The notes under the pieces were generated by a model that saw only the letters and a list, made by a program, of their open reading frames with translations, had not been told where the DNA came from and ran no database searches. This document shows positions 1 to 64,000 of a stretch of 64,000 nt of DNA, piece by piece. Every line of letters begins with the position of its first letter. The stretch's first letter is position 1. Location: the NCBI GenBank assembly GCA_040219235.1, contig JAVJSV010000012.1, positions 496,001 to 560,000 of the forward strand, read 5' to 3'. A program made the position numbers and the translations under genes. The DNA is from Rhodospirillaceae bacterium. GTDB lineage: Bacteria; Pseudomonadota; Alphaproteobacteria; Rhodospirillales; Rhodospirillaceae.

Positions 1-116
1 CAGACGGCGTTGATTTGGACCGCCTCACTCTTCAGCTGATCCTTGCGTCTGACTGTGTGCTGGACGCGCCGATTATCGTCAAGCAGTCGGCGACCTTTTT
101 GCATGTTGCGGAATAA
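1..116 (+). CDS. C-terminal fragment of an unknown protein
   Basis: An open frame runs from the window edge (codons start at base 3) to a TAA at 114–116 and gives 37 residues ending HVAE. The composition looks like genuine coding sequence, with alternating hydrophobic and acidic residues. The start lies outside the window and the fragment is too short to assign to a family. The next gene on the same strand starts 115 bp downstream. Confidence 0.5.
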   Translation, partial: DGVDLDRLTLQLILASDCVLDAPIIVKQSATFLHVAE

Positions 117-230
117 ACGCAGTCTGTGATTGACGTTTTTTTGCATCCAAAGTGGCGTAGCTGTGCATCTAAGATGTAAGACGGTTGATCCCGAGCGGCT
201 GTTGCCACTCATTAATCAGGAGCGTGCGTT

Positions 231-506
231 ATGAAATGGATATTGATTGTGGCAGCGCTGGCGCCCGGCAGCGATGAAAAAGGTGTGGACTCCCTGACCT
301 TGCAAACCATCGGGTTTGGCTCTGAAGCGTCTTGTGAGGCCGCGCGAGAGGGTGTGATACGTCAGGTCGAAGAGGTGATGGAGCCTGACCTGATCAAGCA
401 ATTCGTGACGGAAGAAATTCGCAAGTCTGGTGATGTGGCTAATCCTGAGATGGTTGCAGATTTGTTCCTGGGTCGGGTCAGTGCGGCGTGCTATCGCGGC
501 GACTGA
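231..506 (+). CDS. Small hypothetical protein (91 aa)
   Basis: ATG start preceded by an AGGAG ribosome site about 8 bp upstream. The first nine residues (MKWILIVAA) are hydrophobic, but the segment is too short for a full membrane span, and an acidic soluble-looking region follows with two cysteines (near residues 35 and 87). The middle (about 40–70) is predicted helical and rich in Glu. I do not recognise the family. It converges with the amidase gene, whose stop is 10 bp away. Coding status rests on the good ribosome site and an uninterrupted frame. Confidence 0.6.
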   Translation: MKWILIVAALAPGSDEKGVDSLTLQTIGFGSEASCEAAREGVIRQVEEVMEPDLIKQFVTEEIRKSGDVANPEMVADLFLGRVSAACYRGD

Positions 507-515
507 TATCAGCGC

Positions 516-1880
516 TTATCTCTCTAACGCAGCCCCAATGCGCAGTGCGGTCGCTTCTTCACGCTTTGGAGTGACAACCTGCACGCCCAGCGGCAGGCCG
601 TCTTCGGTTTTGCCCACAGGCACCGACAGCGCCGGGCAGCCTGCGTAATTAGCGAACGCGGTAAAAGTTGTGATTGTTTTTGGCATGTCGGCATCAAACG
701 AGAAGGCTGTGACCGGCGTCGTCGGTGTGATCAACGCTTGAACCTCTGAGAACATGCGGCGTGCCACGGGCCTGACTTCTTCTATCAGGCGCAGAGCCTT
801 CGCCAACTTAGGTGCGGATTGGGAAGCGCCAAAAGCGATTCCGGCCCGGAACGTGTCGCTAAAGCCGTCCGGGTTTTGCGCAAGACCATCCGCATGCGTA
901 TTGGCGAGGTCGGCTTCGATCAGCAGCAGCGCTTTCGATCGCAGGCTGGCGGGCTCATAACCATCCCACCTGACACTGACCATGTCTGCGCCAAGGTTTC
1001 TCGCTCTATCGATGGATTTTGCGTAAGCCACTGAAACTGCAGGGTCAACAACGTCGCCGCTGACTTTGTTTAAGTCCGAAAAATATCCAATGCGTAACCC
1101 TGTCAATGAAGTGGGTTCATCCAAGGCGGTGGCGAACGTGGTTGGCCCATGACGACCCGCCGGATCGTTGGCATCAAATCCTGCCATCGCTGTCAGCAGT
1201 ATGGTGAGGTCGTGGCACGACCTTGCCATGGGTCCCACATGATCAAGCGCATAAGCCAGCGGCATCACGCCGCGCGCGCTGATCAGCCCATAGGTTGCCT
1301 TCAGTCCGGCGACCCCACAGAACGATGCAGGGATGCGGACTGATCCTAAAGTATCAGTCCCCAACGCCCCAGCGCAAAGCCCTGCCGCAAGCGCTGCGCC
1401 AGACCCACCAGATGATCCACCCGGTGTGTAGCCAATTTTGTGTGGGTTCTGACAGAAGCCATAAACTTCGTTTGCTGTTGTCGCGCCGTGAGCGCCCTCA
1501 TGCATATTCAGCTTACCCAAGATGACGGCCCCTCCGTCACGCAGGCGGCGGACCACATCGGCATCTTCATCGGCTGTGCGAGTCCGATAGGCTTCAATGC
1601 CGCCTGTGGTGGGCACGCCTGCGACGTCAATATTGTCTTTCAAGGCAATGGGGATGCCGTCAAGCGGCCCCAGACTCTTGCCGTTGGCACGGCGCTTATC
1701 TGACGCGAGGGCCGCCTGCCGCGCCGCATCTGTCATCACGGTGATAAATGCGTTTAAGGTTTCGTTCTGCGCAGCAATCTGACCAAGGTAAAAGTCTGTA
1801 GCCGCCATGGCTGTGGTGTCCCCGGACTCCAACGCCCGGCTGAGCCCGGCAATGCCGAGTGCTATGAAATCTGTCGCCAT
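516..1880 (-). CDS. Amidase, amidase-signature family (GatA/AtzF-like)
   Basis: Protein of 454 aa that should hydrolyse a carboxylic amide to acid and ammonia in the cytoplasm. The Ser-cisSer-Lys triad of the amidase-signature family is readable: Lys81 in IALKDN, cis-Ser156 in TPGGSSGGSG and nucleophile Ser180 in GTDTLGS. The spacings (75 and 24 residues) match those of GatA. Position 178–180 reads T-L-G-S where many members have T-G-G-S, a mild deviation. There is no gatB or gatC nearby and the length is that of catabolic amidases, so this is more likely a stand-alone amidase than the tRNA amidotransferase subunit. The TPR gene upstream on the same strand ends 28 bp before this start, so co-transcription is possible. 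Substrate cannot be read from sequence. Confidence 0.88.
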   Translation of the reverse strand: MATDFIALGIAGLSRALESGDTTAMAATDFYLGQIAAQNETLNAFITVMTDAARQAALASDKRRANGKSLGPLDGIPIALKDNIDVAGVPTTGGIEAYRTRTADEDADVVRRLRDGGAVILGKLNMHEGAHGATTANEVYGFCQNPHKIGYTPGGSSGGSGAALAAGLCAGALGTDTLGSVRIPASFCGVAGLKATYGLISARGVMPLAYALDHVGPMARSCHDLTILLTAMAGFDANDPAGRHGPTTFATALDEPTSLTGLRIGYFSDLNKVSGDVVDPAVSVAYAKSIDRARNLGADMVSVRWDGYEPASLRSKALLLIEADLANTHADGLAQNPDGFSDTFRAGIAFGASQSAPKLAKALRLIEEVRPVARRMFSEVQALITPTTPVTAFSFDADMPKTITTFTAFANYAGCPALSVPVGKTEDGLPLGVQVVTPKREEATALRIGAALER

Positions 1881-1908
1881 CTTCTAACCTGAAACATTTT
1901 GGGGCGTG

Positions 1909-3270
1909 TTATTTCGGAAGGGCCTTTCCAGAACCCTTGGTTGTCCATAGCACACTGTCTGGTCCATGGCGTCGCCAATCAACATATCGATCTGGCACGT
2001 CGACAATTTTGACGCTGTTGCCTGAATCGGCGGCGAGAAATTTATGCCGTGCGGCGAGCAACGCCATTTGATCTAGCGACCAATGAGCGGTGCCTTTGCG
2101 CTCAAAGTACTGAATATAGGCGGCGACAGCGTCGATATATTTTTGTGCTGCTGAAGTTGGTGCCAAGGTGAGAAAAGCTGCTGAGGCGCGTTGATTGAGG
2201 GAAATCTCATTCTTTTGATAGCGCATGGCGACATCAAAGGGCGGCAAACCTGTATTGGCTGTGGCGATATCTTTATTTGCGATGGAATCCATATCGATCA
2301 ATACAAGAGGCCGGTCCATCACCCGCATCAACGCGGCAGCGCGCACAAAACGACGGGTCGAAAACGTGACGCGGTTTGCGTGGCGCTCAACTTCCCAGGT
2401 CAGGCTGTGTCCGGGCATGTCAGCGGGCAGGGGCGGCGGTTCCCCCTCCAGTCCTGGAATGACCACGTGCAGATGCAGGTCTGAACCCGGAGAATTGGCG
2501 GCGACGGAGCGCGCCAGCGCTGGTCCATACCGTCGCACGTACATCGGATCGCCACTGGCGACGATCAGTGGCACGCCCATGGCTGAGGGCAGTTTGCCTT
2601 GCAAGTCTGGTAGACTGCTCAAGTCTAAGGCTGATATGGCATCGTCAAATGCGTCCCCGAACAATCCGTTGACGCTGTCGTCCAGAGCTTCGAAGGCCGC
2701 TTCAATATTGCCCAGATCAAGCTGGGCTGCCGCTTTCATCAGCCCAATCTGTTTCCCTGTATCTTCTGAGTCGACAGCCTGTTGCCGGAATTCCGTCGCG
2801 TCGGTTGGTTTATGGCCTTCATCACAGGCCCGGGCCAATTGGCACAGGGCCTTCACATACCCCGGTTTCCATTCGATGGCTTGGCGCAGAACTGTCTCAG
2901 CTTCTTGAATACGATCCAACTCAAACAGAACGTCGGCAAAAATTGAGGCGCCGATGGGGTCTGAAGAATCCGCGACATGACGGCGGTACGTATCTGCGGC
3001 GTCAATGAGCTGGCCGCTGTCGCGCAACGCATGTCCCAGTTGCAATCGCACAGCGGGACGGCACTTCGGTTGGGCCAGAGCTTGCCGCAACAATGTAATG
3101 GCGGTTTTGTAATCGCCCTTTTTGTTGGCGCGTGTCCCAAGATAATCCAGCGCCAGGGGCTCGTTTGGTTTGGCTTTTAAGAGTTTTTCAAAAACGGCAG
3201 CCGCCCCGTCTTCATCACCTTGACGATGCAAGCTCATGGCATGCGCGACGACTTCCTTTATGGACGACAT
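1909..3270 (-). CDS. TPR protein with C-terminal glycosyltransferase-like domain
   Basis: Protein of 453 aa with no signal peptide. Residues about 1–190 form tetratricopeptide repeats (repeated A-x3-F/L-x2-L-L-x-A-x-P patterns), a protein-interaction scaffold. From about 235 the sequence changes to an alpha/beta fold with a V-I-V-A-S-G-D strand and an LIDMDS segment near 340 that resembles the DxD metal/nucleotide-sugar motif of GT-A glycosyltransferases. A plausible role is sugar transfer to a protein or glycan bound by the TPR, but this is inference from fold-like motifs. A long upstream gap (about 180 bp) separates it from the CoA ligase, so it probably has its own promoter. Confidence 0.65.
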   Translation of the reverse strand: MSSIKEVVAHAMSLHRQGDEDGAAAVFEKLLKAKPNEPLALDYLGTRANKKGDYKTAITLLRQALAQPKCRPAVRLQLGHALRDSGQLIDAADTYRRHVADSSDPIGASIFADVLFELDRIQEAETVLRQAIEWKPGYVKALCQLARACDEGHKPTDATEFRQQAVDSEDTGKQIGLMKAAAQLDLGNIEAAFEALDDSVNGLFGDAFDDAISALDLSSLPDLQGKLPSAMGVPLIVASGDPMYVRRYGPALARSVAANSPGSDLHLHVVIPGLEGEPPPLPADMPGHSLTWEVERHANRVTFSTRRFVRAAALMRVMDRPLVLIDMDSIANKDIATANTGLPPFDVAMRYQKNEISLNQRASAAFLTLAPTSAAQKYIDAVAAYIQYFERKGTAHWSLDQMALLAARHKFLAADSGNSVKIVDVPDRYVDWRRHGPDSVLWTTKGSGKALPK

Positions 3271-3451
3271 GACGATCGACTCTTTGTGTCATTTGGCATT
3301 AAGTAATCTGGGGTGCACATTGTGATCTGGCGGAAAGAATACGTTCAACATTTAAAGGTGAGCGTAGTATTCCGTATAGTGCTATGCAAACTCCACGTCC
3401 TAACGCGTGTATTGTTCGCTCAGTGAAGGATGTTGTTAGCTAAATCGCCGA

Positions 3452-4843
3452 CTAAAACCGTTCGTCGCTGAGGCGCTTAGGCTTTTGTCGTTTATCCACT
3501 TCAGTCAAATCAGAGAGTCCACCCGGCTTGTAAAACTCTATGGGCATATCGACCCCAATGCGGGTCTTGATCAGTTCCTTGTAAGCTTTTTCTAAATCTG
3601 GCGAGGGGTCGGTATTGATCTCAACCATCACAATCATATCATCCCGGCCATGTTCATCACGAACCGCGCGGCAGAAAAACTCGCCGTCGAATTCAGGTCG
3701 TTCAAGCAAAACGCCGCCGATGCCATGAGGGAACACATTGATGCCGCGCAGCTTGACCATGTTGTCAGAGCGGCCAAAAATTCCCTGCATGCGTTTAAAC
3801 ACCAGACCGGTATCGTTTGCGCCTGTGTGCAACGCAGATACATCATGGGTGTTAAACCGGATCATCGGATAAAGATCATCTTTGTAGAGAACCGTGTCGA
3901 TGACATCGCCCTGTTCACCGTCTTCTAGGGGTTCGCCGCTGTCGACATCCGTGATCTCGACGTAGTGTGCATCTTCCCACACATGCATGCCGGTGTGATC
4001 GGGGCCTTCGCTGCAAATGATGCCAGTGTCGCCAACGCCATACCAGTCGAAGCATTCCGCGCCGCCCCACAGGCGCGATATTTCATCGCGATCCTCACGG
4101 CCAAAGTGGCCTGAGATCATGCGGATGGGAATGTCTTTGCCGGGTTCTAGACCTTCCTCGCGTGCGACTGTGGCGAGGCGTTTGAGGTAATCGACAAAGC
4201 CAACGATCACGGTCGTCTTGAAGCGATTCATGATCTGCACTTGCTGGGCCGAGCGCGTCTCGACGCCTGTGCCTGCTGAGCAGAACATCGCGTTGGTAAA
4301 GTGCAGCACGGCCTCACGCATATAGTGTCCGGCGTTGACCATGCCGTGACCGTAGATGGAGTGAACTACGTCCGACCCTTTCAGGCCCTGGAAGAGGTAG
4401 GCCCGCGCCACCAGAAGGTTCTGCATCTCCCGGGTTTTGGGGCTGAACAACAAGACTTGCGGCGTACCTGTTGTGCCGGATGTGGTGTGCATCACCGCAT
4501 GCCTGTGGTTGTCATCGGAAAAATCAGTGCCTGCAAAATCCCCGAATGGGGGATGGTCTTCAATCGACTTCATCAGGTCGGATTTTCCGAAGACCGGAAT
4601 TTTCTTGATGTCGTCGAGCGAGGAGATGTCGCCGGGTTCCAAACCAACAGCGCCCCAGTGCCGTTGATAAAAAGGGATCTCCCAGGCCCGCTTTACGCAA
4701 GACATGAAGCGATCACTTTGCAGCGTATGGAGTTCGTCGCGGCTCATCTGTGTAAAGGTTGGCAGGAAGTCATCACCGATGGGGTGATCGGTCAACATCT
4801 GGTCGATGTCAAAACCAGCGAAGTAGGGCGGGCGTTTTGCCAT
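3452..4843 (-). CDS. Phenylacetate-CoA ligase family protein (AMP-forming, PaaK-like)
   Basis: Protein of 463 aa of the ANL adenylate-forming superfamily. It should activate an aromatic or other carboxylate to its acyl-CoA through an acyl-AMP. The P-loop HTTSGTTGTPQ is at 119–129; a YGVGDTG segment corresponds to the A5 acyl/AMP-binding motif; GRSDNMVKLRG near 375 corresponds to the hinge region of PaaK-type ligases. The length is close to PaaK (about 430). The start is 15 bp beyond the stop of the acyl-CoA dehydrogenase on the same strand, so the two are almost surely one operon (dehydrogenase first), which suggests a degradation path where the acid is made into a CoA ester and then oxidised. 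The real substrate is not known; no other paa genes are present. Confidence 0.87.
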   Translation of the reverse strand: MAKRPPYFAGFDIDQMLTDHPIGDDFLPTFTQMSRDELHTLQSDRFMSCVKRAWEIPFYQRHWGAVGLEPGDISSLDDIKKIPVFGKSDLMKSIEDHPPFGDFAGTDFSDDNHRHAVMHTTSGTTGTPQVLLFSPKTREMQNLLVARAYLFQGLKGSDVVHSIYGHGMVNAGHYMREAVLHFTNAMFCSAGTGVETRSAQQVQIMNRFKTTVIVGFVDYLKRLATVAREEGLEPGKDIPIRMISGHFGREDRDEISRLWGGAECFDWYGVGDTGIICSEGPDHTGMHVWEDAHYVEITDVDSGEPLEDGEQGDVIDTVLYKDDLYPMIRFNTHDVSALHTGANDTGLVFKRMQGIFGRSDNMVKLRGINVFPHGIGGVLLERPEFDGEFFCRAVRDEHGRDDMIVMVEINTDPSPDLEKAYKELIKTRIGVDMPIEFYKPGGLSDLTEVDKRQKPKRLSDERF

Positions 4844-4858
4844 GGGGCGGATCAGTTT

Positions 4859-6040
4859 CTAGTAGGAGCGTGGCAGGCCAAGGACGTTTTGCCCCAGGTA
4901 GGCCAAGATCAAATTTGTGGAGATCGGCGCCACTTGATAGAGCCGCGTTTCGCGGAATTTACGCTCGATGTCGTACTCTTCCGCGAAGGCAAATCCACCA
5001 TAGGTTTGCACACACATTTCTGCCGCTTCCCAAGAGGCTTCAGAGGCCAGCATTTTGCCAATGTTGGCCTCCTCAGCGCATTTCTCACCGGCATCAAATT
5101 TTGTGGCGGCTTCGTTGACCATCAAAGCGGCGGCACGGTAAGACGCGTAGGCTCGTGCGATGGGAAACTGAACGCCCTGATTTTTGCCAATAGGGGACCC
5201 AAACACGTTTCTCTCATTGGCATAATCTGTTGCCTTTTTGATGAACCATTGCGCATCACCAAGACATTCAGACGCGATGAGCGTGCGCTCGGCATTCATG
5301 CCATCAAGGATGTAGCGAAAGCCTTTGCCTTCTTCACCAATGAGGTTGGTGGCCGGCACTTTGACATCATCGAAAAAGACTTCGGTGGTGGCGTGATTCA
5401 TCATCGTGCGGATTGGGCGGATGGTCATGCCGTCTTTCAGGGCGTCCCGCATATCGACCATAAACACAGACAGGCCATCGCCTTTCTTCTCAATTTGATC
5501 TTTAGGCGTGGTGCGGGCCAACAGCACCATGTAGTCGGAGTGCTCGGCGCGACTGGTCCAGATTTTCTGGCCGTTGACGACGTAATGATCTCCACTTTTC
5601 ACCGCCGTTGTTTGCAGCGATAAGGTGTCGGTGCCAGAGGTCGGTTCGGTGACGCCAAAGGCTTGCAAGCGAATTTCACCGGAGGCAACTTTCGGCAACC
5701 AGTCGGCTTTTTGCTCGGGACTGCCGTGCTTCAATACTGTGCCCATGGTGTACATCTGGGCATGGCAGGCGCCAGCGTTACACCCGCTTTTGTGAATTTC
5801 TTCCAAAATGGCGCAGGCGGCTTTGAGGCCCAGGCCAGACCCGCCGTACTCTTCCGGGATCAGCGCCGCCATAAACCCGGCTTCGGTCATCGCGGTGACG
5901 AAGGCTGTTGGATAGTCGCGTTTTTCGTCCAGCTCCCGCCAGTATTCGCCCGGGAAATCCTGGCACAGGGCGCGAACCGAGTCGCGAATGGCTTCGAGTT
6001 CTTCCTCAGAGAGGGTTGAGGCTGCGTGATCGTCCCGCAT
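4859..6040 (-). CDS. Acyl-CoA dehydrogenase (FAD)
   Basis: Protein of 393 aa from the ATG at 6040, chosen over an upstream frame extension because AAAGGA sits about 10 bp before it and the family normally starts here. The three-domain ACAD fold is clear: N-terminal helices with IPEEYGGSGLG (61–71), beta domain FGVTEPTSGTD (128–138) and WTSRAEHSD (161–169) around the flavin, and C-terminal helices with MCVQTYGGFAF (342–352). It should form a C2–C3 double bond in an acyl-CoA and pass electrons to ETF. The place where many family members carry the catalytic Glu in an IYEG motif reads Y-Q-V-A-P (368–372), so the base must be elsewhere (for instance a Glu in helix G, NAERTLIASE, 249–258) or the reaction differs. 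It is first gene of an operon with the PaaK-like ligase. Confidence 0.9.
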   Translation of the reverse strand: MRDDHAASTLSEEELEAIRDSVRALCQDFPGEYWRELDEKRDYPTAFVTAMTEAGFMAALIPEEYGGSGLGLKAACAILEEIHKSGCNAGACHAQMYTMGTVLKHGSPEQKADWLPKVASGEIRLQAFGVTEPTSGTDTLSLQTTAVKSGDHYVVNGQKIWTSRAEHSDYMVLLARTTPKDQIEKKGDGLSVFMVDMRDALKDGMTIRPIRTMMNHATTEVFFDDVKVPATNLIGEEGKGFRYILDGMNAERTLIASECLGDAQWFIKKATDYANERNVFGSPIGKNQGVQFPIARAYASYRAAALMVNEAATKFDAGEKCAEEANIGKMLASEASWEAAEMCVQTYGGFAFAEEYDIERKFRETRLYQVAPISTNLILAYLGQNVLGLPRSY

Positions 6041-6124
6041 GGACAATATCCTTTTTTCACGATGATGGATCGTGTTTAGCAGCGATTGAACGATACTACA
6101 CACACCAATAAGATAAGCTTTTGT

Positions 6125-6157
6125 GCACTTTAGTCAGCGTGCTCAGCACTTTAGTCA
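6125..6157. promoter_or_regulatory. Direct repeat GCACTTTAGTCA x2, candidate operator
   Basis: The 12-mer GCACTTTAGTCA occurs at 6125–6136 and again at 6146–6157, a 21-bp period (two helical turns). It sits in the divergent gap between the acyl-CoA dehydrogenase operon (starts 6040, minus) and the YcnI-like gene (starts 6339, plus). Two same-face copies in such a place suggest a dimeric regulator site. The regulator is unknown. Confidence 0.4.
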
Positions 6158-6338
6158 TAGGGAGAAGTAGCGCAACGGCCTTGGTCGAGGTGCACGCCCA
6201 GCGGTCGCTGTTCATCACTGCTGTGACCAAGGACCGGACGTTCCAGCCCATATTCCGAGCTTCGTCGCAGTTAGTATGCGCCAGCGTTGATGGTTTCCGC
6301 GTAGGCTTTTGCCACATTCAAAATCGGGAGAGGTAAGT

Positions 6339-6947
6339 ATGTCTAAGTCTTGGATCTCTGGTCTTAAATCTACAGCTGCAGCGCTTGCGGTTTGTGCCAT
6401 GGTTACGCCAGCAAATGCGCATGTGATCATCGAAGGATTCGAAGGGCGAGCCAACTATAATGAATTCCTTAATCTGATGGTGCCGCATGGCTGCGGCCTT
6501 CTGGATACCACGGAAGTCAGAATGAAAATTCCGGCTAGCGTTCCCCTGTTTGCGCCGGAACAAAAAGACGGCTGGGAAACCGAACTTGTGATGCGTAAAT
6601 TGGATGAGCCGATCAAGCGCGGCAACCAGACCATCACGGAAGTCTACGATGAAGTGATTTGGCGCGGAAACCTGCCAGCCTTACATCTTGGTGTATTCAA
6701 ATTTCTGGCGCGCATCACAGGACCGATTGATTCCGTCGTGCCCTTTAAGGTGATCCAGACCTGCGGCGATAAAGAAGACCGCTGGGTTGACGTTGTCGAC
6801 GACGGTGAACCGGGATGGAAAATGTGGGCTCTTGAAGCGCCAGCGCCATTTGTAGTGGTTGTTGAGGGAGATGGCCCGCAACTCGGCGCATCCATGCAAG
6901 ACATTGGGGCCGAACGTCAACGTCTCGGCAGCGCCACAAAGCAATAG
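6339..6947 (+). CDS. Secreted YcnI/DUF1775-family copper-associated protein (copy 1)
   Basis: Protein of 202 aa from the ATG at 6339; a GGGAGAGG ribosome site lies just upstream, so the extra ten codons before it are not used. Signal peptide with a cleavage motif ANA|H at about 28–29 leaves His as the mature N-terminus, the residue that in characterised YcnI binds Cu(II) in a mono-histidine brace. The YcnI-like core follows: VPHGC (about 53–57), GWETEL, and EVYDEVIW with the conserved Glu and Trp. Family members normally sit with copC/copD/sco genes; none are here. It may act as a periplasmic or secreted copper carrier. A second copy lies at 45.8 kb. It converges with the YCII gene, stops 4 bp apart. 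Confidence 0.8.
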   Translation: MSKSWISGLKSTAAALAVCAMVTPANAHVIIEGFEGRANYNEFLNLMVPHGCGLLDTTEVRMKIPASVPLFAPEQKDGWETELVMRKLDEPIKRGNQTITEVYDEVIWRGNLPALHLGVFKFLARITGPIDSVVPFKVIQTCGDKEDRWVDVVDDGEPGWKMWALEAPAPFVVVVEGDGPQLGASMQDIGAERQRLGSATKQ

Positions 6948-6951
6948 CGTT

Positions 6952-7818
6952 TTATTTCTCTGCGCTCCCCGTCTGGCTTTGCGTCATTGTGTCGTAGAAC
7001 CAGGCGGGCGCACGTTCGAATGATCCGTCCAGTTTGTAAAGATCAACCCGGTCAATAGTGATGGCGTCGAACATGCCTGCCCGGGTGTAGGGGTCTTCAT
7101 AGACAAATCGCGCCGCATTTTCCCAGGAGCCATAGTCGCCAATAGCCATGCTGCGGAGAGTCTTGCTGTTTTCATCTTTGACCGAGGCTGAGACGACATT
7201 GGCCCCATAGGTCCTTAGGTGTTCGTAGTGCGCGTCTTGCAGACGTTCAATAATGCCATCAACGACATCTCTGTCCGCATAGCTTTTCTGAATCAGATAC
7301 ATGACTGTGGCTGGCGCATTGCCAGTCGGCTTGACGGGGAGATCGTACCCGTTGGCTTTTTGACGGCGTTCAAGCTCTGGCGCAAACCATGCGGGTGCCC
7401 GGTTATAGCGGCCATCTATTTTATATACATCTAGCTGTTCGATGGTGATGTCTTTGTAAATCCCTCCCTGTGTGAAGGGATCGTCGTACACATAACGCTG
7501 AATGGTCTCCAAATCAGCGATGTCACTGATCGAGACGCTGCCGATCCGCGTGCCGTCATCGGCCAGCAAAGCGGATGAGACGATGGTTTGGCCGAATTGA
7601 AGAAGGTGCTTTTGATGACCCGGTTCGTTGGCCGCGCGAATGGCGGGAATATCTTTGGAGAAATCATACAGACGCCGCACCATCGACATACGCGTGACGG
7701 CAGCGGGGCCTGAGTTGGCCGCCAATGCTTGAGGTTCAGTGTTTAACGTATCGGCACCAACCTCAGCAGCAGGATGGACAATGATTGAGAGAAGGGTTAA
7801 CGCCAAGAGGACTTTCAT
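6952..7818 (-). CDS. Secreted protein with two YCII-like domains
   Basis: Protein of 288 aa with a signal peptide (hydrophobic 3–16; possible cleavage near VGA|DT at 22). Two homologous halves are visible: each has an adduct of the form G-x2-V-S-[AS] … I-x-D … F/A-x-R-[YF]-V-Y-[DE]-D-P-[FY]-T-x-[AG]-G … I-T-I-[ED]-x-[LV]-D-[VL]-Y-K-[IL]-D-G (first about 75–135, second about 200–265), each followed by RAPAWF. This is the ferredoxin-like fold of YCII/DUF1330-type small proteins, here duplicated and exported, which is unusual because YCII proteins are commonly cytoplasmic. Last gene of the minus-strand operon 10825→6952. Biochemical role unknown. Confidence 0.7.
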   Translation of the reverse strand: MKVLLALTLLSIIVHPAAEVGADTLNTEPQALAANSGPAAVTRMSMVRRLYDFSKDIPAIRAANEPGHQKHLLQFGQTIVSSALLADDGTRIGSVSISDIADLETIQRYVYDDPFTQGGIYKDITIEQLDVYKIDGRYNRAPAWFAPELERRQKANGYDLPVKPTGNAPATVMYLIQKSYADRDVVDGIIERLQDAHYEHLRTYGANVVSASVKDENSKTLRSMAIGDYGSWENAARFVYEDPYTRAGMFDAITIDRVDLYKLDGSFERAPAWFYDTMTQSQTGSAEK

Positions 7819-7854
7819 ACTTACCAGCCTGTTTAATTCAAAGCGTTCGAATGA

Positions 7855-8373
7855 CTAATATCCTGCCTTCTCTTCGACGTTATTGTCACGTCCCATCACC
7901 AGAACCGTACGCTCATACGTGCAAATGATGTCTTTATGTTGATTAAAGCCGGTGGTTTTAACTTTAACGATTCCCTGCCCAGGCCGGGACTTGCTTGGTC
8001 GTGTAGAAAGCACTTCTGATTCTGCGTAAATCGTGTCGCCTGCATAAACTGGGTGCGGCAACATAATGTCTGTCCACCCCAGATTCGCGATCGCCTTCTG
8101 ACTGACATCTGAAACACTCATGCCAGTGATAATCGCTAGCGTCAGGGTGGAAACAATCAACGGCTGGCCAAATTCTGTGTGCTTGGCGTATTCGGCATCA
8201 AAGTGCACCGGGTGTGAATTCATGGTCAGCGTAGTAAACCAGATGTTGTCGGTCATGGTCACGGTGCGTCCAGGGCGGTGCTCATAAATGTCGCCCACTT
8301 TGAAATCTTCAAAGTAACGGCCACCACGTTCTCGGTAGCGGTTTTCTCCAACCTTGGCGGCTTCTACGACCAT
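7855..8373 (-). CDS. MaoC family (R)-specific enoyl-CoA hydratase-like protein
   Basis: Protein of 172 aa, single hot-dog domain of the usual length. The hydratase-2 motif region is at 50–59, reading T-M-N-S-H-P-V-H-F-D, the variant seen in mesaconyl-CoA-hydratase-like and related MaoC members in place of the TGDxNPLH form. VYAGDTIYAESEV (about 109–121) is the conserved second half. It should add water across an enoyl-CoA double bond or do the reverse. AAGGAG lies 8 bp before this ATG; another ATG 5 bp upstream is out of frame. It sits 43 bp after the deacetylase in a minus-strand operon with an SDR, which fits a short acyl-CoA or hydroxyacid catabolic route. Confidence 0.85.
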   Translation of the reverse strand: MVVEAAKVGENRYRERGGRYFEDFKVGDIYEHRPGRTVTMTDNIWFTTLTMNSHPVHFDAEYAKHTEFGQPLIVSTLTLAIITGMSVSDVSQKAIANLGWTDIMLPHPVYAGDTIYAESEVLSTRPSKSRPGQGIVKVKTTGFNQHKDIICTYERTVLVMGRDNNVEEKAGY

Positions 8374-8416
8374 GTCATGCTCCTTAGTATCTGTGACGGA
8401 TGTAAAGGGTTAGAAT

Positions 8417-9280
8417 TTAAATGGGGGCGGGAACCTGCGCCGCGTAGGCATCAGCAATTTGGGCGCGGGTCGCAAACCAGACGTCTTTTTTGGATGCGGC
8501 GTGGGTGAGGAAGTTTTGAAACGCTTTCATGCGTCCCGGGCGCCCAACAATGCGCAGGTGCACGCCCACGGACATGAGCTTGTTTGGGGATACAGCGCCT
8601 TCTTCATAAAGCCAGTCAAAGGTATCGATCAGATAACGCTCCCACTGATCTGGTGTATAGGCCGGATCCATCCACATTTTCATATCATTGGTGTCCAGCG
8701 CATAGGGGGAAATCAAAATGGGTTTTCCATCCACAACATCCCAGCGCGGGATGTCGTCAGAGTAATCGTCCATATGATAGCTGTAGCCTTCTTCCAACAG
8801 TAGACGCCGTGTGTTCTCGGTCAGCACATAACGCGACAACCATCCCTGTGGACGTTTGCCACAGGTTTTTTCAATGGACTCGGCAGCCTTGCGGATGAAG
8901 TCGCGTTCCATGTCTTCCTTCATCCAATGCTGGTGGGCCCAGCGATAGCCATGCGCACATACTTCATGGCCGTCGGATACGATTTCTTTCGCGAGGTCTG
9001 GGGCGCGTTCGAGGGCGAGGGCGGCTGCGGTGAAGGTGGCGGTGATGCCTTGATCGCGTAGTAGTTTTAAAACACGCGGCGCGCCGGCGCGTATGCCGTA
9101 TTGGTAGTTGGACTCGTTGCCCAGGTTGCGGCCTTTTTTCATGATGACTTGCAGCTCATCAACGGGCTCGGGCATGCGGTCGCCGTCGGCGATGCTTTCT
9201 TCTGCACCTTCTTCAACGTTCACAACAACAGAGACGGCCAGGCGTTTAGTGTCGGGCCATGTAAATGTAGGAGCTGACAT
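8417..9280 (-). CDS. Polysaccharide deacetylase family protein, PuuE/allantoinase-type
   Basis: Protein of 287 aa with the NodB-fold. The first motif reads VNVEEGAEES (20–29), with Glu-Glu in place of the Asp-Asp of true chitin/peptidoglycan deacetylases; this EEG form marks the PuuE-type allantoinase and cyclic-imide-hydrolase branch. A second motif HEVCAHGYRWAHQ (about 104–116) supplies histidines, and GVHLRIVGRPGRM (about 240–252) matches the C-terminal region of that branch. It most likely opens a cyclic amide or acts on a small amide rather than on polysaccharide. The ATG is 2 bp after the TAA of the SDR gene, with GAGGAG inside the SDR end, so translation is coupled. Confidence 0.83.
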   Translation of the reverse strand: MSAPTFTWPDTKRLAVSVVVNVEEGAEESIADGDRMPEPVDELQVIMKKGRNLGNESNYQYGIRAGAPRVLKLLRDQGITATFTAAALALERAPDLAKEIVSDGHEVCAHGYRWAHQHWMKEDMERDFIRKAAESIEKTCGKRPQGWLSRYVLTENTRRLLLEEGYSYHMDDYSDDIPRWDVVDGKPILISPYALDTNDMKMWMDPAYTPDQWERYLIDTFDWLYEEGAVSPNKLMSVGVHLRIVGRPGRMKAFQNFLTHAASKKDVWFATRAQIADAYAAQVPAPI

Positions 9281-9282
9281 GT

Positions 9283-10116
9283 TTAGTGATACTCCTCGCC
9301 GCCGGACACATTCATGGACTCTGCCGTGATGTAATCTGCTTGATCAGAACACAGGAACGCACAGGCGTTGGCGATATCTTTCACCAGGCCGACACGCCCC
9401 ATGGGAATGCGGGCGCGCATGCCGTCTAAGTATTCCTCTTCAGTTTTGCCTTGAGCCTTCGACATGAAGTCGTTTTGCCAGGCACCGAGCCCAGTGGTGA
9501 CGTGGTTTGGACAAATTGCATTGACGGTAATTTTGTGCGAGGCAAGCTCAATACCGGCCACCCGGGTCAGGCCGACGAGACCATGCTTGGACGAGGTGTA
9601 GGCTGCCGTGTTGCCAAAGCCCGACTTCGCAGCTTGACTGGCGATGTTGATGATGCGGCCGCCGTTGCCTTGTTTGATCATCTGCTTGGCTGCGTGTTTG
9701 ATGCCAAAGAAACAACCGCGCAAGTTTACACCCAGCACGGCATCCCATTGCTCTTGGGTCATCTCGATCAACGGACCGAATAGATATCCAATCCCGGCGT
9801 TATTCACCAGAATGTCCAGACGGCCATAGGTCTTAACGGCAAAAGCGATCAAGCCCTCGACTTCGGATTCCACTAGCATGTCTGCGGCATATCCAACAGC
9901 ATCACCGCCAGTGGCGTTAATGCCATCAACAACCTGGTCAATTTCGTCGGACGTTCCAACGCCGTGCTTCGGCGCGATGTCTCCTTTGACCTGACCAATA
10001 TCGTGAATGACGACTTTGCAGCCTTCCTGGGCCAGGCGCACAGCCATAGCTTCGCCTAAACCTTGAGGGCGGCCCGCACCCGTGATGATCGCCACTTTGT
10101 CTTTAAGGTCGTACAT
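9283..10116 (-). CDS. Short-chain dehydrogenase/reductase (classical SDR)
   Basis: Protein of 277 aa from the ATG at 10116, which has a perfect AGGAGG 8 bp upstream; an in-frame extension of 25 codons lacks such a site. NAD(P)-binding TGAGRPQGLG is at 12–21, NNAG at 105–108, and the catalytic Asn131, Ser160, Tyr173 and Lys177 are all present. The two residues after the first TGAG (R-P-Q) and a long segment before DEID (41–60) are typical of a subgroup with an extended first loop. It should oxidise a hydroxy-acyl or sugar-type alcohol. It lies between the membrane protein and the deacetylase in the operon. Confidence 0.92.
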   Translation of the reverse strand: MYDLKDKVAIITGAGRPQGLGEAMAVRLAQEGCKVVIHDIGQVKGDIAPKHGVGTSDEIDQVVDGINATGGDAVGYAADMLVESEVEGLIAFAVKTYGRLDILVNNAGIGYLFGPLIEMTQEQWDAVLGVNLRGCFFGIKHAAKQMIKQGNGGRIINIASQAAKSGFGNTAAYTSSKHGLVGLTRVAGIELASHKITVNAICPNHVTTGLGAWQNDFMSKAQGKTEEEYLDGMRARIPMGRVGLVKDIANACAFLCSDQADYITAESMNVSGGEEYH

Positions 10117-10150
10117 ACTTAGTCCTCCTTCGCGTGACTTGATCGTTTGC

Positions 10151-10825
10151 TTAGAACGGTTTCCAAAGACCAACTGCACCGGCAATCGCAACCAATCCCC
10201 AAATCATGAAAATGGGAATGCGGGTGGTGTAAAGCGCACTTTTCATTTGCGCTATATCTTCCGGCGTCTCTTTTTCATTCATGACCCGGCTAAACGCTGC
10301 ACCGAAAGGCTTCATGGTATAGCGAGACGAAATACCGCAGAATACCGTGCCCGCCCAAATCAGGAGTTTAGCGGCCAGCCACTTGTCTTCGGTAATGCCG
10401 GTGCCCATCAAAGAGGTGACGCCGAGCGCGGTCACGGTCAGCGCGATCACCCACCGCATCGCTAAATCAACACGGCGGACCAAGGCTATAGTGTCCGGGT
10501 TGCCATTGCCGAGAAACAAATAAATGACAAAGAACACCCAAATGCCCGAGATCGCCCAGATCAACCAGAGCCAGAGACTGGCGATCTCGAACCAGAGCAT
10601 CATGTTGCCCATGGTAAAGCCCAGCGCAATCACCAGTGGCATGCAGACCCGTGGGAATTGATCGAGCCAGTGCATCACTTTTCGCACATAGGTCCGAGCC
10701 TCCGGCGTTAAACCGGGTTTGATGAGAATGCCAGACGAGTAGTAGACTCCAAGATCACCCCCCAACCAGTAGACGAAGCACAACAGGTGCAAGTACACCA
10801 ACACCTGATACAGATCGATTTCCAA
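10151..10825 (-). CDS. Integral membrane protein, CopD/DUF2269-like
   Basis: Protein of 224 aa when read from TTG at 10825, which has GGGGAG about 6 bp upstream. An ATG at 10891 would add 22 cysteine-containing hydrophilic residues but its purine tract abuts the codon, so TTG is preferred. About six hydrophobic spans are visible, starting with YQVLVYLHLLCFVYWLGGD and ending with IFMIWGLVAIAGAVGLW. The His in span 1 and the WLGG turn recall CopD/DUF2269-type membrane proteins; the assignment is tentative. First gene of the minus-strand operon; it diverges from the Sel1-like array, with about 87 bp shared between the starts. Confidence 0.65.
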   Translation of the reverse strand: MEIDLYQVLVYLHLLCFVYWLGGDLGVYYSSGILIKPGLTPEARTYVRKVMHWLDQFPRVCMPLVIALGFTMGNMMLWFEIASLWLWLIWAISGIWVFFVIYLFLGNGNPDTIALVRRVDLAMRWVIALTVTALGVTSLMGTGITEDKWLAAKLLIWAGTVFCGISSRYTMKPFGAAFSRVMNEKETPEDIAQMKSALYTTRIPIFMIWGLVAIAGAVGLWKPF

Positions 10826-10912
10826 GACTTTCTCCCCTCGGACGTTTAGGACGCAGCCGTTTGCGCAGGATTTTGACCCGGGGTATAGCATCCCCTCTTA
10901 GGGAGGACCAAG

Positions 10913-11512
10913 GTGCGACGGTTAAGTTACCTGATTTTATCTGCGTTTGTTTGGACGGCACCGGCCGCGGCCACGGATGTCACCTCAGAGGTCATTATTG
11001 GGTGTGATCGCCTGGCTGCGAATCCGCCAGACCCTGATCGCGTGACGGAAGGTGTGCTCCGGGTTGAGGTCGATCTCCCCGCAGCGATCATGGCATGCCG
11101 TTTCGCCGTCGCAACCTATCCGGAGGAGGCGCGTTTTTCCTATCAGCTGGCGCGGGTGCTTTTTTACGATGGTCAGACAGAGTTGGCTTTAGCGTCTTTC
11201 GAGCGCGCAATTCAGCAAGATTACCGGCAAGCTAAGTTTCTGCTCGGCTTAATCATGACGCGCGGCTATGCAGGCGTGCCGCAAGACATCTGCCGAGTCG
11301 AGCAGCTTTGGCGGGCTGCGGCACAACAGAATCACGCTAATGCTCAAGTCAGCTATGTCGATATGGCTGTTCAAGGCCGTTTTGATACCTGCGCGCAGCG
11401 TGTGTCTGAGGTGGCCATGTCTGCTTTTTTAGATCAGGCTGCCCCTCAATTAGACTATGTGGGTGGTTTGCTCATTGCCAATCTGCGTCAAGACCTTGAA
11501 ACTATCCCCTAA
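10913..11512 (+). CDS. Secreted Sel1/TPR-like four-cysteine protein, paralog 1 of 4
   Basis: Protein of 199 aa beginning with GTG at 10913, preceded by GGGAGG at 6-bp spacing. Signal peptide with cleavage about PAAA|TD (20–21). The mature part starts with a C-D-R-L-A…P-x-D-P-x-R-V segment, then a helical-repeat region with YQLARVLFYDG, followed by Sel1-like AKFLLGLIMTRGYAG and a last repeat. Its four cysteines are arranged as Cx30C and Cx32C, the same as in the next three genes, suggesting two disulfides in the periplasm. It is the most diverged of the four. Function is unknown; Sel1-like repeat proteins usually act as interaction scaffolds. Confidence 0.75.
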   Translation: MRRLSYLILSAFVWTAPAAATDVTSEVIIGCDRLAANPPDPDRVTEGVLRVEVDLPAAIMACRFAVATYPEEARFSYQLARVLFYDGQTELALASFERAIQQDYRQAKFLLGLIMTRGYAGVPQDICRVEQLWRAAAQQNHANAQVSYVDMAVQGRFDTCAQRVSEVAMSAFLDQAAPQLDYVGGLLIANLRQDLETIP

Positions 11513-11551
11513 TTCACAATGACGCGCATTTACGCTAACGGGAGGGACATG

Positions 11552-12157
11552 ATGCGACTGTTACTTACGACCCTACTGATGATGGTGGCGGCAGCTCCAG
11601 CCAACGCCGCACCAGATCCGGAGGCCGTGACTGAATGTGACCGTCTGGCATCGCATGGGTCTGATCCCGAACGGGTTGCACCTGGCATCAGCCAGTCAGA
11701 CATGCGGAAAGCGGCCGCTATTGCCGCCTGCACCGCGGATACGGATATGCAGCCTGAAAATCGCCGGCTGCGCTATCTGTTGGGGCGTGCGTATTTTTAT
11801 TCCGGCCGTGGTGAAGAAGCACTTCCGCATCTTATTTTTGCAGCAGACGCTGGGCATCGCCAGGCGCAGTTTGTGCTTGGCTACATCTATGGCGGCGGCC
11901 TTGGTGGCATTGAACAGGACCTCTGTAAGGCCGAGGAGCTTTGGCTCAGATCAGCACGCCAGGGCCGGTTTGCTGCTTTGGTCAGTTATCCTCATCACGT
12001 TGTGCGCGGCAGGTTTGACGACTGCACGGTTCAGGCCAGTGCCGATGAAATGGCAGGCTTTTTAGAAACAGCCAAAGGCATGGCCTCGGACTATTACCGC
12101 AGCATGTGGACAGCAGATGTCACAGAAGATTTCAACATTTATCGAGAAGGAAATTAA
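11552..12157 (+). CDS. Secreted Sel1/TPR-like four-cysteine protein, paralog 2 of 4
   Basis: Protein of 201 aa. ATG codons occur at 11549 and 11552; the latter has GGAGGG at 5-bp spacing and is chosen. Signal peptide ends about ANA|AP (residue 20). It contains CDRLASHGSDPERVAPG, then the helical repeat YLLGRAYFYSGRGEEAL, a Sel1-type A-Q-F-V-L-G-Y-I-Y-G-G-G-L-G-G, then C-K-A-E-E-L-W…G-R-F-A-A-L-V-S-Y and a closing D-D-C. Spacing Cx30C and Cx32C as in its paralogs. It lies 39 bp after paralog 1 and 2 bp before paralog 3. It is closest to paralog 3 (shared ERVAPG, LPHL, SARQGRFAA). Confidence 0.78.
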   Translation: MRLLLTTLLMMVAAAPANAAPDPEAVTECDRLASHGSDPERVAPGISQSDMRKAAAIAACTADTDMQPENRRLRYLLGRAYFYSGRGEEALPHLIFAADAGHRQAQFVLGYIYGGGLGGIEQDLCKAEELWLRSARQGRFAALVSYPHHVVRGRFDDCTVQASADEMAGFLETAKGMASDYYRSMWTADVTEDFNIYREGN

Positions 12158-12159
12158 GT

Positions 12160-12759
12160 ATGAAAGCTCTTAACTTTACGGTCGCAGCCGTTGCCCTTGC
12201 ATTTGCCGCCCCAACGCTTGCGGAAGATGAAGTTGTCACTGAGTGCGATATTTTAGTGTCTCATCCGGAAGATCCTGAGCGTGTTGCGCCTGGCGTTGAT
12301 GATGTGCTTCTTCTGGCCGGGCAGGCGGCCTGCGAAGCGGCGGTTGCTGCCGACCCAGAAAACCGTCGCCTTCGATATCAATTGGGCCGAGTTTTATTCT
12401 ACAGTGGCGATGGCTCTCAGTCTCTACCGCACCTTGAGTTTGCCGCTGAAGCGGGATCGATGCAGGCGCAGTTTGTGCTCGGCTACATCACCGATGAAGC
12501 TTTTCAAGGCATAAAAAGAGATGCGTGCAAAGTTGAAGACCTTTGGGTGCGATCCGCCCGTCAGGGACGGTTTGCAGCGCGCGTGAGTTATCCGCGTCAT
12601 GTTGCAAACGGCAAATTTAAAGGCTGTGATATTCAAGCCAGTTCTTCTGAAATTATGAGTTTCATTGAGTCTGCCCGCGGTCAGGCGGATGGCTACTACC
12701 AGCAAATATTGGTTGACGAAGTTGCGGCAACCTACGCGGCCTCTGACCATGCCAAATAA
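12160..12759 (+). CDS. Secreted Sel1/TPR-like four-cysteine protein, paralog 3 of 4
   Basis: Protein of 199 aa from ATG at 12160, with GAAGGAAA about 5 bp upstream inside the end of paralog 2; only 2 bp separate the stop and this start. Signal peptide MKALNFTVAAVALAFAAPTLA|ED. Core blocks match paralog 2 almost step for step (PENRRLRYQLGRVLFYSG, AQFVLGYI, LWVRSARQGRFAARVSYPRHV). Cysteines: Cx28C in the first pair (two residues shorter than the others) and Cx32C in the second. The tight spacing says that the four genes are made from one message and translated in a coupled way. Confidence 0.78.
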   Translation: MKALNFTVAAVALAFAAPTLAEDEVVTECDILVSHPEDPERVAPGVDDVLLLAGQAACEAAVAADPENRRLRYQLGRVLFYSGDGSQSLPHLEFAAEAGSMQAQFVLGYITDEAFQGIKRDACKVEDLWVRSARQGRFAARVSYPRHVANGKFKGCDIQASSSEIMSFIESARGQADGYYQQILVDEVAATYAASDHAK

Positions 12760-13375
12760 GGTGCGAACAACAGCATGTATTTTAACCGTCTGCGGTTTGG
12801 CCTTGGGCGGTGTTGCGCCGACAGCGGCAATGGCACAAGAGACGGTCACAACCTGTGATCGTCTTGCGTCCCATCCCGAAGACCCGGATCGTATTATTGC
12901 CGGTGTTGCAACAGCTGATGTCGATCAGCCAGCGGCAATTGCAGCCTGTGAAGCTGACCTCAAAGCCGATCCCGGCAATCCACGACTGACCTATCAGTTG
13001 GCGCGCGTCTATTTCTATAACGGCCGCAGTGCTGATGCAGTGGCGACGATGGACAAAGCCGCGCGGGCTGGCCACCGGCAGGCACAGTTTGTTATGGGCG
13101 CTTTGATTACCAATAATCGCCCGGATGCATCCGATGATATTTGTGATGCAGAAATGTGGTGGTCGAAGTCTGCCAAGGCCGGGCGTCTGGCGGCACAAGT
13201 CTCTTACGTTCGCCATGTCACGAAAGGGTTATTTGACGGCTGCGCGTTAAATGCTTCAAAAGAGGAGATGAGCTTTTTTCTGGACAATGTACGGGCCACG
13301 GGTGGCGGCGATTACTATTTGCGCCTGTTGCTTGCTGATCTGACCGAAGACCTAGCCGCTTACACAGGGGGATAA
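12749..13375 (+). CDS. Secreted Sel1/TPR-like four-cysteine protein, paralog 4 of 4
   Basis: Protein of 208 aa from ATG at 12749, which overlaps the end of paralog 3 by 11 bp; GTG at 12761 is a possible alternative start four codons in. Signal peptide with cleavage about AMA|QE. It repeats the CDRLASHPEDPDRI block, YQLARVYFYNGRSADAV, AQFVMGALI and C-D-A-E-M-W-W…AQVSYVRHV, ending with D-G-C and a helical tail. Spacing Cx30C and Cx32C. The C-terminal DLTEDL resembles the tail of paralog 2. Last gene of the array; the gap after it holds an inverted repeat. Confidence 0.77.
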   Translation: MPNKVRTTACILTVCGLALGGVAPTAAMAQETVTTCDRLASHPEDPDRIIAGVATADVDQPAAIAACEADLKADPGNPRLTYQLARVYFYNGRSADAVATMDKAARAGHRQAQFVMGALITNNRPDASDDICDAEMWWSKSAKAGRLAAQVSYVRHVTKGLFDGCALNASKEEMSFFLDNVRATGGGDYYLRLLLADLTEDLAAYTGG

Positions 13376-13379
13376 GGCT

Positions 13380-13429
13380 TAAGTGTTGCAAAGACTTACT
13401 TATGACAGAGTATAAATACACAACACTTA
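13380..13429. promoter_or_regulatory. Inverted repeat TAAGTGTTG…CAACACTTA around a possible promoter
   Basis: A perfect 9-bp inverted repeat (13380–13388 and 13421–13429) is separated by 32 bp and encloses a TATAAATA sequence at about 13411 that could be a –10 element for the CurA-like gene starting at 13456. It follows the stop of Sel1-like paralog 4 at once. It could be an operator for the reductase pair or a weak terminator of the array; no U-tract follows it. Confidence 0.35.
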
Positions 13430-13455
13430 TCAAATAATTTGCCAACGGGGATAAC

Positions 13456-14481
13456 ATGGCCACCAACAAACAAATTCAACTCGCCCGCCAACCAGAGGGT
13501 GAACCTAAGATCAGCGATTTTAAAATCGCGGAAATGGATATCTCCACACCTGGGCCAGGAGAATTTCTTGCCCGTAATATTTATCTGTCTTTAGACCCCT
13601 ATATGCGCGGGGCAATCGCCGGGCGTCATATGGGGCATAGTCGTTTGAACCAAGGGGATTTGATTGGCGGGCGGTGTGTGGCGCAGGTCACAGACTCCAA
13701 ACATGCTGATTATGCGGAAGGCGATTACATCGTCATCGAATCTGGTTGGCAGCAATACTGTGTCTCTGACGGTGGTGCGAAAGACGAAGTGCGCAAGATT
13801 GATCCAGACGCCGGTCCCTTGTCGTCTGCTTTGGGCGCGTTGGGCATGCCAGGCTTGACGGCCTGGGCTGGCGTTGAGCGTCTAGCTCAGCCTGGTCTTG
13901 GCGATACGTTTGTGGTGACGGCCGCCGCCGGGCCTGTCGGTGGGACAGCGGGGCAACTGGCGAAAGCTAAGGGCTGCCGTGCGGTTGGCATCGCGGGCTC
14001 TGACGAAAAGTGCCGAATCGTTGTTGAAGAATATGGCTTCGATGCGTGCGTAAACTACAAGAATGAAAATTGGGCTGAGGACCTCAAAGCCGCCTGCCCA
14101 GATGGCGTTGACGTCTATTTTGACAATGTTGGCGGACCCGTTCTCGACACCATCACACAGCAGCTTAACTTGTACGGCAAAATTGTGATGTGCGGTCTGG
14201 TGTCACAATACAATCGCAGTGACGATGGCGGCTGGAATGGTCACAATATGGGGCCGTTCGTTGGCAAGCGGGCGCAATTGCTTGGGCTCGTCGTGTATGA
14301 CTATTACGATAAGATTGATCAGTTTCTGAAGGCCGCTGTGCCGTTGGTCAAGGCGGGCAAATTGCATTTTCATGAAGATTGTGTTGATGGAATTGAGAAG
14401 GCTCCGGCGCATTTTGCTAAACTGATGAGCGGCCAAAATGTTGGCAAAGCCATGGTCGCGATCGGTCCGGAGAAACTCTAA
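13456..14481 (+). CDS. NADP-dependent oxidoreductase, CurA/leukotriene-B4-dehydrogenase type (copy 1)
   Basis: Protein of 341 aa of the medium-chain dehydrogenase/reductase superfamily without zinc cysteines. Characteristic segments: SLDPYMRG (about 48–55), LGMPGLTAWAG (about 132–142), nucleotide-binding AAAGPVGGTAGQLAK (about 156–170) with the A-x-x-G-x-x-G form, and VDVYFDNVGG (about 218–227). These are hallmarks of NADPH-dependent alkenal/alkenone reductases such as curcumin reductase CurA. It should reduce an activated C=C bond. Start ATG has GGGG about 6 bp upstream. The next gene is a paralog 28 bp downstream, then a DUF1330 gene; the three look like one operon. Confidence 0.9.
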   Translation: MATNKQIQLARQPEGEPKISDFKIAEMDISTPGPGEFLARNIYLSLDPYMRGAIAGRHMGHSRLNQGDLIGGRCVAQVTDSKHADYAEGDYIVIESGWQQYCVSDGGAKDEVRKIDPDAGPLSSALGALGMPGLTAWAGVERLAQPGLGDTFVVTAAAGPVGGTAGQLAKAKGCRAVGIAGSDEKCRIVVEEYGFDACVNYKNENWAEDLKAACPDGVDVYFDNVGGPVLDTITQQLNLYGKIVMCGLVSQYNRSDDGGWNGHNMGPFVGKRAQLLGLVVYDYYDKIDQFLKAAVPLVKAGKLHFHEDCVDGIEKAPAHFAKLMSGQNVGKAMVAIGPEKL

Positions 14482-14509
14482 CGCTCAGTGTTCGGGGTGT
14501 AGGCCAACT

Positions 14510-15520
14510 ATGGCGGTGAACCTTCAAGTTCAATTGGCGCGGCAACGCGATGGCATGCTCGATGAGTCTGACTTTCGTGTCGTTGAAGCGCCCATGCCGC
14601 GCCCGGTGCCGGGGCAACTTCTGGTGCGGACGGTCTACTTGTCGCTTGATCCGTATGTGCGCAAGGCCATCCGTGGCGACCATCCCGGCCATACCATGCT
14701 CACAGAGGGTGATGTGATTTATGGCCGCAGTGTCTGTCGTGTGGTGCGCAGTCACGATGACACCTATCAAGCTGGTGATTATCTGGTCGCTGAAACGGGT
14801 TGGCAGCAGCATGCCGTGATTGGTCCTAAGAAAGTGGTGCAACGTGTTGACCCATCGGTGGGGCCGTTGTCCACTGCAGTTGGTCCTTTGGGAATGCCGG
14901 GCCTCACGGCCTGGGGGTCGGTTGAGCATCTTGGCAAGCCTATGCTCGGGGAAACATTGGTTGTGTCTGCGGCGGCCGGTCCGGTTGGCGGATGTGTCGG
15001 ACAGTTGGCCAAGTTACGCGGCGCGCGCGTTGTTGGTATTGCTGGCTCGCAGGAGAAATGTGATCTCGTCACCAAGTCTTACGGCTTTGATGCATGTGTG
15101 AACTACAGAAAATCCGGCTGGCAAGATGCCTTGAAAGCGGCTTGCCCTGACGGCATCGACGTTTATCACGACAATGTTGGCGGGCCGCTTTTGATGGAGC
15201 TTGCGCCTCATTTGTCGCTGTATGCGCGGGTGGTTATGTGCGGGCGTCCAGCGGATTATCATTCTAAAACATTTCAGGGTATCGGACTGGGTCCGTTCAT
15301 TGGGCGCAGAGCAAAAATGTTCGGCCTTGTGGTCTATGATTACGAAGGCGATTTAGAACGCTACTTGCATTTAGCGTCAGGTTGGATGCGCGCCGGGCAT
15401 CTGAAAGTGAAAGAAGACCGGGCGGAGGGACTTGCTGCTGCGCCAGCGCAGTTCTTGAAACTTATGCGCGGCGAAAACGTTGGCAAAGCGATTGTCGCGG
15501 TGGGGCCGGAAAGGGCCTAG
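14510..15520 (+). CDS. NADP-dependent oxidoreductase, CurA type (copy 2)
   Basis: Protein of 336 aa from ATG at 14510; a longer frame beginning inside the previous gene is not credible because homology starts at MAVNLQVQLARQ. It aligns end to end with copy 1: SLDPYVRK, LGMPGLTAWGS, AAAGPVGGCVGQLAK, IDVYHDNVGG and the closing NVGKAIVAVGPE. In copy 2 the F before DNVGG is His and the MCGLVSQYN segment reads MCGRPADYH, so the substrate pocket has diverged. Tandem duplication followed by divergence is the simplest explanation. Confidence 0.9.
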   Translation: MAVNLQVQLARQRDGMLDESDFRVVEAPMPRPVPGQLLVRTVYLSLDPYVRKAIRGDHPGHTMLTEGDVIYGRSVCRVVRSHDDTYQAGDYLVAETGWQQHAVIGPKKVVQRVDPSVGPLSTAVGPLGMPGLTAWGSVEHLGKPMLGETLVVSAAAGPVGGCVGQLAKLRGARVVGIAGSQEKCDLVTKSYGFDACVNYRKSGWQDALKAACPDGIDVYHDNVGGPLLMELAPHLSLYARVVMCGRPADYHSKTFQGIGLGPFIGRRAKMFGLVVYDYEGDLERYLHLASGWMRAGHLKVKEDRAEGLAAAPAQFLKLMRGENVGKAIVAVGPERA

Positions 15521-15556
15521 ACACACAGTTATCATCTCAGACTTAGGAGAAAATTT

Positions 15557-15853
15557 ATGACGGTTTATGTCATTGGTCAGGCGCGCGTTACAGACCCGGT
15601 CGGATTTAAAAAGTACTCGGAAACAGTCGCTGGTTTGGCAGAGCAGTTTGGCGGCAAGCTTATCGGGGCCGGTGGTCCGGATGAAAAAACCCTCATCGAA
15701 GGCGCGCAGTTTGAAAATGGCCGCGTTGTGATTTTTGAGTACCCGTCCTTAGAGGCGTATCAAAAGTATGTAGCGTCAGATAAATATCAGGAAGCAAAAG
15801 GTTACCGCATGGGCTGTGGTACGCTGGATGTGTGCGTTATTCCGGCTGTGTGA
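15557..15853 (+). CDS. DUF1330 family protein
   Basis: Protein of 98 aa, the usual length of DUF1330 (a small ferredoxin-like alpha/beta-barrel dimer fold). Recognisable blocks are MTVYVIGQARVTDPVGFKKY at the N-terminus, GGKLIGAGG (about 33–41), VVIFEYPSLEAYQKY (about 56–70) and a closing strand. TTAGGAGAA precedes the ATG by about 8 bp. It follows the second CurA-type reductase by 36 bp on the same strand. No enzyme activity is established for the family that I could name with certainty. Confidence 0.85.
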   Translation: MTVYVIGQARVTDPVGFKKYSETVAGLAEQFGGKLIGAGGPDEKTLIEGAQFENGRVVIFEYPSLEAYQKYVASDKYQEAKGYRMGCGTLDVCVIPAV

Positions 15854-15906
15854 AATGAGGTAGCTCAACATTTTTAAGTGCGGTGGGTTTGCTGAAGGAG
15901 AAATCG

Positions 15907-16416
15907 TCAAGCGCCTTTCTTCGCCATCATATTCACTGATAATGGCGTGTCGTTCATCATAAGGTTGCTACTATCATCAAAAAGCTCGAAAAAATGCACT
16001 TGTTCAATATCTTCGAAGCCGGAGGTGTTCAGCAGAAGATGTAGGAGTTCCGGGTCAAATCCACACTTATAGAAATCATAGTGATCAGTCTGCCCACCAT
16101 AGGTAAATTTAAGAAGTTCTAATCGCGCTTCCGCATTACTGCGTGGGTCATTATAAAACCGGAAAAGCACAGATACGTCTGGCACGCTCACGCGTAGAGT
16201 TCCGCCCGGCGCAAGCAAGCGATAGAATTCTTCTACTGCCTGGGTTAATTCACCTGCGAGCGAGAGGTGCTCTATGACATGTGAGCAGTAAATATCGCTG
16301 CAGCACCCATCTGGGAAAACAGACATATCTGCGCAGGTGCCAACGAAATCGACGATGGGTTTATTTTCAGCATCGAAAATAAACCCATCCTTCTTTGGCT
16401 TCTTTTCCTCCGACAT
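15907..16416 (-). CDS. Short class I SAM methyltransferase-like protein
   Basis: Protein of 169 aa. It has the post-motif-I part of a class I methyltransferase: IVDFVGTCADMSVFPDG, then DIYCSHVIEHL (42–52) and the motif with LAPGGTLRVSVPDV (about 68–81). The glycine-rich motif I is absent, and reading upstream in frame reaches a TAG 13 codons before the ATG without supplying it. Close relatives of this type in glycan clusters start with a short LHIGG-like segment, so the present gene may be an N-terminally shortened or inactive form. The ATG has only a distant AAGG. Confidence 0.6.
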   Translation of the reverse strand: MSEEKKPKKDGFIFDAENKPIVDFVGTCADMSVFPDGCCSDIYCSHVIEHLSLAGELTQAVEEFYRLLAPGGTLRVSVPDVSVLFRFYNDPRSNAEARLELLKFTYGGQTDHYDFYKCGFDPELLHLLLNTSGFEDIEQVHFFELFDDSSNLMMNDTPLSVNMMAKKGA

Positions 16417-16735
16417 GAAGTTTTATGAGTGCCTTGAAGTCGATTGTTGAGCTTCTACGACGGAAGGTGTTTTTCAGCGAAGAATGAAGTTGTTTGAGCG
16501 ACATATGCTGATTGGTTTTTATCTGAGTGAATGAAAAGCCTAAAAATCTAATTCAGCGCGGCCGAAAATCTAAAGGCTTGAGCTGTTCTAGTTGTGCTCC
16601 GTCTCCAGTTTTAGGCAACTTTTCGATCAACCGCGCGCAATGACATTCAGTGAGATGTGTTGATGCAGGAGCACAATCTCGCTTGAATCGTTGAAGAGGC
16701 CAAAAGGTGTAACACGCATAAACTTTGGTCGGTTT
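16417..16735. other. 319-bp intergenic gap without a recognisable gene
   Basis: The gap lies between the end of dctM and the start of the short methyltransferase, both on the minus strand. I find no convincing frame on either strand and no strong hairpin with a U-tract. It is relatively A+T rich near 16500–16560, which could hold the methyltransferase promoter, but no clear –35/–10 pair was identified. Confidence 0.4.
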
Positions 16736-18049
16736 CTAATCTATCAAGAACAGCGACAGAGATGGCACAAACATCACAATGATCAGACACAGCAGCATCA
16801 AGAGAATGAAGGGGATTACCCCTTTGACGATGGTCAGGAAATCCTCGCGGAAAGCTCCCATGGCAATAATGATGTTGAGTCCCATGGGCGGTGTGAGGTA
16901 GCCGATTTCCAAGTTCACAATCATCATGATGCCGAAGTGGATGGTATCCATGCCGTAATCTGCGGCCATGGGTGGCAGCAGCGGGCTCAAGATCAAAATG
17001 GCGGCGCCGATATCCAGGAACAAGCCAACAGCCAACAGCAACAAGTTAGTCATCAACAGGAAGAGCAGTTTCGAATCGATGAACGTGGTCATCACATCAA
17101 CAATCCGGCCTGGCACTTGCTCGTAAGTCATGAACACATTTAACGACAGTGCAATCGCGAGAATGGGAAACAAGCTACCCATTAAGGTCGAGGTGTCTCC
17201 GACCACCCGCCACACCAACTTTCCTGCATCTTTGAAAGTTTGACCTAAGTCACCAAAGCGACCAGTGACCAGATGCATAAAGCCGTGTTTGTGAGCAAAG
17301 ATTTCAACACTCAAGGCAGTGAGAACAGCAACGGCGGCTGACTCTGTGGGAGTGAAGTAGCCTGAGTAGATCCCGCCGAGAATCACCACAGGCGTCATCA
17401 ACGCGAAGATGGCCCCTTTGAAGGTGCTCCAGATTTCGCTCAGTTCCCAGAGATCGCCACGTTTCGACCAATTCACCGTCATGGCGTAGAGGCTCAAGAC
17501 GACCAAAATGAGGGCTGCGGGTCCGGTGCCAGCAAGAAACAGATCGGCAATGGAGGATTGCGTCATCACACCATACAAAATGAGCGGAATCGACGGCGGA
17601 ATGATAATCCCAAGTGTGCCACCCGCGCACAACATACCGATGGAGAAGGGGCGGGAGTAGCCCTCCTGAATCAGGGCCGGATACATAATCGAGCCAACGG
17701 CCAACAATGTAACGGCCGAAGATCCTGAAATGGCGGCAAACACACCGCACGATAACAGACCCGCGATGGCTAGCCCGCCCGGAATAGGTTTGGTCAGCGA
17801 GCGCATCAACAGGATCAGGCGCTCAGCGATGGAGCCCTGTGACATGATGGAGCCGGCGAGAATGTAAAGTGGGATCGACAGCAGGACTTCGCGGTTAGAG
17901 GCGTCCCACATGTCGTAGACGACGTTCATCAACTCGCCGCCGCCCCAGAAGTAGTAGGCCCAGAACGTTGCCACCCCAAGGATGACGATGATGTTCATCC
18001 TTAAGATCAAGAGTGCGATCAGGATGACCGCCAGCAGCAAACCATTCAT
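16736..18049 (-). CDS. dctM: TRAP transporter large permease (DctM)
   Basis: Protein of 437 aa with about 12 hydrophobic spans, the length of DctM/SiaM large subunits. Typical blocks: SIPLYILAGSIMSQG (about 55–69), FAAISGSSAVTLLAVGSIMYPAL (about 108–130), the GGTLGIIIPPSIPLI loop (about 146–160) and the second inverted half with ESAAVAVLTA. It forms the sodium-coupled channel part of a tripartite ATP-independent periplasmic transporter for a carboxylate or similar anion. ATG overlaps the stop of dctQ by 4 bp (ATGA), showing translational coupling. Confidence 0.93.
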   Translation of the reverse strand: MNGLLLAVILIALLILRMNIIVILGVATFWAYYFWGGGELMNVVYDMWDASNREVLLSIPLYILAGSIMSQGSIAERLILLMRSLTKPIPGGLAIAGLLSCGVFAAISGSSAVTLLAVGSIMYPALIQEGYSRPFSIGMLCAGGTLGIIIPPSIPLILYGVMTQSSIADLFLAGTGPAALILVVLSLYAMTVNWSKRGDLWELSEIWSTFKGAIFALMTPVVILGGIYSGYFTPTESAAVAVLTALSVEIFAHKHGFMHLVTGRFGDLGQTFKDAGKLVWRVVGDTSTLMGSLFPILAIALSLNVFMTYEQVPGRIVDVMTTFIDSKLLFLLMTNLLLLAVGLFLDIGAAILILSPLLPPMAADYGMDTIHFGIMMIVNLEIGYLTPPMGLNIIIAMGAFREDFLTIVKGVIPFILLMLLCLIIVMFVPSLSLFLID

Positions 18050-18621
18050 CGCTGCGTTTCCTGTTGGTAATCACGCTCGCCGTCTTTAATGCCTTCAGCC
18101 GTGGTGTCTGTTGCGATCTCCATACCTTCGACGGACTCCGGGGGGATCGGGCGCAATTCAAGAAAAATGCCGTATAGGGTGTGTCGAACGGCCACCAAGG
18201 CAAATCCAAGCACAATAAAGCCCTGCACCGGCCAGATAGGCCACCGCAATACGGCTGAGACATCTCTCAACTCGTAGCTTTCATAGGCAACGCTAAAGGC
18301 GATGTAGGCCAGAAAATAGCAGAAAACAGCAAAGCCCAGTTCGCCAATGCGATTGGCCAAGTCATCCCAGCGGCGCAAAACAATATCAGCAAAGCGCGGC
18401 CTGAAATGAGATCCGTTGGCAGAGGCCAGTGATACACCCATGTAGGCAACGATGATCATGCCGACCACGCCGACTTGTGGTGCGCCAAACCATCCGGATC
18501 CTGTGAACTCGCGACGCAACACGTCGCCCATCAGCGCGCCGGCCATCACCAAAAAGGCGATGAAGCACAGGCTTTGCTCAAACAGTTTCAGATAGTGCAG
18601 GAAGGCTTTTGCCTTTTGCAA
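18046..18621 (-). CDS. dctQ: TRAP transporter small permease (DctQ)
   Basis: Protein of 191 aa with four membrane spans: about 15–35 (SLCFIAFLVMAGALMGDVLRR), 45–66 (GVVGMIIVAYMGVSLASANGSH), 89–110 and 125–147. The helix-1 end DVLRREFTGSG and the G-S-H-F segment between spans 2 and 3 are typical of DctQ. It helps dock the binding protein and anchors the large subunit. It sits between dctP (gap of about 108 bp) and dctM (4-bp overlap). The C-terminal 35 residues are an acidic hydrophilic cytoplasmic tail. Confidence 0.88.
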   Translation of the reverse strand: MQKAKAFLHYLKLFEQSLCFIAFLVMAGALMGDVLRREFTGSGWFGAPQVGVVGMIIVAYMGVSLASANGSHFRPRFADIVLRRWDDLANRIGELGFAVFCYFLAYIAFSVAYESYELRDVSAVLRWPIWPVQGFIVLGFALVAVRHTLYGIFLELRPIPPESVEGMEIATDTTAEGIKDGERDYQQETQR

Positions 18622-18729
18622 AACGAAGTCCCCAAGCGATTCAAAAACGTTTCTATTGAAGCCATCTTATCGATTGGGCCAGAGGTTGCAATCGCATTAC
18701 GGCAGAAACGCCTTATTCTGTCGGCGTGG

Positions 18730-19731
18730 CTATTCTACGGATGCAGATTGTGCAGCGAACGCGCGCTTGCCTTCTTGGATTGCGGCGTACACCTCTTCGG
18801 CCCGTCCTCCGATTTCATCCAGAATGATGCTGTGCGAGGGTGCTGTTGCTTCAACCCATAGGGCGCGCTGGTCTGGTGTCGGGGTATGAATAGAGATTCC
18901 TCGTTCCACCATGTTGGATTTGAGGTTGGTAATCAGGGTGCGGACGTCTTCACGGGCAGGGGCGATGGGGAAAAATGCATCTTTGATCACAGCGCGCTGC
19001 TCATCGGTTAAGCTATCCCACCACTGTTTGTTGGCCATCTGAATACCTTGATCGTAGGATTGGTTCGTCTCAGTGACGTCTGTCGCGAAACCTGACAGTC
19101 CGTAATAGAAAAACACCAAACTCGAAAGGCCACCATCCACGAGGCCGGTCTGGAGCGCTGGTGCAATGTCTGCTGTGCCCAAGGGAATCGAGTCCGCGCC
19201 GACAGATTGCAGGAAGGCTTGCGCCGCGAAATTGGGGGACCCACGAAGCTTCAACCCCTCTGCCGCCGCTGGAGTCAAGACGGGCTTATTGGCATAAAGC
19301 GTGTTCCAGCCAACCTCGGACCATTCCAGAAAAACCAAGCCCCGGTCTGCGAGAAAGTCCGTAAAAATGCTCTGAAGGTAGTTATCGAAGACAAAGTCGA
19401 CTTCTTCTTCTGAGTCAAACAGGAAAGGGATCATCGGCACAGCGGCCTCTGGAATAATGCCAGCCAAGCCCCACATGGTGATGCCGCCAATCTGGATACG
19501 GTTACGCCTGAGCGCCGTCAGCATTGTTTCTTCTGTGCCGACTTCACCGCGGATGAAGTATTCCATTTCGACAATGGGAGACTCATTAATTTTTGCTTTG
19601 AAGTAGTCCCAGTGGTGGTCCCATGGGGAGTCAACTTGGGACAGGGCGGTCACTTTGCCGCGCGCGATTTCGTCCGCTATGGCGGGCGCGGTGAGCAGTA
19701 AAACAAATAACAGTGTGGCGATCCGGCCCAT
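18730..19731 (-). CDS. dctP: TRAP transporter substrate-binding protein (DctP)
   Basis: Protein of 333 aa with a signal peptide cleaved about AIA|DE (19–20). DctP-family signs include EYFIRGEVGTEETMLTALRR (about 58–77), PFLFDSEEEVDFVFDN (about 102–117) and an LKLRGSPNFAAQAFLQSVGAD block (about 162–182), with Arg164 in the place of the conserved substrate-carboxylate arginine. It catches the substrate in the periplasm and gives it to DctQM downstream. AAAGGAGA precedes the ATG. The upstream gap holds two inverted repeats that may control it. It is related to the orphan DctP at 25.4 kb. Substrate unknown. Confidence 0.9.
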   Translation of the reverse strand: MGRIATLLFVLLLTAPAIADEIARGKVTALSQVDSPWDHHWDYFKAKINESPIVEMEYFIRGEVGTEETMLTALRRNRIQIGGITMWGLAGIIPEAAVPMIPFLFDSEEEVDFVFDNYLQSIFTDFLADRGLVFLEWSEVGWNTLYANKPVLTPAAAEGLKLRGSPNFAAQAFLQSVGADSIPLGTADIAPALQTGLVDGGLSSLVFFYYGLSGFATDVTETNQSYDQGIQMANKQWWDSLTDEQRAVIKDAFFPIAPAREDVRTLITNLKSNMVERGISIHTPTPDQRALWVEATAPSHSIILDEIGGRAEEVYAAIQEGKRAFAAQSASVE

Positions 19732-19750
19732 TCGGGTCTCCTTTGGTTTT

Positions 19751-19799
19751 AACCTTAATTTCAGTCTCTAAGCTGATTAAGGTTAGACTGTGACAGTCT
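19751..19799. promoter_or_regulatory. Two adjacent inverted repeats upstream of dctPQM, candidate operators
   Basis: AACCTTAAT (19751–19759) pairs perfectly with ATTAAGGTT (19776–19784) across 16 bp. Immediately next, AGACTG-TGA-CAGTCT (19785–19799) is a second perfect inverted repeat of 6 bp with a 3-bp spacer. Both lie between the divergent dctP (start 19731) and CpeT-like (start 19851) genes. Their position suggests one or two dimeric transcription factors acting on the TRAP operon; no regulator gene is adjacent. Confidence 0.42.
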
Positions 19800-19850
19800 T
19801 AAAGCGACATTGTACGACTTTGGCACGTTCAGTAAGGGCTATATAGGCAT

Positions 19851-20507
19851 ATGACCTCAAGACTAAAGATCGCATGTATCATTTTGGCGGCTTGGGTGCT
19901 GCCCGTGAAAGTGCAAGCGGAAACATTAAGCCAAGCTGATCTGGCTCAGCTTTTAGAGTGGGTGCAAGGCCGGTATTCCAATCAACAGCAATTCGACACA
20001 GGCGGGGTTACCAAAGCCTCTGATCTTTTGTTTCCGGTGTTTGAGCAAATTGATGTCCCGGCGTTTGGCGACTCTGTTATTTATCTTCAATGGCCTATCG
20101 GCAGCTCCACAGGTGATTTGCAACGGCAACGCATTTGGGTGTTTAACCTGAATGAAACGACCGGCAGAATCACAATGGATTTCTTCACTTTGAAGGAACC
20201 GGACGTTTGGTTGAATGCGCATTTATATCCCCAAAAGGTTCGTGGGATGACTCGGGAGGACACCATTGGCTATCCCGAAACATGTTTGCTGCCGGTGTCC
20301 CGAGAAGGTGACCAGTTTGTCGCGCGCATCCCAAAAACATGTGAAATCGTTTCACAGGGCACCCAGACGACGATGACGTTAGAGTCTCATATAGTGATTT
20401 CTAGCGATCAGCTGACGTATCGGGAAGCTGGCCTGAAGGCGGATGGGTCTGTGGTGTTTCGGGTTCCGGCCACAGGGGAATATGTGTTCGATCGCCTAAT
20501 TGATTAA
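19851..20507 (+). CDS. Secreted CpcT/CpeT-like protein
   Basis: Protein of 218 aa with a signal peptide (about 1–23, cleavage VQA|ET). After it come blocks that match the CpcT/CpeT chromophore-lyase fold: LLEWVQGRYSNQQQFD (about 34–49), IYLQWPIGSSTGDLQRQRIW (about 81–100), ITMDFFTLKEP and a late LTYREAGLKADGSVVF. In cyanobacteria this fold attaches bilins to phycobiliproteins; here there are no phycobiliproteins and the protein is exported, so a different ligand or task is likely. The gene diverges from dctP and shares its regulatory gap, which could hint at joint control. Family call is by motif resemblance only. Confidence 0.6.
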   Translation: MTSRLKIACIILAAWVLPVKVQAETLSQADLAQLLEWVQGRYSNQQQFDTGGVTKASDLLFPVFEQIDVPAFGDSVIYLQWPIGSSTGDLQRQRIWVFNLNETTGRITMDFFTLKEPDVWLNAHLYPQKVRGMTREDTIGYPETCLLPVSREGDQFVARIPKTCEIVSQGTQTTMTLESHIVISSDQLTYREAGLKADGSVVFRVPATGEYVFDRLID

Positions 20508-20523
20508 GCGCTATTCCTTCTAT

Positions 20524-20766
20524 TCAACTGTCTGAGGGTGCGATGATGTCTTCCATCGGCTCTTTAAAAGGCCCGGAATAGGGTTTGGTTTTCCAGATCA
20601 TCGTGCAGAAAAACGCATGAGACAGGCCAAAAAATAGCCACACGGGCCAGGGCGGCAACGCGCCTAAAAGAACAACCGTCATCGTCAAAAGGATAATCGC
20701 CACGGCGACGGTCATCCAGATAATCACGCGCTTGCGGTTCATCGGCGGGTTTGGTGATTTAGCCAT
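20524..20766 (-). CDS. Small two-span membrane protein
   Basis: Protein of 80 aa with a basic N-terminus (MAKSPNPPMNRKR), two hydrophobic spans (about 15–35 and 39–58) and an acidic tail (EPMEDIIAPSDS). The positive-inside rule puts both ends in the cytoplasm. It is convergent with the CpeT-like gene (16 bp between stops). I do not recognise the family; the regular membrane topology supports a real gene. Confidence 0.6.
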   Translation of the reverse strand: MAKSPNPPMNRKRVIIWMTVAVAIILLTMTVVLLGALPPWPVWLFFGLSHAFFCTMIWKTKPYSGPFKEPMEDIIAPSDS

Positions 20767-20936
20767 ACGCGCACCATAGCGTTTCGGGCTTTTACAGCCA
20801 AGAGTGCGCGGAGGGCGTTGCGGTTAAGCTTTGCGGCTGACAGGCGAGCTTGAATCGCTAGAATGTGCACCAATATCTGTGCTTCAGCATCTGCGTCTCC
20901 CCCGTTAGGGTTCCAGCACATAGAAAAGGGATATCT

Positions 20937-21629
20937 ATGATCGATTTATACTACTGGCCAACGCCCAATGGTCACAAAATCCCCATCATGCTGGAGGAAT
21001 GTGGCCTGGAGTATCAGGTCCACCCCATTAACATGCTTAAGGGCGATCAGTTCGAAGAGTCATTTTTGAAGATCAACCCCAACAACAAAATCCCAGCTAT
21101 CGTTGATCAAGACGGCCCTGGGGGCAAGCCTTATAAGGTCTTCGAATCGGGCGCGATTCTGTTGTACTTGGCGGAGAAGACCAAAAAATTCATCCCCGAA
21201 GACCCAGCCGGTCGCTATGATACAATACAGTGGTTGTTCTTCCAGATGGCCAATGTTGGTCCGATGTTTGGTCAGTGTGGACACTTTTTACAGTACGCGC
21301 CGCAACGCATTCAGTATGGCATCGACCGCTATCAAGGCGAGACCAAGCGCCTTTATCGGGTGATGGATAAACGCCTGGGCCAGGTCGATTATCTGGCAGG
21401 TGATTACTCGATTGCCGACATGGCCACGTATCCCTGGGTAAAGATCAACCACTTTCATGAAATCGATATGGATGAGTATCTCAATGTCAAACGCTGGAAA
21501 GACGCTGTGGGCAATCGTCCGGCTGTTGTTGCTGGATGCGCGTTGCTTGAAGATGTTATGAAGCTTGGAGATCCAGACGACGAAGCGTTTGATAATCTGT
21601 TTAACAAGCAATCTGAAGACCGGAGGTAG
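20937..21629 (+). CDS. Glutathione S-transferase, YghU/Ure2p-like
   Basis: Protein of 230 aa. ATG at 20937 is chosen because the thioredoxin-like domain starts at once (MIDLYYWPTPNGHKIPIML) and AAAAGGG lies upstream; the 24-codon extension has no such support. The N-terminal domain contains the cis-Pro strand NKIPAIVD (about 48–55) and the glutathione gamma-Glu contact FESGAILLYLAEK (about 67–79); the helical C-terminal domain contains DYSIADMATYPW (about 154–165) with the conserved hydrophobic staple. The T-P-N-G start identifies the Nu/YghU-type, which often has disulfide-bond reductase activity. It is followed 6 bp later by the isochorismatase-type gene. Confidence 0.9.
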   Translation: MIDLYYWPTPNGHKIPIMLEECGLEYQVHPINMLKGDQFEESFLKINPNNKIPAIVDQDGPGGKPYKVFESGAILLYLAEKTKKFIPEDPAGRYDTIQWLFFQMANVGPMFGQCGHFLQYAPQRIQYGIDRYQGETKRLYRVMDKRLGQVDYLAGDYSIADMATYPWVKINHFHEIDMDEYLNVKRWKDAVGNRPAVVAGCALLEDVMKLGDPDDEAFDNLFNKQSEDRR

Positions 21630-21635
21630 CGCACT

Positions 21636-22187
21636 GTGATTCTCGACCGCGATAAGTCGCATCTGATTATCGTCGACGTCCAGGAGCGTTTGGTCCCGGC
21701 CTTGCACGATGGGGATCAGGCGATTGAACAATGTGCCCTACTCATGCGCGGTGCGTCTGAATTAGGTGTGCCTATTTTAATGTCTGAACAATATCCCAAA
21801 GGGCTGGGGCCGACAGTTTCTGTGCTGGAAGACTTAGCTGGGGATGCGGTGCGGCGAGAGAAAATGCATTTCTCCTGTGCAGCTGATCCAGATATTCTCG
21901 CCGATGTCGCCAATGCGGCCAATGCCGGGCGGCGTCAGATTGTGCTTGCGGGAGTGGAAACGCACGTTTGTGTTTTGCAATCTGCACTCGGCTTCAAGCA
22001 GGCTGGATTTGATGTGTATGTGGCGATGGATGCGACGGCGTCTCGTCGCACAGAGAGTGTCGATCTGGCCAAAGACAGATTGCTCGCCAATCGCATCACA
22101 CCAGTAAATGTTGAAATGGTATTATTTGAATGGTTGCATGTGTCTGGCACGCCGGAATTCAAAGCCGTCAGCAAGATGGTGAAGTAG
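21636..22187 (+). CDS. Isochorismatase-family cysteine hydrolase
   Basis: Protein of 183 aa starting with GTG at 21636; CGGAGG overlapping the end of the GST gene is the ribosome site, so the two are coupled. The catalytic triad of the family is complete: Asp14 (IIVDVQERL), Lys76 (EKMHFS) and Cys112 (GVETHVCVLQSAL), with a cis-peptide region before the Cys. The fold hydrolyses amides or vinyl ethers such as nicotinamide or isochorismate; this short form (YcaC/hydrolase-like) has no assigned substrate. It is convergent with ilvA. Confidence 0.9.
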   Translation: MILDRDKSHLIIVDVQERLVPALHDGDQAIEQCALLMRGASELGVPILMSEQYPKGLGPTVSVLEDLAGDAVRREKMHFSCAADPDILADVANAANAGRRQIVLAGVETHVCVLQSALGFKQAGFDVYVAMDATASRRTESVDLAKDRLLANRITPVNVEMVLFEWLHVSGTPEFKAVSKMVK

Positions 22188-22242
22188 CCACGTCTGGTAG
22201 CCGTCGTAACTAGTGGCGCTGTCTAGTACATCTAAACAAACT

Positions 22243-23460
22243 TTAGGGCGCAGTTGGGTCTTTGATTCGGATTGTGAATCCAGCTTCTGTGAGGTGGCTG
22301 ATCACCAGTTGCGCATGCTCTTTATCACGGGTTTCGATCGTGATGTTCAGTCGTGCGGCGCTGGCGGAGAGGTCCATGGCGAAGCGCGTATGGGCTACCT
22401 CCAACACATTGGCGCCCAGTTCAGCGCAAATGGTGGCCACCGCGTTCAGTTGCCCTGGCTTGTCCGGCATAGCAATAGACAATGTGAGGACTTGGCCAAG
22501 CCGAACCAGGTCGCGCATCAAGACTGAGGACAGCATTCGCGCATCAATATTGCCGCCGGAGAGTATCAACCCGACACGCTTTCCCGCAAACATCTCCGGA
22601 TGTTCAAGTATGGCTGCCAGCGCAGCCGCGCCCGCGCCTTCGGCGACGACTTTGTCAATGGACAGAAACATAGACACCGCGCGTTCCATGCTGGTTTCAC
22701 TCACGGTTACAACATCTTTTACATGCTGCTCGATCAGAGGAAGCGTATTGGGGCCCGGTGTTTTGACGGCGATTCCTTCGCCAAGGGTCGAGCCTGCGCA
22801 GGGGAGATTTGTTTGTTTGAGCGCATTGGTCAAAGACGGATAGAGTTCAGGCTCCACACCAATAATCTCAATGTCTGGCCTTAATCCTTTTGCGGCCACA
22901 GCACAGCCAGAGATTAGTCCGCCCCCGCCGACAGGTGCTATTAAAACATCAAGAGATGGGTCGTCTTCAAGCATCTCAAGGCCGATGGTGCCCTGGCCGG
23001 AAATGACCGCAATGTCGTTATATGGGTGCACAAAGGTGAAGCCATGCTTTTCGGCTAAGACGTTGGCATGAGCCGCAGCCTCTTCAAGCGTATCCCCTTC
23101 AAGCTCAACTTTGGCGCCATACCCAGATGTCTTGCGGACTTTTACAAACGGCGTGCCTTTTGGCATGACAATGGTCGCGGGAGTACCCAAACGTTGCGCC
23201 TGATAGGCGAGACCTTGCGCATGGTTGCCCGCTGACATGGTGACCACACCCGCAGCGCGTTGACCATCTGTCAAAAGAGAAAGCCGGGCGAGTGCGCCGC
23301 GCGCTTTGAAAGCACCCGTATGCTGCAGGTTTTCGTACTTCACAACGATCTGTGTTCTGAGGCGGCGCGAAAGCGCTTCAGACTCTAAGAACGGGGTGCG
23401 CACAATTCCGCTTTTGATGCGCTCAGCCGTCGCTTGAATATCTTTTAGGGTCAAGCTCAT
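22243..23460 (-). CDS. ilvA: Threonine ammonia-lyase (PLP) with C-terminal ACT domain
   Basis: Protein of 405 aa. The PLP lysine is Lys52 in HTGAFKARGA, SAGNHAQGLA (about 75–84) binds the cofactor phosphate side, and GGGGLISG (about 177–184) is the phosphate-binding glycine loop. Residues about 330–405 are an ACT domain (PGQLNAVATICAELGANVLEVAHTR). The length is that of the single-ACT, TdcB/TD2-like form rather than the double-ACT biosynthetic IlvA of about 510 aa. It converts threonine to 2-oxobutanoate and ammonia, either for isoleucine synthesis or for threonine catabolism. It is a single-gene unit. Confidence 0.93.
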   Translation of the reverse strand: MSLTLKDIQATAERIKSGIVRTPFLESEALSRRLRTQIVVKYENLQHTGAFKARGALARLSLLTDGQRAAGVVTMSAGNHAQGLAYQAQRLGTPATIVMPKGTPFVKVRKTSGYGAKVELEGDTLEEAAAHANVLAEKHGFTFVHPYNDIAVISGQGTIGLEMLEDDPSLDVLIAPVGGGGLISGCAVAAKGLRPDIEIIGVEPELYPSLTNALKQTNLPCAGSTLGEGIAVKTPGPNTLPLIEQHVKDVVTVSETSMERAVSMFLSIDKVVAEGAGAAALAAILEHPEMFAGKRVGLILSGGNIDARMLSSVLMRDLVRLGQVLTLSIAMPDKPGQLNAVATICAELGANVLEVAHTRFAMDLSASAARLNITIETRDKEHAQLVISHLTEAGFTIRIKDPTAP

Positions 23461-23572
23461 GATGCTCTCACCTTCAAAGAGCGTACAGGAAGCATCAGCG
23501 TTAATTTTTCTGGGACCATGATCGCCGGTCTCCTTTAACTTTATTTCATTTAGAACTCACGCAAGGCAGACG

Positions 23573-23596
23573 CCCGGATCTCCTTAGAGAGCCGGG
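23573..23596. other. Strong stem-loop in the gap between ilvA and the FkbM gene
   Basis: CCCGGATCTC-CTTA-GAGAGCCGGG folds to a 10-bp stem with one A·G mismatch and a 4-nt loop. It lies downstream of the FkbM methyltransferase and upstream of ilvA on the minus strand. There is no U-tract on either strand, so it is not a classical rho-independent terminator. It may stabilise the 3' end of the FkbM message or form part of the ilvA leader. Confidence 0.4.
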
Positions 23597-23676
23597 ATCA
23601 TAATTCGTGCGATGATGGTCCTGACGATCATGGCTCAATGCTTAGCAGCCTGAAGGCTCAGCGTCCAGTGGAGGGC

Positions 23677-24444
23677 TTATGAAGGGGTCGTTTGGGGCAG
23701 AAAAATAAAGTTAAAAGTGTAGGATGGTTTCCCCACGGCAGTGCGGTGGTCGGCGTCCGGATCAAAGTTTGAGAGGGGCAGCAGCACGCCGCTTCTCATA
23801 AAGTGCGCCTCATAACCCAGTGCGACGATTTCCATGATGGAAGACTCGATAGGCCGACCTGTATGCCGCTCTTCAAGTTCAATCAGCAATGTCGGTTTGC
23901 AACGCTTTAATGTTTCTTTAGCGCCCCGCAGCACCTCGGCTTCAAAGCCCTCAACGTCGATTTTGATGAAGCCAACATTCTCAAAAGCGAAAGAATCTAA
24001 TGTCTTCACGTCGACTGGAACAGTGGCGTGCGGGGACTCAGCCTTGTTTCTATTGAGGGACCCCATCTGATTTGAATAGCCACGTCCCCGCTGCGGCAAA
24101 AATAAAGTCGACTGCCCGTTCGTGTCGGACAGTGCCAGTGGGTAGGCGGACACGTTTTTTGGCAGAGACCGATCCAGCCATTGATAGGCTTTGGGGTTTG
24201 GTTCAAACGCGTGTACGTGCGACGCCAGATCAGCAAGTAACCATGTGTACACACCTTTGTTCGCACCCACATCCAAGGCAGCGCGGCCCGCGGGAACAAT
24301 GTCTTTCAGGATGCGAAGCTCGGTCTCCCCTTTTCGGAGATTCTTACGCACTAGGTATTGTGCATAGAGCCGGGGTGGAATGCAGGTGAACTTAAGCCAT
24401 TCATTAAAAGAGAACGACGGCGCATAGGGAGCAGATGTTGTCAT
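23677..24444 (-). CDS. FkbM family methyltransferase
   Basis: Protein of 255 aa. SAM-binding motif I is ALDVGANKGVYTW (about 55–67), the acidic loop follows in VHAFEPNPKAYQWL (about 77–90) and the FkbM block FIKIDVEGFEAEVLRGA (about 159–175) is complete. FkbM-type enzymes usually O-methylate sugars in glycans, lipopolysaccharide or natural products. It stands alone between ilvA and a divergent EamA transporter, 76 bp apart, so its target is unknown. Confidence 0.92.
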   Translation of the reverse strand: MTTSAPYAPSFSFNEWLKFTCIPPRLYAQYLVRKNLRKGETELRILKDIVPAGRAALDVGANKGVYTWLLADLASHVHAFEPNPKAYQWLDRSLPKNVSAYPLALSDTNGQSTLFLPQRGRGYSNQMGSLNRNKAESPHATVPVDVKTLDSFAFENVGFIKIDVEGFEAEVLRGAKETLKRCKPTLLIELEERHTGRPIESSIMEIVALGYEAHFMRSGVLLPLSNFDPDADHRTAVGKPSYTFNFIFLPQTTPS

Positions 24445-24520
24445 ATGAATTATGATAGCATGTCATGCGCGTTAGGGCACCGCTCAGGTGTCCTGAATTC
24501 AGGATATTGATGGAGAGAGC

Positions 24521-25480
24521 ATGAGCCAGTCGATGGCCCCAATCGCCCAAGAAAACAAGACGTTTGGCATTGGCCTGATGATTGGCGCCATGCTGACCAT
24601 GACGGCTATGGATGCGATTGTGAAATGGGCTGTGGCCGATTACAGCCTGCAGCAGGTGAACTTCATTCGCAGCATCACTGCGATGTTGGTCTTAAGTCCG
24701 TTGCTGATCAAAAACGGCGGGTTTAGGGCTTTATATACAACACGGCCTTGGGTTCATGTTTGGCGCACCTTGCTTATGGTAACCATTAGTTACACGTGGT
24801 TTTTTGCGCTTGGCCGGATGAAGCTGGCGGATCTTGGTGCTATTTTAATGGTCGCACCGCTCATCATTACGGCTTTATCTGTGCCGTTGCTGGGTGAAAA
24901 AGTAGGACGCCGGCGCTGGATTGCGGTGAGCATTGGCTTTGCAGGTATGCTGGCCATTGTCAGGCCTGGCATGGGTATCTTTAATCCAATTGCCGTGCTC
25001 GCGGTCACTGTAGCGTTTGGGTATGCCATGCTGATTCTGTCCAATCGCACTAATCGTGATAAAGAAAGCTTGGCCTCGCTTACGTACTATCCCCTGATCG
25101 GCATCTTTATTGTGTCTGGCCTTTTATCCCTATTGGACTGGACTCCTCCAACGCCGGTTGCCTGGTCGGCCATGTTGTTTGTGGGGCTGTGCGCTGGACT
25201 AGGGCACCTCTGCCTCACGTTGGCGTTCCGTTACGCCTCGCCGCCTGTTCTGGCCCCCTTGGAGTATACCGGCCTGATCTGGGCGGTGTTGTTTGGGTAT
25301 TGGTTTTTCGATGAACTACCGGATCAATGGACCGTTCTGGGCATGCTCATGATTGCGGGCGCTGGAATATTTGTTGTGTATCGTGAAGCGGTAATGACCA
25401 CGCAGCTTGTGCCGGAACCTGATTCTGAGTTGGGCTCTGATCTTCATCAGCGGGTTGCGAAAGCAGACTTACCTTCTTGA
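24521..25480 (+). CDS. EamA/DMT-superfamily transporter
   Basis: Protein of 319 aa with ten predicted membrane spans in two homologous EamA halves (about 20–145 and 158–300). Typical blocks are the LADLGAILMVAPLIITALSVPLLGE segment ending half one (about 106–130) and APLEYTGLIWAVLFGYWFFDE in half two (about 245–265). It should export a small metabolite such as an amino acid or a derivative. GGAGAGAGC precedes the ATG. The 3' end overlaps the convergent DctP gene by 34 bp, so the last about 11 residues are shared coding sequence. Confidence 0.9.
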   Translation: MSQSMAPIAQENKTFGIGLMIGAMLTMTAMDAIVKWAVADYSLQQVNFIRSITAMLVLSPLLIKNGGFRALYTTRPWVHVWRTLLMVTISYTWFFALGRMKLADLGAILMVAPLIITALSVPLLGEKVGRRRWIAVSIGFAGMLAIVRPGMGIFNPIAVLAVTVAFGYAMLILSNRTNRDKESLASLTYYPLIGIFIVSGLLSLLDWTPPTPVAWSAMLFVGLCAGLGHLCLTLAFRYASPPVLAPLEYTGLIWAVLFGYWFFDELPDQWTVLGMLMIAGAGIFVVYREAVMTTQLVPEPDSELGSDLHQRVAKADLPS

Positions 25481-26466
25481 ATGAGTTCGTATATCGCGGT
25501 GGCTTGGCCACCAATCTCTTCAACTAAAACCTGCTGATTGCGTTGGGCAAGAGTCTGGAACGCAGACCGCTGTATATCTGTCAGTGTGTGAATTCTGGCC
25601 CCAATCGTAGACAGCCTATCCGTTTCTTCACGCATCAATTCTAAAGCCATCTCTCGCTGCTCAGACTCTGGCCCAAAACTTGTGGCAATAATCTCTTGGA
25701 ATTCAGGAGAGAGATTTTCGAACCATCGCCGATTGACGATGCTAAATCCGAATTGCCGAGCGTGTTGTGTGAGAGTCATGTGCTGGGCGTACTCTGCTTC
25801 ACCGCCAGTTGCATACAGAACCAGCGACGACTCTCCGCCTTCCACCAATCCGGTTTGGAGGCTGGAGACTAAATCTGTTCGGGGAATATGAATGACGTCT
25901 GCACCGATGGCTTGTAAGAACAGTATGGAAGCCGTCGACTGCAAAGATCGCATGCGATAGCCCGCTGTATCAGCAGGTGTCAGCAAGGGCTTCGCGCCAT
26001 AGATATTTAACCAGCCCACATCCTGCCAATTTAATATGGCAAAGCCTGTGTCTTTAGCGAGTTCCGCAAACGGCTCTCTCAAGAAGTTATCGACAACAAA
26101 ATGAACTTCTTCCAGGCTTTCAAACAGATAAGGGGCGGTGAGAATGCCAAACTCCGGTACCACACGCGACATGCCCGAGTCACTGAAGCTTGAAATGTGG
26201 ACGCGACCCCGCAGCAAGGCAGGCATGCGGCTCTCTTCGCCGCCAGTTTCGCCCCGGATCAGCATCCGCAACCGCGCTTCACCACCCGAGCGTTCCAGTA
26301 CGGTTTTTTCGTAATCGAGCCAGATCTGCTCGCCGATATCGCCTGGGAACGTGGCCGCCCCGACCGTGCCAAGGTACTCATCTTCGGCGCTCTCGCTCGG
26401 CACCGATAATATGAGGACTAAGCCAAACAGAAGGGCCAATCCAATATACCAAGTGAATGAATTCAT
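25447..26466 (-). CDS. Orphan TRAP-type substrate-binding protein (DctP-like)
   Basis: Protein of 339 aa with a signal peptide (about 1–27, SESA|ED). It has the DctP signature blocks MLIRGETGGEESRMPALLRG, PYLFESLEEVHFVVDN and YRMRSLQSTASILFLQAIGAD, and ends with IYELIQEGKSAFA, much like the TRAP protein at 18.7 kb (AAIQEGKRAFA); the two are distant paralogs. There is no dctQ or dctM next to it, so it either works with a permease elsewhere (perhaps dctQM at 17 kb) or as a sensor. Its 3' end overlaps the EamA gene. Confidence 0.87.
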   Translation of the reverse strand: MNSFTWYIGLALLFGLVLILSVPSESAEDEYLGTVGAATFPGDIGEQIWLDYEKTVLERSGGEARLRMLIRGETGGEESRMPALLRGRVHISSFSDSGMSRVVPEFGILTAPYLFESLEEVHFVVDNFLREPFAELAKDTGFAILNWQDVGWLNIYGAKPLLTPADTAGYRMRSLQSTASILFLQAIGADVIHIPRTDLVSSLQTGLVEGGESSLVLYATGGEAEYAQHMTLTQHARQFGFSIVNRRWFENLSPEFQEIIATSFGPESEQREMALELMREETDRLSTIGARIHTLTDIQRSAFQTLAQRNQQVLVEEIGGQATAIYELIQEGKSAFATR

Positions 26467-26593
26467 AAGTTCTTCTGTTTAAATGGAACAAGGGATCAAA
26501 TCTGAGGAGGTTGATCTTGGCATGACGCGGTGAGCGTCTACAATGCCCGCCACACATGTATCAAAATGAATCGCAAAAACGCAAGGAGGCGAC

Positions 26594-27724
26594 ATGCAAA
26601 TTAAGGCCGCAGTATTGCATGAGATGGGGGCGAAGACGCCATATGCAAAGAGTCAGCCTCTTAAAGTGGAAACTCTAGAGCTTGATGGTCCTGGGCCTGG
26701 GGAACTTCTGATCCAAGTGAAAGCTGCTGGTCTGTGTCATTCTGATCTGTCTGTGATCAGCGGCAATCGACCCCGACCAACGCCCATGGCGCTGGGGCAC
26801 GAGGCGGCTGGGATCGTTAGAGAAGTCGGCAGCGGAGTCACACGCTTTGCTGTTGGTGATCATGTGGTGTTGGTGTTCGTGCCCAGTTGTGGACACTGTG
26901 TGCCCTGCGCTGAGGGTCGCCCGGCGCTCTGCGAACCCGGTGCGGTTGCAAATGGGGCTGGCACTTTGGTGTCTGGCGCGCGGAGGTTACATGCTGGCAA
27001 AGAAGACGTTCACCATCATTTAGGCGTCTCTGCTTTTGCAGATCATGCAGTCGTCAGTGAGACCTCATGCGTCAAAATAGATAAAGATCTCACCTTCGAA
27101 GAAGCTGCTTTGTTTGGCTGTGCTGTGATTACGGGTGTTGGTGCGGTTCTAAACACGGCCAAGGTTACACCCGGGGCGCGGGTTGCGGTCATTGGACTTG
27201 GCGGTGTTGGTTTAAACTCTCTCCTCGGTGCAGTATTGGCGGGGGCGAAACAGATCGTCGCTGTCGATCTTCGCGATGACAAATTGGCTCTGGCACGGCA
27301 GCTAGGGGCGACAGATACGGTCAATGCCAGCGATAAGGATGCTGTCGAGCAGATTAAAAAACTCACTGGTGGCGGTGTGGACTATGCCTTTGAAATGGCA
27401 GGGTCGGTTCCAGCTCTGGAGTTGGCGTGGGCGATTACCGCGCGCGGTGGTGAAACCGTGACGGCGGGTTTGCCGCATCCTGACAAACGCATGAGTCTTC
27501 CACCTGTCCAACTGGTTGGCGAAGAGCGCACCCTTAAAGGTAGCTACCTCGGCAGTTGTGTGCCCGTGCGCGATATTCCCACTTACATTGACCTTTATAA
27601 GAAGGGCAAGTTACCCGTAGATCGTCTGATGTCAGACCGGATCACTTTGGAAGACATCAACGTGGCCTTTGATCGTCTGGCGGCTGGCGAAACCGTACGG
27701 CAAGTCATTGTCTTTGATTCGTGA
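26594..27724 (+). CDS. Zinc-dependent alcohol dehydrogenase (MDR)
   Basis: Protein of 376 aa. Catalytic zinc ligands are Cys48 (GLCHSDLS) and His69-Glu70 (LGHEAAG); the structural-zinc lobe has Cys99, Cys102, Cys105 and Cys113 in the Cx2Cx2Cx7C pattern. The Rossmann motif VIGLGGVGLN is at about 199–208, followed by AVDLRDDKL with an Asp that favours NAD over NADP. The long SGARRLHAGKEDVHHH insertion (about 127–142) resembles class III / arylalcohol dehydrogenases. AGGAGG lies 7 bp before the ATG. It is 51 bp upstream of the first ThDP enzyme and is probably in the same operon; the alcohol or aldehyde it handles could be the product of those enzymes. Confidence 0.93.
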   Translation: MQIKAAVLHEMGAKTPYAKSQPLKVETLELDGPGPGELLIQVKAAGLCHSDLSVISGNRPRPTPMALGHEAAGIVREVGSGVTRFAVGDHVVLVFVPSCGHCVPCAEGRPALCEPGAVANGAGTLVSGARRLHAGKEDVHHHLGVSAFADHAVVSETSCVKIDKDLTFEEAALFGCAVITGVGAVLNTAKVTPGARVAVIGLGGVGLNSLLGAVLAGAKQIVAVDLRDDKLALARQLGATDTVNASDKDAVEQIKKLTGGGVDYAFEMAGSVPALELAWAITARGGETVTAGLPHPDKRMSLPPVQLVGEERTLKGSYLGSCVPVRDIPTYIDLYKKGKLPVDRLMSDRITLEDINVAFDRLAAGETVRQVIVFDS

Positions 27725-27775
27725 TGTCTTTGACTGCTGATCAAGTCAGATTTTCATAAATCAAAGGCAAGATGC

Positions 27776-29536
27776 ATGGCTGGGACGACCAAGAAAACCT
27801 CACGCGCTAAGTCCAACCAAGTGAATGGTGGAGAAGTTATTGCTAAGGCGCTGGCAGGTTATGGCGTGCGCACTGTGGCCTGTTTGTCTGGCACGGCGCA
27901 TACGCACCTTCTGTTTGCCTTTGAGAACAACAACATTCGTATTGTCTCTGGCCGTCACGAAACGGCAACCGTTGCCGTGGCCGACGGCTATAGCCGAGTG
28001 TCCGGCACCTTAGGTGTGGCGTTGATCAAGGCGGACCAGGGGTTGCCGAATGCCATGTCCGGTATCATCACGGCCAATCAAGCGTGCTCGCCAGTGGTGG
28101 TTTTGGTTTCCATGTTGCCGGACCCGAAACGTGAAGCCGCAGATGAGTGGCCGAACGACTGGCTGGATATGGTGAAGCCCTATGCCAAATGGGTGCGCAG
28201 CGTCCCAGCAGCCGATCGTTTGGAAGAGTTCGTCCATGCCGCGGCGCGGCATGCCACAAGCGGACGCCCTGGTGTGGCTGTTTTGGGCATCCCGCAGCAT
28301 TTCGAAGGGCAGGCGGTTGACGCTGTTCAAACGGTCAGTCCGGTGCCGATGGAACCTTCTGTGCCGAGCAAGGCTGCAATTGATCAGGCTGCAGATCTGT
28401 TGGCCCGTGCGAAGCGGCCCATGATTTTAGCAGGCACCGGGGCTGCCTTATCTGGCGCAGGGGATGCGTTACGGGAAATCTCTCAGGCTCATAACGTGCC
28501 GGTTCTGGCGAACGCTTTGGGCCGTGGGTTGGTGCCGGAAGACCTGAAATTGGGGTTTTCCTGGCCGCTGGCCCAGGTGGCCGCAAAAGATGCGGATGTT
28601 GTTTTAATTGTTGGTCTGCGTCTGACCGAACGCATGGGCTATGGTCTGGCGCCGAGGTTCAATGGATCGGCGAAGTTTATTCAAATTGATGTGGAGGCCG
28701 AAGAGATTGGCCGCAACCGGCCTGTTGATGTGCCGCTGGTCGGTGATGCACGATTGACGGTCGAGGCTTTGAGCAAAGCTTTACGTATACGAAAATCTGC
28801 CGCGAAAAAATTGCCGACCTGGGTCAACACAGCCATGAAAGCGCGGCTGGCGCGGATCGAAGAATTGGGCAAAGAAAAAGACGGCCCTGTGCATCCCTAT
28901 CGCATTGGCCGCGAATTGATGAAACAGATGCCAGCCAACGCCATCTACGTTGGTGACGGCGCAGATATTCAAAATTGGATGCACGCCATTCTGCGTATTC
29001 GCAGCGCGCGCGGATTCATGGATCATTATCCGCTAGGGTCTATGGGAATCGGCACGCCCCTAGCCATCGGCGCTGCTGCCGCGGCTCGTGATCAAAGTGA
29101 AGCAACAGGCAAACCGCCACGCCCAGTTGTTCTTGTAACCGGCGACGGTGCGTTTGGCTTTTATGCTGCCGAGTTCAATGCGTTATCTCTCGCTGGTTTG
29201 AAGCTGGTGTGTGTTATTTCTAATGATGGCGCCTGGGGCACCGAAAAGCATGGTCAACTGAATGCGGTCGGCAAAGCTATCAACTGTGAACTTGGACAGT
29301 GGGATTACAATTTGATCGGGCAGATGTTCGGTGGACGCGGTGAGAGGGTTGAATCTCCATCTGATGTTGGAGCTGCATTAAAGCGTGCCTTTGCCGCTGA
29401 TACTTTTAGTGTGGTGAATGTGCTCACTGATCCTATGGCAGGGCTTGTCCGCAAGCAGGACCCGCGGGTTCAAACCGTGGCCTTTGAAGACTTGGTTTCT
29501 AGCCTGAAAACTCATCACACCCCTGACGTCGCATAA
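27776..29536 (+). CDS. ThDP-dependent enzyme of the acetolactate synthase / 2-hydroxyacyl-CoA lyase type (copy 1)
   Basis: Protein of 586 aa with the three domains of this family: N-terminal pyrimidine-binding domain with the catalytic Glu62 (GRHETATVAVADGYSR), central domain with LAGTGAALSGAGDAL and EEIGRNRPVDVPLVGDA, and C-terminal pyrophosphate-binding domain with the GDG…N motif (GDGAFGF at about 456–462, SNDGAWG at about 481–487). It should decarboxylate or cleave a 2-oxo acid or 2-hydroxyacyl-CoA; the central GRNRP segment is nearer to oxalyl-CoA decarboxylase / hydroxyacyl-CoA lyase than to IlvB, and no small ilvH-like subunit is near. It has a basic N-terminal extension of about 15 residues. 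Copy 2 follows after 30 bp. Confidence 0.87.
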   Translation: MAGTTKKTSRAKSNQVNGGEVIAKALAGYGVRTVACLSGTAHTHLLFAFENNNIRIVSGRHETATVAVADGYSRVSGTLGVALIKADQGLPNAMSGIITANQACSPVVVLVSMLPDPKREAADEWPNDWLDMVKPYAKWVRSVPAADRLEEFVHAAARHATSGRPGVAVLGIPQHFEGQAVDAVQTVSPVPMEPSVPSKAAIDQAADLLARAKRPMILAGTGAALSGAGDALREISQAHNVPVLANALGRGLVPEDLKLGFSWPLAQVAAKDADVVLIVGLRLTERMGYGLAPRFNGSAKFIQIDVEAEEIGRNRPVDVPLVGDARLTVEALSKALRIRKSAAKKLPTWVNTAMKARLARIEELGKEKDGPVHPYRIGRELMKQMPANAIYVGDGADIQNWMHAILRIRSARGFMDHYPLGSMGIGTPLAIGAAAAARDQSEATGKPPRPVVLVTGDGAFGFYAAEFNALSLAGLKLVCVISNDGAWGTEKHGQLNAVGKAINCELGQWDYNLIGQMFGGRGERVESPSDVGAALKRAFAADTFSVVNVLTDPMAGLVRKQDPRVQTVAFEDLVSSLKTHHTPDVA

Positions 29537-29566
29537 ATCAGACAGAAGTTTAGCAAAGGAAGACTC

Positions 29567-31312
29567 ATGCCAGCGAAATCAAATCAGATGACTGGTGCGC
29601 AGCTTATTCTTAGGGCGCTTAAAAAATACGACCTCACAACCGCCTTTTGTCTGGCAGGGACTGCGCATGGGCCATTGTTGATTGAATTAGTGAAAGACAA
29701 AATCTCAGTCATCTCTGGTCGCAATGAGTCCGCAACCGTTGGCGCAGCGGATGGCTATGCACGTGTCACCGGCAAGCTGGGTGTAGCTTTAATCAATGCA
29801 GAGCACGGCTTGCCCAACGCCATGACGGGCATTCTGACCGCCCAGGAAGCCTGCTCGCCGGTGATAGTTTTACTCACGATGCCCTACGGCAATCGCGCCG
29901 ATGCACAGGGCGGTTACCCGTCCAACGTGCTGAATATGGTGTCGCCGTTCGTGAAATACTGCCAACTGGTTCCCGATGCTGACCGGCTGCAGGAATATAT
30001 TGAGGTGGCCGCACGGCATGCGCTGTCGGGCCGCCCAGGCGTGGCTGTGCTTGGAGTGCCAAATGGGTTTCAAACTCAAGCCATCAACTATGCTGAGGGT
30101 ATCAACCCGGACGCCACCGTTGCGCCGACGTTTGAGCCGGATGCAGACGCCATCGCCCAGGCTGCGCTCCTACTGTCCAAGGCCAAGCGCCCTCTTATTC
30201 TTGCAGGGTCCGGCGCGGCTTTGTCGGGCGCCGGGGATGCACTACGCAAGTTTACGAAGGTCTTTAATATTCCAATCTTTGCCAATGCGCTCGGTCGGGG
30301 CCTCGTGCCGGAAGATGATGTGCTCAGTTATTCCTGGCCCTTGGCCAACGGGTCTGCCGCGCCGGCGGATGTGGTCGTGGTGCTGGGGATGCGCCTGACG
30401 CAACGCATGGGCTATGGCCTTGCGCCGCGTTTCGATAAGAACGCGAAGTTCATTCAAATTGATGTTCACCCTGAAGAAATTGGCCGCAACCGCCCTATTC
30501 ATGTGCCTGTCGTCAGTGATGCCAAACAAGCCGTGCTGTTTTTGCATAAGGCGTTGAAGAAACTCAAAACCAAGCCAAAAGCTGCACCGGCGTGGATCAA
30601 TAAAGCGATGAAACCGCGCTTGGACCGCATTCAAGAGTTGGCCACGAGTCCGGCCGGCGGGCCGATTCAGCCCTTTGATATGGCGCGTGCGGTCACGGCA
30701 TATATGCCAAAAAACGCGATCTATGCGGGCGACGGCGCGGATACCCAAAACTGGATGCATGGATTCCTGCGCGTCAAAACGGAGCGCTCGTTTCTCGATC
30801 ATTATCCGGTCGGTTGTATGGGAACGGTGCTGCCTTTGGCTGTGGGCGCGGCGGCTGCTGCGAAAGAGGAAGCAGAACACACCGGTAAAAAACCACGCCC
30901 CGTCGTGCTTGTGTCCGGAGATGGTGCGTTTGGTTTTTACTGCAGTGAGATCAACGGCGCGGTGCAGGCAGGCTTGCCGCTACTCACCGTCATTTGTAAC
31001 GATGGCGCATGGGGCACGGAGAAACATGGACAGATCATGCAACTGGGCAAAGTGGTCAACTGCGAGCTTGGCCACAATGACTATCAGTTGATTGGCGAGG
31101 CTTATGGTGCTCTTGGCTTGAAGGTCGAAGATCCGGCTGAGCTAGATGCCAAAATGAAGAAAGCCTACAAGGCGGTATGCGATGGTCCAGTGGTTGTGAA
31201 TGTCATTGTGGATGGCATGGCTGGTTTGGTACGCAAAAAAGAACCTTTAGTTCAGACGATTGCGTTCAGTGACTTGTTAGCCGGCCAAAGGGCACAGTAC
31301 GATTTGGAGTAA
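29567..31312 (+). CDS. ThDP-dependent enzyme of the acetolactate synthase / 2-hydroxyacyl-CoA lyase type (copy 2)
   Basis: Protein of 581 aa, full-length paralog of the preceding gene with all cofactor residues kept: Glu54 (GRNESATVGAADGYAR), GDGAFGF (about 449–455) and CNDGAWG (about 474–480). Blocks such as LILAGSGAALSGAGDALRKF, RMGYGLAPRF and IGRNRPIHVPVVSDA show that both proteins share a recent ancestor. The N-terminal basic extension of copy 1 is missing. AAGGAAG precedes the ATG. Because both copies keep all ThDP contacts, the pair may form a hetero-oligomer or have two substrates. The gene ends 20 bp before the convergent NSS transporter. Confidence 0.87.
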   Translation: MPAKSNQMTGAQLILRALKKYDLTTAFCLAGTAHGPLLIELVKDKISVISGRNESATVGAADGYARVTGKLGVALINAEHGLPNAMTGILTAQEACSPVIVLLTMPYGNRADAQGGYPSNVLNMVSPFVKYCQLVPDADRLQEYIEVAARHALSGRPGVAVLGVPNGFQTQAINYAEGINPDATVAPTFEPDADAIAQAALLLSKAKRPLILAGSGAALSGAGDALRKFTKVFNIPIFANALGRGLVPEDDVLSYSWPLANGSAAPADVVVVLGMRLTQRMGYGLAPRFDKNAKFIQIDVHPEEIGRNRPIHVPVVSDAKQAVLFLHKALKKLKTKPKAAPAWINKAMKPRLDRIQELATSPAGGPIQPFDMARAVTAYMPKNAIYAGDGADTQNWMHGFLRVKTERSFLDHYPVGCMGTVLPLAVGAAAAAKEEAEHTGKKPRPVVLVSGDGAFGFYCSEINGAVQAGLPLLTVICNDGAWGTEKHGQIMQLGKVVNCELGHNDYQLIGEAYGALGLKVEDPAELDAKMKKAYKAVCDGPVVVNVIVDGMAGLVRKKEPLVQTIAFSDLLAGQRAQYDLE

Positions 31313-31332
31313 CGTCCTGTGCAGGCGAGCAC

Positions 31333-32694
31333 TTATAACCAGGCCGAAGCTAGAACCCAGAAAATACCCACGGGGCAGACAAATCGCACTAGGAAGCGCC
31401 ATGCTTTAAAGGCGGTTCCGCTCATGCCTAATTCTTGAGTCAGAACGTCCGATTTCATCCACCATCCCGCAAAAATAGCGATCAACATGCCACCTAAGGG
31501 CAAGAGCGCTTGGCCAGTGATATAGTCGACCAAATCTAAAATACCGGTTGTCTTAAAGCGTTCGATGAATCCTAACAGGTAAACATCAGCCCAGATGCTG
31601 GTGGATAGGGCAGAGCAAACCCCAACTGCCCAGACCGCCGCGCCGATGGATAGTGTTGCTCGCTTTCGGGTCCATCCCTGGCGTTCTTCAAGCCAAGAGA
31701 CTGGCACTTCTAAGAGTGAGATCGCTGACGTTAGAGCTGCAAAAGCCAGCAACACAAAAAAACCTGTCCCGATGATCGTGCCGCCAGGCATTTGGCCAAA
31801 AGCTAAAGGCAAGGTCACGAACACTAGACCAGGCCCTGCTTCGGGATCCAGGCCATTGGCGAATACGATTGGGAAAATGGCGAGGCCAGCTAAAATAGCA
31901 ACCACCGTGTCGGCAATCGCAATCAAAGCACAGGCCCGCGGCAGCGGAATGTTTTTGGGCAGATAAGCTCCATAAGTAAACATGATCCCAATGCCGACAC
32001 TAATGGAGAAAAAAGCTTGCCCGATGGCAGCCAGAACCACGTCGGCGTCTATTTTTGAAAAGTCAGGGCTAAAAAGAAACGCAAGCCCCGCGGCAAAATC
32101 CCCAGCGGCAATGGCATAGCCAACCACTAGCAAAAGCATCACAAATAGGGCAGGCATCATAATGCTCACCGCCCGTTCCAAACCCGCTTTGATGCCACGG
32201 ATCACGATGGCGACAGTCACAGCAATAAAGGCCGTATGCCAGAATAGAACGACGCCCGGGCTGCCCAGCAAGGTGTTGAAGTCTGCGTTTACGGCGGCAG
32301 CATCCATGCCGGTAAACGCACCGGAAATAGTTTTGGGCACATAGGCAATGACCCAACCGCCGATGACGCTATAAAACGATAGAATAAGAAACGCTGCAGC
32401 AACGCCAAACCACCCGACGACGCCCCAGTTTTTTGAAGCGCCGACTTCTTCTGCTGCCTTTTGCATCGAGACAGGGGCGCTCATATGGCCGTGGCGGCCA
32501 ATCATGGTTTCTGAAATCAGAACGGGAATGGCAATTAGGATCACGGCGGCAAGGTAAATGAGAACAAATGCGCCACCGCCGTTGGTGCCGGTCATGTAAG
32601 GAAAGCGCCAAATGTTGCCAAGGCCGACGGCGGCGCCGACGGCGGCCATTAAAAATGTTGTGCTTGACGACCATTGCTCGTGCTTAAACGCCAT
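31333..32694 (-). CDS. Sodium-dependent transporter, NSS/SNF family
   Basis: Protein of 453 aa with about 11 membrane spans, as in short bacterial NSS members (MhsT/LeuT-like, Tyt1). The N-terminal signature WSSSTTFLMAAVGAAVGLGNIWRFP (8–32) contains the unwound TM1 sodium/substrate site, and GGGAFVLIYL (about 39–48) starts TM2. It should import an amino acid with sodium. Convergent with ThDP copy 2. Substrate not readable. Confidence 0.93.
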   Translation of the reverse strand: MAFKHEQWSSSTTFLMAAVGAAVGLGNIWRFPYMTGTNGGGAFVLIYLAAVILIAIPVLISETMIGRHGHMSAPVSMQKAAEEVGASKNWGVVGWFGVAAAFLILSFYSVIGGWVIAYVPKTISGAFTGMDAAAVNADFNTLLGSPGVVLFWHTAFIAVTVAIVIRGIKAGLERAVSIMMPALFVMLLLVVGYAIAAGDFAAGLAFLFSPDFSKIDADVVLAAIGQAFFSISVGIGIMFTYGAYLPKNIPLPRACALIAIADTVVAILAGLAIFPIVFANGLDPEAGPGLVFVTLPLAFGQMPGGTIIGTGFFVLLAFAALTSAISLLEVPVSWLEERQGWTRKRATLSIGAAVWAVGVCSALSTSIWADVYLLGFIERFKTTGILDLVDYITGQALLPLGGMLIAIFAGWWMKSDVLTQELGMSGTAFKAWRFLVRFVCPVGIFWVLASAWL

Positions 32695-32744
32695 GATCCA
32701 TCCTCTTTTGATGCGCTATCATTATATGCTAACGAATATCAGTG

Positions 32745-33797
32745 TTAGGGCAATACATCCGCTAGGGCGCTCAGAATGCGCTGCGCTGTTGGTGCCGGGG
32801 CGTAATGTTCAATGGCCCAAGTTCGTCCAGCTTTAGCTATATTAGGCCACTCCGCACGACGTTCCCAAATCGCATCAGCTGACTCAGATAAGTCCGAGAG
32901 GTCTAAGGGGATATAATGGGTCCATGCCTTGGGCGTGATTGGCAGATTAAAACTGTACTTCTCAAAATCGAGATGGATGGGGATGCACCCGCAGGATAGG
33001 GCCTCCCAAAACCGCCAACTGTCCCACCTCAATACGGCTGCCGTTTCAATATGTTCGAAGGTGTGTTGTGCGAACAGAGTTGGCTGATGATTCTTAAACC
33101 AATGATTACCCATGATCGGACTGTAAAACTCGCCGCCATAGGCCAGGCACAGGGCTGTATTTTCCAGAGTCTTTATGTAGCGCGCCGGCGGCGCATTGAG
33201 CTTAGTGACCGGGATGCTCTTTGATAACACTGGCGTAAAGGCTAATTCCAATAGCGCCCGCACACCTTGGTGCAGGGTTGGGCGAAAGCTGTCGAGCACC
33301 ACTTGATCGCGTTGGCCGGTCGGAAGAACATTCTTGGATGTATCGCATAGATGTTTAGGCAACCCGAAGGCGATTGGAATGCGCTGACCCGGTTTCACGG
33401 CAGCTGTGCTGTCATGGGCGACAAATACAATATGAGGGTTGGGCACCTCACTGAAAATACTGATGTCACTGGTGGTGATGTAAGCCACGGGCGCTGGCTC
33501 AACGCCTTCAAAGGTAATGAAGGTATTATGCGCTGAAATATCCACCAAATAAGCTGAGAACCCGGTAAGCGGTTCCGCGTGAATGGTTGAGAGATCAAAG
33601 TCTTTCAAAGGCGCGGAGGCCGGGCGTGACGTAACCTGTGTCGCATTGGTCTTTACGCCAATGCCGAGGTCCAACAAGCCCTCAATCAAGCAGCCCGAGA
33701 AATGCGTCAGCGTTTGATCTGGAGCATGAATATAAAGGCCACGTGAAAACAAAGATTTAAGATCAGTGTTAGGCATGTCACATTTTTGAGATTGCAT
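32745..33797 (-). CDS. Exostosin/GT47-like glycosyltransferase
   Basis: Protein of 350 aa. The C-terminal half contains LRWDSWRFWEALSCGCIPIH (about 255–274), the nucleotide-sugar-binding signature of exostosin-type GT-B glycosyltransferases (R-F-x-E-A-L-x-x-G-x-I-P-V/I). The N-terminal half has alternating strands and helices that fit a GT-B acceptor domain. No signal peptide is seen. A second ATG lies seven codons in (33776); neither has a good ribosome site. It is isolated between the NSS transporter and the divergent MoaD-like gene; acceptor and donor unknown. Confidence 0.6.
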   Translation of the reverse strand: MQSQKCDMPNTDLKSLFSRGLYIHAPDQTLTHFSGCLIEGLLDLGIGVKTNATQVTSRPASAPLKDFDLSTIHAEPLTGFSAYLVDISAHNTFITFEGVEPAPVAYITTSDISIFSEVPNPHIVFVAHDSTAAVKPGQRIPIAFGLPKHLCDTSKNVLPTGQRDQVVLDSFRPTLHQGVRALLELAFTPVLSKSIPVTKLNAPPARYIKTLENTALCLAYGGEFYSPIMGNHWFKNHQPTLFAQHTFEHIETAAVLRWDSWRFWEALSCGCIPIHLDFEKYSFNLPITPKAWTHYIPLDLSDLSESADAIWERRAEWPNIAKAGRTWAIEHYAPAPTAQRILSALADVLP

Positions 33798-33858
33798 CAG
33801 TATTGGTCATCCTGCACCATAACATCCAAGACGCAAACCTGAGGTCAGATTTTAGTCT

Positions 33859-34134
33859 ATGGCTGTGGTGCATTTTACAGCACATCTGAGCACTGTCGCC
33901 CCACCTGATCCGCTGCAGGTGGGCGGAGGAACGGTGCGCCAAGTGCTTGAGTGCGTATGGCGCTCCCATCAAAAACTCAAAGGGTATGTGCTTGATGATC
34001 AAGAGCGGGTGCGCAAGCATATCGCCATTTTCATTGACGGCACTTTAGTTCGTGGACAGGCGGCGTTGGATTGTCCCGTTGGGGCCTCAACAGAAATTCA
34101 TGTTCTCCAAGCGTTGTCCGGTGGGTGTTTGTAG
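33859..34134 (+). CDS. MoaD/ThiS-like ubiquitin-fold protein with a C-terminal Cys-Leu after Gly-Gly
   Basis: Protein of 91 aa with the beta-grasp pattern: strand MAVVHFTAHL, a helix after TVRQVLECVW, then KHIAIFIDGTLVRG and the closing strand TEIHVLQALSGG. Sulfur-carrier proteins of this fold end in Gly-Gly, whose C-terminal carboxylate is adenylated. Here the Gly-Gly (88–89) is followed by Cys-Leu and then TAG, so it would need trimming before activation, or the terminal Cys itself may matter. No E1 (MoeB/ThiF), moaE or thiG gene is in the window. The beta-propeller gene starts 18 bp downstream on the same strand, so this is a two-gene operon. Confidence 0.75.
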   Translation: MAVVHFTAHLSTVAPPDPLQVGGGTVRQVLECVWRSHQKLKGYVLDDQERVRKHIAIFIDGTLVRGQAALDCPVGASTEIHVLQALSGGCL

Positions 34135-34152
34135 CAGGCGAAAGGGGCGATC

Positions 34153-35229
34153 ATGAACAACCGAATGTTTGCGGCCACCCGAAAAGGACTCATTGAGTAT
34201 ACGCGTCAAGACAATCTGTGGACTCACCGTTGTACGCATTTTTTGGGCGAGCCTGTGACCAATGTTCTGCACGATGCGCGGGATGGCACGCTGTACGCTG
34301 CTTTGGATCTGGGACATTTCGGCGTCAAATTACATAGATCGCAGGACGCAGGGGCGACGTGGCAAGAGCTCGAGCCGCCGAAATATCCCAAAAGCGATTG
34401 CCCTGATGCCCCGGCCTTGTCGTTGCTTTGGACTCTGGAAGCTGGCGGACCAGATCAACCCGGCCGGCTTTGGGCCGGAACTCTGCCAGGGGGGCTCTTT
34501 CGGTCCGATGATCACGGCGAAACCTGGGTTCTCAACGAGAGCTTATGGAACCGGCCCGAGCGGGAGAAGTGGTTTGGCGGCGGCATGGATGAGCCGGGGA
34601 TCCATTCCATTTGTGTGGACCCGCGTAACAGCTGGCGCGTTGCAATTGCCGTGTCTTGTGGAGGTGTGTGGGTCACAGAGGATGATGGCGAATCGTGGCG
34701 GATCGGATCGCACGGCTTGCGTGCGGAATATGTGCCGCCCGAAGCAGAGTTTGATCCGGTGACGCAAGACCCGCACATCATGGTCCAATGTCTCAGTGCT
34801 CCGGATGTCTACTGGATTCAACATCACAACGGGATTTTTAAATGTGAAGATAACTTAGAATCCTGGACCGAAATCACAGATTTCGCGGTTTCAAAATTTG
34901 GGTTTACCGTTGCTGTCCACCCTGAAAACCCGGACATCGCCTGGTTTGCACCTGCGGTTAAAGACTCAGCGCGGTATCCGGTCGATGGCAAAGTGGTCGT
35001 CACACGCACCAAAGACGGCGGCAAATCTTTCGAAGTGATTCGCGATGGACTGCCGCAAGATCAAGCCTTTGATTTGGTGTATCGTCATGGCCTGGCTGTC
35101 AATGATACGGGTACGCAGTTGCTTATGGGTTCAACCACCGGCTCACTGTGGAGTAGCGATAGTTCAGGGAATAGTTGGGTGCTGGTAAGCGCCCACCTGC
35201 CGCCAGTCTATGCGGTTAAGTTTGCGTAG
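34153..35229 (+). CDS. BNR/sialidase-like beta-propeller protein
   Basis: Protein of 358 aa with no signal peptide. Asp-box (BNR) motifs of the form S-x-D-x-G-x-T/S-W are repeated: SQDAGATW (about 63–70), SDDHGETW (about 118–125), TEDDGESW (about 176–183), TKDGGKSF (about 286–293) and SSDSSGNSW near 335. This is a sialidase/VPS10-like propeller. True sialidase catalytic residues (Arg triad, Tyr/Glu pair) are not evident, so calling it a glycosidase is unsafe. It has AGGGG 5–6 bp before the ATG and follows the MoaD-like gene. The 3' end overlaps the convergent GPH symporter by 14 bp. Confidence 0.8.
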   Translation: MNNRMFAATRKGLIEYTRQDNLWTHRCTHFLGEPVTNVLHDARDGTLYAALDLGHFGVKLHRSQDAGATWQELEPPKYPKSDCPDAPALSLLWTLEAGGPDQPGRLWAGTLPGGLFRSDDHGETWVLNESLWNRPEREKWFGGGMDEPGIHSICVDPRNSWRVAIAVSCGGVWVTEDDGESWRIGSHGLRAEYVPPEAEFDPVTQDPHIMVQCLSAPDVYWIQHHNGIFKCEDNLESWTEITDFAVSKFGFTVAVHPENPDIAWFAPAVKDSARYPVDGKVVVTRTKDGGKSFEVIRDGLPQDQAFDLVYRHGLAVNDTGTQLLMGSTTGSLWSSDSSGNSWVLVSAHLPPVYAVKFA

Positions 35230-36592
35230 TTGTTGAGGGTGAAATTGGAGCATCAATTTTATCCCGGTCTAACGAATACTGCGACAAACAAAGACAACTC
35301 AGAACCAGCGTTACGGCCGGAACCAGCATCGCGATATCAATGGCCATCAGGGCTTGCGCGGATTGCGCTGCCTGCTGACCGCCTTGAGACTCAACCCATC
35401 CCATAAGACCCAGCAGCAAACCAAGAACGGCTGGACCAAAGGCAAAAGAGAATTTCTCAATGGTCGTGTAGACACCCGCAAATATGCCTTCGCGACGGAG
35501 GCCGGTACGGCGAAAATCATGTTCAATCGTATCGGGCAATAGCGATTGCCCGATCAATAACAAGCCGCCTGCACCTATGCCCGTAATGACAGCACGTAGT
35601 GCTATATACCAGTGAGGATCTGCTGCTGCGCCAAACACCCAGGAGGCAGAAGCGAGCGCGAAAATCGTTGATGTGAAGTAGTAGCAGTTGGTCTTGCCAA
35701 ATTTTTTACTGAGTGCAACCCAAAAAGGCTGCGAGGCGATGGTTGCGCCCGCCTGGAACAAATAATACGTCCCAAGATCCGCGTAAGTTACGCCCAGAAT
35801 GCGTGTGAACAGAAGCGGTAACGCCGCGATAAAAATTGAGAATCCGAACAGCTGGGTAAACTTGACCATAAGTAAAACGACGAAAGGTTTGTTGCCAGCC
35901 GCCAGTTTGATTTGATCGCGCAGGGAATGACTATGATCTGTTGTGTGTTCAGTGAATTTGGCATCATGAGTCGACCAGAAACAGATCGTGCACACCGCAA
36001 TAACCGCAATGCCGACAACGACTGACATCACCGAATGGCCAAGCAGCCCACCGCCATAATACGCGATGACGGCCGGGCCGAGCACGGAGGACAATAACTG
36101 CCCTCCAGCGATTGCACCGACTCTGAAAGACATCAAGGATGTCCGTTCATCATAGCTGCTGGTCATTTCTGCGGGCATGGCCAGATAGGGAACATTGAAT
36201 ACGGTATAAGCGGTCGCATTCAGAAGTAGGGCAACAAACACATAGAGAAGAAGTGTGTTCTGAGACTCAAAAGCGGGGACAGTGAAAATCATCATGAACG
36301 ACAATCCGGCCAATATACCTCCGAGCATCAGGTATGGCCGCCGTCGACCCCACCGGCTTTTGGTGCGGTCGCTTAAAACGCCCATTAAAGGGTCTGTCAC
36401 GGCGTCATAAATTTTCGACACCAATATCAAAGCACCTGCTGTCACCGCGGGAATGCCAACGAATTCTATCAGGAAGGTCAACAGCAACAGACTGACCGCA
36501 TTGAACATGGCCGACATGGATAGACTGCCAAGCCCCCAACCGAGTCTCAAACGCAATGGCATAGAATTGGCAGCGATTGGGGCGTCAGTCAT
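35216..36592 (-). CDS. GPH-family (MelB-type) sugar/cation symporter
   Basis: Protein of 458 aa with about 12 spans. GPH signatures are present: GWGLGSLSMSAMFNA in span 1, the KIYDAVTDPLMGVLSDRTKSRWGRRRPYL block (about 60–88) with the Asp cation site and the basic cytoplasmic loop, and GGLLLIGQSLLPDTIEHD (about 343–360) in the second half. It should take up a glycoside, pentoside or hexuronide with H+ or Na+. It is convergent with the propeller gene and 152 bp divergent from the amidohydrolase, with which it might share a substrate. Confidence 0.9.
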   Translation of the reverse strand: MTDAPIAANSMPLRLRLGWGLGSLSMSAMFNAVSLLLLTFLIEFVGIPAVTAGALILVSKIYDAVTDPLMGVLSDRTKSRWGRRRPYLMLGGILAGLSFMMIFTVPAFESQNTLLLYVFVALLLNATAYTVFNVPYLAMPAEMTSSYDERTSLMSFRVGAIAGGQLLSSVLGPAVIAYYGGGLLGHSVMSVVVGIAVIAVCTICFWSTHDAKFTEHTTDHSHSLRDQIKLAAGNKPFVVLLMVKFTQLFGFSIFIAALPLLFTRILGVTYADLGTYYLFQAGATIASQPFWVALSKKFGKTNCYYFTSTIFALASASWVFGAAADPHWYIALRAVITGIGAGGLLLIGQSLLPDTIEHDFRRTGLRREGIFAGVYTTIEKFSFAFGPAVLGLLLGLMGWVESQGGQQAAQSAQALMAIDIAMLVPAVTLVLSCLCLSQYSLDRDKIDAPISPSTTTQT

Positions 36593-36744
36593 AAGCGGTT
36601 ATCCATCCCAGGGCATAATCGGGTTTATTGTTCCACAGATGATCGTTGAGGGCGATGATGCCGCGCTCACCTGTTGGCGGCTAGGTGAAATCAGGGCTTA
36701 ATCATAACCAGATTCGGATTTCATAAAACAAGGTAACGGGCCGG

Positions 36745-38187
36745 ATGAAAACCTGCGATACACTTCTATATGGCACAGTCATTACGATGGACCCGCAACG
36801 CCATGCTTATTTGGACGGTTATGTTGCGGTCAATGACGGCCTGATCGTTGAGGCAGGGCCAGCCTCTGACTGCGTCTATGAAGCCACTGAGACCCTGGGC
36901 GGGGATGGGCATATCGTCATCCCCGGTTTGGTAAACGTGCATGCGCATCTGGTGCAGGGCTGCATCCGAGGTATGGCCGAAGGCACCACATTCGAAGAAC
37001 GGCTATTTGGCTTTTATTACCCGATGACCGGGGCGTGCGATGAAGAGCGATCTTACGTGTCTGCTCTGCCGCCGGTGTTGGATCTGGTGCGGCGTGGTGT
37101 GACGACAACAGCGGATGATCACTTCACCCACGCCCACAAACGCTCAATTGATGGTGTGTTGCGGGCGGTGCGTGACTCCGGCATGCGCTGTCGCATGGCG
37201 AGGCTGATCCTCAGTGACCCAGATAATGCACCAAAAGGGTTTAGAGAAGATTTGGATGTCGGCCTAGCTGAGACCGAGCGCGTAAAATCTGAATGGGAAA
37301 ATGAATTTACCATGGTCACGGCATCAACCATCGGTATCACCTATTGCACACCAGATGAGTTTAAAGCCATTTGGCAATGGACGGTTGATAATGACCGCCA
37401 GTTTGATGTGCATGCCCCGTCGGTGCTGGATACGAAATATCTGGCCGAACGTCGCGGGTGGGAAGGTGGTTCTTTTGAGTGGATGGATCATGAAGGTATA
37501 CTTGGCCCCAACGTGATCGCCGCCCATGCGCAAAACCTGCGCCCAGGCGAGGCAGACATGATCAAGGCGCGTGGGGCATCCATCGCGCTGGTGCCAGATA
37601 TGGAGCAAGTCCTCGGCTTGGTCGACTTTGACTCCCGGGCCTTTCTGGAGGCCGGCGTGACCTGTGGCATTGGGCTTGATGGGCCGGTTGTGGCTTATGG
37701 TCATGATTTGTGGACGGCGCTTCGGGCTTTTCTCACGGCTCAACGCATGGGCGACCAGCACCGCAAACAGATGGGGGATACGGGAACGAAATGGACCGGC
37801 TATGAAATGTTGTTTGGCAGCGCAGAATTGGCGCTTGAATTGGCAACCATCGGCGGTGCGAAAGCGCTCAATATGGATGATAAAATTGGTTCTCTCGAAG
37901 CCGGTAAAGACGCGGACATCGTTTTGATTGACCGCCGTGGCGAGACACAGATGTCGCCGCCGGCGGCGCTCATCCCCAATCTCATTTATGGCAATGGCCC
38001 CTCCACAGACGCCGTGGCCCGGGTCCTGGTGCGTGGCAAAACAATTGTGCGAGACGGTGAGCATTTAGCGCTGGATCGCGTTGAGGCCATAAAAAAATCA
38101 GACGCGCTACAAGACCAACTTCTGGATGAGGTGGGGGCGCGCAAATTCGTCAGAATGAGGTCGCCTTACACTTGGGTTGGAGCGTAA
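36745..38187 (+). CDS. Metal-dependent amidohydrolase, ATZ/TRZ (cytosine deaminase-like) family
   Basis: Protein of 480 aa, amidohydrolase superfamily. The HxH metal pair is His66/His68 in VNVHAHLVQG, further ligands are His223 (DVHAPS) and His261 (AAHAQN), and the catalytic metal Asp312 is in GLDGP, so one divalent metal site looks complete. N- and C-terminal beta-sandwich strands frame the barrel (LLYGTVITMDP at 7–17; GKDADIVLIDRRG near 395). In AtzA/TrzN/MtaD enzymes a conserved H-x-P-x-S-N segment follows His261; here it reads L-V-P-D-M-E-Q, so the substrate or reaction differs. It should deaminate or dechlorinate a heterocycle or hydrolyse an amidine. It lies beside the GPH symporter and a small unknown gene. 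Confidence 0.88.
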   Translation: MKTCDTLLYGTVITMDPQRHAYLDGYVAVNDGLIVEAGPASDCVYEATETLGGDGHIVIPGLVNVHAHLVQGCIRGMAEGTTFEERLFGFYYPMTGACDEERSYVSALPPVLDLVRRGVTTTADDHFTHAHKRSIDGVLRAVRDSGMRCRMARLILSDPDNAPKGFREDLDVGLAETERVKSEWENEFTMVTASTIGITYCTPDEFKAIWQWTVDNDRQFDVHAPSVLDTKYLAERRGWEGGSFEWMDHEGILGPNVIAAHAQNLRPGEADMIKARGASIALVPDMEQVLGLVDFDSRAFLEAGVTCGIGLDGPVVAYGHDLWTALRAFLTAQRMGDQHRKQMGDTGTKWTGYEMLFGSAELALELATIGGAKALNMDDKIGSLEAGKDADIVLIDRRGETQMSPPAALIPNLIYGNGPSTDAVARVLVRGKTIVRDGEHLALDRVEAIKKSDALQDQLLDEVGARKFVRMRSPYTWVGA

Positions 38188-38268
38188 GCACCGATGGTCA
38201 TAGCCATAAAGGCACGCTATTAACGCTCATCGTTTCAATGCTTATCGTTCGTTAGTGAAAGTTCAATC

Positions 38269-38601
38269 ATGGCTGTTAAACGCAATCCGCTGAAACTCAA
38301 CGCCCTTCAGCTTAAAACATTGACAATCCTGCAAGCCCTCACTGAGCCGGAAGAGGGTGCGGCGACGGTCGGGGATAGACCCATCCCCATGCTGCCGTCT
38401 CCACATGGCAACCACTTTCATGTCGGACCGCATTTGGTCATGGGCAGTGATGCCACCGGGCTGCATAACCCAGCCGTGTGGACGGCCCTTGCCAGAAAAG
38501 GATTGGTTGCCGGCACGCCTCCCGGCGCTGTTTTGACGTCTGAGGGAGTTATTTATGAAACGGGTCTGGCGCAAAAAATACTTCACAGCCACGATCACTG
38601 A
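38269..38601 (+). CDS. Small unknown protein with a His-rich loop (110 aa)
   Basis: Protein of 110 aa that looks like a winged-helix-sized fold: MAVKRNPLKLNALQLKTLTILQAL as the first helical region, then SPHGNHFHVG (44–53) with His46, His49 and His51, then VWTALARKGLVAG (about 70–82) and a turn GAVLTSEGVIYET. The ending HSHDH adds three more His. The arrangement suggests metal binding, but I do not recognise the family. It lies 81 bp after the amidohydrolase on the same strand and may be co-transcribed; a hairpin follows it. Confidence 0.55.
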   Translation: MAVKRNPLKLNALQLKTLTILQALTEPEEGAATVGDRPIPMLPSPHGNHFHVGPHLVMGSDATGLHNPAVWTALARKGLVAGTPPGAVLTSEGVIYETGLAQKILHSHDH

Positions 38602-38637
38602 CGAAATACAGCTTCGTATCGATCACCATACAGTGAG

Positions 38638-38667
38638 CGGCGGGCAGGCCTCTGGTGTTGCCCGCCG
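38638..38667 (+). terminator. Stem-loop, candidate terminator after the His-rich small gene
   Basis: CGGCGGGCA (38638–38646) pairs perfectly with TGCCCGCCG (38659–38667) over a 12-nt loop. It is 36 bp after the stop of the 110-aa gene and before the ABC binding-protein gene. The sequence after it (TATTGCGTTG) has only scattered T, so termination may be weak. Confidence 0.45.
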
Positions 38668-38725
38668 TATTGCGTTGTAATCACGACATTCTCATAGACC
38701 AACCAGCAGGTTGAGGCTTTCAAAG

Positions 38726-40243
38726 GTGATTCAAATTAATAGACAACTTGTCGGCGTCGCGTTCGCGCTTCTCAGTCTTTCGGCATTTAATGTAAATGCA
38801 CAGGACCGTGTTTTAAAAATAGCGGTTGAGAGTCGCGCGCCTGCTTATGGCAACCCCTACACACAGGCTCTGCCGAGCATTTTGCATACATTGTTTCCGG
38901 TGTATGACGCCCTTACGGATTTGGGCGAGGGTGGAAAAGTACTTCCTGCTCTTGCCGAGTCTTACGAGCGCATTGACGACTTCACCTGGCGGTTCAATTT
39001 ACGGTCTGACGTTAAATTCGCTAATGGAGAGGCGTTCAACGCGGAGTCCTTAAAGCGCAACATTGATTATTTGTTAAGCCAGGAAGGCCAAACCACTTAT
39101 GCTGCTTCTTTGATACCGACGGTGGAAAGTATCGAGGTGGAGAGTGAATACGCCGTTCTGATTATCACGCAAACCCGAGATGCTATTTTGCCCCGCCGCC
39201 TGAGCACCATCATTGCTGTTCCGGCCCAGGCATGGGAAGATTTGGGGGCATCAGGATTTAGCCAAACGCCCATCGGGTCTGGCCCGTACCAGATTGCAGA
39301 CTGGGGCGAGTCTAACGGCATTATAAAATATGAAGCCTTTAAAGACAGTTGGCGAGGTGCGCCCCACATCTCGCGTGTAGACTCTTATGTTCAGAAAGAG
39401 GGTGTCGCAAGAAGTCAGGCGTTGTTATCCGATCAGGTCGATATGGCGATGAACGTCGCCATTGATGAATTGGAGTATCTGGAAAGTATTGGTCAAACCG
39501 TGAAGGTTATGATCACGCCCGTGGTCGGTTCTTTAGCATTTTCAAATCAAGATCCAGATTCGCCGTTTACAGACATTCGCGTGCGTAAGGCTTTTAACTA
39601 CGCCATTGATCGTGATGGTATCGCGAAATTTATTTATGGCGGTCTCGTCGAGCCCACGGGACAAGGTACAACACCTGACGTTTACGGCCACAACCCTGAT
39701 GTAAAACCTTATCCTTATGATCCAGACCGCGCCCGAGCCTTGTTGGCAGAGGCGGGGTATGGGGACGGCATGACGTTACGGGCACTGGTGACCCCTGGCC
39801 CACCGGTGTTGAGCATTATGTATCAGAAGGTCGCGGCTGACCTTGCCGTCATCGGCGTGCAACTGGATATTCAATTTGCGCAGGGACCCAGCTGGGTGCA
39901 GATGTGGTTCTCGGGAGATTGGAACGACGCAGACATTATTTCTTCGGCCTGGTCAAACTCGACATTCATGGATGCGGCGCGCGGGTTTGAGACTTACTCT
40001 TGTCTCAGGCCAAACCCGTTTTTCTGTGAACCCAGTTTAACGCCTAAAATCGAAGCCGTTGCCGCAGAATTTGATGAGGCCAAGCGTTTGCAAATGCTGT
40101 TGGATATTTCCCAGGAGATGCATGACCTTGCGCCTGTTCTGTATCTTTTTCCCACCACCCAGAACCTCGTCTATGGCGACGACCTTACGGGTCTGGAGTT
40201 CATCGGTATTCGCGCACAACTCCATAAGCTGAAGTTTCAATAG
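38726..40243 (+). CDS. ABC transporter substrate-binding protein, family 5 (peptide/nickel/opine type), orphan
   Basis: Protein of 505 aa when started at GTG 38726, which has GAGG 9 bp upstream; a TTG five codons earlier (38711) has an unsuitable ribosome site. Signal peptide MIQINRQLVGVAFALLSLSAFNVNA|Q. Family blocks: LAESYERIDDFTWRFNLRSDVKFANGE (about 75–101), VRKAFNYAIDRDGIAKFIYGG (about 285–305) and YPYDPDRARALLAEAGY (about 330–346). It binds an oligopeptide or similar solute in the periplasm. The permease and ATPase genes that normally follow are absent; the next gene is an ABC-F protein. It must share a permease coded elsewhere. Confidence 0.9.
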   Translation: MIQINRQLVGVAFALLSLSAFNVNAQDRVLKIAVESRAPAYGNPYTQALPSILHTLFPVYDALTDLGEGGKVLPALAESYERIDDFTWRFNLRSDVKFANGEAFNAESLKRNIDYLLSQEGQTTYAASLIPTVESIEVESEYAVLIITQTRDAILPRRLSTIIAVPAQAWEDLGASGFSQTPIGSGPYQIADWGESNGIIKYEAFKDSWRGAPHISRVDSYVQKEGVARSQALLSDQVDMAMNVAIDELEYLESIGQTVKVMITPVVGSLAFSNQDPDSPFTDIRVRKAFNYAIDRDGIAKFIYGGLVEPTGQGTTPDVYGHNPDVKPYPYDPDRARALLAEAGYGDGMTLRALVTPGPPVLSIMYQKVAADLAVIGVQLDIQFAQGPSWVQMWFSGDWNDADIISSAWSNSTFMDAARGFETYSCLRPNPFFCEPSLTPKIEAVAAEFDEAKRLQMLLDISQEMHDLAPVLYLFPTTQNLVYGDDLTGLEFIGIRAQLHKLKFQ

Positions 40244-40303
40244 TGCAACCTCAGCGTTGTTTTGTTGGGCATCGCCTTTAAAGCTCGCAGATAAACTGTA
40301 AAC

Positions 40304-40322
40304 GGCTATTTCACGAATAGCC
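40304..40322 (+). other. Stem-loop upstream of the ABC-F gene
   Basis: GGCTATT-TCACG-AATAGCC forms a perfect 7-bp stem with a 5-nt loop, ending 33 bp before the ABC-F ATG. No U-tract follows. It is either the 3' end of the upstream binding-protein message or part of the ABC-F leader. Confidence 0.35.
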
Positions 40323-40355
40323 TTCGTGAGTCCGGTATGCTATCCGGACGGCCTT

Positions 40356-42263
40356 ATGCTGACCTTGCAAGATATTACCGTTCGTTTGGGTGGAAACGTG
40401 ATCCTGGATCGCGCGACCGCTGCGATTCCGCCGAAAAGTCGTGTTGGCCTGGTTGGTCGCAACGGTGCGGGTAAGTCTACACTTCTCAAAGTGATGACAG
40501 GCCAAATTGAACCCGATGGTGGTTCTTTTAGTTATCCGAACAGCACGCGGGTTGGTTATTTGGCCCAGGATGCACCTGGCGGGTCCGTAACGCCCATAGA
40601 AACAGTATTGGCGGCCGATAAAGAGCGGTTGGACCTTCTGGCGGAAGCGGAAACTGCGGAAGACCCTCATCGCATTGCAGACATTCATGACCGCTTGACC
40701 TTGATTGATGCCCACGGGGCACCTGCCCGTGCGGCCCGTATTTTGGCGGGCCTCGGATTTGATGAAGCAACCCAGAATCAACCCATGGATTCTTTCTCCG
40801 GTGGTTGGCGCATGCGTGTCGCCTTGGGGGCGTTGTTATTCTCAGAGCCTGAGCTTTTGCTGCTTGACGAGCCATCGAACCACCTGGATTTGGAAGCTGA
40901 GCTCTGGCTTGAGTCTTTCCTAAAAAATTATCCGGCGACTTTGGTGGTTGTGAGCCACGAGCGTGATCTGTTGAATAACGTGGTCGATCATATCCTGCAT
41001 GTTCAAGGCGGTGTGGCGACACTCTATCCGGGCAATTATGATGCGTTCGAACGTCAGCGCCGGGAGCGGCAGGCCCAAGTCGAGGCAATGCGCGTTAAGC
41101 AGGACAGTAAGCGCAAAGAACTGCAAGCCTATGTGGATCGATGGCGTTACAAGGCGCATACCGCCAAGCAGGCCCAAAGCCGCATGAAGGCGTTGGCTCG
41201 TATGGAGCCCATTGCCGCCGCTGCTGAAGATCCGTCATTGAGCTTTAACTTTCCAAGCCCTGGCGAGTTGCGGCCCCCTCTGATTGCGTTGGATGATGCC
41301 AAGGTCGGCTACGTGGCTGATACCCCCGTTCTTTCAAACCTCAATCTTCGGATTGATCCCGATGATCGTATTGCGTTTGTGGGGCGCAATGGCAATGGCA
41401 AGACGACTTTGGCCCGCCTCCTGTCTGGCGAGTTAAAACCGTTTGAAGGTGAAGTTGGGCTGAGTGCCAAACTGCGTGTTGGCTATTTTGCACAACATCA
41501 GATTGAAGACCTGATCTCTGATCAGACACCGGTCCAACATATGCTGCGTGTAATGCCTGAGGCTAAACCCGGGGCCGTCCGGGCTCAACTGGGGCGTTTT
41601 GGGTTCTCAGGCGAGATGGCCAATCGTGAGGTTGGTAAAATGTCGGGTGGAGAACGCGCGCGGCTTTCGCTGGCGTTGATTACCCGAGACGCGCCACACA
41701 TTCTTCTCCTGGATGAGCCAACCAACCACCTGGATGTGGATGCCCGCGAAGCTTTGGTGCAAGCACTGAATGCCTATAGCGGTGCCGTTATTATCGTCAG
41801 TCATGACCGCCATCTCTTGGAGCTCACTGCGGATCGGCTGGTTTACGTAGCGGATGGCACGGCAATAGAGTTTTCTGGATCTCTGGATGATTATCAGGAC
41901 TTGGTGATGGGGCGCAACGTTACTTCGTCTCAGACGCAAGACTCAAATGACAAACCCAACGCCACAAACCTGAAGCCGGCAAACAAAAAAGAGCAACGTC
42001 GCTTAGCGGCTCTCAAAAGAGATCAAACAAAAAACTTGCGCAAAGCTGTTGCGGATGCCGAGGCTGAAATGGCCCACCTCAACGTGCGGCGCACTGCTGT
42101 CGACGAAGCACTCTTTAAACCTGAAAATGCCACTGGTGAACTTAAGGGCAAACCCATGTCGGACCTGATGAAGATTCGCGCTGATATAGAGCGCGGTCTT
42201 GTCGCCGCTGAATCCAAATGGCTCAAAGCCAGTGAGACCCTCGAACAAGCAGATGTGTTGTAA
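40356..42263 (+). CDS. ABC-F family ribosome-associated ATPase, YheS-like
   Basis: Protein of 635 aa with two ABC cassettes and no membrane span. ATG at 40356 is preferred to a GTG ten codons upstream because the first cassette starts at MLTLQDITVRLG. Cassette 1: Walker A GRNGAGKST (34–42), signature FSGGWRMRV, Walker B LLLLDEPSNHLD. Cassette 2: GRNGNGKTT (about 342–350), MSGGERARL, LLLDEPTNHLD. The linker with RWRYKAHTAKQAQSRMKALARM is the P-site tRNA interaction motif of ABC-F proteins, and the C-terminal charged coiled coil (about 535–635) matches YheS. It should act on ribosomes in translation, in the cytoplasm. Confidence 0.92.
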   Translation: MLTLQDITVRLGGNVILDRATAAIPPKSRVGLVGRNGAGKSTLLKVMTGQIEPDGGSFSYPNSTRVGYLAQDAPGGSVTPIETVLAADKERLDLLAEAETAEDPHRIADIHDRLTLIDAHGAPARAARILAGLGFDEATQNQPMDSFSGGWRMRVALGALLFSEPELLLLDEPSNHLDLEAELWLESFLKNYPATLVVVSHERDLLNNVVDHILHVQGGVATLYPGNYDAFERQRRERQAQVEAMRVKQDSKRKELQAYVDRWRYKAHTAKQAQSRMKALARMEPIAAAAEDPSLSFNFPSPGELRPPLIALDDAKVGYVADTPVLSNLNLRIDPDDRIAFVGRNGNGKTTLARLLSGELKPFEGEVGLSAKLRVGYFAQHQIEDLISDQTPVQHMLRVMPEAKPGAVRAQLGRFGFSGEMANREVGKMSGGERARLSLALITRDAPHILLLDEPTNHLDVDAREALVQALNAYSGAVIIVSHDRHLLELTADRLVYVADGTAIEFSGSLDDYQDLVMGRNVTSSQTQDSNDKPNATNLKPANKKEQRRLAALKRDQTKNLRKAVADAEAEMAHLNVRRTAVDEALFKPENATGELKGKPMSDLMKIRADIERGLVAAESKWLKASETLEQADVL

Positions 42264-42314
42264 AAAATGATCTAAGCAGTAGGCTATTACTAAGTCACCT
42301 AACTGGGAGAGATC

Positions 42315-43619
42315 ATGACAGCAGCACAGATGACCTATTGGCTGACCGTCTTAGTCGTTTTTGTTGGCCTTTATTGGCTGGGGACACGTAAAAACATCAC
42401 GCTTTGGATGCGTGTTCTTTTTGCGTTGGCGGTCGGTATCCTGATTGGCTTTATCTTCGGAGATGTTGTTGAGACAACCAAGTGGGTCGGCGATATGTTC
42501 GTCCGGCTCATCAGGATGTTGGTTGTTCCGATTATCTTTACTACGCTGGTTGCCGGGCTTTTATCCATGGGCGATCCAAAAAAACTCGGGTCGATCGGTG
42601 GCAAGGCGATGGCGCTTTACATGGCGACCACGGCGATGGCGATCTGTGTTGGTTTGTTTTTAGGGGTCATATTTCAGCCCGGTGTCGGCGTTGAATTGGT
42701 TGAACCATCCTCACAGGCTATGCCGATTGCGGATAGTGCCGTTGACCGCTTCCTAGGAATTATCCCCATTAACCCTGTAGCTGCGATGGCTGAGGGAGAT
42801 GTCCTCGCGATCATCTTATTTTCCTTATTGTTCGGAACAGGGATTTTGTTGGCGGGAGATAAGGGCAAAGCCGTTGGTGACGTTATTTCCTCTGCCGCTG
42901 AAGCCATGCTTAAAGTGGCCCACATGGTTATGGAATTGGCTCCTTACGGCGTGTTCGCTCTTGTGGCCTGGGTGGCTGGCACAATGGGGACGGAAACCAT
43001 ACTTAAGCTTCTTACGCTGGTGGTGGTTGTGTATTCCGCCTGCATTATCCATGCGGTGCTTGTTTACGGTGGATTGATAAGGTTTGTTTTGCGCTTACCG
43101 TTGGTTCGGTTTTTCCGCGGCATCATCGACGCTCAGGCGGTTGCTTATTCTACGGCGTCCAGCTCAGCGACCTTGCCTGTCACATTAACCTGCGTCGAAC
43201 AGAACTTGGGTGTGAGGCCGACCGTAGCGTCGTCAGTTATTCCCTTAGGCGCAACGATCAATATGGATGGCACAGCGCTTTATTTGGGCGTTGTTGCTGT
43301 CTTCTCTGCGCAAGCCTTTGGTATAGAACTTGCCATGGTGGACTATATTATGATCGCTGTGACGGTGACGTTAGCCTCCATCGGCACGGCAGGTGTGCCC
43401 TCTGCGTCTCTGTTTCTATTGTCCACAATTTTACCGGTGATTGGCATTTCTGTTGAACAGACAGCGCTGATTGTCGGGCTCATCTTACCGATAGATCGCA
43501 TTCTTGATATGGCCCGCACCGCTGTTAACGTTACAGGAGATGCGGCAGTGGCGGTCGCTGTTGCCAAGTTTGAAGGCGAGTTGGACGAAGAGACGTATCG
43601 AAAAGTTGCTACCGTTTAA
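42315..43619 (+). CDS. Dicarboxylate/amino acid:cation symporter (DAACS, GltP/DctA type)
   Basis: Protein of 434 aa with eight spans plus two re-entrant hairpins. The family markers are all visible: a serine-rich hairpin YSTASSSATLPVTL (about 277–290), the NMDGTALYLGV motif (about 317–327) that binds sodium, and HP2-like TLASIGTAGVPSAS (about 353–366), then DRILDMARTAVNVTGDA with the Asp-Arg-x3-N pair that contacts the amino acid or dicarboxylate. Arg in DRILDMART suggests an acidic substrate such as glutamate, aspartate or a C4 dicarboxylate. GGGAGAGATC is the ribosome site. Confidence 0.93.
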   Translation: MTAAQMTYWLTVLVVFVGLYWLGTRKNITLWMRVLFALAVGILIGFIFGDVVETTKWVGDMFVRLIRMLVVPIIFTTLVAGLLSMGDPKKLGSIGGKAMALYMATTAMAICVGLFLGVIFQPGVGVELVEPSSQAMPIADSAVDRFLGIIPINPVAAMAEGDVLAIILFSLLFGTGILLAGDKGKAVGDVISSAAEAMLKVAHMVMELAPYGVFALVAWVAGTMGTETILKLLTLVVVVYSACIIHAVLVYGGLIRFVLRLPLVRFFRGIIDAQAVAYSTASSSATLPVTLTCVEQNLGVRPTVASSVIPLGATINMDGTALYLGVVAVFSAQAFGIELAMVDYIMIAVTVTLASIGTAGVPSASLFLLSTILPVIGISVEQTALIVGLILPIDRILDMARTAVNVTGDAAVAVAVAKFEGELDEETYRKVATV

Positions 43620-43674
43620 ATTTCTATTCTAACTATAATGCTTCAAATTTTTTCCACAGAAGGTTCTCGCTAGA

Positions 43675-44163
43675 ATGTCTCTTATACGCTTAGTTCTCGT
43701 CTTAGTTTTTGTGATGTCTGTCGTATCGTCAGGGTATGCACAGCCACATTCGCCCGAAGAAATTGAGCAAGCCAAGAATGAAATTTGGGCACTTGAACAG
43801 TCAATTTATGCAAGCCGGGGCGAGGGAAATTTCCAACCTTATATTGATGGCGCGTCTGATAACTATTTTGCTCCACGCCCAACGGGCGGCTGGACTCCCG
43901 GCAAGGATGGCCTTCGCAGAACAGGTGAGCTTTTAAAGGGCAATAGCCAAGAAAAGCTCGATATGAACTTTAAGGCGTTTACGCTGCATGGGGATACGGC
44001 AGTGATTTACTATTTGAATAATCGCACCATGAGACCCGAAGGTGAGATTGTCGATGAATGGTACGAAGTTATACATGTGTGGGTGCGTGATAATGGCAAC
44101 TGGCAAATCTTAGCCAGCATGCCCAGATTAGCGGCTGGCTATGAGCCGCCGAATGAAGATTAA
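43675..44163 (+). CDS. Secreted NTF2-like (SnoaL/DUF4440-type) protein
   Basis: Protein of 162 aa with a signal peptide MSLIRLVLVLVFVMSVVSSGYA|QP. The mature part starts with a helix (EEIEQAKNEIWALEQSIYA), then conserved cone-shaped NTF2-fold strands: DNYFAPRPTGGW, FKAFTLHGDTAVIYYLN, DEWYEVIHVWVRDNGNWQIL. The layout and length fit DUF4440/SnoaL-like proteins. The family includes small-ligand-binding proteins and a few isomerases; here no catalytic residues can be named. It follows the symporter by 55 bp and converges with the unknown gene 3 bp away. Confidence 0.72.
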   Translation: MSLIRLVLVLVFVMSVVSSGYAQPHSPEEIEQAKNEIWALEQSIYASRGEGNFQPYIDGASDNYFAPRPTGGWTPGKDGLRRTGELLKGNSQEKLDMNFKAFTLHGDTAVIYYLNNRTMRPEGEIVDEWYEVIHVWVRDNGNWQILASMPRLAAGYEPPNED

Positions 44164-44166
44164 CAA

Positions 44167-44850
44167 TTATTTCAGAGTTTGTTGCGCGATACGCGCTATA
44201 ATTTCCTGATTTATGTCGATCAATGGTTCAACGCAATGACCAATAAAGGCGAGCGCACCCGGGTCAAAACCTTCTCCGCGGTCGCGTTCGAAAACGCGTT
44301 CGCCCGTAACGGATTCCCAAAATGCTCCGACAACTTCTACGAAAAAGGTGAGTCCGATGTCTGTGTTTTTGTCAGTTTTATCTGAAAGCGCTCTGAAGAA
44401 ATCACTTTCGTAAGCCGTGATGGCAGAGAGAATCAGACCAATTTCATCAATCAAAATATCGCCGGCCATGAGTGGATTTTTTTGTGTATGAGGATCAAGG
44501 TTCTCTGTAATGGGGTGACCAGTGGTTTCAAGGCGTTTGTAAATTTTCCAACGGTCCCAGAAATCCAAATCTTCGAGTTCACTTTTTAGGCGCCGTGCAA
44601 TTTCAGACGTTCGCGTAACCGTCCGGCACTTAGGTGATAAATCTGCTGCGCCACCTCCTTGCTCGCCGCTATAGCGTAGATACAGGGCACCTGCACTGAT
44701 CAGCGTAGATTGGAGTGAATTGGCGACGGATGACAGGCCGTGGGTAAGTGCGATTTGGGCAATAACCTCAGCGCTGTAAATCTGGTTGAGTTTGTCGACA
44801 AACGTGGCGCGCGGCGCTTCTTGTTGTGTCGCTAGGTCTTGAGTATCCAA
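44167..44850 (-). CDS. Hypothetical protein (227 aa)
   Basis: Soluble, acidic, mainly helical protein with no signal peptide. Recognisable stretches are VIAQIALTHGLSSVANSLQS, ARRLKSELEDLDFWDRWKIYKRLE, GDILIDEIGLILSAITAYE and GALAFIGHCVEPLIDINQEII. I know no family with this pattern. It lies 140 bp downstream of the ABC ATPase gene on the same strand, in the place where an ABC permease would be expected, but it has no membrane span. It may be in the same transcription unit. Confidence 0.55.
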   Translation of the reverse strand: MDTQDLATQQEAPRATFVDKLNQIYSAEVIAQIALTHGLSSVANSLQSTLISAGALYLRYSGEQGGGAADLSPKCRTVTRTSEIARRLKSELEDLDFWDRWKIYKRLETTGHPITENLDPHTQKNPLMAGDILIDEIGLILSAITAYESDFFRALSDKTDKNTDIGLTFFVEVVGAFWESVTGERVFERDRGEGFDPGALAFIGHCVEPLIDINQEIIARIAQQTLK

Positions 44851-44990
44851 AGCAAGCAGCCAACGTTGTGAATGTTATAATTTGAATTAAGGTCACCAAA
44901 TTATCTCAATCACAAAAAGGTAGCGTTACGGAATAATGACGGTTTGATGAAGCTTGCTAAAACTGACGACACAGCAGCTTCTTAGCGCTT

Positions 44991-45689
44991 CTATTGCATG
45001 TGGCGGACGTAAATATTTTCAATGTCTGTATGGCTGACTATGGAAGGGTCGATTTCCTCCAGTAGATGTCCGGCCCTCATGATGCCGATACGGTTGCCGA
45101 CTTCTTTGGCGCGGAAGATGTCATGAGTTGCCATAAGAATGGCGGTTCCTTTGCGTTTCATATCTTTGAGTATTTGAGCAAATTCGTTGCTTGCTTTTGG
45201 GTCTAATCCGGAAAACGGTTCATCTAAGAGCAAGGCTTTTGCCTGCTTTGCAACTGCAACCGCAATACCAGTTTTCTGCCGCATGCCTTTTGAGTAAGTC
45301 GCGATCCGTCGGTCAGCGGCTTCAGCTTGAAGGCCAGCGGATTGCAAGATGTCTCTTAGTTCGCTTTCTGTGTAGCTGTGGCCGCCGAGCTTAGAGAAAT
45401 ACTTTAAGTTCTCCAGCCCGGTTAGTTCTGGGTAGAGCATCACAAGCTCTGGGATATACCCGAGGTCCTTTTTCGTTTCCATCGGATGCTCCGAAACGGT
45501 GTGGCCGTTGACCATAGCAGCTCCAGATGTTGGCTCAAAAAATCCTAAAAATAGCCTGATGGTTGTGGATTTTCCGGCACCATTTGCGCCCAACAGGATG
45601 TAAATCTCGCCTGGCGCAATGTTGAGGTTAAGATTTGTCAGAGCCTCGAGGTTGCCAAAAGACTTAGAGAGATTGTGTGCATTTAGCAT
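44991..45689 (-). CDS. ABC transporter ATP-binding protein (ABC-2/DrrA-like), solitary
   Basis: Protein of 232 aa with one complete cassette: Walker A GANGAGKST (34–42), signature YSKGMRQK (about 133–140, K in the position of the usual G-G), Walker B KALLLDEPFSGLDP (about 151–164) and the switch His in LMATHDIF. It is the type that drives ABC-2 permeases for export of lipids, drugs or polysaccharide. No permease gene is next to it on either side, so its partner is elsewhere in the genome or lost. A terminator lies between it and the upstream YcnI gene. Confidence 0.9.
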   Translation of the reverse strand: MLNAHNLSKSFGNLEALTNLNLNIAPGEIYILLGANGAGKSTTIRLFLGFFEPTSGAAMVNGHTVSEHPMETKKDLGYIPELVMLYPELTGLENLKYFSKLGGHSYTESELRDILQSAGLQAEAADRRIATYSKGMRQKTGIAVAVAKQAKALLLDEPFSGLDPKASNEFAQILKDMKRKGTAILMATHDIFRAKEVGNRIGIMRAGHLLEEIDPSIVSHTDIENIYVRHMQ

Positions 45690-45761
45690 TGTTTACTGAC
45701 CACCTCAGTCTTAAGCGCGTAGCAAAACAAAATTTAAATCGATGTGAAAGTTCGCGACAAA

Positions 45762-45784
45762 CGGGGCGGCTGTGGGCCGCCCCG
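45762..45784 (-). terminator. Stem-loop terminator downstream of ycnI-like copy 2
   Basis: CGGGGCGGC (45762–45770) pairs perfectly with GCCGCCCCG (45776–45784) over a 5-nt loop, 30 bp after the stop of the YcnI gene on the minus strand. It is followed on that strand by G-TTTG-T, a short T-tract. A rho-independent terminator separating YcnI from the ABC ATPase gene is likely. Confidence 0.6.
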
Positions 45785-45814
45785 AGCTGCATATTTTAGA
45801 GGCATGTTACCGTG

Positions 45815-46450
45815 TTATTTGGCCATCGCTTCTTGTTGCATGCTTTCACCGCGGGCTTGGGCAGGTGTCCATTCCCAGGGGTACTGTTTTTTCTCTGGTG
45901 CGCGGATGACCAAGAACGGGGCAGGTGTTGCAGTGGCCGTCATGAAAGCCCAGGATTTTTCGGCGAACTCTGGATCGTTAACATCCAGCGCTGTTTCTGG
46001 CATGTCGACGTAAGGGTCAGTTCCTTCTTCACACACAGTAATGTTCTGAACGTGGAAAACCTTGCCGGGTTCATCGGGCAGGGTCATGCGGAATTGGAAC
46101 GGGTACCAACCATCGGCAGGGACCGTTTTTACGGGGTCTTTCCATATAATCTCCCCGACCACTTCATTGATGGGGCGTCCATGGGCCATAATTGGTGTCT
46201 CAAGGGTGCGCATTTTGTATTCGATGGTCCAGGATGGATCGAAGGCTGCTTTCGCATCGGTAACACCATCTGGGACCCGGATACGTAACCCAACGACCGG
46301 GCTGCCCTTGCAGCCATGGTTCACATTCAGAACCATCGGTGTTGAATATCCGGCATAACCTTCTTTTAGGTCTAAAGCGTTGTGGGCCGAGGCTGGGCTT
46401 ACGAAACCCAAAGCGAGGGCCGCTGTCGTCAACAGTGCTTTCTTAAACAT
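45815..46450 (-). CDS. Secreted YcnI/DUF1775-family copper-associated protein (copy 2)
   Basis: Protein of 211 aa. Signal peptide MFKKALLTTAALALGFVSPASA|H again exposes His as the mature N-terminus. YcnI blocks are more canonical than in copy 1: GYAGYSTPMVLNVNHGCKGSPV (shared HGC), IRVPDGV, DPSWTIEYK, INEVVGEIIWKD and NITVCEEG. The N-terminal His, the Glu and the Trp needed for the mono-histidine copper site are all there. It has a terminal extension of about 25 residues after the domain (PEKKQYPWEW...), which is rich in aromatic residues. The neighbours are an ABC ATPase and a DUF2189 membrane protein rather than copper genes. Confidence 0.85.
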   Translation of the reverse strand: MFKKALLTTAALALGFVSPASAHNALDLKEGYAGYSTPMVLNVNHGCKGSPVVGLRIRVPDGVTDAKAAFDPSWTIEYKMRTLETPIMAHGRPINEVVGEIIWKDPVKTVPADGWYPFQFRMTLPDEPGKVFHVQNITVCEEGTDPYVDMPETALDVNDPEFAEKSWAFMTATATPAPFLVIRAPEKKQYPWEWTPAQARGESMQQEAMAK

Positions 46451-46538
46451 TTGAAATCTCCCCGTTGTATGAAACTGGTGGGCTCCAACTCATCGGAGCT
46501 ATTGAAGCTCACGCGAGCCGACTCGCGATAGATTATTA

Positions 46539-47357
46539 TTAACAGTTTTGGGGCTGTGGCGCCATACGCCGGGTATTGTGCAGTGCGGGGGCAACACCGC
46601 GGCGGTAGAGATGCCAGCTGGCATGGCCCAGTATTGGTAAAATAACCAAAAGGCCGACCAATCCTGACAAAAATGAAATTCCAATAAGGACGGCAATGGT
46701 TAAGCACCAAACGGCCATCACTATGGAGTTAAGAATCACAAAGCGCACACTCGTCAGCATGGCCGTAATGAAGTCAATGTCGCGGTCGAACAGCATTGGG
46801 AGAGAGACGACGGAATAGGAAAAGACACAAAAGGCAATCACTGCGCCTACAGTATTGCCGGTCAGTAAAAACAGCCACCCAGCCGGAGTGGTGAAAATCA
46901 GATTCCACAGTTCGGAAAAGCTGAACAGTTGAAAACCCATAAAGCCGAAAGACAATAGCGCCGCGATATCCATCCAAATAAATAGTGAGAAGCTGGTCAC
47001 CAATGCCATCCAGCCCAGATCACGGTCAAACATTGATTTGAGCGTACCAAAAACGACCGACCAAGAAAGCGTCTGATCGCCGCTCGACTCCAGTCGTTGA
47101 CTCACAACATAAAACCCGCTGGCGATAAAGGGAGCGATCAGCGCAAACCCGGCTGCAAGGGGATAGATCAGATAAGGCAGGTCAAAGTAAAGCAGCAGAA
47201 GGATGAGAAGCCAGCCGCCGAGCGCATAAATACTACTGAAGAACAGACCGTAAAGAGGTGCTGTCCGGAAATCTTTAAGACCTTTGCCAAGAACCTCAAG
47301 AAGGTCATTGAACGATATTTTGTTCACAGTAGGCTGCTCTGTCCCTGGTTGGTTCAT
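46539..47357 (-). CDS. DUF2189 family integral membrane protein
   Basis: Protein of 272 aa from the ATG at 47357 (GGAAG about 11 bp upstream); a GTG at 47444 would add 29 hydrophilic residues but has no purine-rich site. About six membrane spans follow a short cytoplasmic helix (ISFNDLLEVLGKGLKDFRTAPLYGL), a combination that marks DUF2189. Blocks: FALIAPFIASGFYVVSQRLESSGD, FLLTGNTVGAVIAFCVFSYSVVSLPML. The function of the family is not known. It is directly downstream of the tRNA-Gln region and upstream of ycnI copy 2 on the same strand, 88 bp apart. Confidence 0.78.
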   Translation of the reverse strand: MNQPGTEQPTVNKISFNDLLEVLGKGLKDFRTAPLYGLFFSSIYALGGWLLILLLLYFDLPYLIYPLAAGFALIAPFIASGFYVVSQRLESSGDQTLSWSVVFGTLKSMFDRDLGWMALVTSFSLFIWMDIAALLSFGFMGFQLFSFSELWNLIFTTPAGWLFLLTGNTVGAVIAFCVFSYSVVSLPMLFDRDIDFITAMLTSVRFVILNSIVMAVWCLTIAVLIGISFLSGLVGLLVILPILGHASWHLYRRGVAPALHNTRRMAPQPQNC

Positions 47358-47578
47358 AGAGTTAAAGTCTTCCAACGGCCCCTGTGTATTTACAGATTTA
47401 TCTTCACTCACCTTAAAGAAAGCCCTGCGCCAGTTTAGGTCCACCCCAGCTTAGAAACCCCCTAGAAAGTTTCCTTGATCATTGTCAACTAAACTGTGCT
47501 TAAGAATAGATTTGCGCCAATCAAAATACGTCAGCGGAAAGCGGCGCGCGCGTTTTCGGGCATTTGTTGAAAACTGGT

Positions 47579-47652
47579 TGGCTGGGGGACGTGGATTCGA
47601 ACCACGACCGACGGAGTCAGAGTCCGCAGTTCTACCGTTAAACTATCCCCCA
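47579..47652 (-). tRNA. tRNA-Gln (CTG anticodon)
   Basis: Read on the minus strand, the acceptor TGGGGGA pairs with TCCCCCA, the anticodon arm GCGGA/TCCGT holds the loop CTCTGAC with anticodon CTG, and the T-arm contains GGTTCGAATCC. The discriminator is G and CCA is encoded (or present by chance). The unpaired start T and A-U rich D-arm (AGTTTAACGGTAGAAC) are typical of tRNA-Gln. It reads codon CAG. Confidence 0.95.
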
Positions 47653-47915
47653 GCAGAGGCCACTCTATTGTATCATTTTAAGTGACAGCGGCGCATCCTA
47701 CTTAATCGCCTCCCATTTTCAAGACTGAAGCTGCATCGCGACGATATCTCTGGTCAGTGCGGCCTTAATAGGGCTTGGCCTGCCAGATCTTTTGGGGAGT
47801 GTCTTCGTGTCAGCTGTTCTCTGGCCTTGCCGGGTGCTGTTTGGCGGCGTTACGATAAGATATAACATTCATTCTGCATTGCGATGACGCGGCGCAGCCA
47901 AGCTGAGAGGGTTTC

Positions 47916-49001
47916 GTGGCCATAAGCCAAAATAGCGTGCGTAACCGGTCTCGTCCGATGGGAACCGGTGGCCGGAAGCAGCCAGGGGAAGGTGTTCGCA
48001 GTGGTCAGCAATACGCTGAAGCCGTTCTTGCGGCGGTCGATCTTGGGACCAATAATTGCCGTATGCTGGTGGCGCACCCGCAGGACGACAACTTTGCTGT
48101 TGTGGACTCGTTTTCACGCATAACCCGATTGGGTGAGGGGTTAAGCGCGTCTCGGCGGCTCTCCGAGGCTGCCATGGACCGCACAGTCGAGGCGCTTAAA
48201 TGTTGCGCTGAAAAGATGGATCGTTGCGGGGTCACCGTTTCCCGACATGTGGCAACGGAAGCCTGCCGCCGAGCAGAGAACTGTGATGATTTTATTCATC
48301 GTGTTCGCGACGAAACGGGCATTTCTCTTGAGATTATTACGGCGGATGAAGAAGCTGGGCTCGCCCTTAAAGGGTGCGCGTCTCTGATTGACCCAAATAT
48401 TCCGTATGCGGTCATCTTTGATATCGGCGGCGGTAGTACGGAAGTTTTGTTTGTGCGTGTTGAAGGCGCACTCAAGATGGAGGTTCTGGGGTGCATCTCT
48501 ATGCCCTTGGGCGTGGTCACGGTGGCCGAAGATTGTGGTGGTGGCGACTTATGTGAGCGGACCTATGAGGAAGTGGCAACTCGTGTGCAGAGACTGCTCG
48601 ACCCGTTTGAGAGTGGTCATGATATTACAGCTAGAATTGCCGCCGGGCAGGCACAAATGATTGGGACGTCTGGCACTGTGACCACGCTGGGGGGGATTCA
48701 TCTTGGACTTCCACGTTACGACAGAACCGCTGTGGACGGCATAACCTTAGATTTTGAAACGCTATCCACCCACAGCCGCGCGCTGTGTCAAATGAGCCTG
48801 CAACAACGCGCTGCTGAGCCCTGCATTGGCTGGCAAAGGGCGGATCTCGTATTGGGCGGATGCGCTATTCTAGAAGCGATCTGCCGTTTGTGGCCGGTTG
48901 GGAAGCTGCGTGTGGCAGACCGTGGCCTGCGAGAAGGCATGTTGATAGATATGATGACTCACGTGCACATGCCGCAAAATGCCACAGTTGCAACGGTTTG
49001 A
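47916..49001 (+). CDS. ppx: Ppx/GppA-family exopolyphosphatase / pppGpp phosphohydrolase
   Basis: Protein of 361 aa starting with GTG at 47916, with GAGAGGG about 6 bp upstream. ASKHA fold: ALVAAVDLGTNNCRML (about 38–52) phosphate loop, TEACRRAEN (about 113–121), VIFDIGGGSTEV (about 164–175) second phosphate loop and IGTSGTVTTLGGI (about 248–260). It is the short form of about 300–360 aa found in Alphaproteobacteria without the C-terminal HD domain. It hydrolyses polyphosphate or the guanosine pentaphosphate alarmone. It starts a block of genes also kept together in many alphaproteobacteria; rlmE follows 15 bp later. Confidence 0.88.
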   Translation: MAISQNSVRNRSRPMGTGGRKQPGEGVRSGQQYAEAVLAAVDLGTNNCRMLVAHPQDDNFAVVDSFSRITRLGEGLSASRRLSEAAMDRTVEALKCCAEKMDRCGVTVSRHVATEACRRAENCDDFIHRVRDETGISLEIITADEEAGLALKGCASLIDPNIPYAVIFDIGGGSTEVLFVRVEGALKMEVLGCISMPLGVVTVAEDCGGGDLCERTYEEVATRVQRLLDPFESGHDITARIAAGQAQMIGTSGTVTTLGGIHLGLPRYDRTAVDGITLDFETLSTHSRALCQMSLQQRAAEPCIGWQRADLVLGGCAILEAICRLWPVGKLRVADRGLREGMLIDMMTHVHMPQNATVATV

Positions 49002-49016
49002 TAAAGCAGTTCTGAG

Positions 49017-49706
49017 ATGTCCAAAAAGCACAGTGAAGTGGGTAAATCCGGCAGCGGGCGTGGCCTGAGTGTTCGGGTTAAGACGGCGCGCGGTCGCAAG
49101 TCCTCCTCAACGCGTTGGCTCAAGCGCCAGCTCAATGATCCCTACGTGCGGCAGGCCCAGGCAGACGGCTATCGCTCTCGGGCTGCGTACAAGCTGATCG
49201 AGTTGGATGATCGCTTTGAGGTCTTAAAGAAAGGTGCGCGTGTGATCGATCTCGGTGCAGCCCCAGGGGGGTGGACCCAGGTCGCCCTCAACCGGGTTGG
49301 CCAGCAAGGCCAGGTGGTGGCGCTTGATATCCGCGAATGGGAAGAAGTTGCAGGTGCCACCTGCATGACCTTCGATTTTATGGAAAACGATGCGCCAGAA
49401 AAACTCAGAGAAGCCCTCGGTGGGCCCGTTGATGTGGTGTTGTCCGATATGGCCGCGCCAGCAACCGGCCATTCAAAAACCGATCACCTTCGGATTGTAG
49501 CCTTGGTTGAGGCTGCCTGGGCCTTTGCCGAAGAGGTGCTTGCCCCAGGGGGCGCCTTCGTTAGCAAGGTGTTCCAAGGCGGCACAGAAGATGAGCTGCT
49601 CAAGCAGATGAAGCTGCGCTGCAGCAAGGTGACCCATGCCAAGCCCCCCTCAAGCCGGAAGGAATCCGCAGAAATGTATGTGGTCGCGACGGGTTTTAAA
49701 GAATAG
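49017..49706 (+). CDS. rlmE: 23S rRNA (uridine 2552) 2'-O-methyltransferase RlmE (FtsJ)
   Basis: Protein of 229 aa that methylates U2552 of 23S rRNA. SAM motif IDLGAAPGGWTQVAL is at 77–91 and the K-D-K-E tetrad is Lys59, Asp144, Lys184 and Glu219, with spacings 85/40/35 close to those of E. coli FtsJ. The basic N-terminus (about 1–37) is longer than in E. coli and rich in Lys/Arg, which may aid RNA binding. The gene overlaps no other; it lies 15 bp after ppx and about 90 bp before guaB, likely in one operon. Confidence 0.95.
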   Translation: MSKKHSEVGKSGSGRGLSVRVKTARGRKSSSTRWLKRQLNDPYVRQAQADGYRSRAAYKLIELDDRFEVLKKGARVIDLGAAPGGWTQVALNRVGQQGQVVALDIREWEEVAGATCMTFDFMENDAPEKLREALGGPVDVVLSDMAAPATGHSKTDHLRIVALVEAAWAFAEEVLAPGGAFVSKVFQGGTEDELLKQMKLRCSKVTHAKPPSSRKESAEMYVVATGFKE

Positions 49707-49774
49707 TGATTTCCCGTGCGTCCGTGCCTTGAGGGGTGCGCCGAAGTATGCGATAACCCGCCAACTTTTTCTGA

Positions 49775-51360
<1,586 letters not shown>

Positions 51361-51373
51361 GGATGATTATCTG

Positions 51374-52672
51374 ATGACTCCCGGTGCGCGCCTTCAAGCA
51401 GCCATTGATGTGCTATCCGAGATGGATGCAGACCCCGCCTCAGGGGATGGCATTGTCAGTTCCTACTTCCGCAATCGCCGGTACATTGGCTCAAAAGACC
51501 GTCGAGATATTTCCACGCGTTTATGGCGCACTGTGCGTCACCGCAGCCGGCTCGGGTGGTATTTGAATGCGGATAAACCTGAGCCGCGCGCCTTGGTTCT
51601 TGCAGACAGCCTTCTAAATGATGATCATGATCTGGTGGCCCTGGACGCGCTTTGCAGCGGCGAAACCTATACGCCACAGGGTCTGACGGATCAGGAGCGT
51701 GCCGCTCTGAAAGGCATCTCAAGCCGTCCAAAGGAAGATATTCCTGCGCCGATTGCGACCGAATGCCCAGATTGGCTATGGCCTTATTTTACGGATTTGT
51801 TCGGCGATCAGGCAGAGGTTGAGTTGGCCGCGTTGACCGAAGAAGCCCCGGTCGACCTTCGCGTGAACACCCTAAAAGGCGACCGTGAAGCTGCCAAGGC
51901 CGCGTTGGAAAGCGAAGGTCTGAGCGTTGAGCCGACAGAATGGTCGCCCATCGGATTACGCCTGTCCGGACGCACAACCTTGGGCAACAGCAAGGCGTTC
52001 AACGAGGGTCTTGTAGAGGTTCAGGACGAAGGCTCGCAGCTGGCCGCGCTGCTTGTTGATGCCAAGCTGGATCACGATGTTCTCGATCTTTGCGCTGGCG
52101 GCGGCGGTAAAACCCTCGCCCTCGCTGCTGTGATGGGCGGACAAGGCCGTATTATTGCCACCGACAATGAAGCCCGGCGTCTCAACAAAGCTAAGCCCCG
52201 CCTCAAAAGAGCCGGGGTGTTTTCCGTCACCACCCGCGTGTTGGACCCAGAGAACACCAACTGGCTTCATAAAAAACGAAAAAGCTTCGACCGCGTTTTG
52301 GTCGATGCACCCTGCTCTGGCACAGGGGCCTGGAGACGTCAGCCAGACGCCCGCTGGGGACTGTTGCCGAAAGACTTAGATCGCCATATCAAAACCCAGG
52401 ATTCGGTGCTCACTCAGGGCGGACGGATGACCAAACCCGGCGGACGTTTAATTTACGTCACCTGCTCGCTTCTGCGGCAGGAAAACGAGGATCGCGTCGA
52501 GCACTTTCTGGAACGGCATGATCATTTTAAGGCGCTGTCTGTTGGTGATGTCTGGAAAGCTGTTCTCGGCACGCGCTATCCTGGGCGCGGCAAGTATTTG
52601 CGCCTGTCGCCGCGCCGACATCAGACCGACGGCTTCTTTATCGCGGTGCTTCAGCGCAAGGTTGAGGGTTAA
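51374..52672 (+). CDS. rsmB: RsmB/NOP-family 16S rRNA (cytosine-5) methyltransferase
   Basis: Protein of 432 aa. N-terminal about 130 residues form a helical NusB/TIM44-like RNA-binding region; the Rossmann part has VLDLCAGGGGKTLALAA (about 236–252), the catalytic motif DAPCSGTGAWRR (about 311–322) and TCSLLRQENEDRV (about 357–369) whose Cys is the nucleophile. It should methylate 16S rRNA cytosine (position 967 in RsmB; another site is possible). It lies between guaB and guaA, 12 bp before the latter. Symbol is by family, not by orthology test. Confidence 0.85.
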   Translation: MTPGARLQAAIDVLSEMDADPASGDGIVSSYFRNRRYIGSKDRRDISTRLWRTVRHRSRLGWYLNADKPEPRALVLADSLLNDDHDLVALDALCSGETYTPQGLTDQERAALKGISSRPKEDIPAPIATECPDWLWPYFTDLFGDQAEVELAALTEEAPVDLRVNTLKGDREAAKAALESEGLSVEPTEWSPIGLRLSGRTTLGNSKAFNEGLVEVQDEGSQLAALLVDAKLDHDVLDLCAGGGGKTLALAAVMGGQGRIIATDNEARRLNKAKPRLKRAGVFSVTTRVLDPENTNWLHKKRKSFDRVLVDAPCSGTGAWRRQPDARWGLLPKDLDRHIKTQDSVLTQGGRMTKPGGRLIYVTCSLLRQENEDRVEHFLERHDHFKALSVGDVWKAVLGTRYPGRGKYLRLSPRRHQTDGFFIAVLQRKVEG

Positions 52673-52684
52673 TATAGTTTTGTT

Positions 52685-54238
52685 ATGACAGATCGCATTC
52701 TCATCATCGATTTTGGTTCTCAAGTTACGCAGCTTATTGCGCGTAGGGTGCGGGAAAGTGGTGTGTACTCTGAGATTCATCCGTTTAATAAAGTGACGGA
52801 AGAGACGATCCGCGCCTATGATCCCAAAGGCGTCATTCTCTCGGGTGGGCCAGCGTCTGTGATCGGGGAAGACACACCGCGCACGCCTCAAGGCTTGTTT
52901 GAAATGGGGCTCCCGATCCTGGGTATCTGCTATGGTCAGCAAACGATGGTGGCCCAACTCGGTGGTCGAGTAGAAGACGCTGAACACCGTGAGTTCGGCC
53001 GTGCCTTTGTCGACGTCAGTCATACATGTGCGTTGTTTGATGGCGTTTGGAAACCTGGTGATCGTGAACAAGTGTGGATGAGCCATGGGGATCGTGTCAA
53101 CGCGCTGCCCGAGGGATTTGAGGTGGTCGGCACGTCGGAAGGTGCGCCCTATGCAGCCATTGCAGATGAAACCCGCAAGTTTTACGGCGTTCAGTTTCAC
53201 CCGGAGGTGGTTCATACCCCGCATGGTGCGGCACTGATCGAGAATTTTACGCATAAAGTCTGCGGCGCTGCCGGAGACTGGACCATGGCCGCGTTCAAAG
53301 ATCAGGCGATTGCCGCCGTGCGCGAGCAAGTTGGCACAGGCCGGGTGATTTGCGGGCTGTCCGGCGGCGTGGATTCCTCGGTTGTGGCGGCGCTGCTGCA
53401 CGAGGCCATCGGCGATCAATTGACCTGCGTTTTGGTCGATCATGGCCTGATGCGCGCCGGTGAAACCGAGCAGGTGATTGAGGTGTTCCGCGACCGCTTC
53501 AACATCAATCTGGTGCTGAATAATGCGGAGGATCTGTTCCTCGGCAAGCTGGCTGGAAAAACCGACCCGGAAGAAAAACGCAAAATTATCGGCGCAACAT
53601 TTATCGATGTGTTTGAAGCTGAAGCGAAAAAAATCGGCGGTGCCGACTTCCTGGCGCAGGGCACGCTGTACCCGGATGTGATTGAAAGCGTATCTTTTGC
53701 TGGCGGGCCAAGCGTGACCATCAAATCTCATCACAATGTCGGCGGCTTGCCAGCGCGGATGAACATGGCGCTGGTCGAGCCTCTGCGCGAGTTATTTAAA
53801 GATGAAGTGCGCGATCTGGGGCGTGAGCTTGGTTTGCCGGATACCATGGTCGGGCGGCATCCGTTTCCTGGGCCGGGCCTGGCTATTCGAATCCCTGGCC
53901 AGGAAATCACCAAGGACAAGCTGGATACGTTGCGCAAAGCAGACGCGATTTATCTGGAAGAGATCAGAAACGCTGGGCTGTACGATGCCATCTGGCAGGC
54001 TTTTGCGGTGTTGCTGCCCGTACGCACTGTGGGCGTGATGGGCGATAGCCGGTCGTATGATTATGCGTTGGCGTTGCGGGCTGTGACCTCAACAGACGGC
54101 ATGACAGCGGACTTCTTCCACTTTGATATGGCGTTTCTGGGCCGGGTGGCGAACCGCATTATCAATGAGGTCAAAGGCGTCAATCGCGTGACTTATGACG
54201 TGACATCAAAACCCCCCGGCACGATTGAGTGGGAATAG
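52685..54238 (+). CDS. guaA: GMP synthase (glutamine-hydrolysing)
   Basis: Protein of 517 aa that converts XMP to GMP with glutamine and ATP. The class I glutamine amidotransferase domain (about 1–190) has nucleophile Cys82 in GICYGQQ and the His-Glu pair in [10 protein letters not shown]; the ATP-pyrophosphatase domain has the P-loop SGGVDSS (about 225–231); the C-terminal dimerisation domain contains [11 protein letters not shown] and ends PPGTIEWE, the canonical end. Together with guaB it forms the guanine nucleotide branch in this cluster. The following GT41 gene overlaps its last codons or begins right after. Confidence 0.97.
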
Positions 54239-54254
54239 ACCGGAGCCTGGCTTT

Positions 54255-56342
54255 GTGGAGACCAAGTTTAATGAGGCCCGGTTTAAAGAGGCACGGGCGC
54301 TTCATCTTCGCGGGCAATTGGCGCAAGCGAAGGCGATCTATCAAGAGATTCTCAAGGTAAACCCTGACCACGCTGACTCTTTGCATCTGCTCGGTGTGAT
54401 TGCATCTCATGTGGGCAAGCACAAACTGGCCATCGACCTCATTGGTAAGGCCGCAAGCCTCGATCCTGAGAATGTTAATTACCTGTTGGATTGGGGCAAT
54501 GCGTTGCACGTTTACGGTCGGCTAGACCTCGCCGTGAAAAGCCATGAGCGGGCAATTACGCTTCAACCAGACTACGCTGAAGCTTATTCTAATCTTGGTG
54601 CCGTGCTGTATGAGCAGGGAGATTTAAAGGCGGCACTTGCTCGCTTGGAGCAAGCGATAGCCCTGAATCCCAAGCATGACGGCGCGCATTTCAATCGCGG
54701 TAACGTTTTAACCGGCCTCACCAGATTCTTAGAGGCGGTAGAAAGCTATGATCGCGCGATAGCCCTGAACCCAAAGTATGCCGAAGCCTATGCCAATCGG
54801 GGAGTTGCTCTGTACGATCTCAAAAAATTGGACGCTGCGCGCCGCTCCTATGACACAGCGCTTCAGCTCCAACCCAATTACCCCGACGTCTATATCAATC
54901 GCGGAAATGTGCACCGGGACTTAAAAACCTTTGAGGCCGCGGCCGCTGACTACGCGCAGGCATTGGACTTAGACCCGGGTGCCGAATTTCTGTTCGGGTT
55001 GCTGTTGCATACCAAGTATCAGCTTTGTCAGTGGCAGGACTATGAAGCGGAAATCGCTTCTCTTGCCGCACAGATCAAAAGCGGTGCGCCAGCCTCACAC
55101 CCTTTTCCGGTGCTGGCTCTGACGGATTCTCCGCACTTGCAGCGCTTAGCTACTGAGAAACTTATACAGGTGAAGTACCCGCTGAGAGCTGACCTCGGGC
55201 CGCTGTTTAAGACGCCGGTGCGTGACAAAATACGCCTGGGCTATTTTTCAGCTGACTTCCGCGAGCATCCGGTTTCGTACCTGACGGCAGAGCTGTTTGA
55301 GAGTCACGATAAATCTAAATTTGAGCTGATTGCGTTCTCGTTTGGCCCGCGTGAGGGTGATGATATGCGCCGCCGCGTGTCAGCGGCGTTCAATCACTTT
55401 ATCGATGTCACTGACAGGAGCGATTTAGAGGTCGCACAGCTTGCGCGTGAGCAGGGCATAGATATTGCCATCGATTTGAGCGGTCATACACAACACGGAC
55501 GGCCCGGCATTTTTTCCTACCGGGCGGCGCCCGTGCAACTCAGTTATCTGGGCTATCTCGGCACCATGGGTGCTGACTATTTCGATTATCTGATCGCGGA
55601 TAAAACCCTCATTCCCAGCGGGTCCGAGGCCGATTACACCGAAAAAATCGTGACCCTTCCGAGCTACCAGGTGAATGACTCGCAGCGTCCCATCAGCGAC
55701 AAAGTGTTCACGCGCGAAGAACTGGGGCTGCCCTCAGAGGGGTTTGTGTTCTGCTGTTTCAATCTCAGTTACAAAATCACGCCCCAGGTTTTTGAAGGCT
55801 GGATGCGGATCCTTAAGGCTGTTGACAGCAGTGTGCTGTGGCTGCTTAAGCATAATGCAACGGCGACAAAAAATCTCCTCGCGCAGGCGGAGCAGTGTGG
55901 TGTCAATTCGGCGCGTATCAAGTTTGGCAAGACGTTGCCCCGGGCTGAGTACCTGGCTCGTTTTCGTGCTGCCGATTTATTTTTAGATACCTTGCCCTAC
56001 AACGCCGGAACAATCGCCAGTGATGCCTTGTGGGCAGGCTTGCCTGTTTTGACGCAAATGGGCGAGTCCTTCGCCAGCAGGGTGGCAGGCAGTGTTCTGA
56101 ATGCCATTGATCTGCCCGAGCTTGTGACCCACACACAAGCGGACTACGAAGCGAAGGCAATTGAACTGGCCTCACATGCGACAGCGCTCACGGATATCAA
56201 ACGCAAGCTGCAGGACAACAGACTGACAACACCGTTGTTCAACTGCATGCAGTTCACACAGCATATCGAGGCGGCCTACACAGCAATGCATGAGCGGGTT
56301 CAGGCTGGTCTGCCGCCTGCTGACATTGAAATTCTAAGCTAG
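54255..56342 (+). CDS. TPR–GT41 glycosyltransferase (O-GlcNAc-transferase/SPINDLY-like)
   Basis: Protein of 695 aa from GTG 54255 (GGAG at 9-bp spacing); a TTG at 54225 inside guaA would give 705 aa. Residues about 10–265 are seven or so TPRs (AEAYSNLGAVLYEQGDLKAAL, AEAYANRGVALYDLKKLDAAR), then the GT41 catalytic region: SADFREHPVSYL (about 336–347), ELFE, DIAIDLSGHTQHGRPG (about 410–425), APVQLSYLGYLGTMG (about 432–446) and LPYNAGTIASDALWAGLPVLT (about 585–605). It is expected to transfer a sugar (GlcNAc-type in eukaryotic OGT) to protein Ser/Thr. The position behind guaA suggests coupling to the nucleotide block only by transcription. Confidence 0.88.
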   Translation: METKFNEARFKEARALHLRGQLAQAKAIYQEILKVNPDHADSLHLLGVIASHVGKHKLAIDLIGKAASLDPENVNYLLDWGNALHVYGRLDLAVKSHERAITLQPDYAEAYSNLGAVLYEQGDLKAALARLEQAIALNPKHDGAHFNRGNVLTGLTRFLEAVESYDRAIALNPKYAEAYANRGVALYDLKKLDAARRSYDTALQLQPNYPDVYINRGNVHRDLKTFEAAAADYAQALDLDPGAEFLFGLLLHTKYQLCQWQDYEAEIASLAAQIKSGAPASHPFPVLALTDSPHLQRLATEKLIQVKYPLRADLGPLFKTPVRDKIRLGYFSADFREHPVSYLTAELFESHDKSKFELIAFSFGPREGDDMRRRVSAAFNHFIDVTDRSDLEVAQLAREQGIDIAIDLSGHTQHGRPGIFSYRAAPVQLSYLGYLGTMGADYFDYLIADKTLIPSGSEADYTEKIVTLPSYQVNDSQRPISDKVFTREELGLPSEGFVFCCFNLSYKITPQVFEGWMRILKAVDSSVLWLLKHNATATKNLLAQAEQCGVNSARIKFGKTLPRAEYLARFRAADLFLDTLPYNAGTIASDALWAGLPVLTQMGESFASRVAGSVLNAIDLPELVTHTQADYEAKAIELASHATALTDIKRKLQDNRLTTPLFNCMQFTQHIEAAYTAMHERVQAGLPPADIEILS

Positions 56343-56379
56343 GCTCGGAACGAGATTCTGGGTCAGGCTCGGAACGAGC
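56341..56379. repeat. Two direct repeats AGGCTCGGAACGAG after the GT41 stop
   Basis: AGGCTCGGAACGAG is at 56341–56354 and 56365–56378 (24-bp period); the first copy begins on the last two bases of the GT41 stop codon. Each contains GCTCG-GAA-CGAG(C), a short hairpin, perfect in the second copy (56367–56379). A third partial echo TTGGAACGAG occurs near 56426. The array recalls the guaB one: short hairpin units starting inside a stop codon. The rest of the 200-bp gap up to the cupin holds nothing else I could identify. Confidence 0.6.
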
Positions 56380-56540
56380 CCATGCACGATAATGGCTTTC
56401 TTTTAAAATCAATGGGTTAGGCGATTTGGAACGAGTATGGATGAGCACTCGCCTGCAACCCTTTGACTCTCCATAAAAACATAAGGGCGCATAGCAACGT
56501 ATGTATTTGCGGCGTGTTGTTTTTTAAAGCGCGGGTCTTG

Positions 56541-56948
56541 CTAACGCGGTTTGTGTTCCGTGCCTATGCCCGCAGTGATGAACAGCGCCGTGGCTTCGCC
56601 GGACACATCGGCGGTGTGCCAGACGCCGGGTGGGTTGATGGCATACTCGTTGGGGCCGAGCGTGATGGGAGTGGTCGACCCATCAGCTGTTTCTTGGATG
56701 AGGGTGATGGTTCCGCTGAGGCACAGCACCACCTCGTCGCCGTGAGGGTGCATCTCCCACCCGGTCCAGGATTCTGTAAAGGTGAACAGATTGACCAACC
56801 GCCCTTCTGCGCCATCGGCGGCGTTGCGTTCGCCATAGGCATTGTACCAGTCCATGCCTCCGGTGAAGGCGGGCTGAATTTTAGCCGTCGCGCCGAGGCC
56901 CAAGTGAATGGGGTGGGTGTTGAGGTTGGACGGCTTGGTGATGCTCAT
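56541..56948 (-). CDS. Single-domain cupin protein
   Basis: Protein of 135 aa. The first cupin motif is WEMHPHGDEVVLCLSG (64–79) with metal ligands His67, His69 and Glu72; the second is NPPGVWHTADV (105–115) with His111. It is a small metal-binding cupin like those of dioxygenase, epimerase or sensor type. AGGAAC lies before the ATG. The stop lies about 200 bp from the GT41 gene, on the opposite strand. Substrate unknown. Confidence 0.85.
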   Translation of the reverse strand: MSITKPSNLNTHPIHLGLGATAKIQPAFTGGMDWYNAYGERNAADGAEGRLVNLFTFTESWTGWEMHPHGDEVVLCLSGTITLIQETADGSTTPITLGPNEYAINPPGVWHTADVSGEATALFITAGIGTEHKPR

Positions 56949-56973
56949 GTTGTTGATGTTCCTATGTTGGCCG

Positions 56974-56995
56974 GATCAAAGTTGACCTTAATGCA
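56974..56995. repeat. 22-bp direct repeat, left copy
   Basis: The 22-bp sequence at 56974–56995 (GATCAAAGTTGACC followed by TTAATGCA) is identical to 57989–58010. This copy is in the 167-bp gap between the cupin start and the TylF-like gene. Both copies are preceded by CC. Together they bracket about 1 kb that contains just one gene. Confidence 0.8.
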
Positions 56996-57115
56996 CAAAG
57001 AAAGAATACAGGTTTCCTGTTTGTGATCACTATGTTGTTCGGGTCTTAGTATTGGTGCATTGATCGTCCGCGATGATAGAGTGATCGAAATAGAAACTGA
57101 CAAGAGAAACGCCTT

Positions 57116-57964
57116 ATGGAGCTAAGCATCAAGGAGTTGCGAGAAATTCTTCGCGATACCTATCAGATTGAAATGGTGCCAGCTGCAGAACTGGAAAGGC
57201 TATTGCTCAACCAAAAACAAGGCGAAGAAACGCCAACCCCTAAGGCACCGGCTCCGAACAAGCTGTTTCCTGTAGAATTCACCCCACGTGATATTGAAAT
57301 ATTTGAATACGTTACGGCCAACAAGCTGACCATGGTGCCAAGAGACGGCCTCATTAACACTATTCTATCTGCGCACTACGTCGTGAAGAACGATATAGAC
57401 GGTGATTTTGTTGAATGTGGCGTGTGGCGTGGCGGCAATGCATTGGCGGCAAAGTTAGTGTTTGATGAATTGCAGTCCAACAAAAAAGCGTGGTTGTATG
57501 ACACATTTTTAGGCATGACTGAACCCGAAGATCTTGATTTCCAACTTCAGTCGGGTAAGTCCGCGCATTCTGAATTTCTCAAACGGCAAAAAGAAGATCA
57601 CAACGCTTGGTGCTATGCATCCGTTGAGGATGTGCAGCAAAACCTAACTGCTGCAGGTGTTGCGCTTGAAGGTGTCAGAATCGTTAAAGGCGATATTATT
57701 GAAACTTTAAAACACGCAGAAAATATTCCAGACAGCATCAGCGCTCTGCGATTGGATACTGATTGGTATGCTTCCACAAAAGTGGAAATGCAGGTTTTAT
57801 ATCCACGCCTAACGCTAAACGGCGTTTTAATTGTTGATGACTATGGCTATTGGAATGGCTCACGAAAAGCGATTGATGAATTCTTCGCTAACTCCGACTA
57901 TGAGCGCCCTTTTCTTCAGGTTGTGTATGTGACTGGGACGAGGTGTGGAATCAAAACCTCGTAA
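57116..57964 (+). CDS. TylF/MycF-type O-methyltransferase-like protein
   Basis: Protein of 282 aa. The N-terminal about 60 residues are a helical leader with a Lys/Pro-rich linker (TPTPKAPAPNK). The catalytic part starts with GLINTILSAHYVVKNDIDGDFVECGVWRGG (about 80–109), motif I of the TylF family, continues with WLYDTFLGMTEP (about 123–134) and LRLDTDWYASTKVEMQVLYPRL (about 220–241) and ends with VDDYGYW (metal-binding Asp pair). Such enzymes O-methylate deoxysugars in macrolides or polysaccharides. It is bracketed by a 22-bp direct repeat and looks richer in A+T than its neighbours, signs of acquisition. GAGAAAC lies before the ATG. Confidence 0.85.
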   Translation: MELSIKELREILRDTYQIEMVPAAELERLLLNQKQGEETPTPKAPAPNKLFPVEFTPRDIEIFEYVTANKLTMVPRDGLINTILSAHYVVKNDIDGDFVECGVWRGGNALAAKLVFDELQSNKKAWLYDTFLGMTEPEDLDFQLQSGKSAHSEFLKRQKEDHNAWCYASVEDVQQNLTAAGVALEGVRIVKGDIIETLKHAENIPDSISALRLDTDWYASTKVEMQVLYPRLTLNGVLIVDDYGYWNGSRKAIDEFFANSDYERPFLQVVYVTGTRCGIKTS

Positions 57965-57988
57965 GATATCACCTCGTGGCAAGGACCC

Positions 57989-58010
57989 GATCAAAGTTGA
58001 CCTTAATGCA
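57989..58010. repeat. 22-bp direct repeat, right copy
   Basis: Perfect second copy of the 22-bp sequence found at 56974–56995. It lies between the TylF-like stop (57964) and the terminator of the TonB receptor gene (58015). The following bases differ from those after the left copy (TCTCAC versus CAAAG), so 22 bp is the full match on that side. Confidence 0.8.
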
Positions 58011-58014
58011 TCTC

Positions 58015-58048
58015 ACAAAAAAAGGGCGACCCGTGAGGGCCGCCCTTG
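58015..58048 (-). terminator. Rho-independent terminator of the TonB receptor gene
   Basis: On the minus strand, 45 bp after the TonB receptor stop, AAGGGCGGCC (from 58047) pairs with GGTCGCCCTT (down to 58022) with one mismatch and a 6-nt loop, followed by seven T (58023–58017). This is a textbook intrinsic terminator. Confidence 0.85.
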
Positions 58049-58092
58049 CCTTAAGCCCGGGGAGAGCGTGGGCTTTTGGTTGCTAGATTTGT

Positions 58093-60747
58093 TTAGAATC
58101 TTAAAGTCGCGCCGACGTAGCCGGTCATGCCGTAGACCTCACGGCGGGTGATCCAGTCTTCCCGGTTCTGGTATTCGCCCAGCGCGGCATCGTTGATGTT
58201 CTGCACTTCCAGGAAGACGCCGTAGTTGTCGGTGACCTGATAGCTGGCCTTGAAGTCCCAGCGGCCATAATTGAGGTCGTAGAAATCCTGGTCTGCGGTG
58301 CCGCCGATACCAACGAGAATGTCATCGGCCCAATCGTAGGACACAGACGCTTCAAAGGCGTCCCACTGATAGAACAGGAACAGGCTGTAGACGGTGTCGG
58401 CTTGTCCGGCGAAGGGCACTTTGTCGGCCCGGCCTGCGACATCCAGTTCAGAGTCGACCAGGGTGAGCGAGGCCCCGCCGCCAAGACCGTTGAACGGTCC
58501 GGGCAGGAACGACCACACATCCTGATAGTTAAACTCAATGCCCTTGATCTTGCCATCGTTGGCGTTGATCGGGGTGTTGATGGTCAGCTGGGCGTAATCC
58601 CGGCCCTGGAAGCTGGTGATGGTCAGCACTTCATTCTGGTTGATGATGAAGCCGGAAACATCTTTGTAGAACGCCGCAGCTGAAATGATACCGGTGTCGC
58701 CCAAGTAGTATTCGACCGAGAGATCGAAGTTCATGGATTCAAAGGCTTCTAAATCCGGGTTGCCTTGACTGACCGAGCCGGTGAAGGTGCCGTCGCCATT
58801 GTCTTCCCGGTCGGTTTCGCGACGCGGGGAGATGTCGCTATATTGTGGCCGGCCGATGGTGTTGGTCCAGGCGGCGCGCACCGCGATGGGGCTGGCCTCG
58901 GGGCGGTATTGCAAATGCAGGTTCGGCAGATAGTCGATGTAATCGCCGTCGCGCTCGATCCCCACAACCGTGGTGCCGTTGAGCAGATCAAAGCCCGAGG
59001 CTTTGACATCGGTGTGCTCGATACGCAGGCCACCGATGACTTTGAAATCGCCGATGTCCACATTGGCCATCAGGTAACCGGCCAGCACGTCTTCCTCGAC
59101 CGTAAAGTCAGCGAGGGTGGAATCCACCAGGGTGTCACCGGCATTCAGCACGAAGATATCCGGGTTGTTCAGGTTGGCCGCTGTGAAAGACTGCAACCCG
59201 TCGAGGTCGAGCTTGGCACCCGCCCAGTAGTACTGACCCTGAATAGAGCCTTCCACGGTTTCGCCGGTGGTGATGCCGGGCGTGCCGACGGTGAAGTTGA
59301 CTGGACCGGCGTCATAAGCGGTGCCGTTGAGGTCTTGCGTGCGGTCTGACGAGCGATAGAGGAAGCCGGTTTTTAAGAAACCCGTGTAGTCGCCGGAAAC
59401 AAAATCGTATTGCATGTCGCCTTTGAACTGGAGCCCTTCGTCATCCGTGTTGTTGTCTTGGAAAGACACGCCCTGAGATGGGATCTGATCCAGTTGAGAC
59501 AGGACTTCCGCCTGGTTGGGACGGACTTCAAACAGTTCCGGCCCCATGTCGAACGTGCCGGTGAAGATACGGCCCGAGCGGAAGGCCCAGCTGGTGTTAG
59601 GCTCGGTGGTGTTGTTGTCGGTCAGGCTGGCGGCATATTCGAAGGTGAAATCGTCAACCTTGTTTTCGCCACCGATGGTGTAGTTGGAGATGCGCTTGTC
59701 TTTTTCTTCAAAGCGCAGTTCGTTGCGCAGGCGCTGCCCGTCGTAGGTGCCGGCGTTGCTGCTGGTGATCGTCAGGTTGGCTTCGCGCTCGCCGAAGTAA
59801 TTGCGGTTGCGGAAGCGCGTTTCCAGCTCATCAAATTTGGAATACACGGCGCGGGCATAATACAGGCTGTGGTCATCCGGTTTGATTTCAAGTGCACCGG
59901 TGAAGCCAAGGCGTTCGCGCTCCAGGTCGTAGCGGTTGAACTTATGGCTTTCGGGCAGGCCACGGGGAATGCCGTCCACGTCGCGCCAGTCATCCACATA
60001 CAAACCCTTGGTGTTGTAATCGCGCCAGGAATAACTGAGACCGGCCATCACGCCGATGCTTTGGTTAGATCCGAAGGTGCCACCGACGGTCAGGTCGGCC
60101 GCCCAGGGGTTGGTGCTGCTTTGCTCTTCCGCGCCGATTTGGGCTGACCCGAGGACAAAAAGCTCGCGGTCATAATCAAAAGGGCTGGCGGTCAGCACAT
60201 TGACGAAACCACCGATGGCATTGGCTTCCAGGTCGGGCGTCACGGCCTTGATCACTTCAATGCCGCCGATGAGTTCGCTGCCGATGATATCCAGAGGTAC
60301 CGAGCGGGAGTTTTCTTCAACAGACCCAACCGAGAGGCCGTTGATGGTGACAGAGTTCAGATTGGGTGACGCGCCGCGAATGGACACAAAGCGGCCTTCG
60401 CCCTGGTCGATGGAAATGGAAATGCCAGGCAAACGGTCAATGGCTTCCGAAGCGTTTTTGTCGGGCAGCTTGCCCAGGTCATCGGCGGAGACGGCATCGA
60501 GAATGGAATCAGACATACGCTTCCGCTCAATGGCGCGCTGTTGTGACAGCGCTGCGCCGCGCACGACGATTTCTTCGATGTTTAAGGTCGGCGTGTTTGA
60601 GGTTTGGGCCTGTGCCGGTGTGGCGAGCGTTGCAGCACCGAAGGTGAGGGCGGCAACAGACGCGGACATCAGAAGCCGGTCCGAAAAACGCGGGCGTGTG
60701 GATTCAGGGCGTGTGGACCGAAGGCGCGCGGATAAGGTATTTCGCAT
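58093..60747 (-). CDS. TonB-dependent receptor, Caulobacter/Xanthomonas type
   Basis: Protein of 884 aa from ATG 60747 (GGAG 5–6 bp before it; four codons shorter than the TTG-initiated frame). A long signal peptide ends about AQA|QT (near residue 48). The plug domain is readable: IEEIVVRG (a TonB-box-like start), LPDKNASEAIDRLPGISISI, RFVSIRGASPNLNSVTINGL and VPLDIIGSELIGGIEVIKAV. The remainder is a 22-strand-type barrel rich in Tyr/Asp strands, ending in VGATLRF, the outer-membrane C-terminal Phe signature. It imports a substrate with TonB energy. The position beside two phosphatases suggests phosphate esters, phytate-like compounds or siderophores as cargo, by inference. Confidence 0.93.
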   Translation of the reverse strand: MRNTLSARLRSTRPESTRPRFSDRLLMSASVAALTFGAATLATPAQAQTSNTPTLNIEEIVVRGAALSQQRAIERKRMSDSILDAVSADDLGKLPDKNASEAIDRLPGISISIDQGEGRFVSIRGASPNLNSVTINGLSVGSVEENSRSVPLDIIGSELIGGIEVIKAVTPDLEANAIGGFVNVLTASPFDYDRELFVLGSAQIGAEEQSSTNPWAADLTVGGTFGSNQSIGVMAGLSYSWRDYNTKGLYVDDWRDVDGIPRGLPESHKFNRYDLERERLGFTGALEIKPDDHSLYYARAVYSKFDELETRFRNRNYFGEREANLTITSSNAGTYDGQRLRNELRFEEKDKRISNYTIGGENKVDDFTFEYAASLTDNNTTEPNTSWAFRSGRIFTGTFDMGPELFEVRPNQAEVLSQLDQIPSQGVSFQDNNTDDEGLQFKGDMQYDFVSGDYTGFLKTGFLYRSSDRTQDLNGTAYDAGPVNFTVGTPGITTGETVEGSIQGQYYWAGAKLDLDGLQSFTAANLNNPDIFVLNAGDTLVDSTLADFTVEEDVLAGYLMANVDIGDFKVIGGLRIEHTDVKASGFDLLNGTTVVGIERDGDYIDYLPNLHLQYRPEASPIAVRAAWTNTIGRPQYSDISPRRETDREDNGDGTFTGSVSQGNPDLEAFESMNFDLSVEYYLGDTGIISAAAFYKDVSGFIINQNEVLTITSFQGRDYAQLTINTPINANDGKIKGIEFNYQDVWSFLPGPFNGLGGGASLTLVDSELDVAGRADKVPFAGQADTVYSLFLFYQWDAFEASVSYDWADDILVGIGGTADQDFYDLNYGRWDFKASYQVTDNYGVFLEVQNINDAALGEYQNREDWITRREVYGMTGYVGATLRF

Positions 60748-60828
60748 TAAAATCTCCAAGACTTTCGTGCCGTGCGGGCTTACATGCCGCAGGGCGATCT
60801 ATCCGGCCCTCCCCCGTGGAGGACCATC

Positions 60829-60842
60829 TCTCCGCGCGGAGA
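60829..60842. promoter_or_regulatory. Perfect 14-bp palindrome TCTCCGCGCGGAGA upstream of the TonB receptor gene
   Basis: TCTCCGCGCGGAGA is a perfect palindrome 82 bp before the receptor ATG. It could be an operator or, when transcribed, a short leader hairpin; it is C+G rich in an otherwise mixed 249-bp gap between the receptor and the PhoD gene. No clear Pho box or Fur box was found near it. Confidence 0.3.
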
Positions 60843-60996
60843 AATGCGTGATAACCTTATCGAGGACAACGCTTTATCGGGCCTGTTTATGAAACTTCAC
60901 AACACTGAAAAAGAAGTGCAAAGCGTGTGACGTAAATGGTTCACGCGACCGTCATAAAAATTAGGATGATTTTCTGTGCTCGGGCGATTCGTAACG

Positions 60997-62445
60997 TTAC
61001 TCGTCAGAAAGCGGAAAATAATATGGTCCGCCGTTGCGGTAACTTTCCAGGCGCGCGCGTTCCAGTTTATCGATTTTACTTTCCCAGGACGTAACGCCGT
61101 TTCTAAGCTCGGACGCTTTAACGGTGACGGGCCAACGGGGCACGCGACCCTGGGTGTCCTGCACCAAATAGGTCAGGGTGGGGTCGTCGCGGCTGGTGTC
61201 AAAGTCGAGCAGGCCCACGTTGGCGGATTCAAACACCGGGTTGCGCAGGCGGATTTCCGGGCGGCGCTCCAGCCAGCTGTCGGTGGGGTTCTGCGCCAGG
61301 GGAGAGCTGGTCAGATCGTACAGGTCGTAACCGCCCTCGTCGGAGAACGGAATACAGTTGGCCTCGGCCACATGGGTGTCGCCAGATAACAGCACCACGC
61401 CGTCGATGGCGGTGTCGCGGATGAACGCGAACAGATCATTGCGTTCGGTCAGGAAGGCCGACCAGGCATCGCCGGTTGGGCCTTTGGCTTTGGTCCAGCC
61501 ACTGCCGCTGACCAGAACCTTGAACGGTGCGCGGGAGGCTTTGAGTTCGGCCTTTAGCCACTCTAGCTGTTTGGTGCCGAGCATGGTTTTGCTGGCGCTA
61601 TCGGGCTCTGCATTGGGGTCGCGGTAATAGCGCACGTCGAGCATGAAGAAGTCGATGCCGCCATAGCTGTAGGAAAAAAACACGCCAGGGGTGTCGGGCA
61701 GGCCGTAAGAGGGATTGGCCCAGTACTGTTTGAAGGCGTCCAGGCCGATATCCTTCACAGGGTTGGTGCGGTCGTGATCGTTGAGGCCGAAATCGTGGTC
61801 ATCCCAGATTGCCAGATGAGGGATATTGCGCAGCACGGGTTGCAGGCTCGGCACCAGGCGCTGGCGGCGGTACTCTTCCTGAAAAATATCCAGCGTGCGG
61901 GTGTCGGCATAAATGTTATCGCCCAGCCACAAAAAGAGGTCCGGCTTGGCGTTATTCACAACCGTCCAAATGGGCTGGGTGGCATCTTCCTGAATGCGTG
62001 CACAAGAGCCGAAGCCGACGCGAAACGCACCGCGCCATCCGTCTGCGGGTGCGGTTTTGAAGGTGAAGGGCGGGAGGTCTTCTTGATAGTCATCCGGCTG
62101 ACCTTCAATGATCAGGCGATAGTAATAGGCGGTGTTGGGTTTGAGACCGGTCACCACAACCCGCACCGTATGGTCGTCTTCCGGTTTGGCGGTGACGGCG
62201 GCACTTATCTGGGATGTTTCCAGCAAGGGCGTGTCGCCGTATTCCACCTGAACCTTCAGGGGATCACTGACCCGCGCCCATACCATGATGGATGTGGGGG
62301 TGACCGCACCCAGCATAGGGCCTTGCATGACCCGGCGCTTGCCGGTGCTGCTTTGGGCTGCAGCCTGTTTTCCGGTGTGCAGACCGGACCCGACCAAGGT
62401 CACGCCGGTGTATTTCAGGAACGTCCGTTTACTGATGTGCGGCAT
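60997..62445 (-). CDS. phoD: PhoD-type alkaline phosphatase/phosphodiesterase
   Basis: Protein of 482 aa. The N-terminus MPHISKRTFLKYTG resembles a Tat signal (S-R-R-x-F-L-K) but has Lys-Arg instead of Arg-Arg, followed by a hydrophobic stretch and QAAA|QS. The N-terminal Fn3-like domain (about 40–145) precedes the metallophosphatase core: VGFGSCARIQ, LFLWLGDNIYADTR (about 172–185), AIWDDHDFGLNDHDR (about 213–227) and LLSGDTHVAEANC (about 353–365), which hold the Fe/Ca ligands of PhoD. It releases phosphate from mono- or diesters outside the inner membrane. It lies between the TonB receptor and PhoX, on the strand of the receptor. Confidence 0.92.
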   Translation of the reverse strand: MPHISKRTFLKYTGVTLVGSGLHTGKQAAAQSSTGKRRVMQGPMLGAVTPTSIMVWARVSDPLKVQVEYGDTPLLETSQISAAVTAKPEDDHTVRVVVTGLKPNTAYYYRLIIEGQPDDYQEDLPPFTFKTAPADGWRGAFRVGFGSCARIQEDATQPIWTVVNNAKPDLFLWLGDNIYADTRTLDIFQEEYRRQRLVPSLQPVLRNIPHLAIWDDHDFGLNDHDRTNPVKDIGLDAFKQYWANPSYGLPDTPGVFFSYSYGGIDFFMLDVRYYRDPNAEPDSASKTMLGTKQLEWLKAELKASRAPFKVLVSGSGWTKAKGPTGDAWSAFLTERNDLFAFIRDTAIDGVVLLSGDTHVAEANCIPFSDEGGYDLYDLTSSPLAQNPTDSWLERRPEIRLRNPVFESANVGLLDFDTSRDDPTLTYLVQDTQGRVPRWPVTVKASELRNGVTSWESKIDKLERARLESYRNGGPYYFPLSDE

Positions 62446-62622
62446 GCCTTTATGACTCCTGTGTGACGCGGCAAAGATTCACTGTCGTGCTGTAATCCGG
62501 CATAAGCGGCGGCGGCAAGAGGCACAGGGCAAGCGTCGCAAAAACTTCACGAGACGGATGTGAAACGGATGCCTAACTAGGGGTACAAGCTTGCCCTTTA
62601 TTGAGATGAGAAGTGGAGTCAC

Positions 62623-64000
62623 ATGACGGATACGGCCCCAAAGACAGTTTCTAAGAGTGTTCCTGAAACCAGTGACGCGCCTAAGTATTTATCTGCTCTT
62701 GCGCCGAGCCCTACTCCGGCTGTGGCTCAAGACGCTGATTTTGCGACCTTGGCGCGGCGTGATTTGTTGCACGGCACGGCGGCGGCCATGGCGGTTGCGG
62801 CGTTGGCCCCCGAGGCCTTGCGCAGTGCCACTGCGATGGCCGCACCCGAGGGCGAGTCGCTCTATTTTAAGGAACTCACCCATGGCATTGATGACACCCA
62901 TCATGTGGCGGAGGGTTATAACGCCGATGTGCTGGTGCGCTGGGGCGATCCGTTGTTTGTGGACGCGCCCGCGTTCACGCCGGACTCTTTGACCGGAGCC
63001 GCACAACTCAAACAGTTTGGCTACAACTGCGATTTTATTGGCTATTTTCCATTGCCCCTGGGCTCGCAAAACTCAGACCACGGTTTGCTGTGCGTCAACC
63101 ACGAATACACTTCCAGCGATTTGATGTTTGGCGATGTGCGCGGGTCCAGCCCCTATCCGGCCCCGACCCGGCGGCACATGGAGGTTGAAATGGCCGCCCA
63201 TGGGCACACGGTTGTTGAGGTGAAGCGGGCCGCCAACGGCACCTGGGGCTATGTGCAGGACAGTGCCTACAACCGCCGCATCACCGCCGGTGATACGGTG
63301 ATGTCGCTCTCTGGTCCGGCGGCGGGACATGAGCGTTTGAAAACCACCGATGACCCGACGGGGCGCTCGGTCATTGGCACATTTAACAATTGTGCGGGCG
63401 GGCAAACGCCCTGGGGCACGTGCCTGATGGCCGAAGAAAACGTGCATTATTATTTCAGTGGAGATCCGCGCGGCACGGACGAAGCAGGCAACCATCTGGC
63501 CATGGGGATTACGCAAGAGTTGCGCTATTCCTGGAGCACATATATCGACCGCTTTAATGTGAAGAAGGAACCCCATGAGCCGAACCGCTTTGGTTGGGTG
63601 GTGGAGTACGACCCTTACGATCCCAATTCCCAACCTGTAAAGCGCACCGCCCTGGGCCGGTTTAAACATGAAGGGGCCACCACGGTCATCAGCAAAGACG
63701 GGCGCCTGGTGGTGTACACCGGCGATGACCAGTTGTTTCAATATATCTATAAGTTTGTGTCCCGCCGAAAAGTTGATCTCGAAAACCGCGATGCCAATCG
63801 TGATCTTTTGGATGACGGTGTTTTGTATGTGGCGCGTTTTGAAGAAGACGGCACTTTAGAATGGCTGCCGCTGATCTGGGGCGCTGGCCCGCTGACGCCG
63901 GACAACGGCTTTGCCGATCAAGGCGATGTGCTGATCGAAACCCGCCGGGCGGCGTCGTTTATGGGGGCGACCCCCATGGACCGGCCCGAGGATGTGGAAA
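62623..64000 (+). CDS. phoX: PhoX-type alkaline phosphatase, cut by the window end
   Basis: ATG at 62623 opens a frame that runs to the window end without a stop (459 codons seen). A Tat-like leader has ARRDLLHGTAAAMAVAAL (45–62) after an unusually long hydrophilic N-region of about 40 residues, as normal for PhoX. The core has VNHEYTSSDLMFG (about 156–168) and NNCAGGQTPWGTCLMAEEN (about 264–282), with the two cysteines and the Glu residues that help bind the Fe2–Ca3 cofactor, then RFKHEGAT and VYTGDD. It cleaves phosphate from many organic esters in the periplasm. Divergent from phoD, 177 bp apart; the two probably share a Pho-type control region. Confidence 0.93.
   Translation, partial: MTDTAPKTVSKSVPETSDAPKYLSALAPSPTPAVAQDADFATLARRDLLHGTAAAMAVAALAPEALRSATAMAAPEGESLYFKELTHGIDDTHHVAEGYNADVLVRWGDPLFVDAPAFTPDSLTGAAQLKQFGYNCDFIGYFPLPLGSQNSDHGLLCVNHEYTSSDLMFGDVRGSSPYPAPTRRHMEVEMAAHGHTVVEVKRAANGTWGYVQDSAYNRRITAGDTVMSLSGPAAGHERLKTTDDPTGRSVIGTFNNCAGGQTPWGTCLMAEENVHYYFSGDPRGTDEAGNHLAMGITQELRYSWSTYIDRFNVKKEPHEPNRFGWVVEYDPYDPNSQPVKRTALGRFKHEGATTVISKDGRLVVYTGDDQLFQYIYKFVSRRKVDLENRDANRDLLDDGVLYVARFEEDGTLEWLPLIWGAGPLTPDNGFADQGDVLIETRRAASFMGATPMDRPEDVE

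Follow-up and report, generated by a model that had tools for sequence, protein, structure and literature searches.

The locus examined here raises the question of why a small protein resembling the sulfur carriers MoaD and ThiS is encoded directly ahead of an Asp-box (BNR) propeller, and whether the two residues that follow its Gly-Gly motif have any bearing on its function. Sulfur carriers and ubiquitin-like proteins have a common origin. To our knowledge, the partner has been established for only a few of the bacterial sulfur carriers and ubiquitin-like proteins that act outside cofactor synthesis. The window, which denotes the whole stretch of DNA analyzed, is 64 kb in length (C12:496001–560000, forward strand). 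The two genes and their signals occupy the following positions within it.

33859..34134, + strand: MoaD/ThiS/SAMP1-like beta-grasp carrier, 91 aa; ORF with a sub-cut-off SAMP1 match (40.6 bits) and a beta-grasp-like order of strands and helix in the fused model
34120..34125, + strand: GGT GGG, codons of the carrier's C-terminal Gly-Gly; G88 and G89 invariant in 34/34 sequences
34126..34131, + strand: TGT TTG, codons of the Cys-Leu tail, read directly; probably a lost TGA-type stop
34132–34134, + strand: TAG, stop codon of the carrier gene, read directly
34141..34147, + strand: AAAGGGG, read directly; likely ribosome-binding site of the propeller gene
34153..35229, + strand: seven-bladed Asp-box (BNR) propeller, 358 aa; ORF with AF2, Foldseek, and phmmer evidence

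The carrier ends in LQALSGGCL (...GGT GGG TGT TTG TAG in the window sequence), and the propeller ORF begins 18 nt past the carrier stop, on the same strand and in the same frame. An earlier note on this DNA had described a MoaD-like ORF ending in LSGGCL followed by a propeller ORF, and its coordinates and frames were exact. The upstream neighbor (32745–33797) is oriented opposite to the pair and divergent from it, and the downstream neighbor (35216–36592) is convergent with it, such that the operon is limited to these two genes. The upstream neighbor (− strand, 350 aa) has no Pfam or NCBIfam match and by eye recalls exostosin-type glycosyltransferases. A promoter and terminator scan gave no signal exceeding that of shuffled sequences. 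Genome profile searches found no E1, molybdopterin, or thiamin gene in the window, in agreement with what the earlier note had said of the neighborhood. For both the carrier and the propeller, no PADLOC defence family was matched at E ≤ 0.01, and neither protein matched the phage collection. A defence or phage origin of the pair was thus dropped.

The association between the two genes extends far beyond this genome. In a class sample of 385 genomes, the propeller is present in 58 and this MoaD type in 53, and the MoaD adjoins a propeller in 52 of the 53 genomes that have it. For 51 of these, the coordinates place the genes side by side on the same strand with a gap of at most 259 nt; in the 52nd (G227), the propeller missed the limit of the propeller search and the pairing was recognized by inspection. 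One genome (G220) has a second, partial match at the end of another contig. By coordinates, the MoaD gene lies before the propeller in 28 genomes and after it in 23, the former in one branch and the latter in another, and these two gene orders argue against merely inherited adjacency. The sole MoaD without a propeller, in G051, is a different carrier, as indicated by its weaker match (55 bits) and its operon with ThiF-rhodanese, TfuA, and YcaO genes, which we take to be a sulfur-transfer setting. This protein ends in ALAGG, and its neighborhood (L246:2567–6781) is likely a thioamide-forming cluster. The propeller without MoaD was found in seven genomes of the class sample. Three are contig-end cases (G075, G226, and G315), and in the other four (G117, G122, G222, and G252) the contig context is intact and no MoaD of this type is present anywhere in the genome. 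Given these four genomes, and with the reverse unseen except in G051, the dependence is one-sided, of the carrier on the propeller.

The family sample of 73 genomes gave a similar picture: MoaD was found in 22 and the propeller in 24, and all 22 MoaD-bearing genomes share the propeller, adjacent by coordinates. The two additional propellers are a fragment (G444) and a copy that is 32% identical and contains a stop (G448). Broken or fragmentary propeller genes are also seen in the relatives G426, G427, and G443, in addition to G444, which hints at frequent loss of the cassette, and within the genus the pair is present in two of the seven genomes. A collection of named genomes contains at least 554 relatives. 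Of the best 80 of these loci, 79 have a MoaD gene in front of the propeller in the same orientation, and in the 80th the contig starts 353 bases before the propeller. The record titles among the matches listed include several classes of Proteobacteria, Planctomycetota, Acidobacteria, Verrucomicrobia, Nitrospiria, and Anaeromyxobacter, although such titles can be wrong for metagenome assemblies. All ten plasmid records with MoaD have it adjoining a propeller match, and Cupriavidus metallidurans CH34 is one organism with the pair. More distant propellers are encoded on plasmids of Rhodobacterales and on one from Streptomyces; for these, neither the annotation nor a search for short ORFs whose products end in GG revealed an adjacent MoaD. 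On the plasmid of Rhodobacter sp. CZR27 (L204:83–3610), a MoaD-less propeller adjoins the ergothioneine-synthesis genes egtB and egtD in divergent orientation. An ergothioneine link was considered and dropped, since two other MoaD-less propellers sit elsewhere. Taken together, the carrier and propeller genes are same-strand neighbors that are gained and lost jointly, which bears out the earlier note's unchecked belief that similar neighbors occur in other bacteria.

Several further features concern the relationship between the two genes. Among 110 distinct pairs of the upstream type (L032–L197), the Gly-Gly codons spell GGAGG in 36 of the 42 pairs in which the propeller start lies within 12 nt of them, in comparison with only 8 of the 67 pairs with gaps of 13–500 nt; GGA makes up 7% of the carrier's other Gly codons. 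These codon patterns suggest that, at close gaps, the end of the carrier gene also provides the ribosome-binding site for the propeller gene. Carrier and propeller distances co-vary (r = 0.81 for 128 pairs, largest shuffle 0.12; r = 0.51 for the 105 upstream-type pairs, largest shuffle 0.11), which is weak evidence given that host relatedness is uncontrolled. No natural fusion of the two proteins was seen among the loci read. Apart from the pair itself and its fragments, no third gene was found beside the pair in more than 4 of 54 loci, in a scan of ORFs of at least 100 aa with greedy picking that under-counts even the propeller and misses small genes. Accordingly, no pathway is pointed to by the neighborhood.

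The carrier scores below the curated cut-offs when the window protein is taken alone, with 18.6 bits against Pfam ThiS (cut-off 22.5) and 40.6 bits against the NCBIfam SAMP1 model (NF041918; cut-off 60). All 34 members of the carrier family match Pfam ThiS at E ≤ 1 (best 6e-12) and SAMP1 at E ≤ 0.01, and 29 match the archaeal MoaD model (TIGR01687), pointing to a divergent but real beta-grasp family. The start Met, D46, R52, G88, and G89 are invariant in these 34 sequences. The QALSGG end is invariant across 27 aligned carrier-propeller pairs and is found in 122 of 146 loci when duplicates are counted.

For the residues beyond Gly-Gly, we surveyed 138 distinct carriers (loci L032–L085 and L099–L197, window excluded). 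Among these, 129 end exactly in Gly-Gly (with 72 TGA, 30 TAA, and 27 TAG stop codons), eight have other tails, and one lacks the Gly-Gly end owing to a frame change, suggesting that a free carrier C-terminus matters. The eight tails are mutually unlike, namely DN, NTA, MRCRTGFL, one type of 17 residues shared by three related loci, and tails of 24 and 65 residues. Among aligned relatives, Cys directly follows Gly-Gly otherwise only in L144, which has the 65-residue tail. In the one same-genus relative with the pair (G450, locus L179), whose propeller is 76% identical to that of the window, the carrier stops at Gly-Gly (GGC GGA TAA). At five tailed loci (L060, L061, L084, L103, and L117), the Gly-Gly codons spell GGAGG shortly before the next start; the tails there accompany a tight gene join, whereas that of the window does not. 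A calculation of dN/dS against the same-genus relative gave saturated synonymous sites. Judging from these comparisons, the Cys-Leu tail is probably a recent stop-codon loss, a mutation in a single genome. A change from TGA to TGT would produce exactly this tail, and a one-base sequencing error could be an alternative source. The tail as a family trait is rejected given the 129 exact ends and the tail-less same-genus relative. The proposal that Cys serves as a thiol carrier likewise fails as a family feature, given the near absence of this Cys. In other words, when the C-termini of propeller-adjacent MoaD proteins were compared, the neighborhood held and the extra residues did not; of the two outcomes that the earlier note had named as counting against it, the tail does appear as a single change, whereas the absence of a conserved neighborhood was not observed.

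The propeller combines Asp-box repeats with a propeller fold. Its AF2 model, based on 35 sequences, has a mean pLDDT of 95.3 and a pTM of 0.93. The nearest solved fold is 3b7f, a BNR protein of Ralstonia eutropha JMP134 (YP_299179.1), which resembles the window propeller in both fold (Foldseek TM 0.91, E 4.8e-33) and sequence (phmmer E 1.9e-50). In PMC2716378, the 3b7f entry lists seven blades and five Asp-boxes with a function "not known," and the blade number given here for the window propeller is borrowed from that entry. Matches to the Asp-box pattern are located at residues 63, 118, 175, 231 (degenerate), and 286, with an irregular one at 334, such that the earlier description of five Asp-boxes is fair. 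The N-terminus has no evident signal peptide. Seven polar residues, all outside the Asp-boxes, are invariant in the 35 propellers and are presumed to line a pocket.

34183..34185, + strand: Lys11, presumed pocket; 35/35, codon checked
34654..34656, + strand: Ser168, presumed pocket; 35/35, codon checked
34774..34776, + strand: His208, presumed pocket; 35/35, codon checked
34819..34827, + strand: Gln223 and His225 (QHH motif), presumed pocket; 35/35 each, codons checked
34972..34974, + strand: Arg274, presumed pocket; 35/35, codon checked
35083..35085, + strand: Arg311, presumed pocket; 35/35, codon checked

Judged by the strand order and the Asp-box positions, these seven residues would all lie on a single face of the propeller around its channel, in turns that connect strands 2 and 3 or where the first strand begins. 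The set is also intact in the MoaD-less propellers L054 and L055 of the same alignment, which suggests that the pocket has a function independent of the carrier, and the existence of MoaD-less propellers indicates that the carrier can be dispensable.

The explanation that we favor, tentatively and at slightly short of an even chance, is that a cytosolic carrier activated by a MoeB encoded elsewhere serves the propeller as its dedicated partner. The pair would then be a self-contained cytosolic cassette of a MoaD/SAMP1-type carrier and its own propeller. The carrier Gly-Gly would be adenylated and thiocarboxylated by an ordinary housekeeping E1 of the MoeB type, the loaded carrier would dock on the propeller, and the conserved face of the propeller may hold an anionic small-molecule acceptor to which the sulfur is passed. 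In the window copy, the Cys-Leu tail would either be trimmed by a chromosomal JAMM protease or leave the copy working poorly. The genome encodes a MoeB on another contig that scores above the NCBIfam cut-off for the MoeB subfamily (306.4 vs. 266 bits). The best ThiF-family match lies on contig C11, with only a sub-cut-off match (22.5 bits) elsewhere on C12, and ThiS-family matches lie on contigs C11 and C4. The MoeB, MoaD-MoaE, ThiS-ThiG, and JAMM genes are all on other contigs or far from the pair. One 328-aa ORF of the same genome (L201:2976–3959) has ThiS fused to what by eye appears to be ThiG. The search for an E1 in the same genomes, as the earlier note had proposed, was positive for all 18 cassette genomes searched; however, 12 of 14 control genomes also have one, and its presence says little given this near-universal distribution. 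That note had also proposed predicting a complex. The AF2 model of the fused carrier and propeller (pTM 0.76) has pLDDT below 50 at residues 86–99, with the tail disordered, and no confident interface, an outcome that speaks against a simple, tightly bound complex, although the short linker and the mere 27 alignment rows may explain the absent docking.

Other explanations assign the pair a different role. The main one, more novel but in our view unlikely, is that the carrier is a ubiquitin-like modifier attached in the manner of SAMPs via MoeB, and that the propeller reads the modifier or its free Gly-Gly, or picks targets. The nearest curated models of the carrier are indeed SAMP1 (34/34 members) and archaeal MoaD (29/34), the genome's MoeB scores 310 bits against the SAMP-activating E1 model (cut-off 450), and its JAMM protein scores 60.9 bits against the desampylase model (cut-off 130), but matches below the cut-off do not establish membership. 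After 3b7f, the Foldseek neighbors of the propeller are GH74 enzymes, DAIP, Ycf48 with D1 peptide, and sortilin, of which the last two would suit a reader of protein tails. Sortilin is an Asp-box propeller that binds protein tails or peptides. In PMC10403576, the D1 tail is described as wrapping around the Ycf48 propeller. Against such a reader, propellers that lack a MoaD retain the pocket residues, which hence need not read a carrier tail, the fused model shows no docking, and the pair has no linked gene for a target or for an E2-like or RING-like protein. Far less probable, to the point of being barely tenable, is that the database names are right and the propeller acts as a sialidase or another glycosidase, with MoaD as an unrelated passenger. 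Plasmid records carry the annotations "exo-alpha-sialidase" or "sialidase family protein," and GH74 enzymes follow 3b7f in the Foldseek results; however, none of the alignment columns holds a conserved Tyr or Glu in at least 80% of the 35 propellers and no RIP-like motif ([FYW]R[IVL]P) was found in the window protein, in line with the earlier remark that sialidase catalytic residues are not evident. The absence of an evident signal peptide, a sub-cut-off score against the F510_1955 "glycosylhydrolase" model (56.9 vs. 175 bits), the near-obligate linkage to the carrier, and the function of 3b7f given as "not known" in PMC2716378 also argue against a glycosidase.

Two further explanations concern the tail. 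PMC6006322 describes capped carriers that bear MV or C after Gly-Gly and a protease, QbsD, that removes the cap, and the window tail could by analogy be a true precursor cap, with a JAMM protease trimming Cys-Leu to expose Gly-Gly and control activation as for QbsE and PtmS2. The genome does encode a 140-aa JAMM protein (Pfam 65.3 bits vs. cut-off 25) with an HxHP-x6-SxxD motif, HSHPNGCSEPSKID; the Prok-JAB matches lie on contig C16 and, below the cut-off, on C3, with none in the window. In the first 18 pair-bearing genomes, JAMM exceeded the cut-off in 4 of the 5 with a tail and in 7 of the 13 without. However, among 18 further pair-bearing family members the corresponding counts were 1 of 2 and 15 of 16, which gives 5 of 7 vs. 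22 of 29 for the 36 genomes pooled, and JAMM was over the cut-off in all 18 family genomes without the pair. The conserved protease that the earlier note had asked about is thus present but unassociated with the tail, and a JAMM-tail association was rejected on these counts. One tail-bearer (G264, 100% complete) has no JAMM, and its propeller gene has an internal stop. With 129 of 138 homologs and the same-genus relative being tail-less, tails sharing no sequence outside one lineage, and the JAMM gene unlinked to the pair, a cap is improbable. A somewhat better, though still low, probability is given to the tail marking a decaying copy, in which the stop was lost under relaxed selection and the carrier is no longer activatable. 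Internal propeller stops at two of the eight other tailed loci (L084; L117 = L194), the patchy cassette (24/73 in the family, with broken copies in G443, G427, G444, and G426), and the pair being in only two of seven same-genus genomes are consistent with decay. On the other hand, the window propeller is full length with every invariant residue present, the carrier is intact up to Gly-Gly, the propeller is unbroken at the other six of the eight tail-bearing loci, and a one-base sequencing error could also create the tail.

A comparison with known systems helps to place the favored reading, that of a carrier with a dedicated propeller partner. In the CysO/Mec/CysM, MoaD/MoaE, and ThiS/ThiG systems, a carrier is combined with a dedicated acceptor and the E1 acts in trans; the acceptors are enzymes of folds other than the propeller. 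The window genome also has separate MoaD-MoaE and ThiS-ThiG genes, apart from the carrier-propeller pair. With SAMP1 and the archaeal MoaD modifiers (NF041918 and TIGR01687), the window carrier has in common its length, the beta-grasp signature, and the C-terminal Gly-Gly that is common to the carrier family; unlike them, it is bacterial, tied to a propeller, carries the family end QALSGG, and scores below the curated cut-offs where shown. With the capped carriers QbsE, PtmS2, and PtmS3 and their JAMM proteins QbsD and PtmS1 (PMC6006322), it has in common one or two residues past Gly-Gly and a JAMM encoded in the genome; it differs in that the tail is limited to one genome among the relatives seen, the JAMM is unlinked and shows no association with tails, and there is no biosynthetic cluster. 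Ycf48 and sortilin are Asp-box propellers like the window protein and bind protein tails or peptides, but they are secreted or lumenal, have other conserved residues, and mostly give TM values of about 0.5 or less. A published description of a MoaD-propeller pair was not found in open papers. The accessible text of PMC1779556 mentions no propeller, sialidase, BNR, or glycosidase, and that of PMC1949818 has one mention that looks unrelated. The individual parts are of known kinds and are already named side by side in annotated sequence databases, whereas their fixed association, a Gly-Gly carrier beside an Asp-box propeller, was not found in the open literature.

It is possible, though doubtful, that the pair is an undescribed two-gene system in which the carrier hands sulfur, or itself, to the propeller, using the housekeeping MoeB and, for removal, the desampylase-like JAMM. 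If true, this would be the first Asp-box propeller dedicated to a protein whose C-terminus is Gly-Gly, either as its receptor or as its acceptor enzyme. Moreover, 3b7f, a solved structure without a function, now has a nearly obligate partner whose Gly-Gly end is activatable, and the pairing makes the role of the propeller directly testable.
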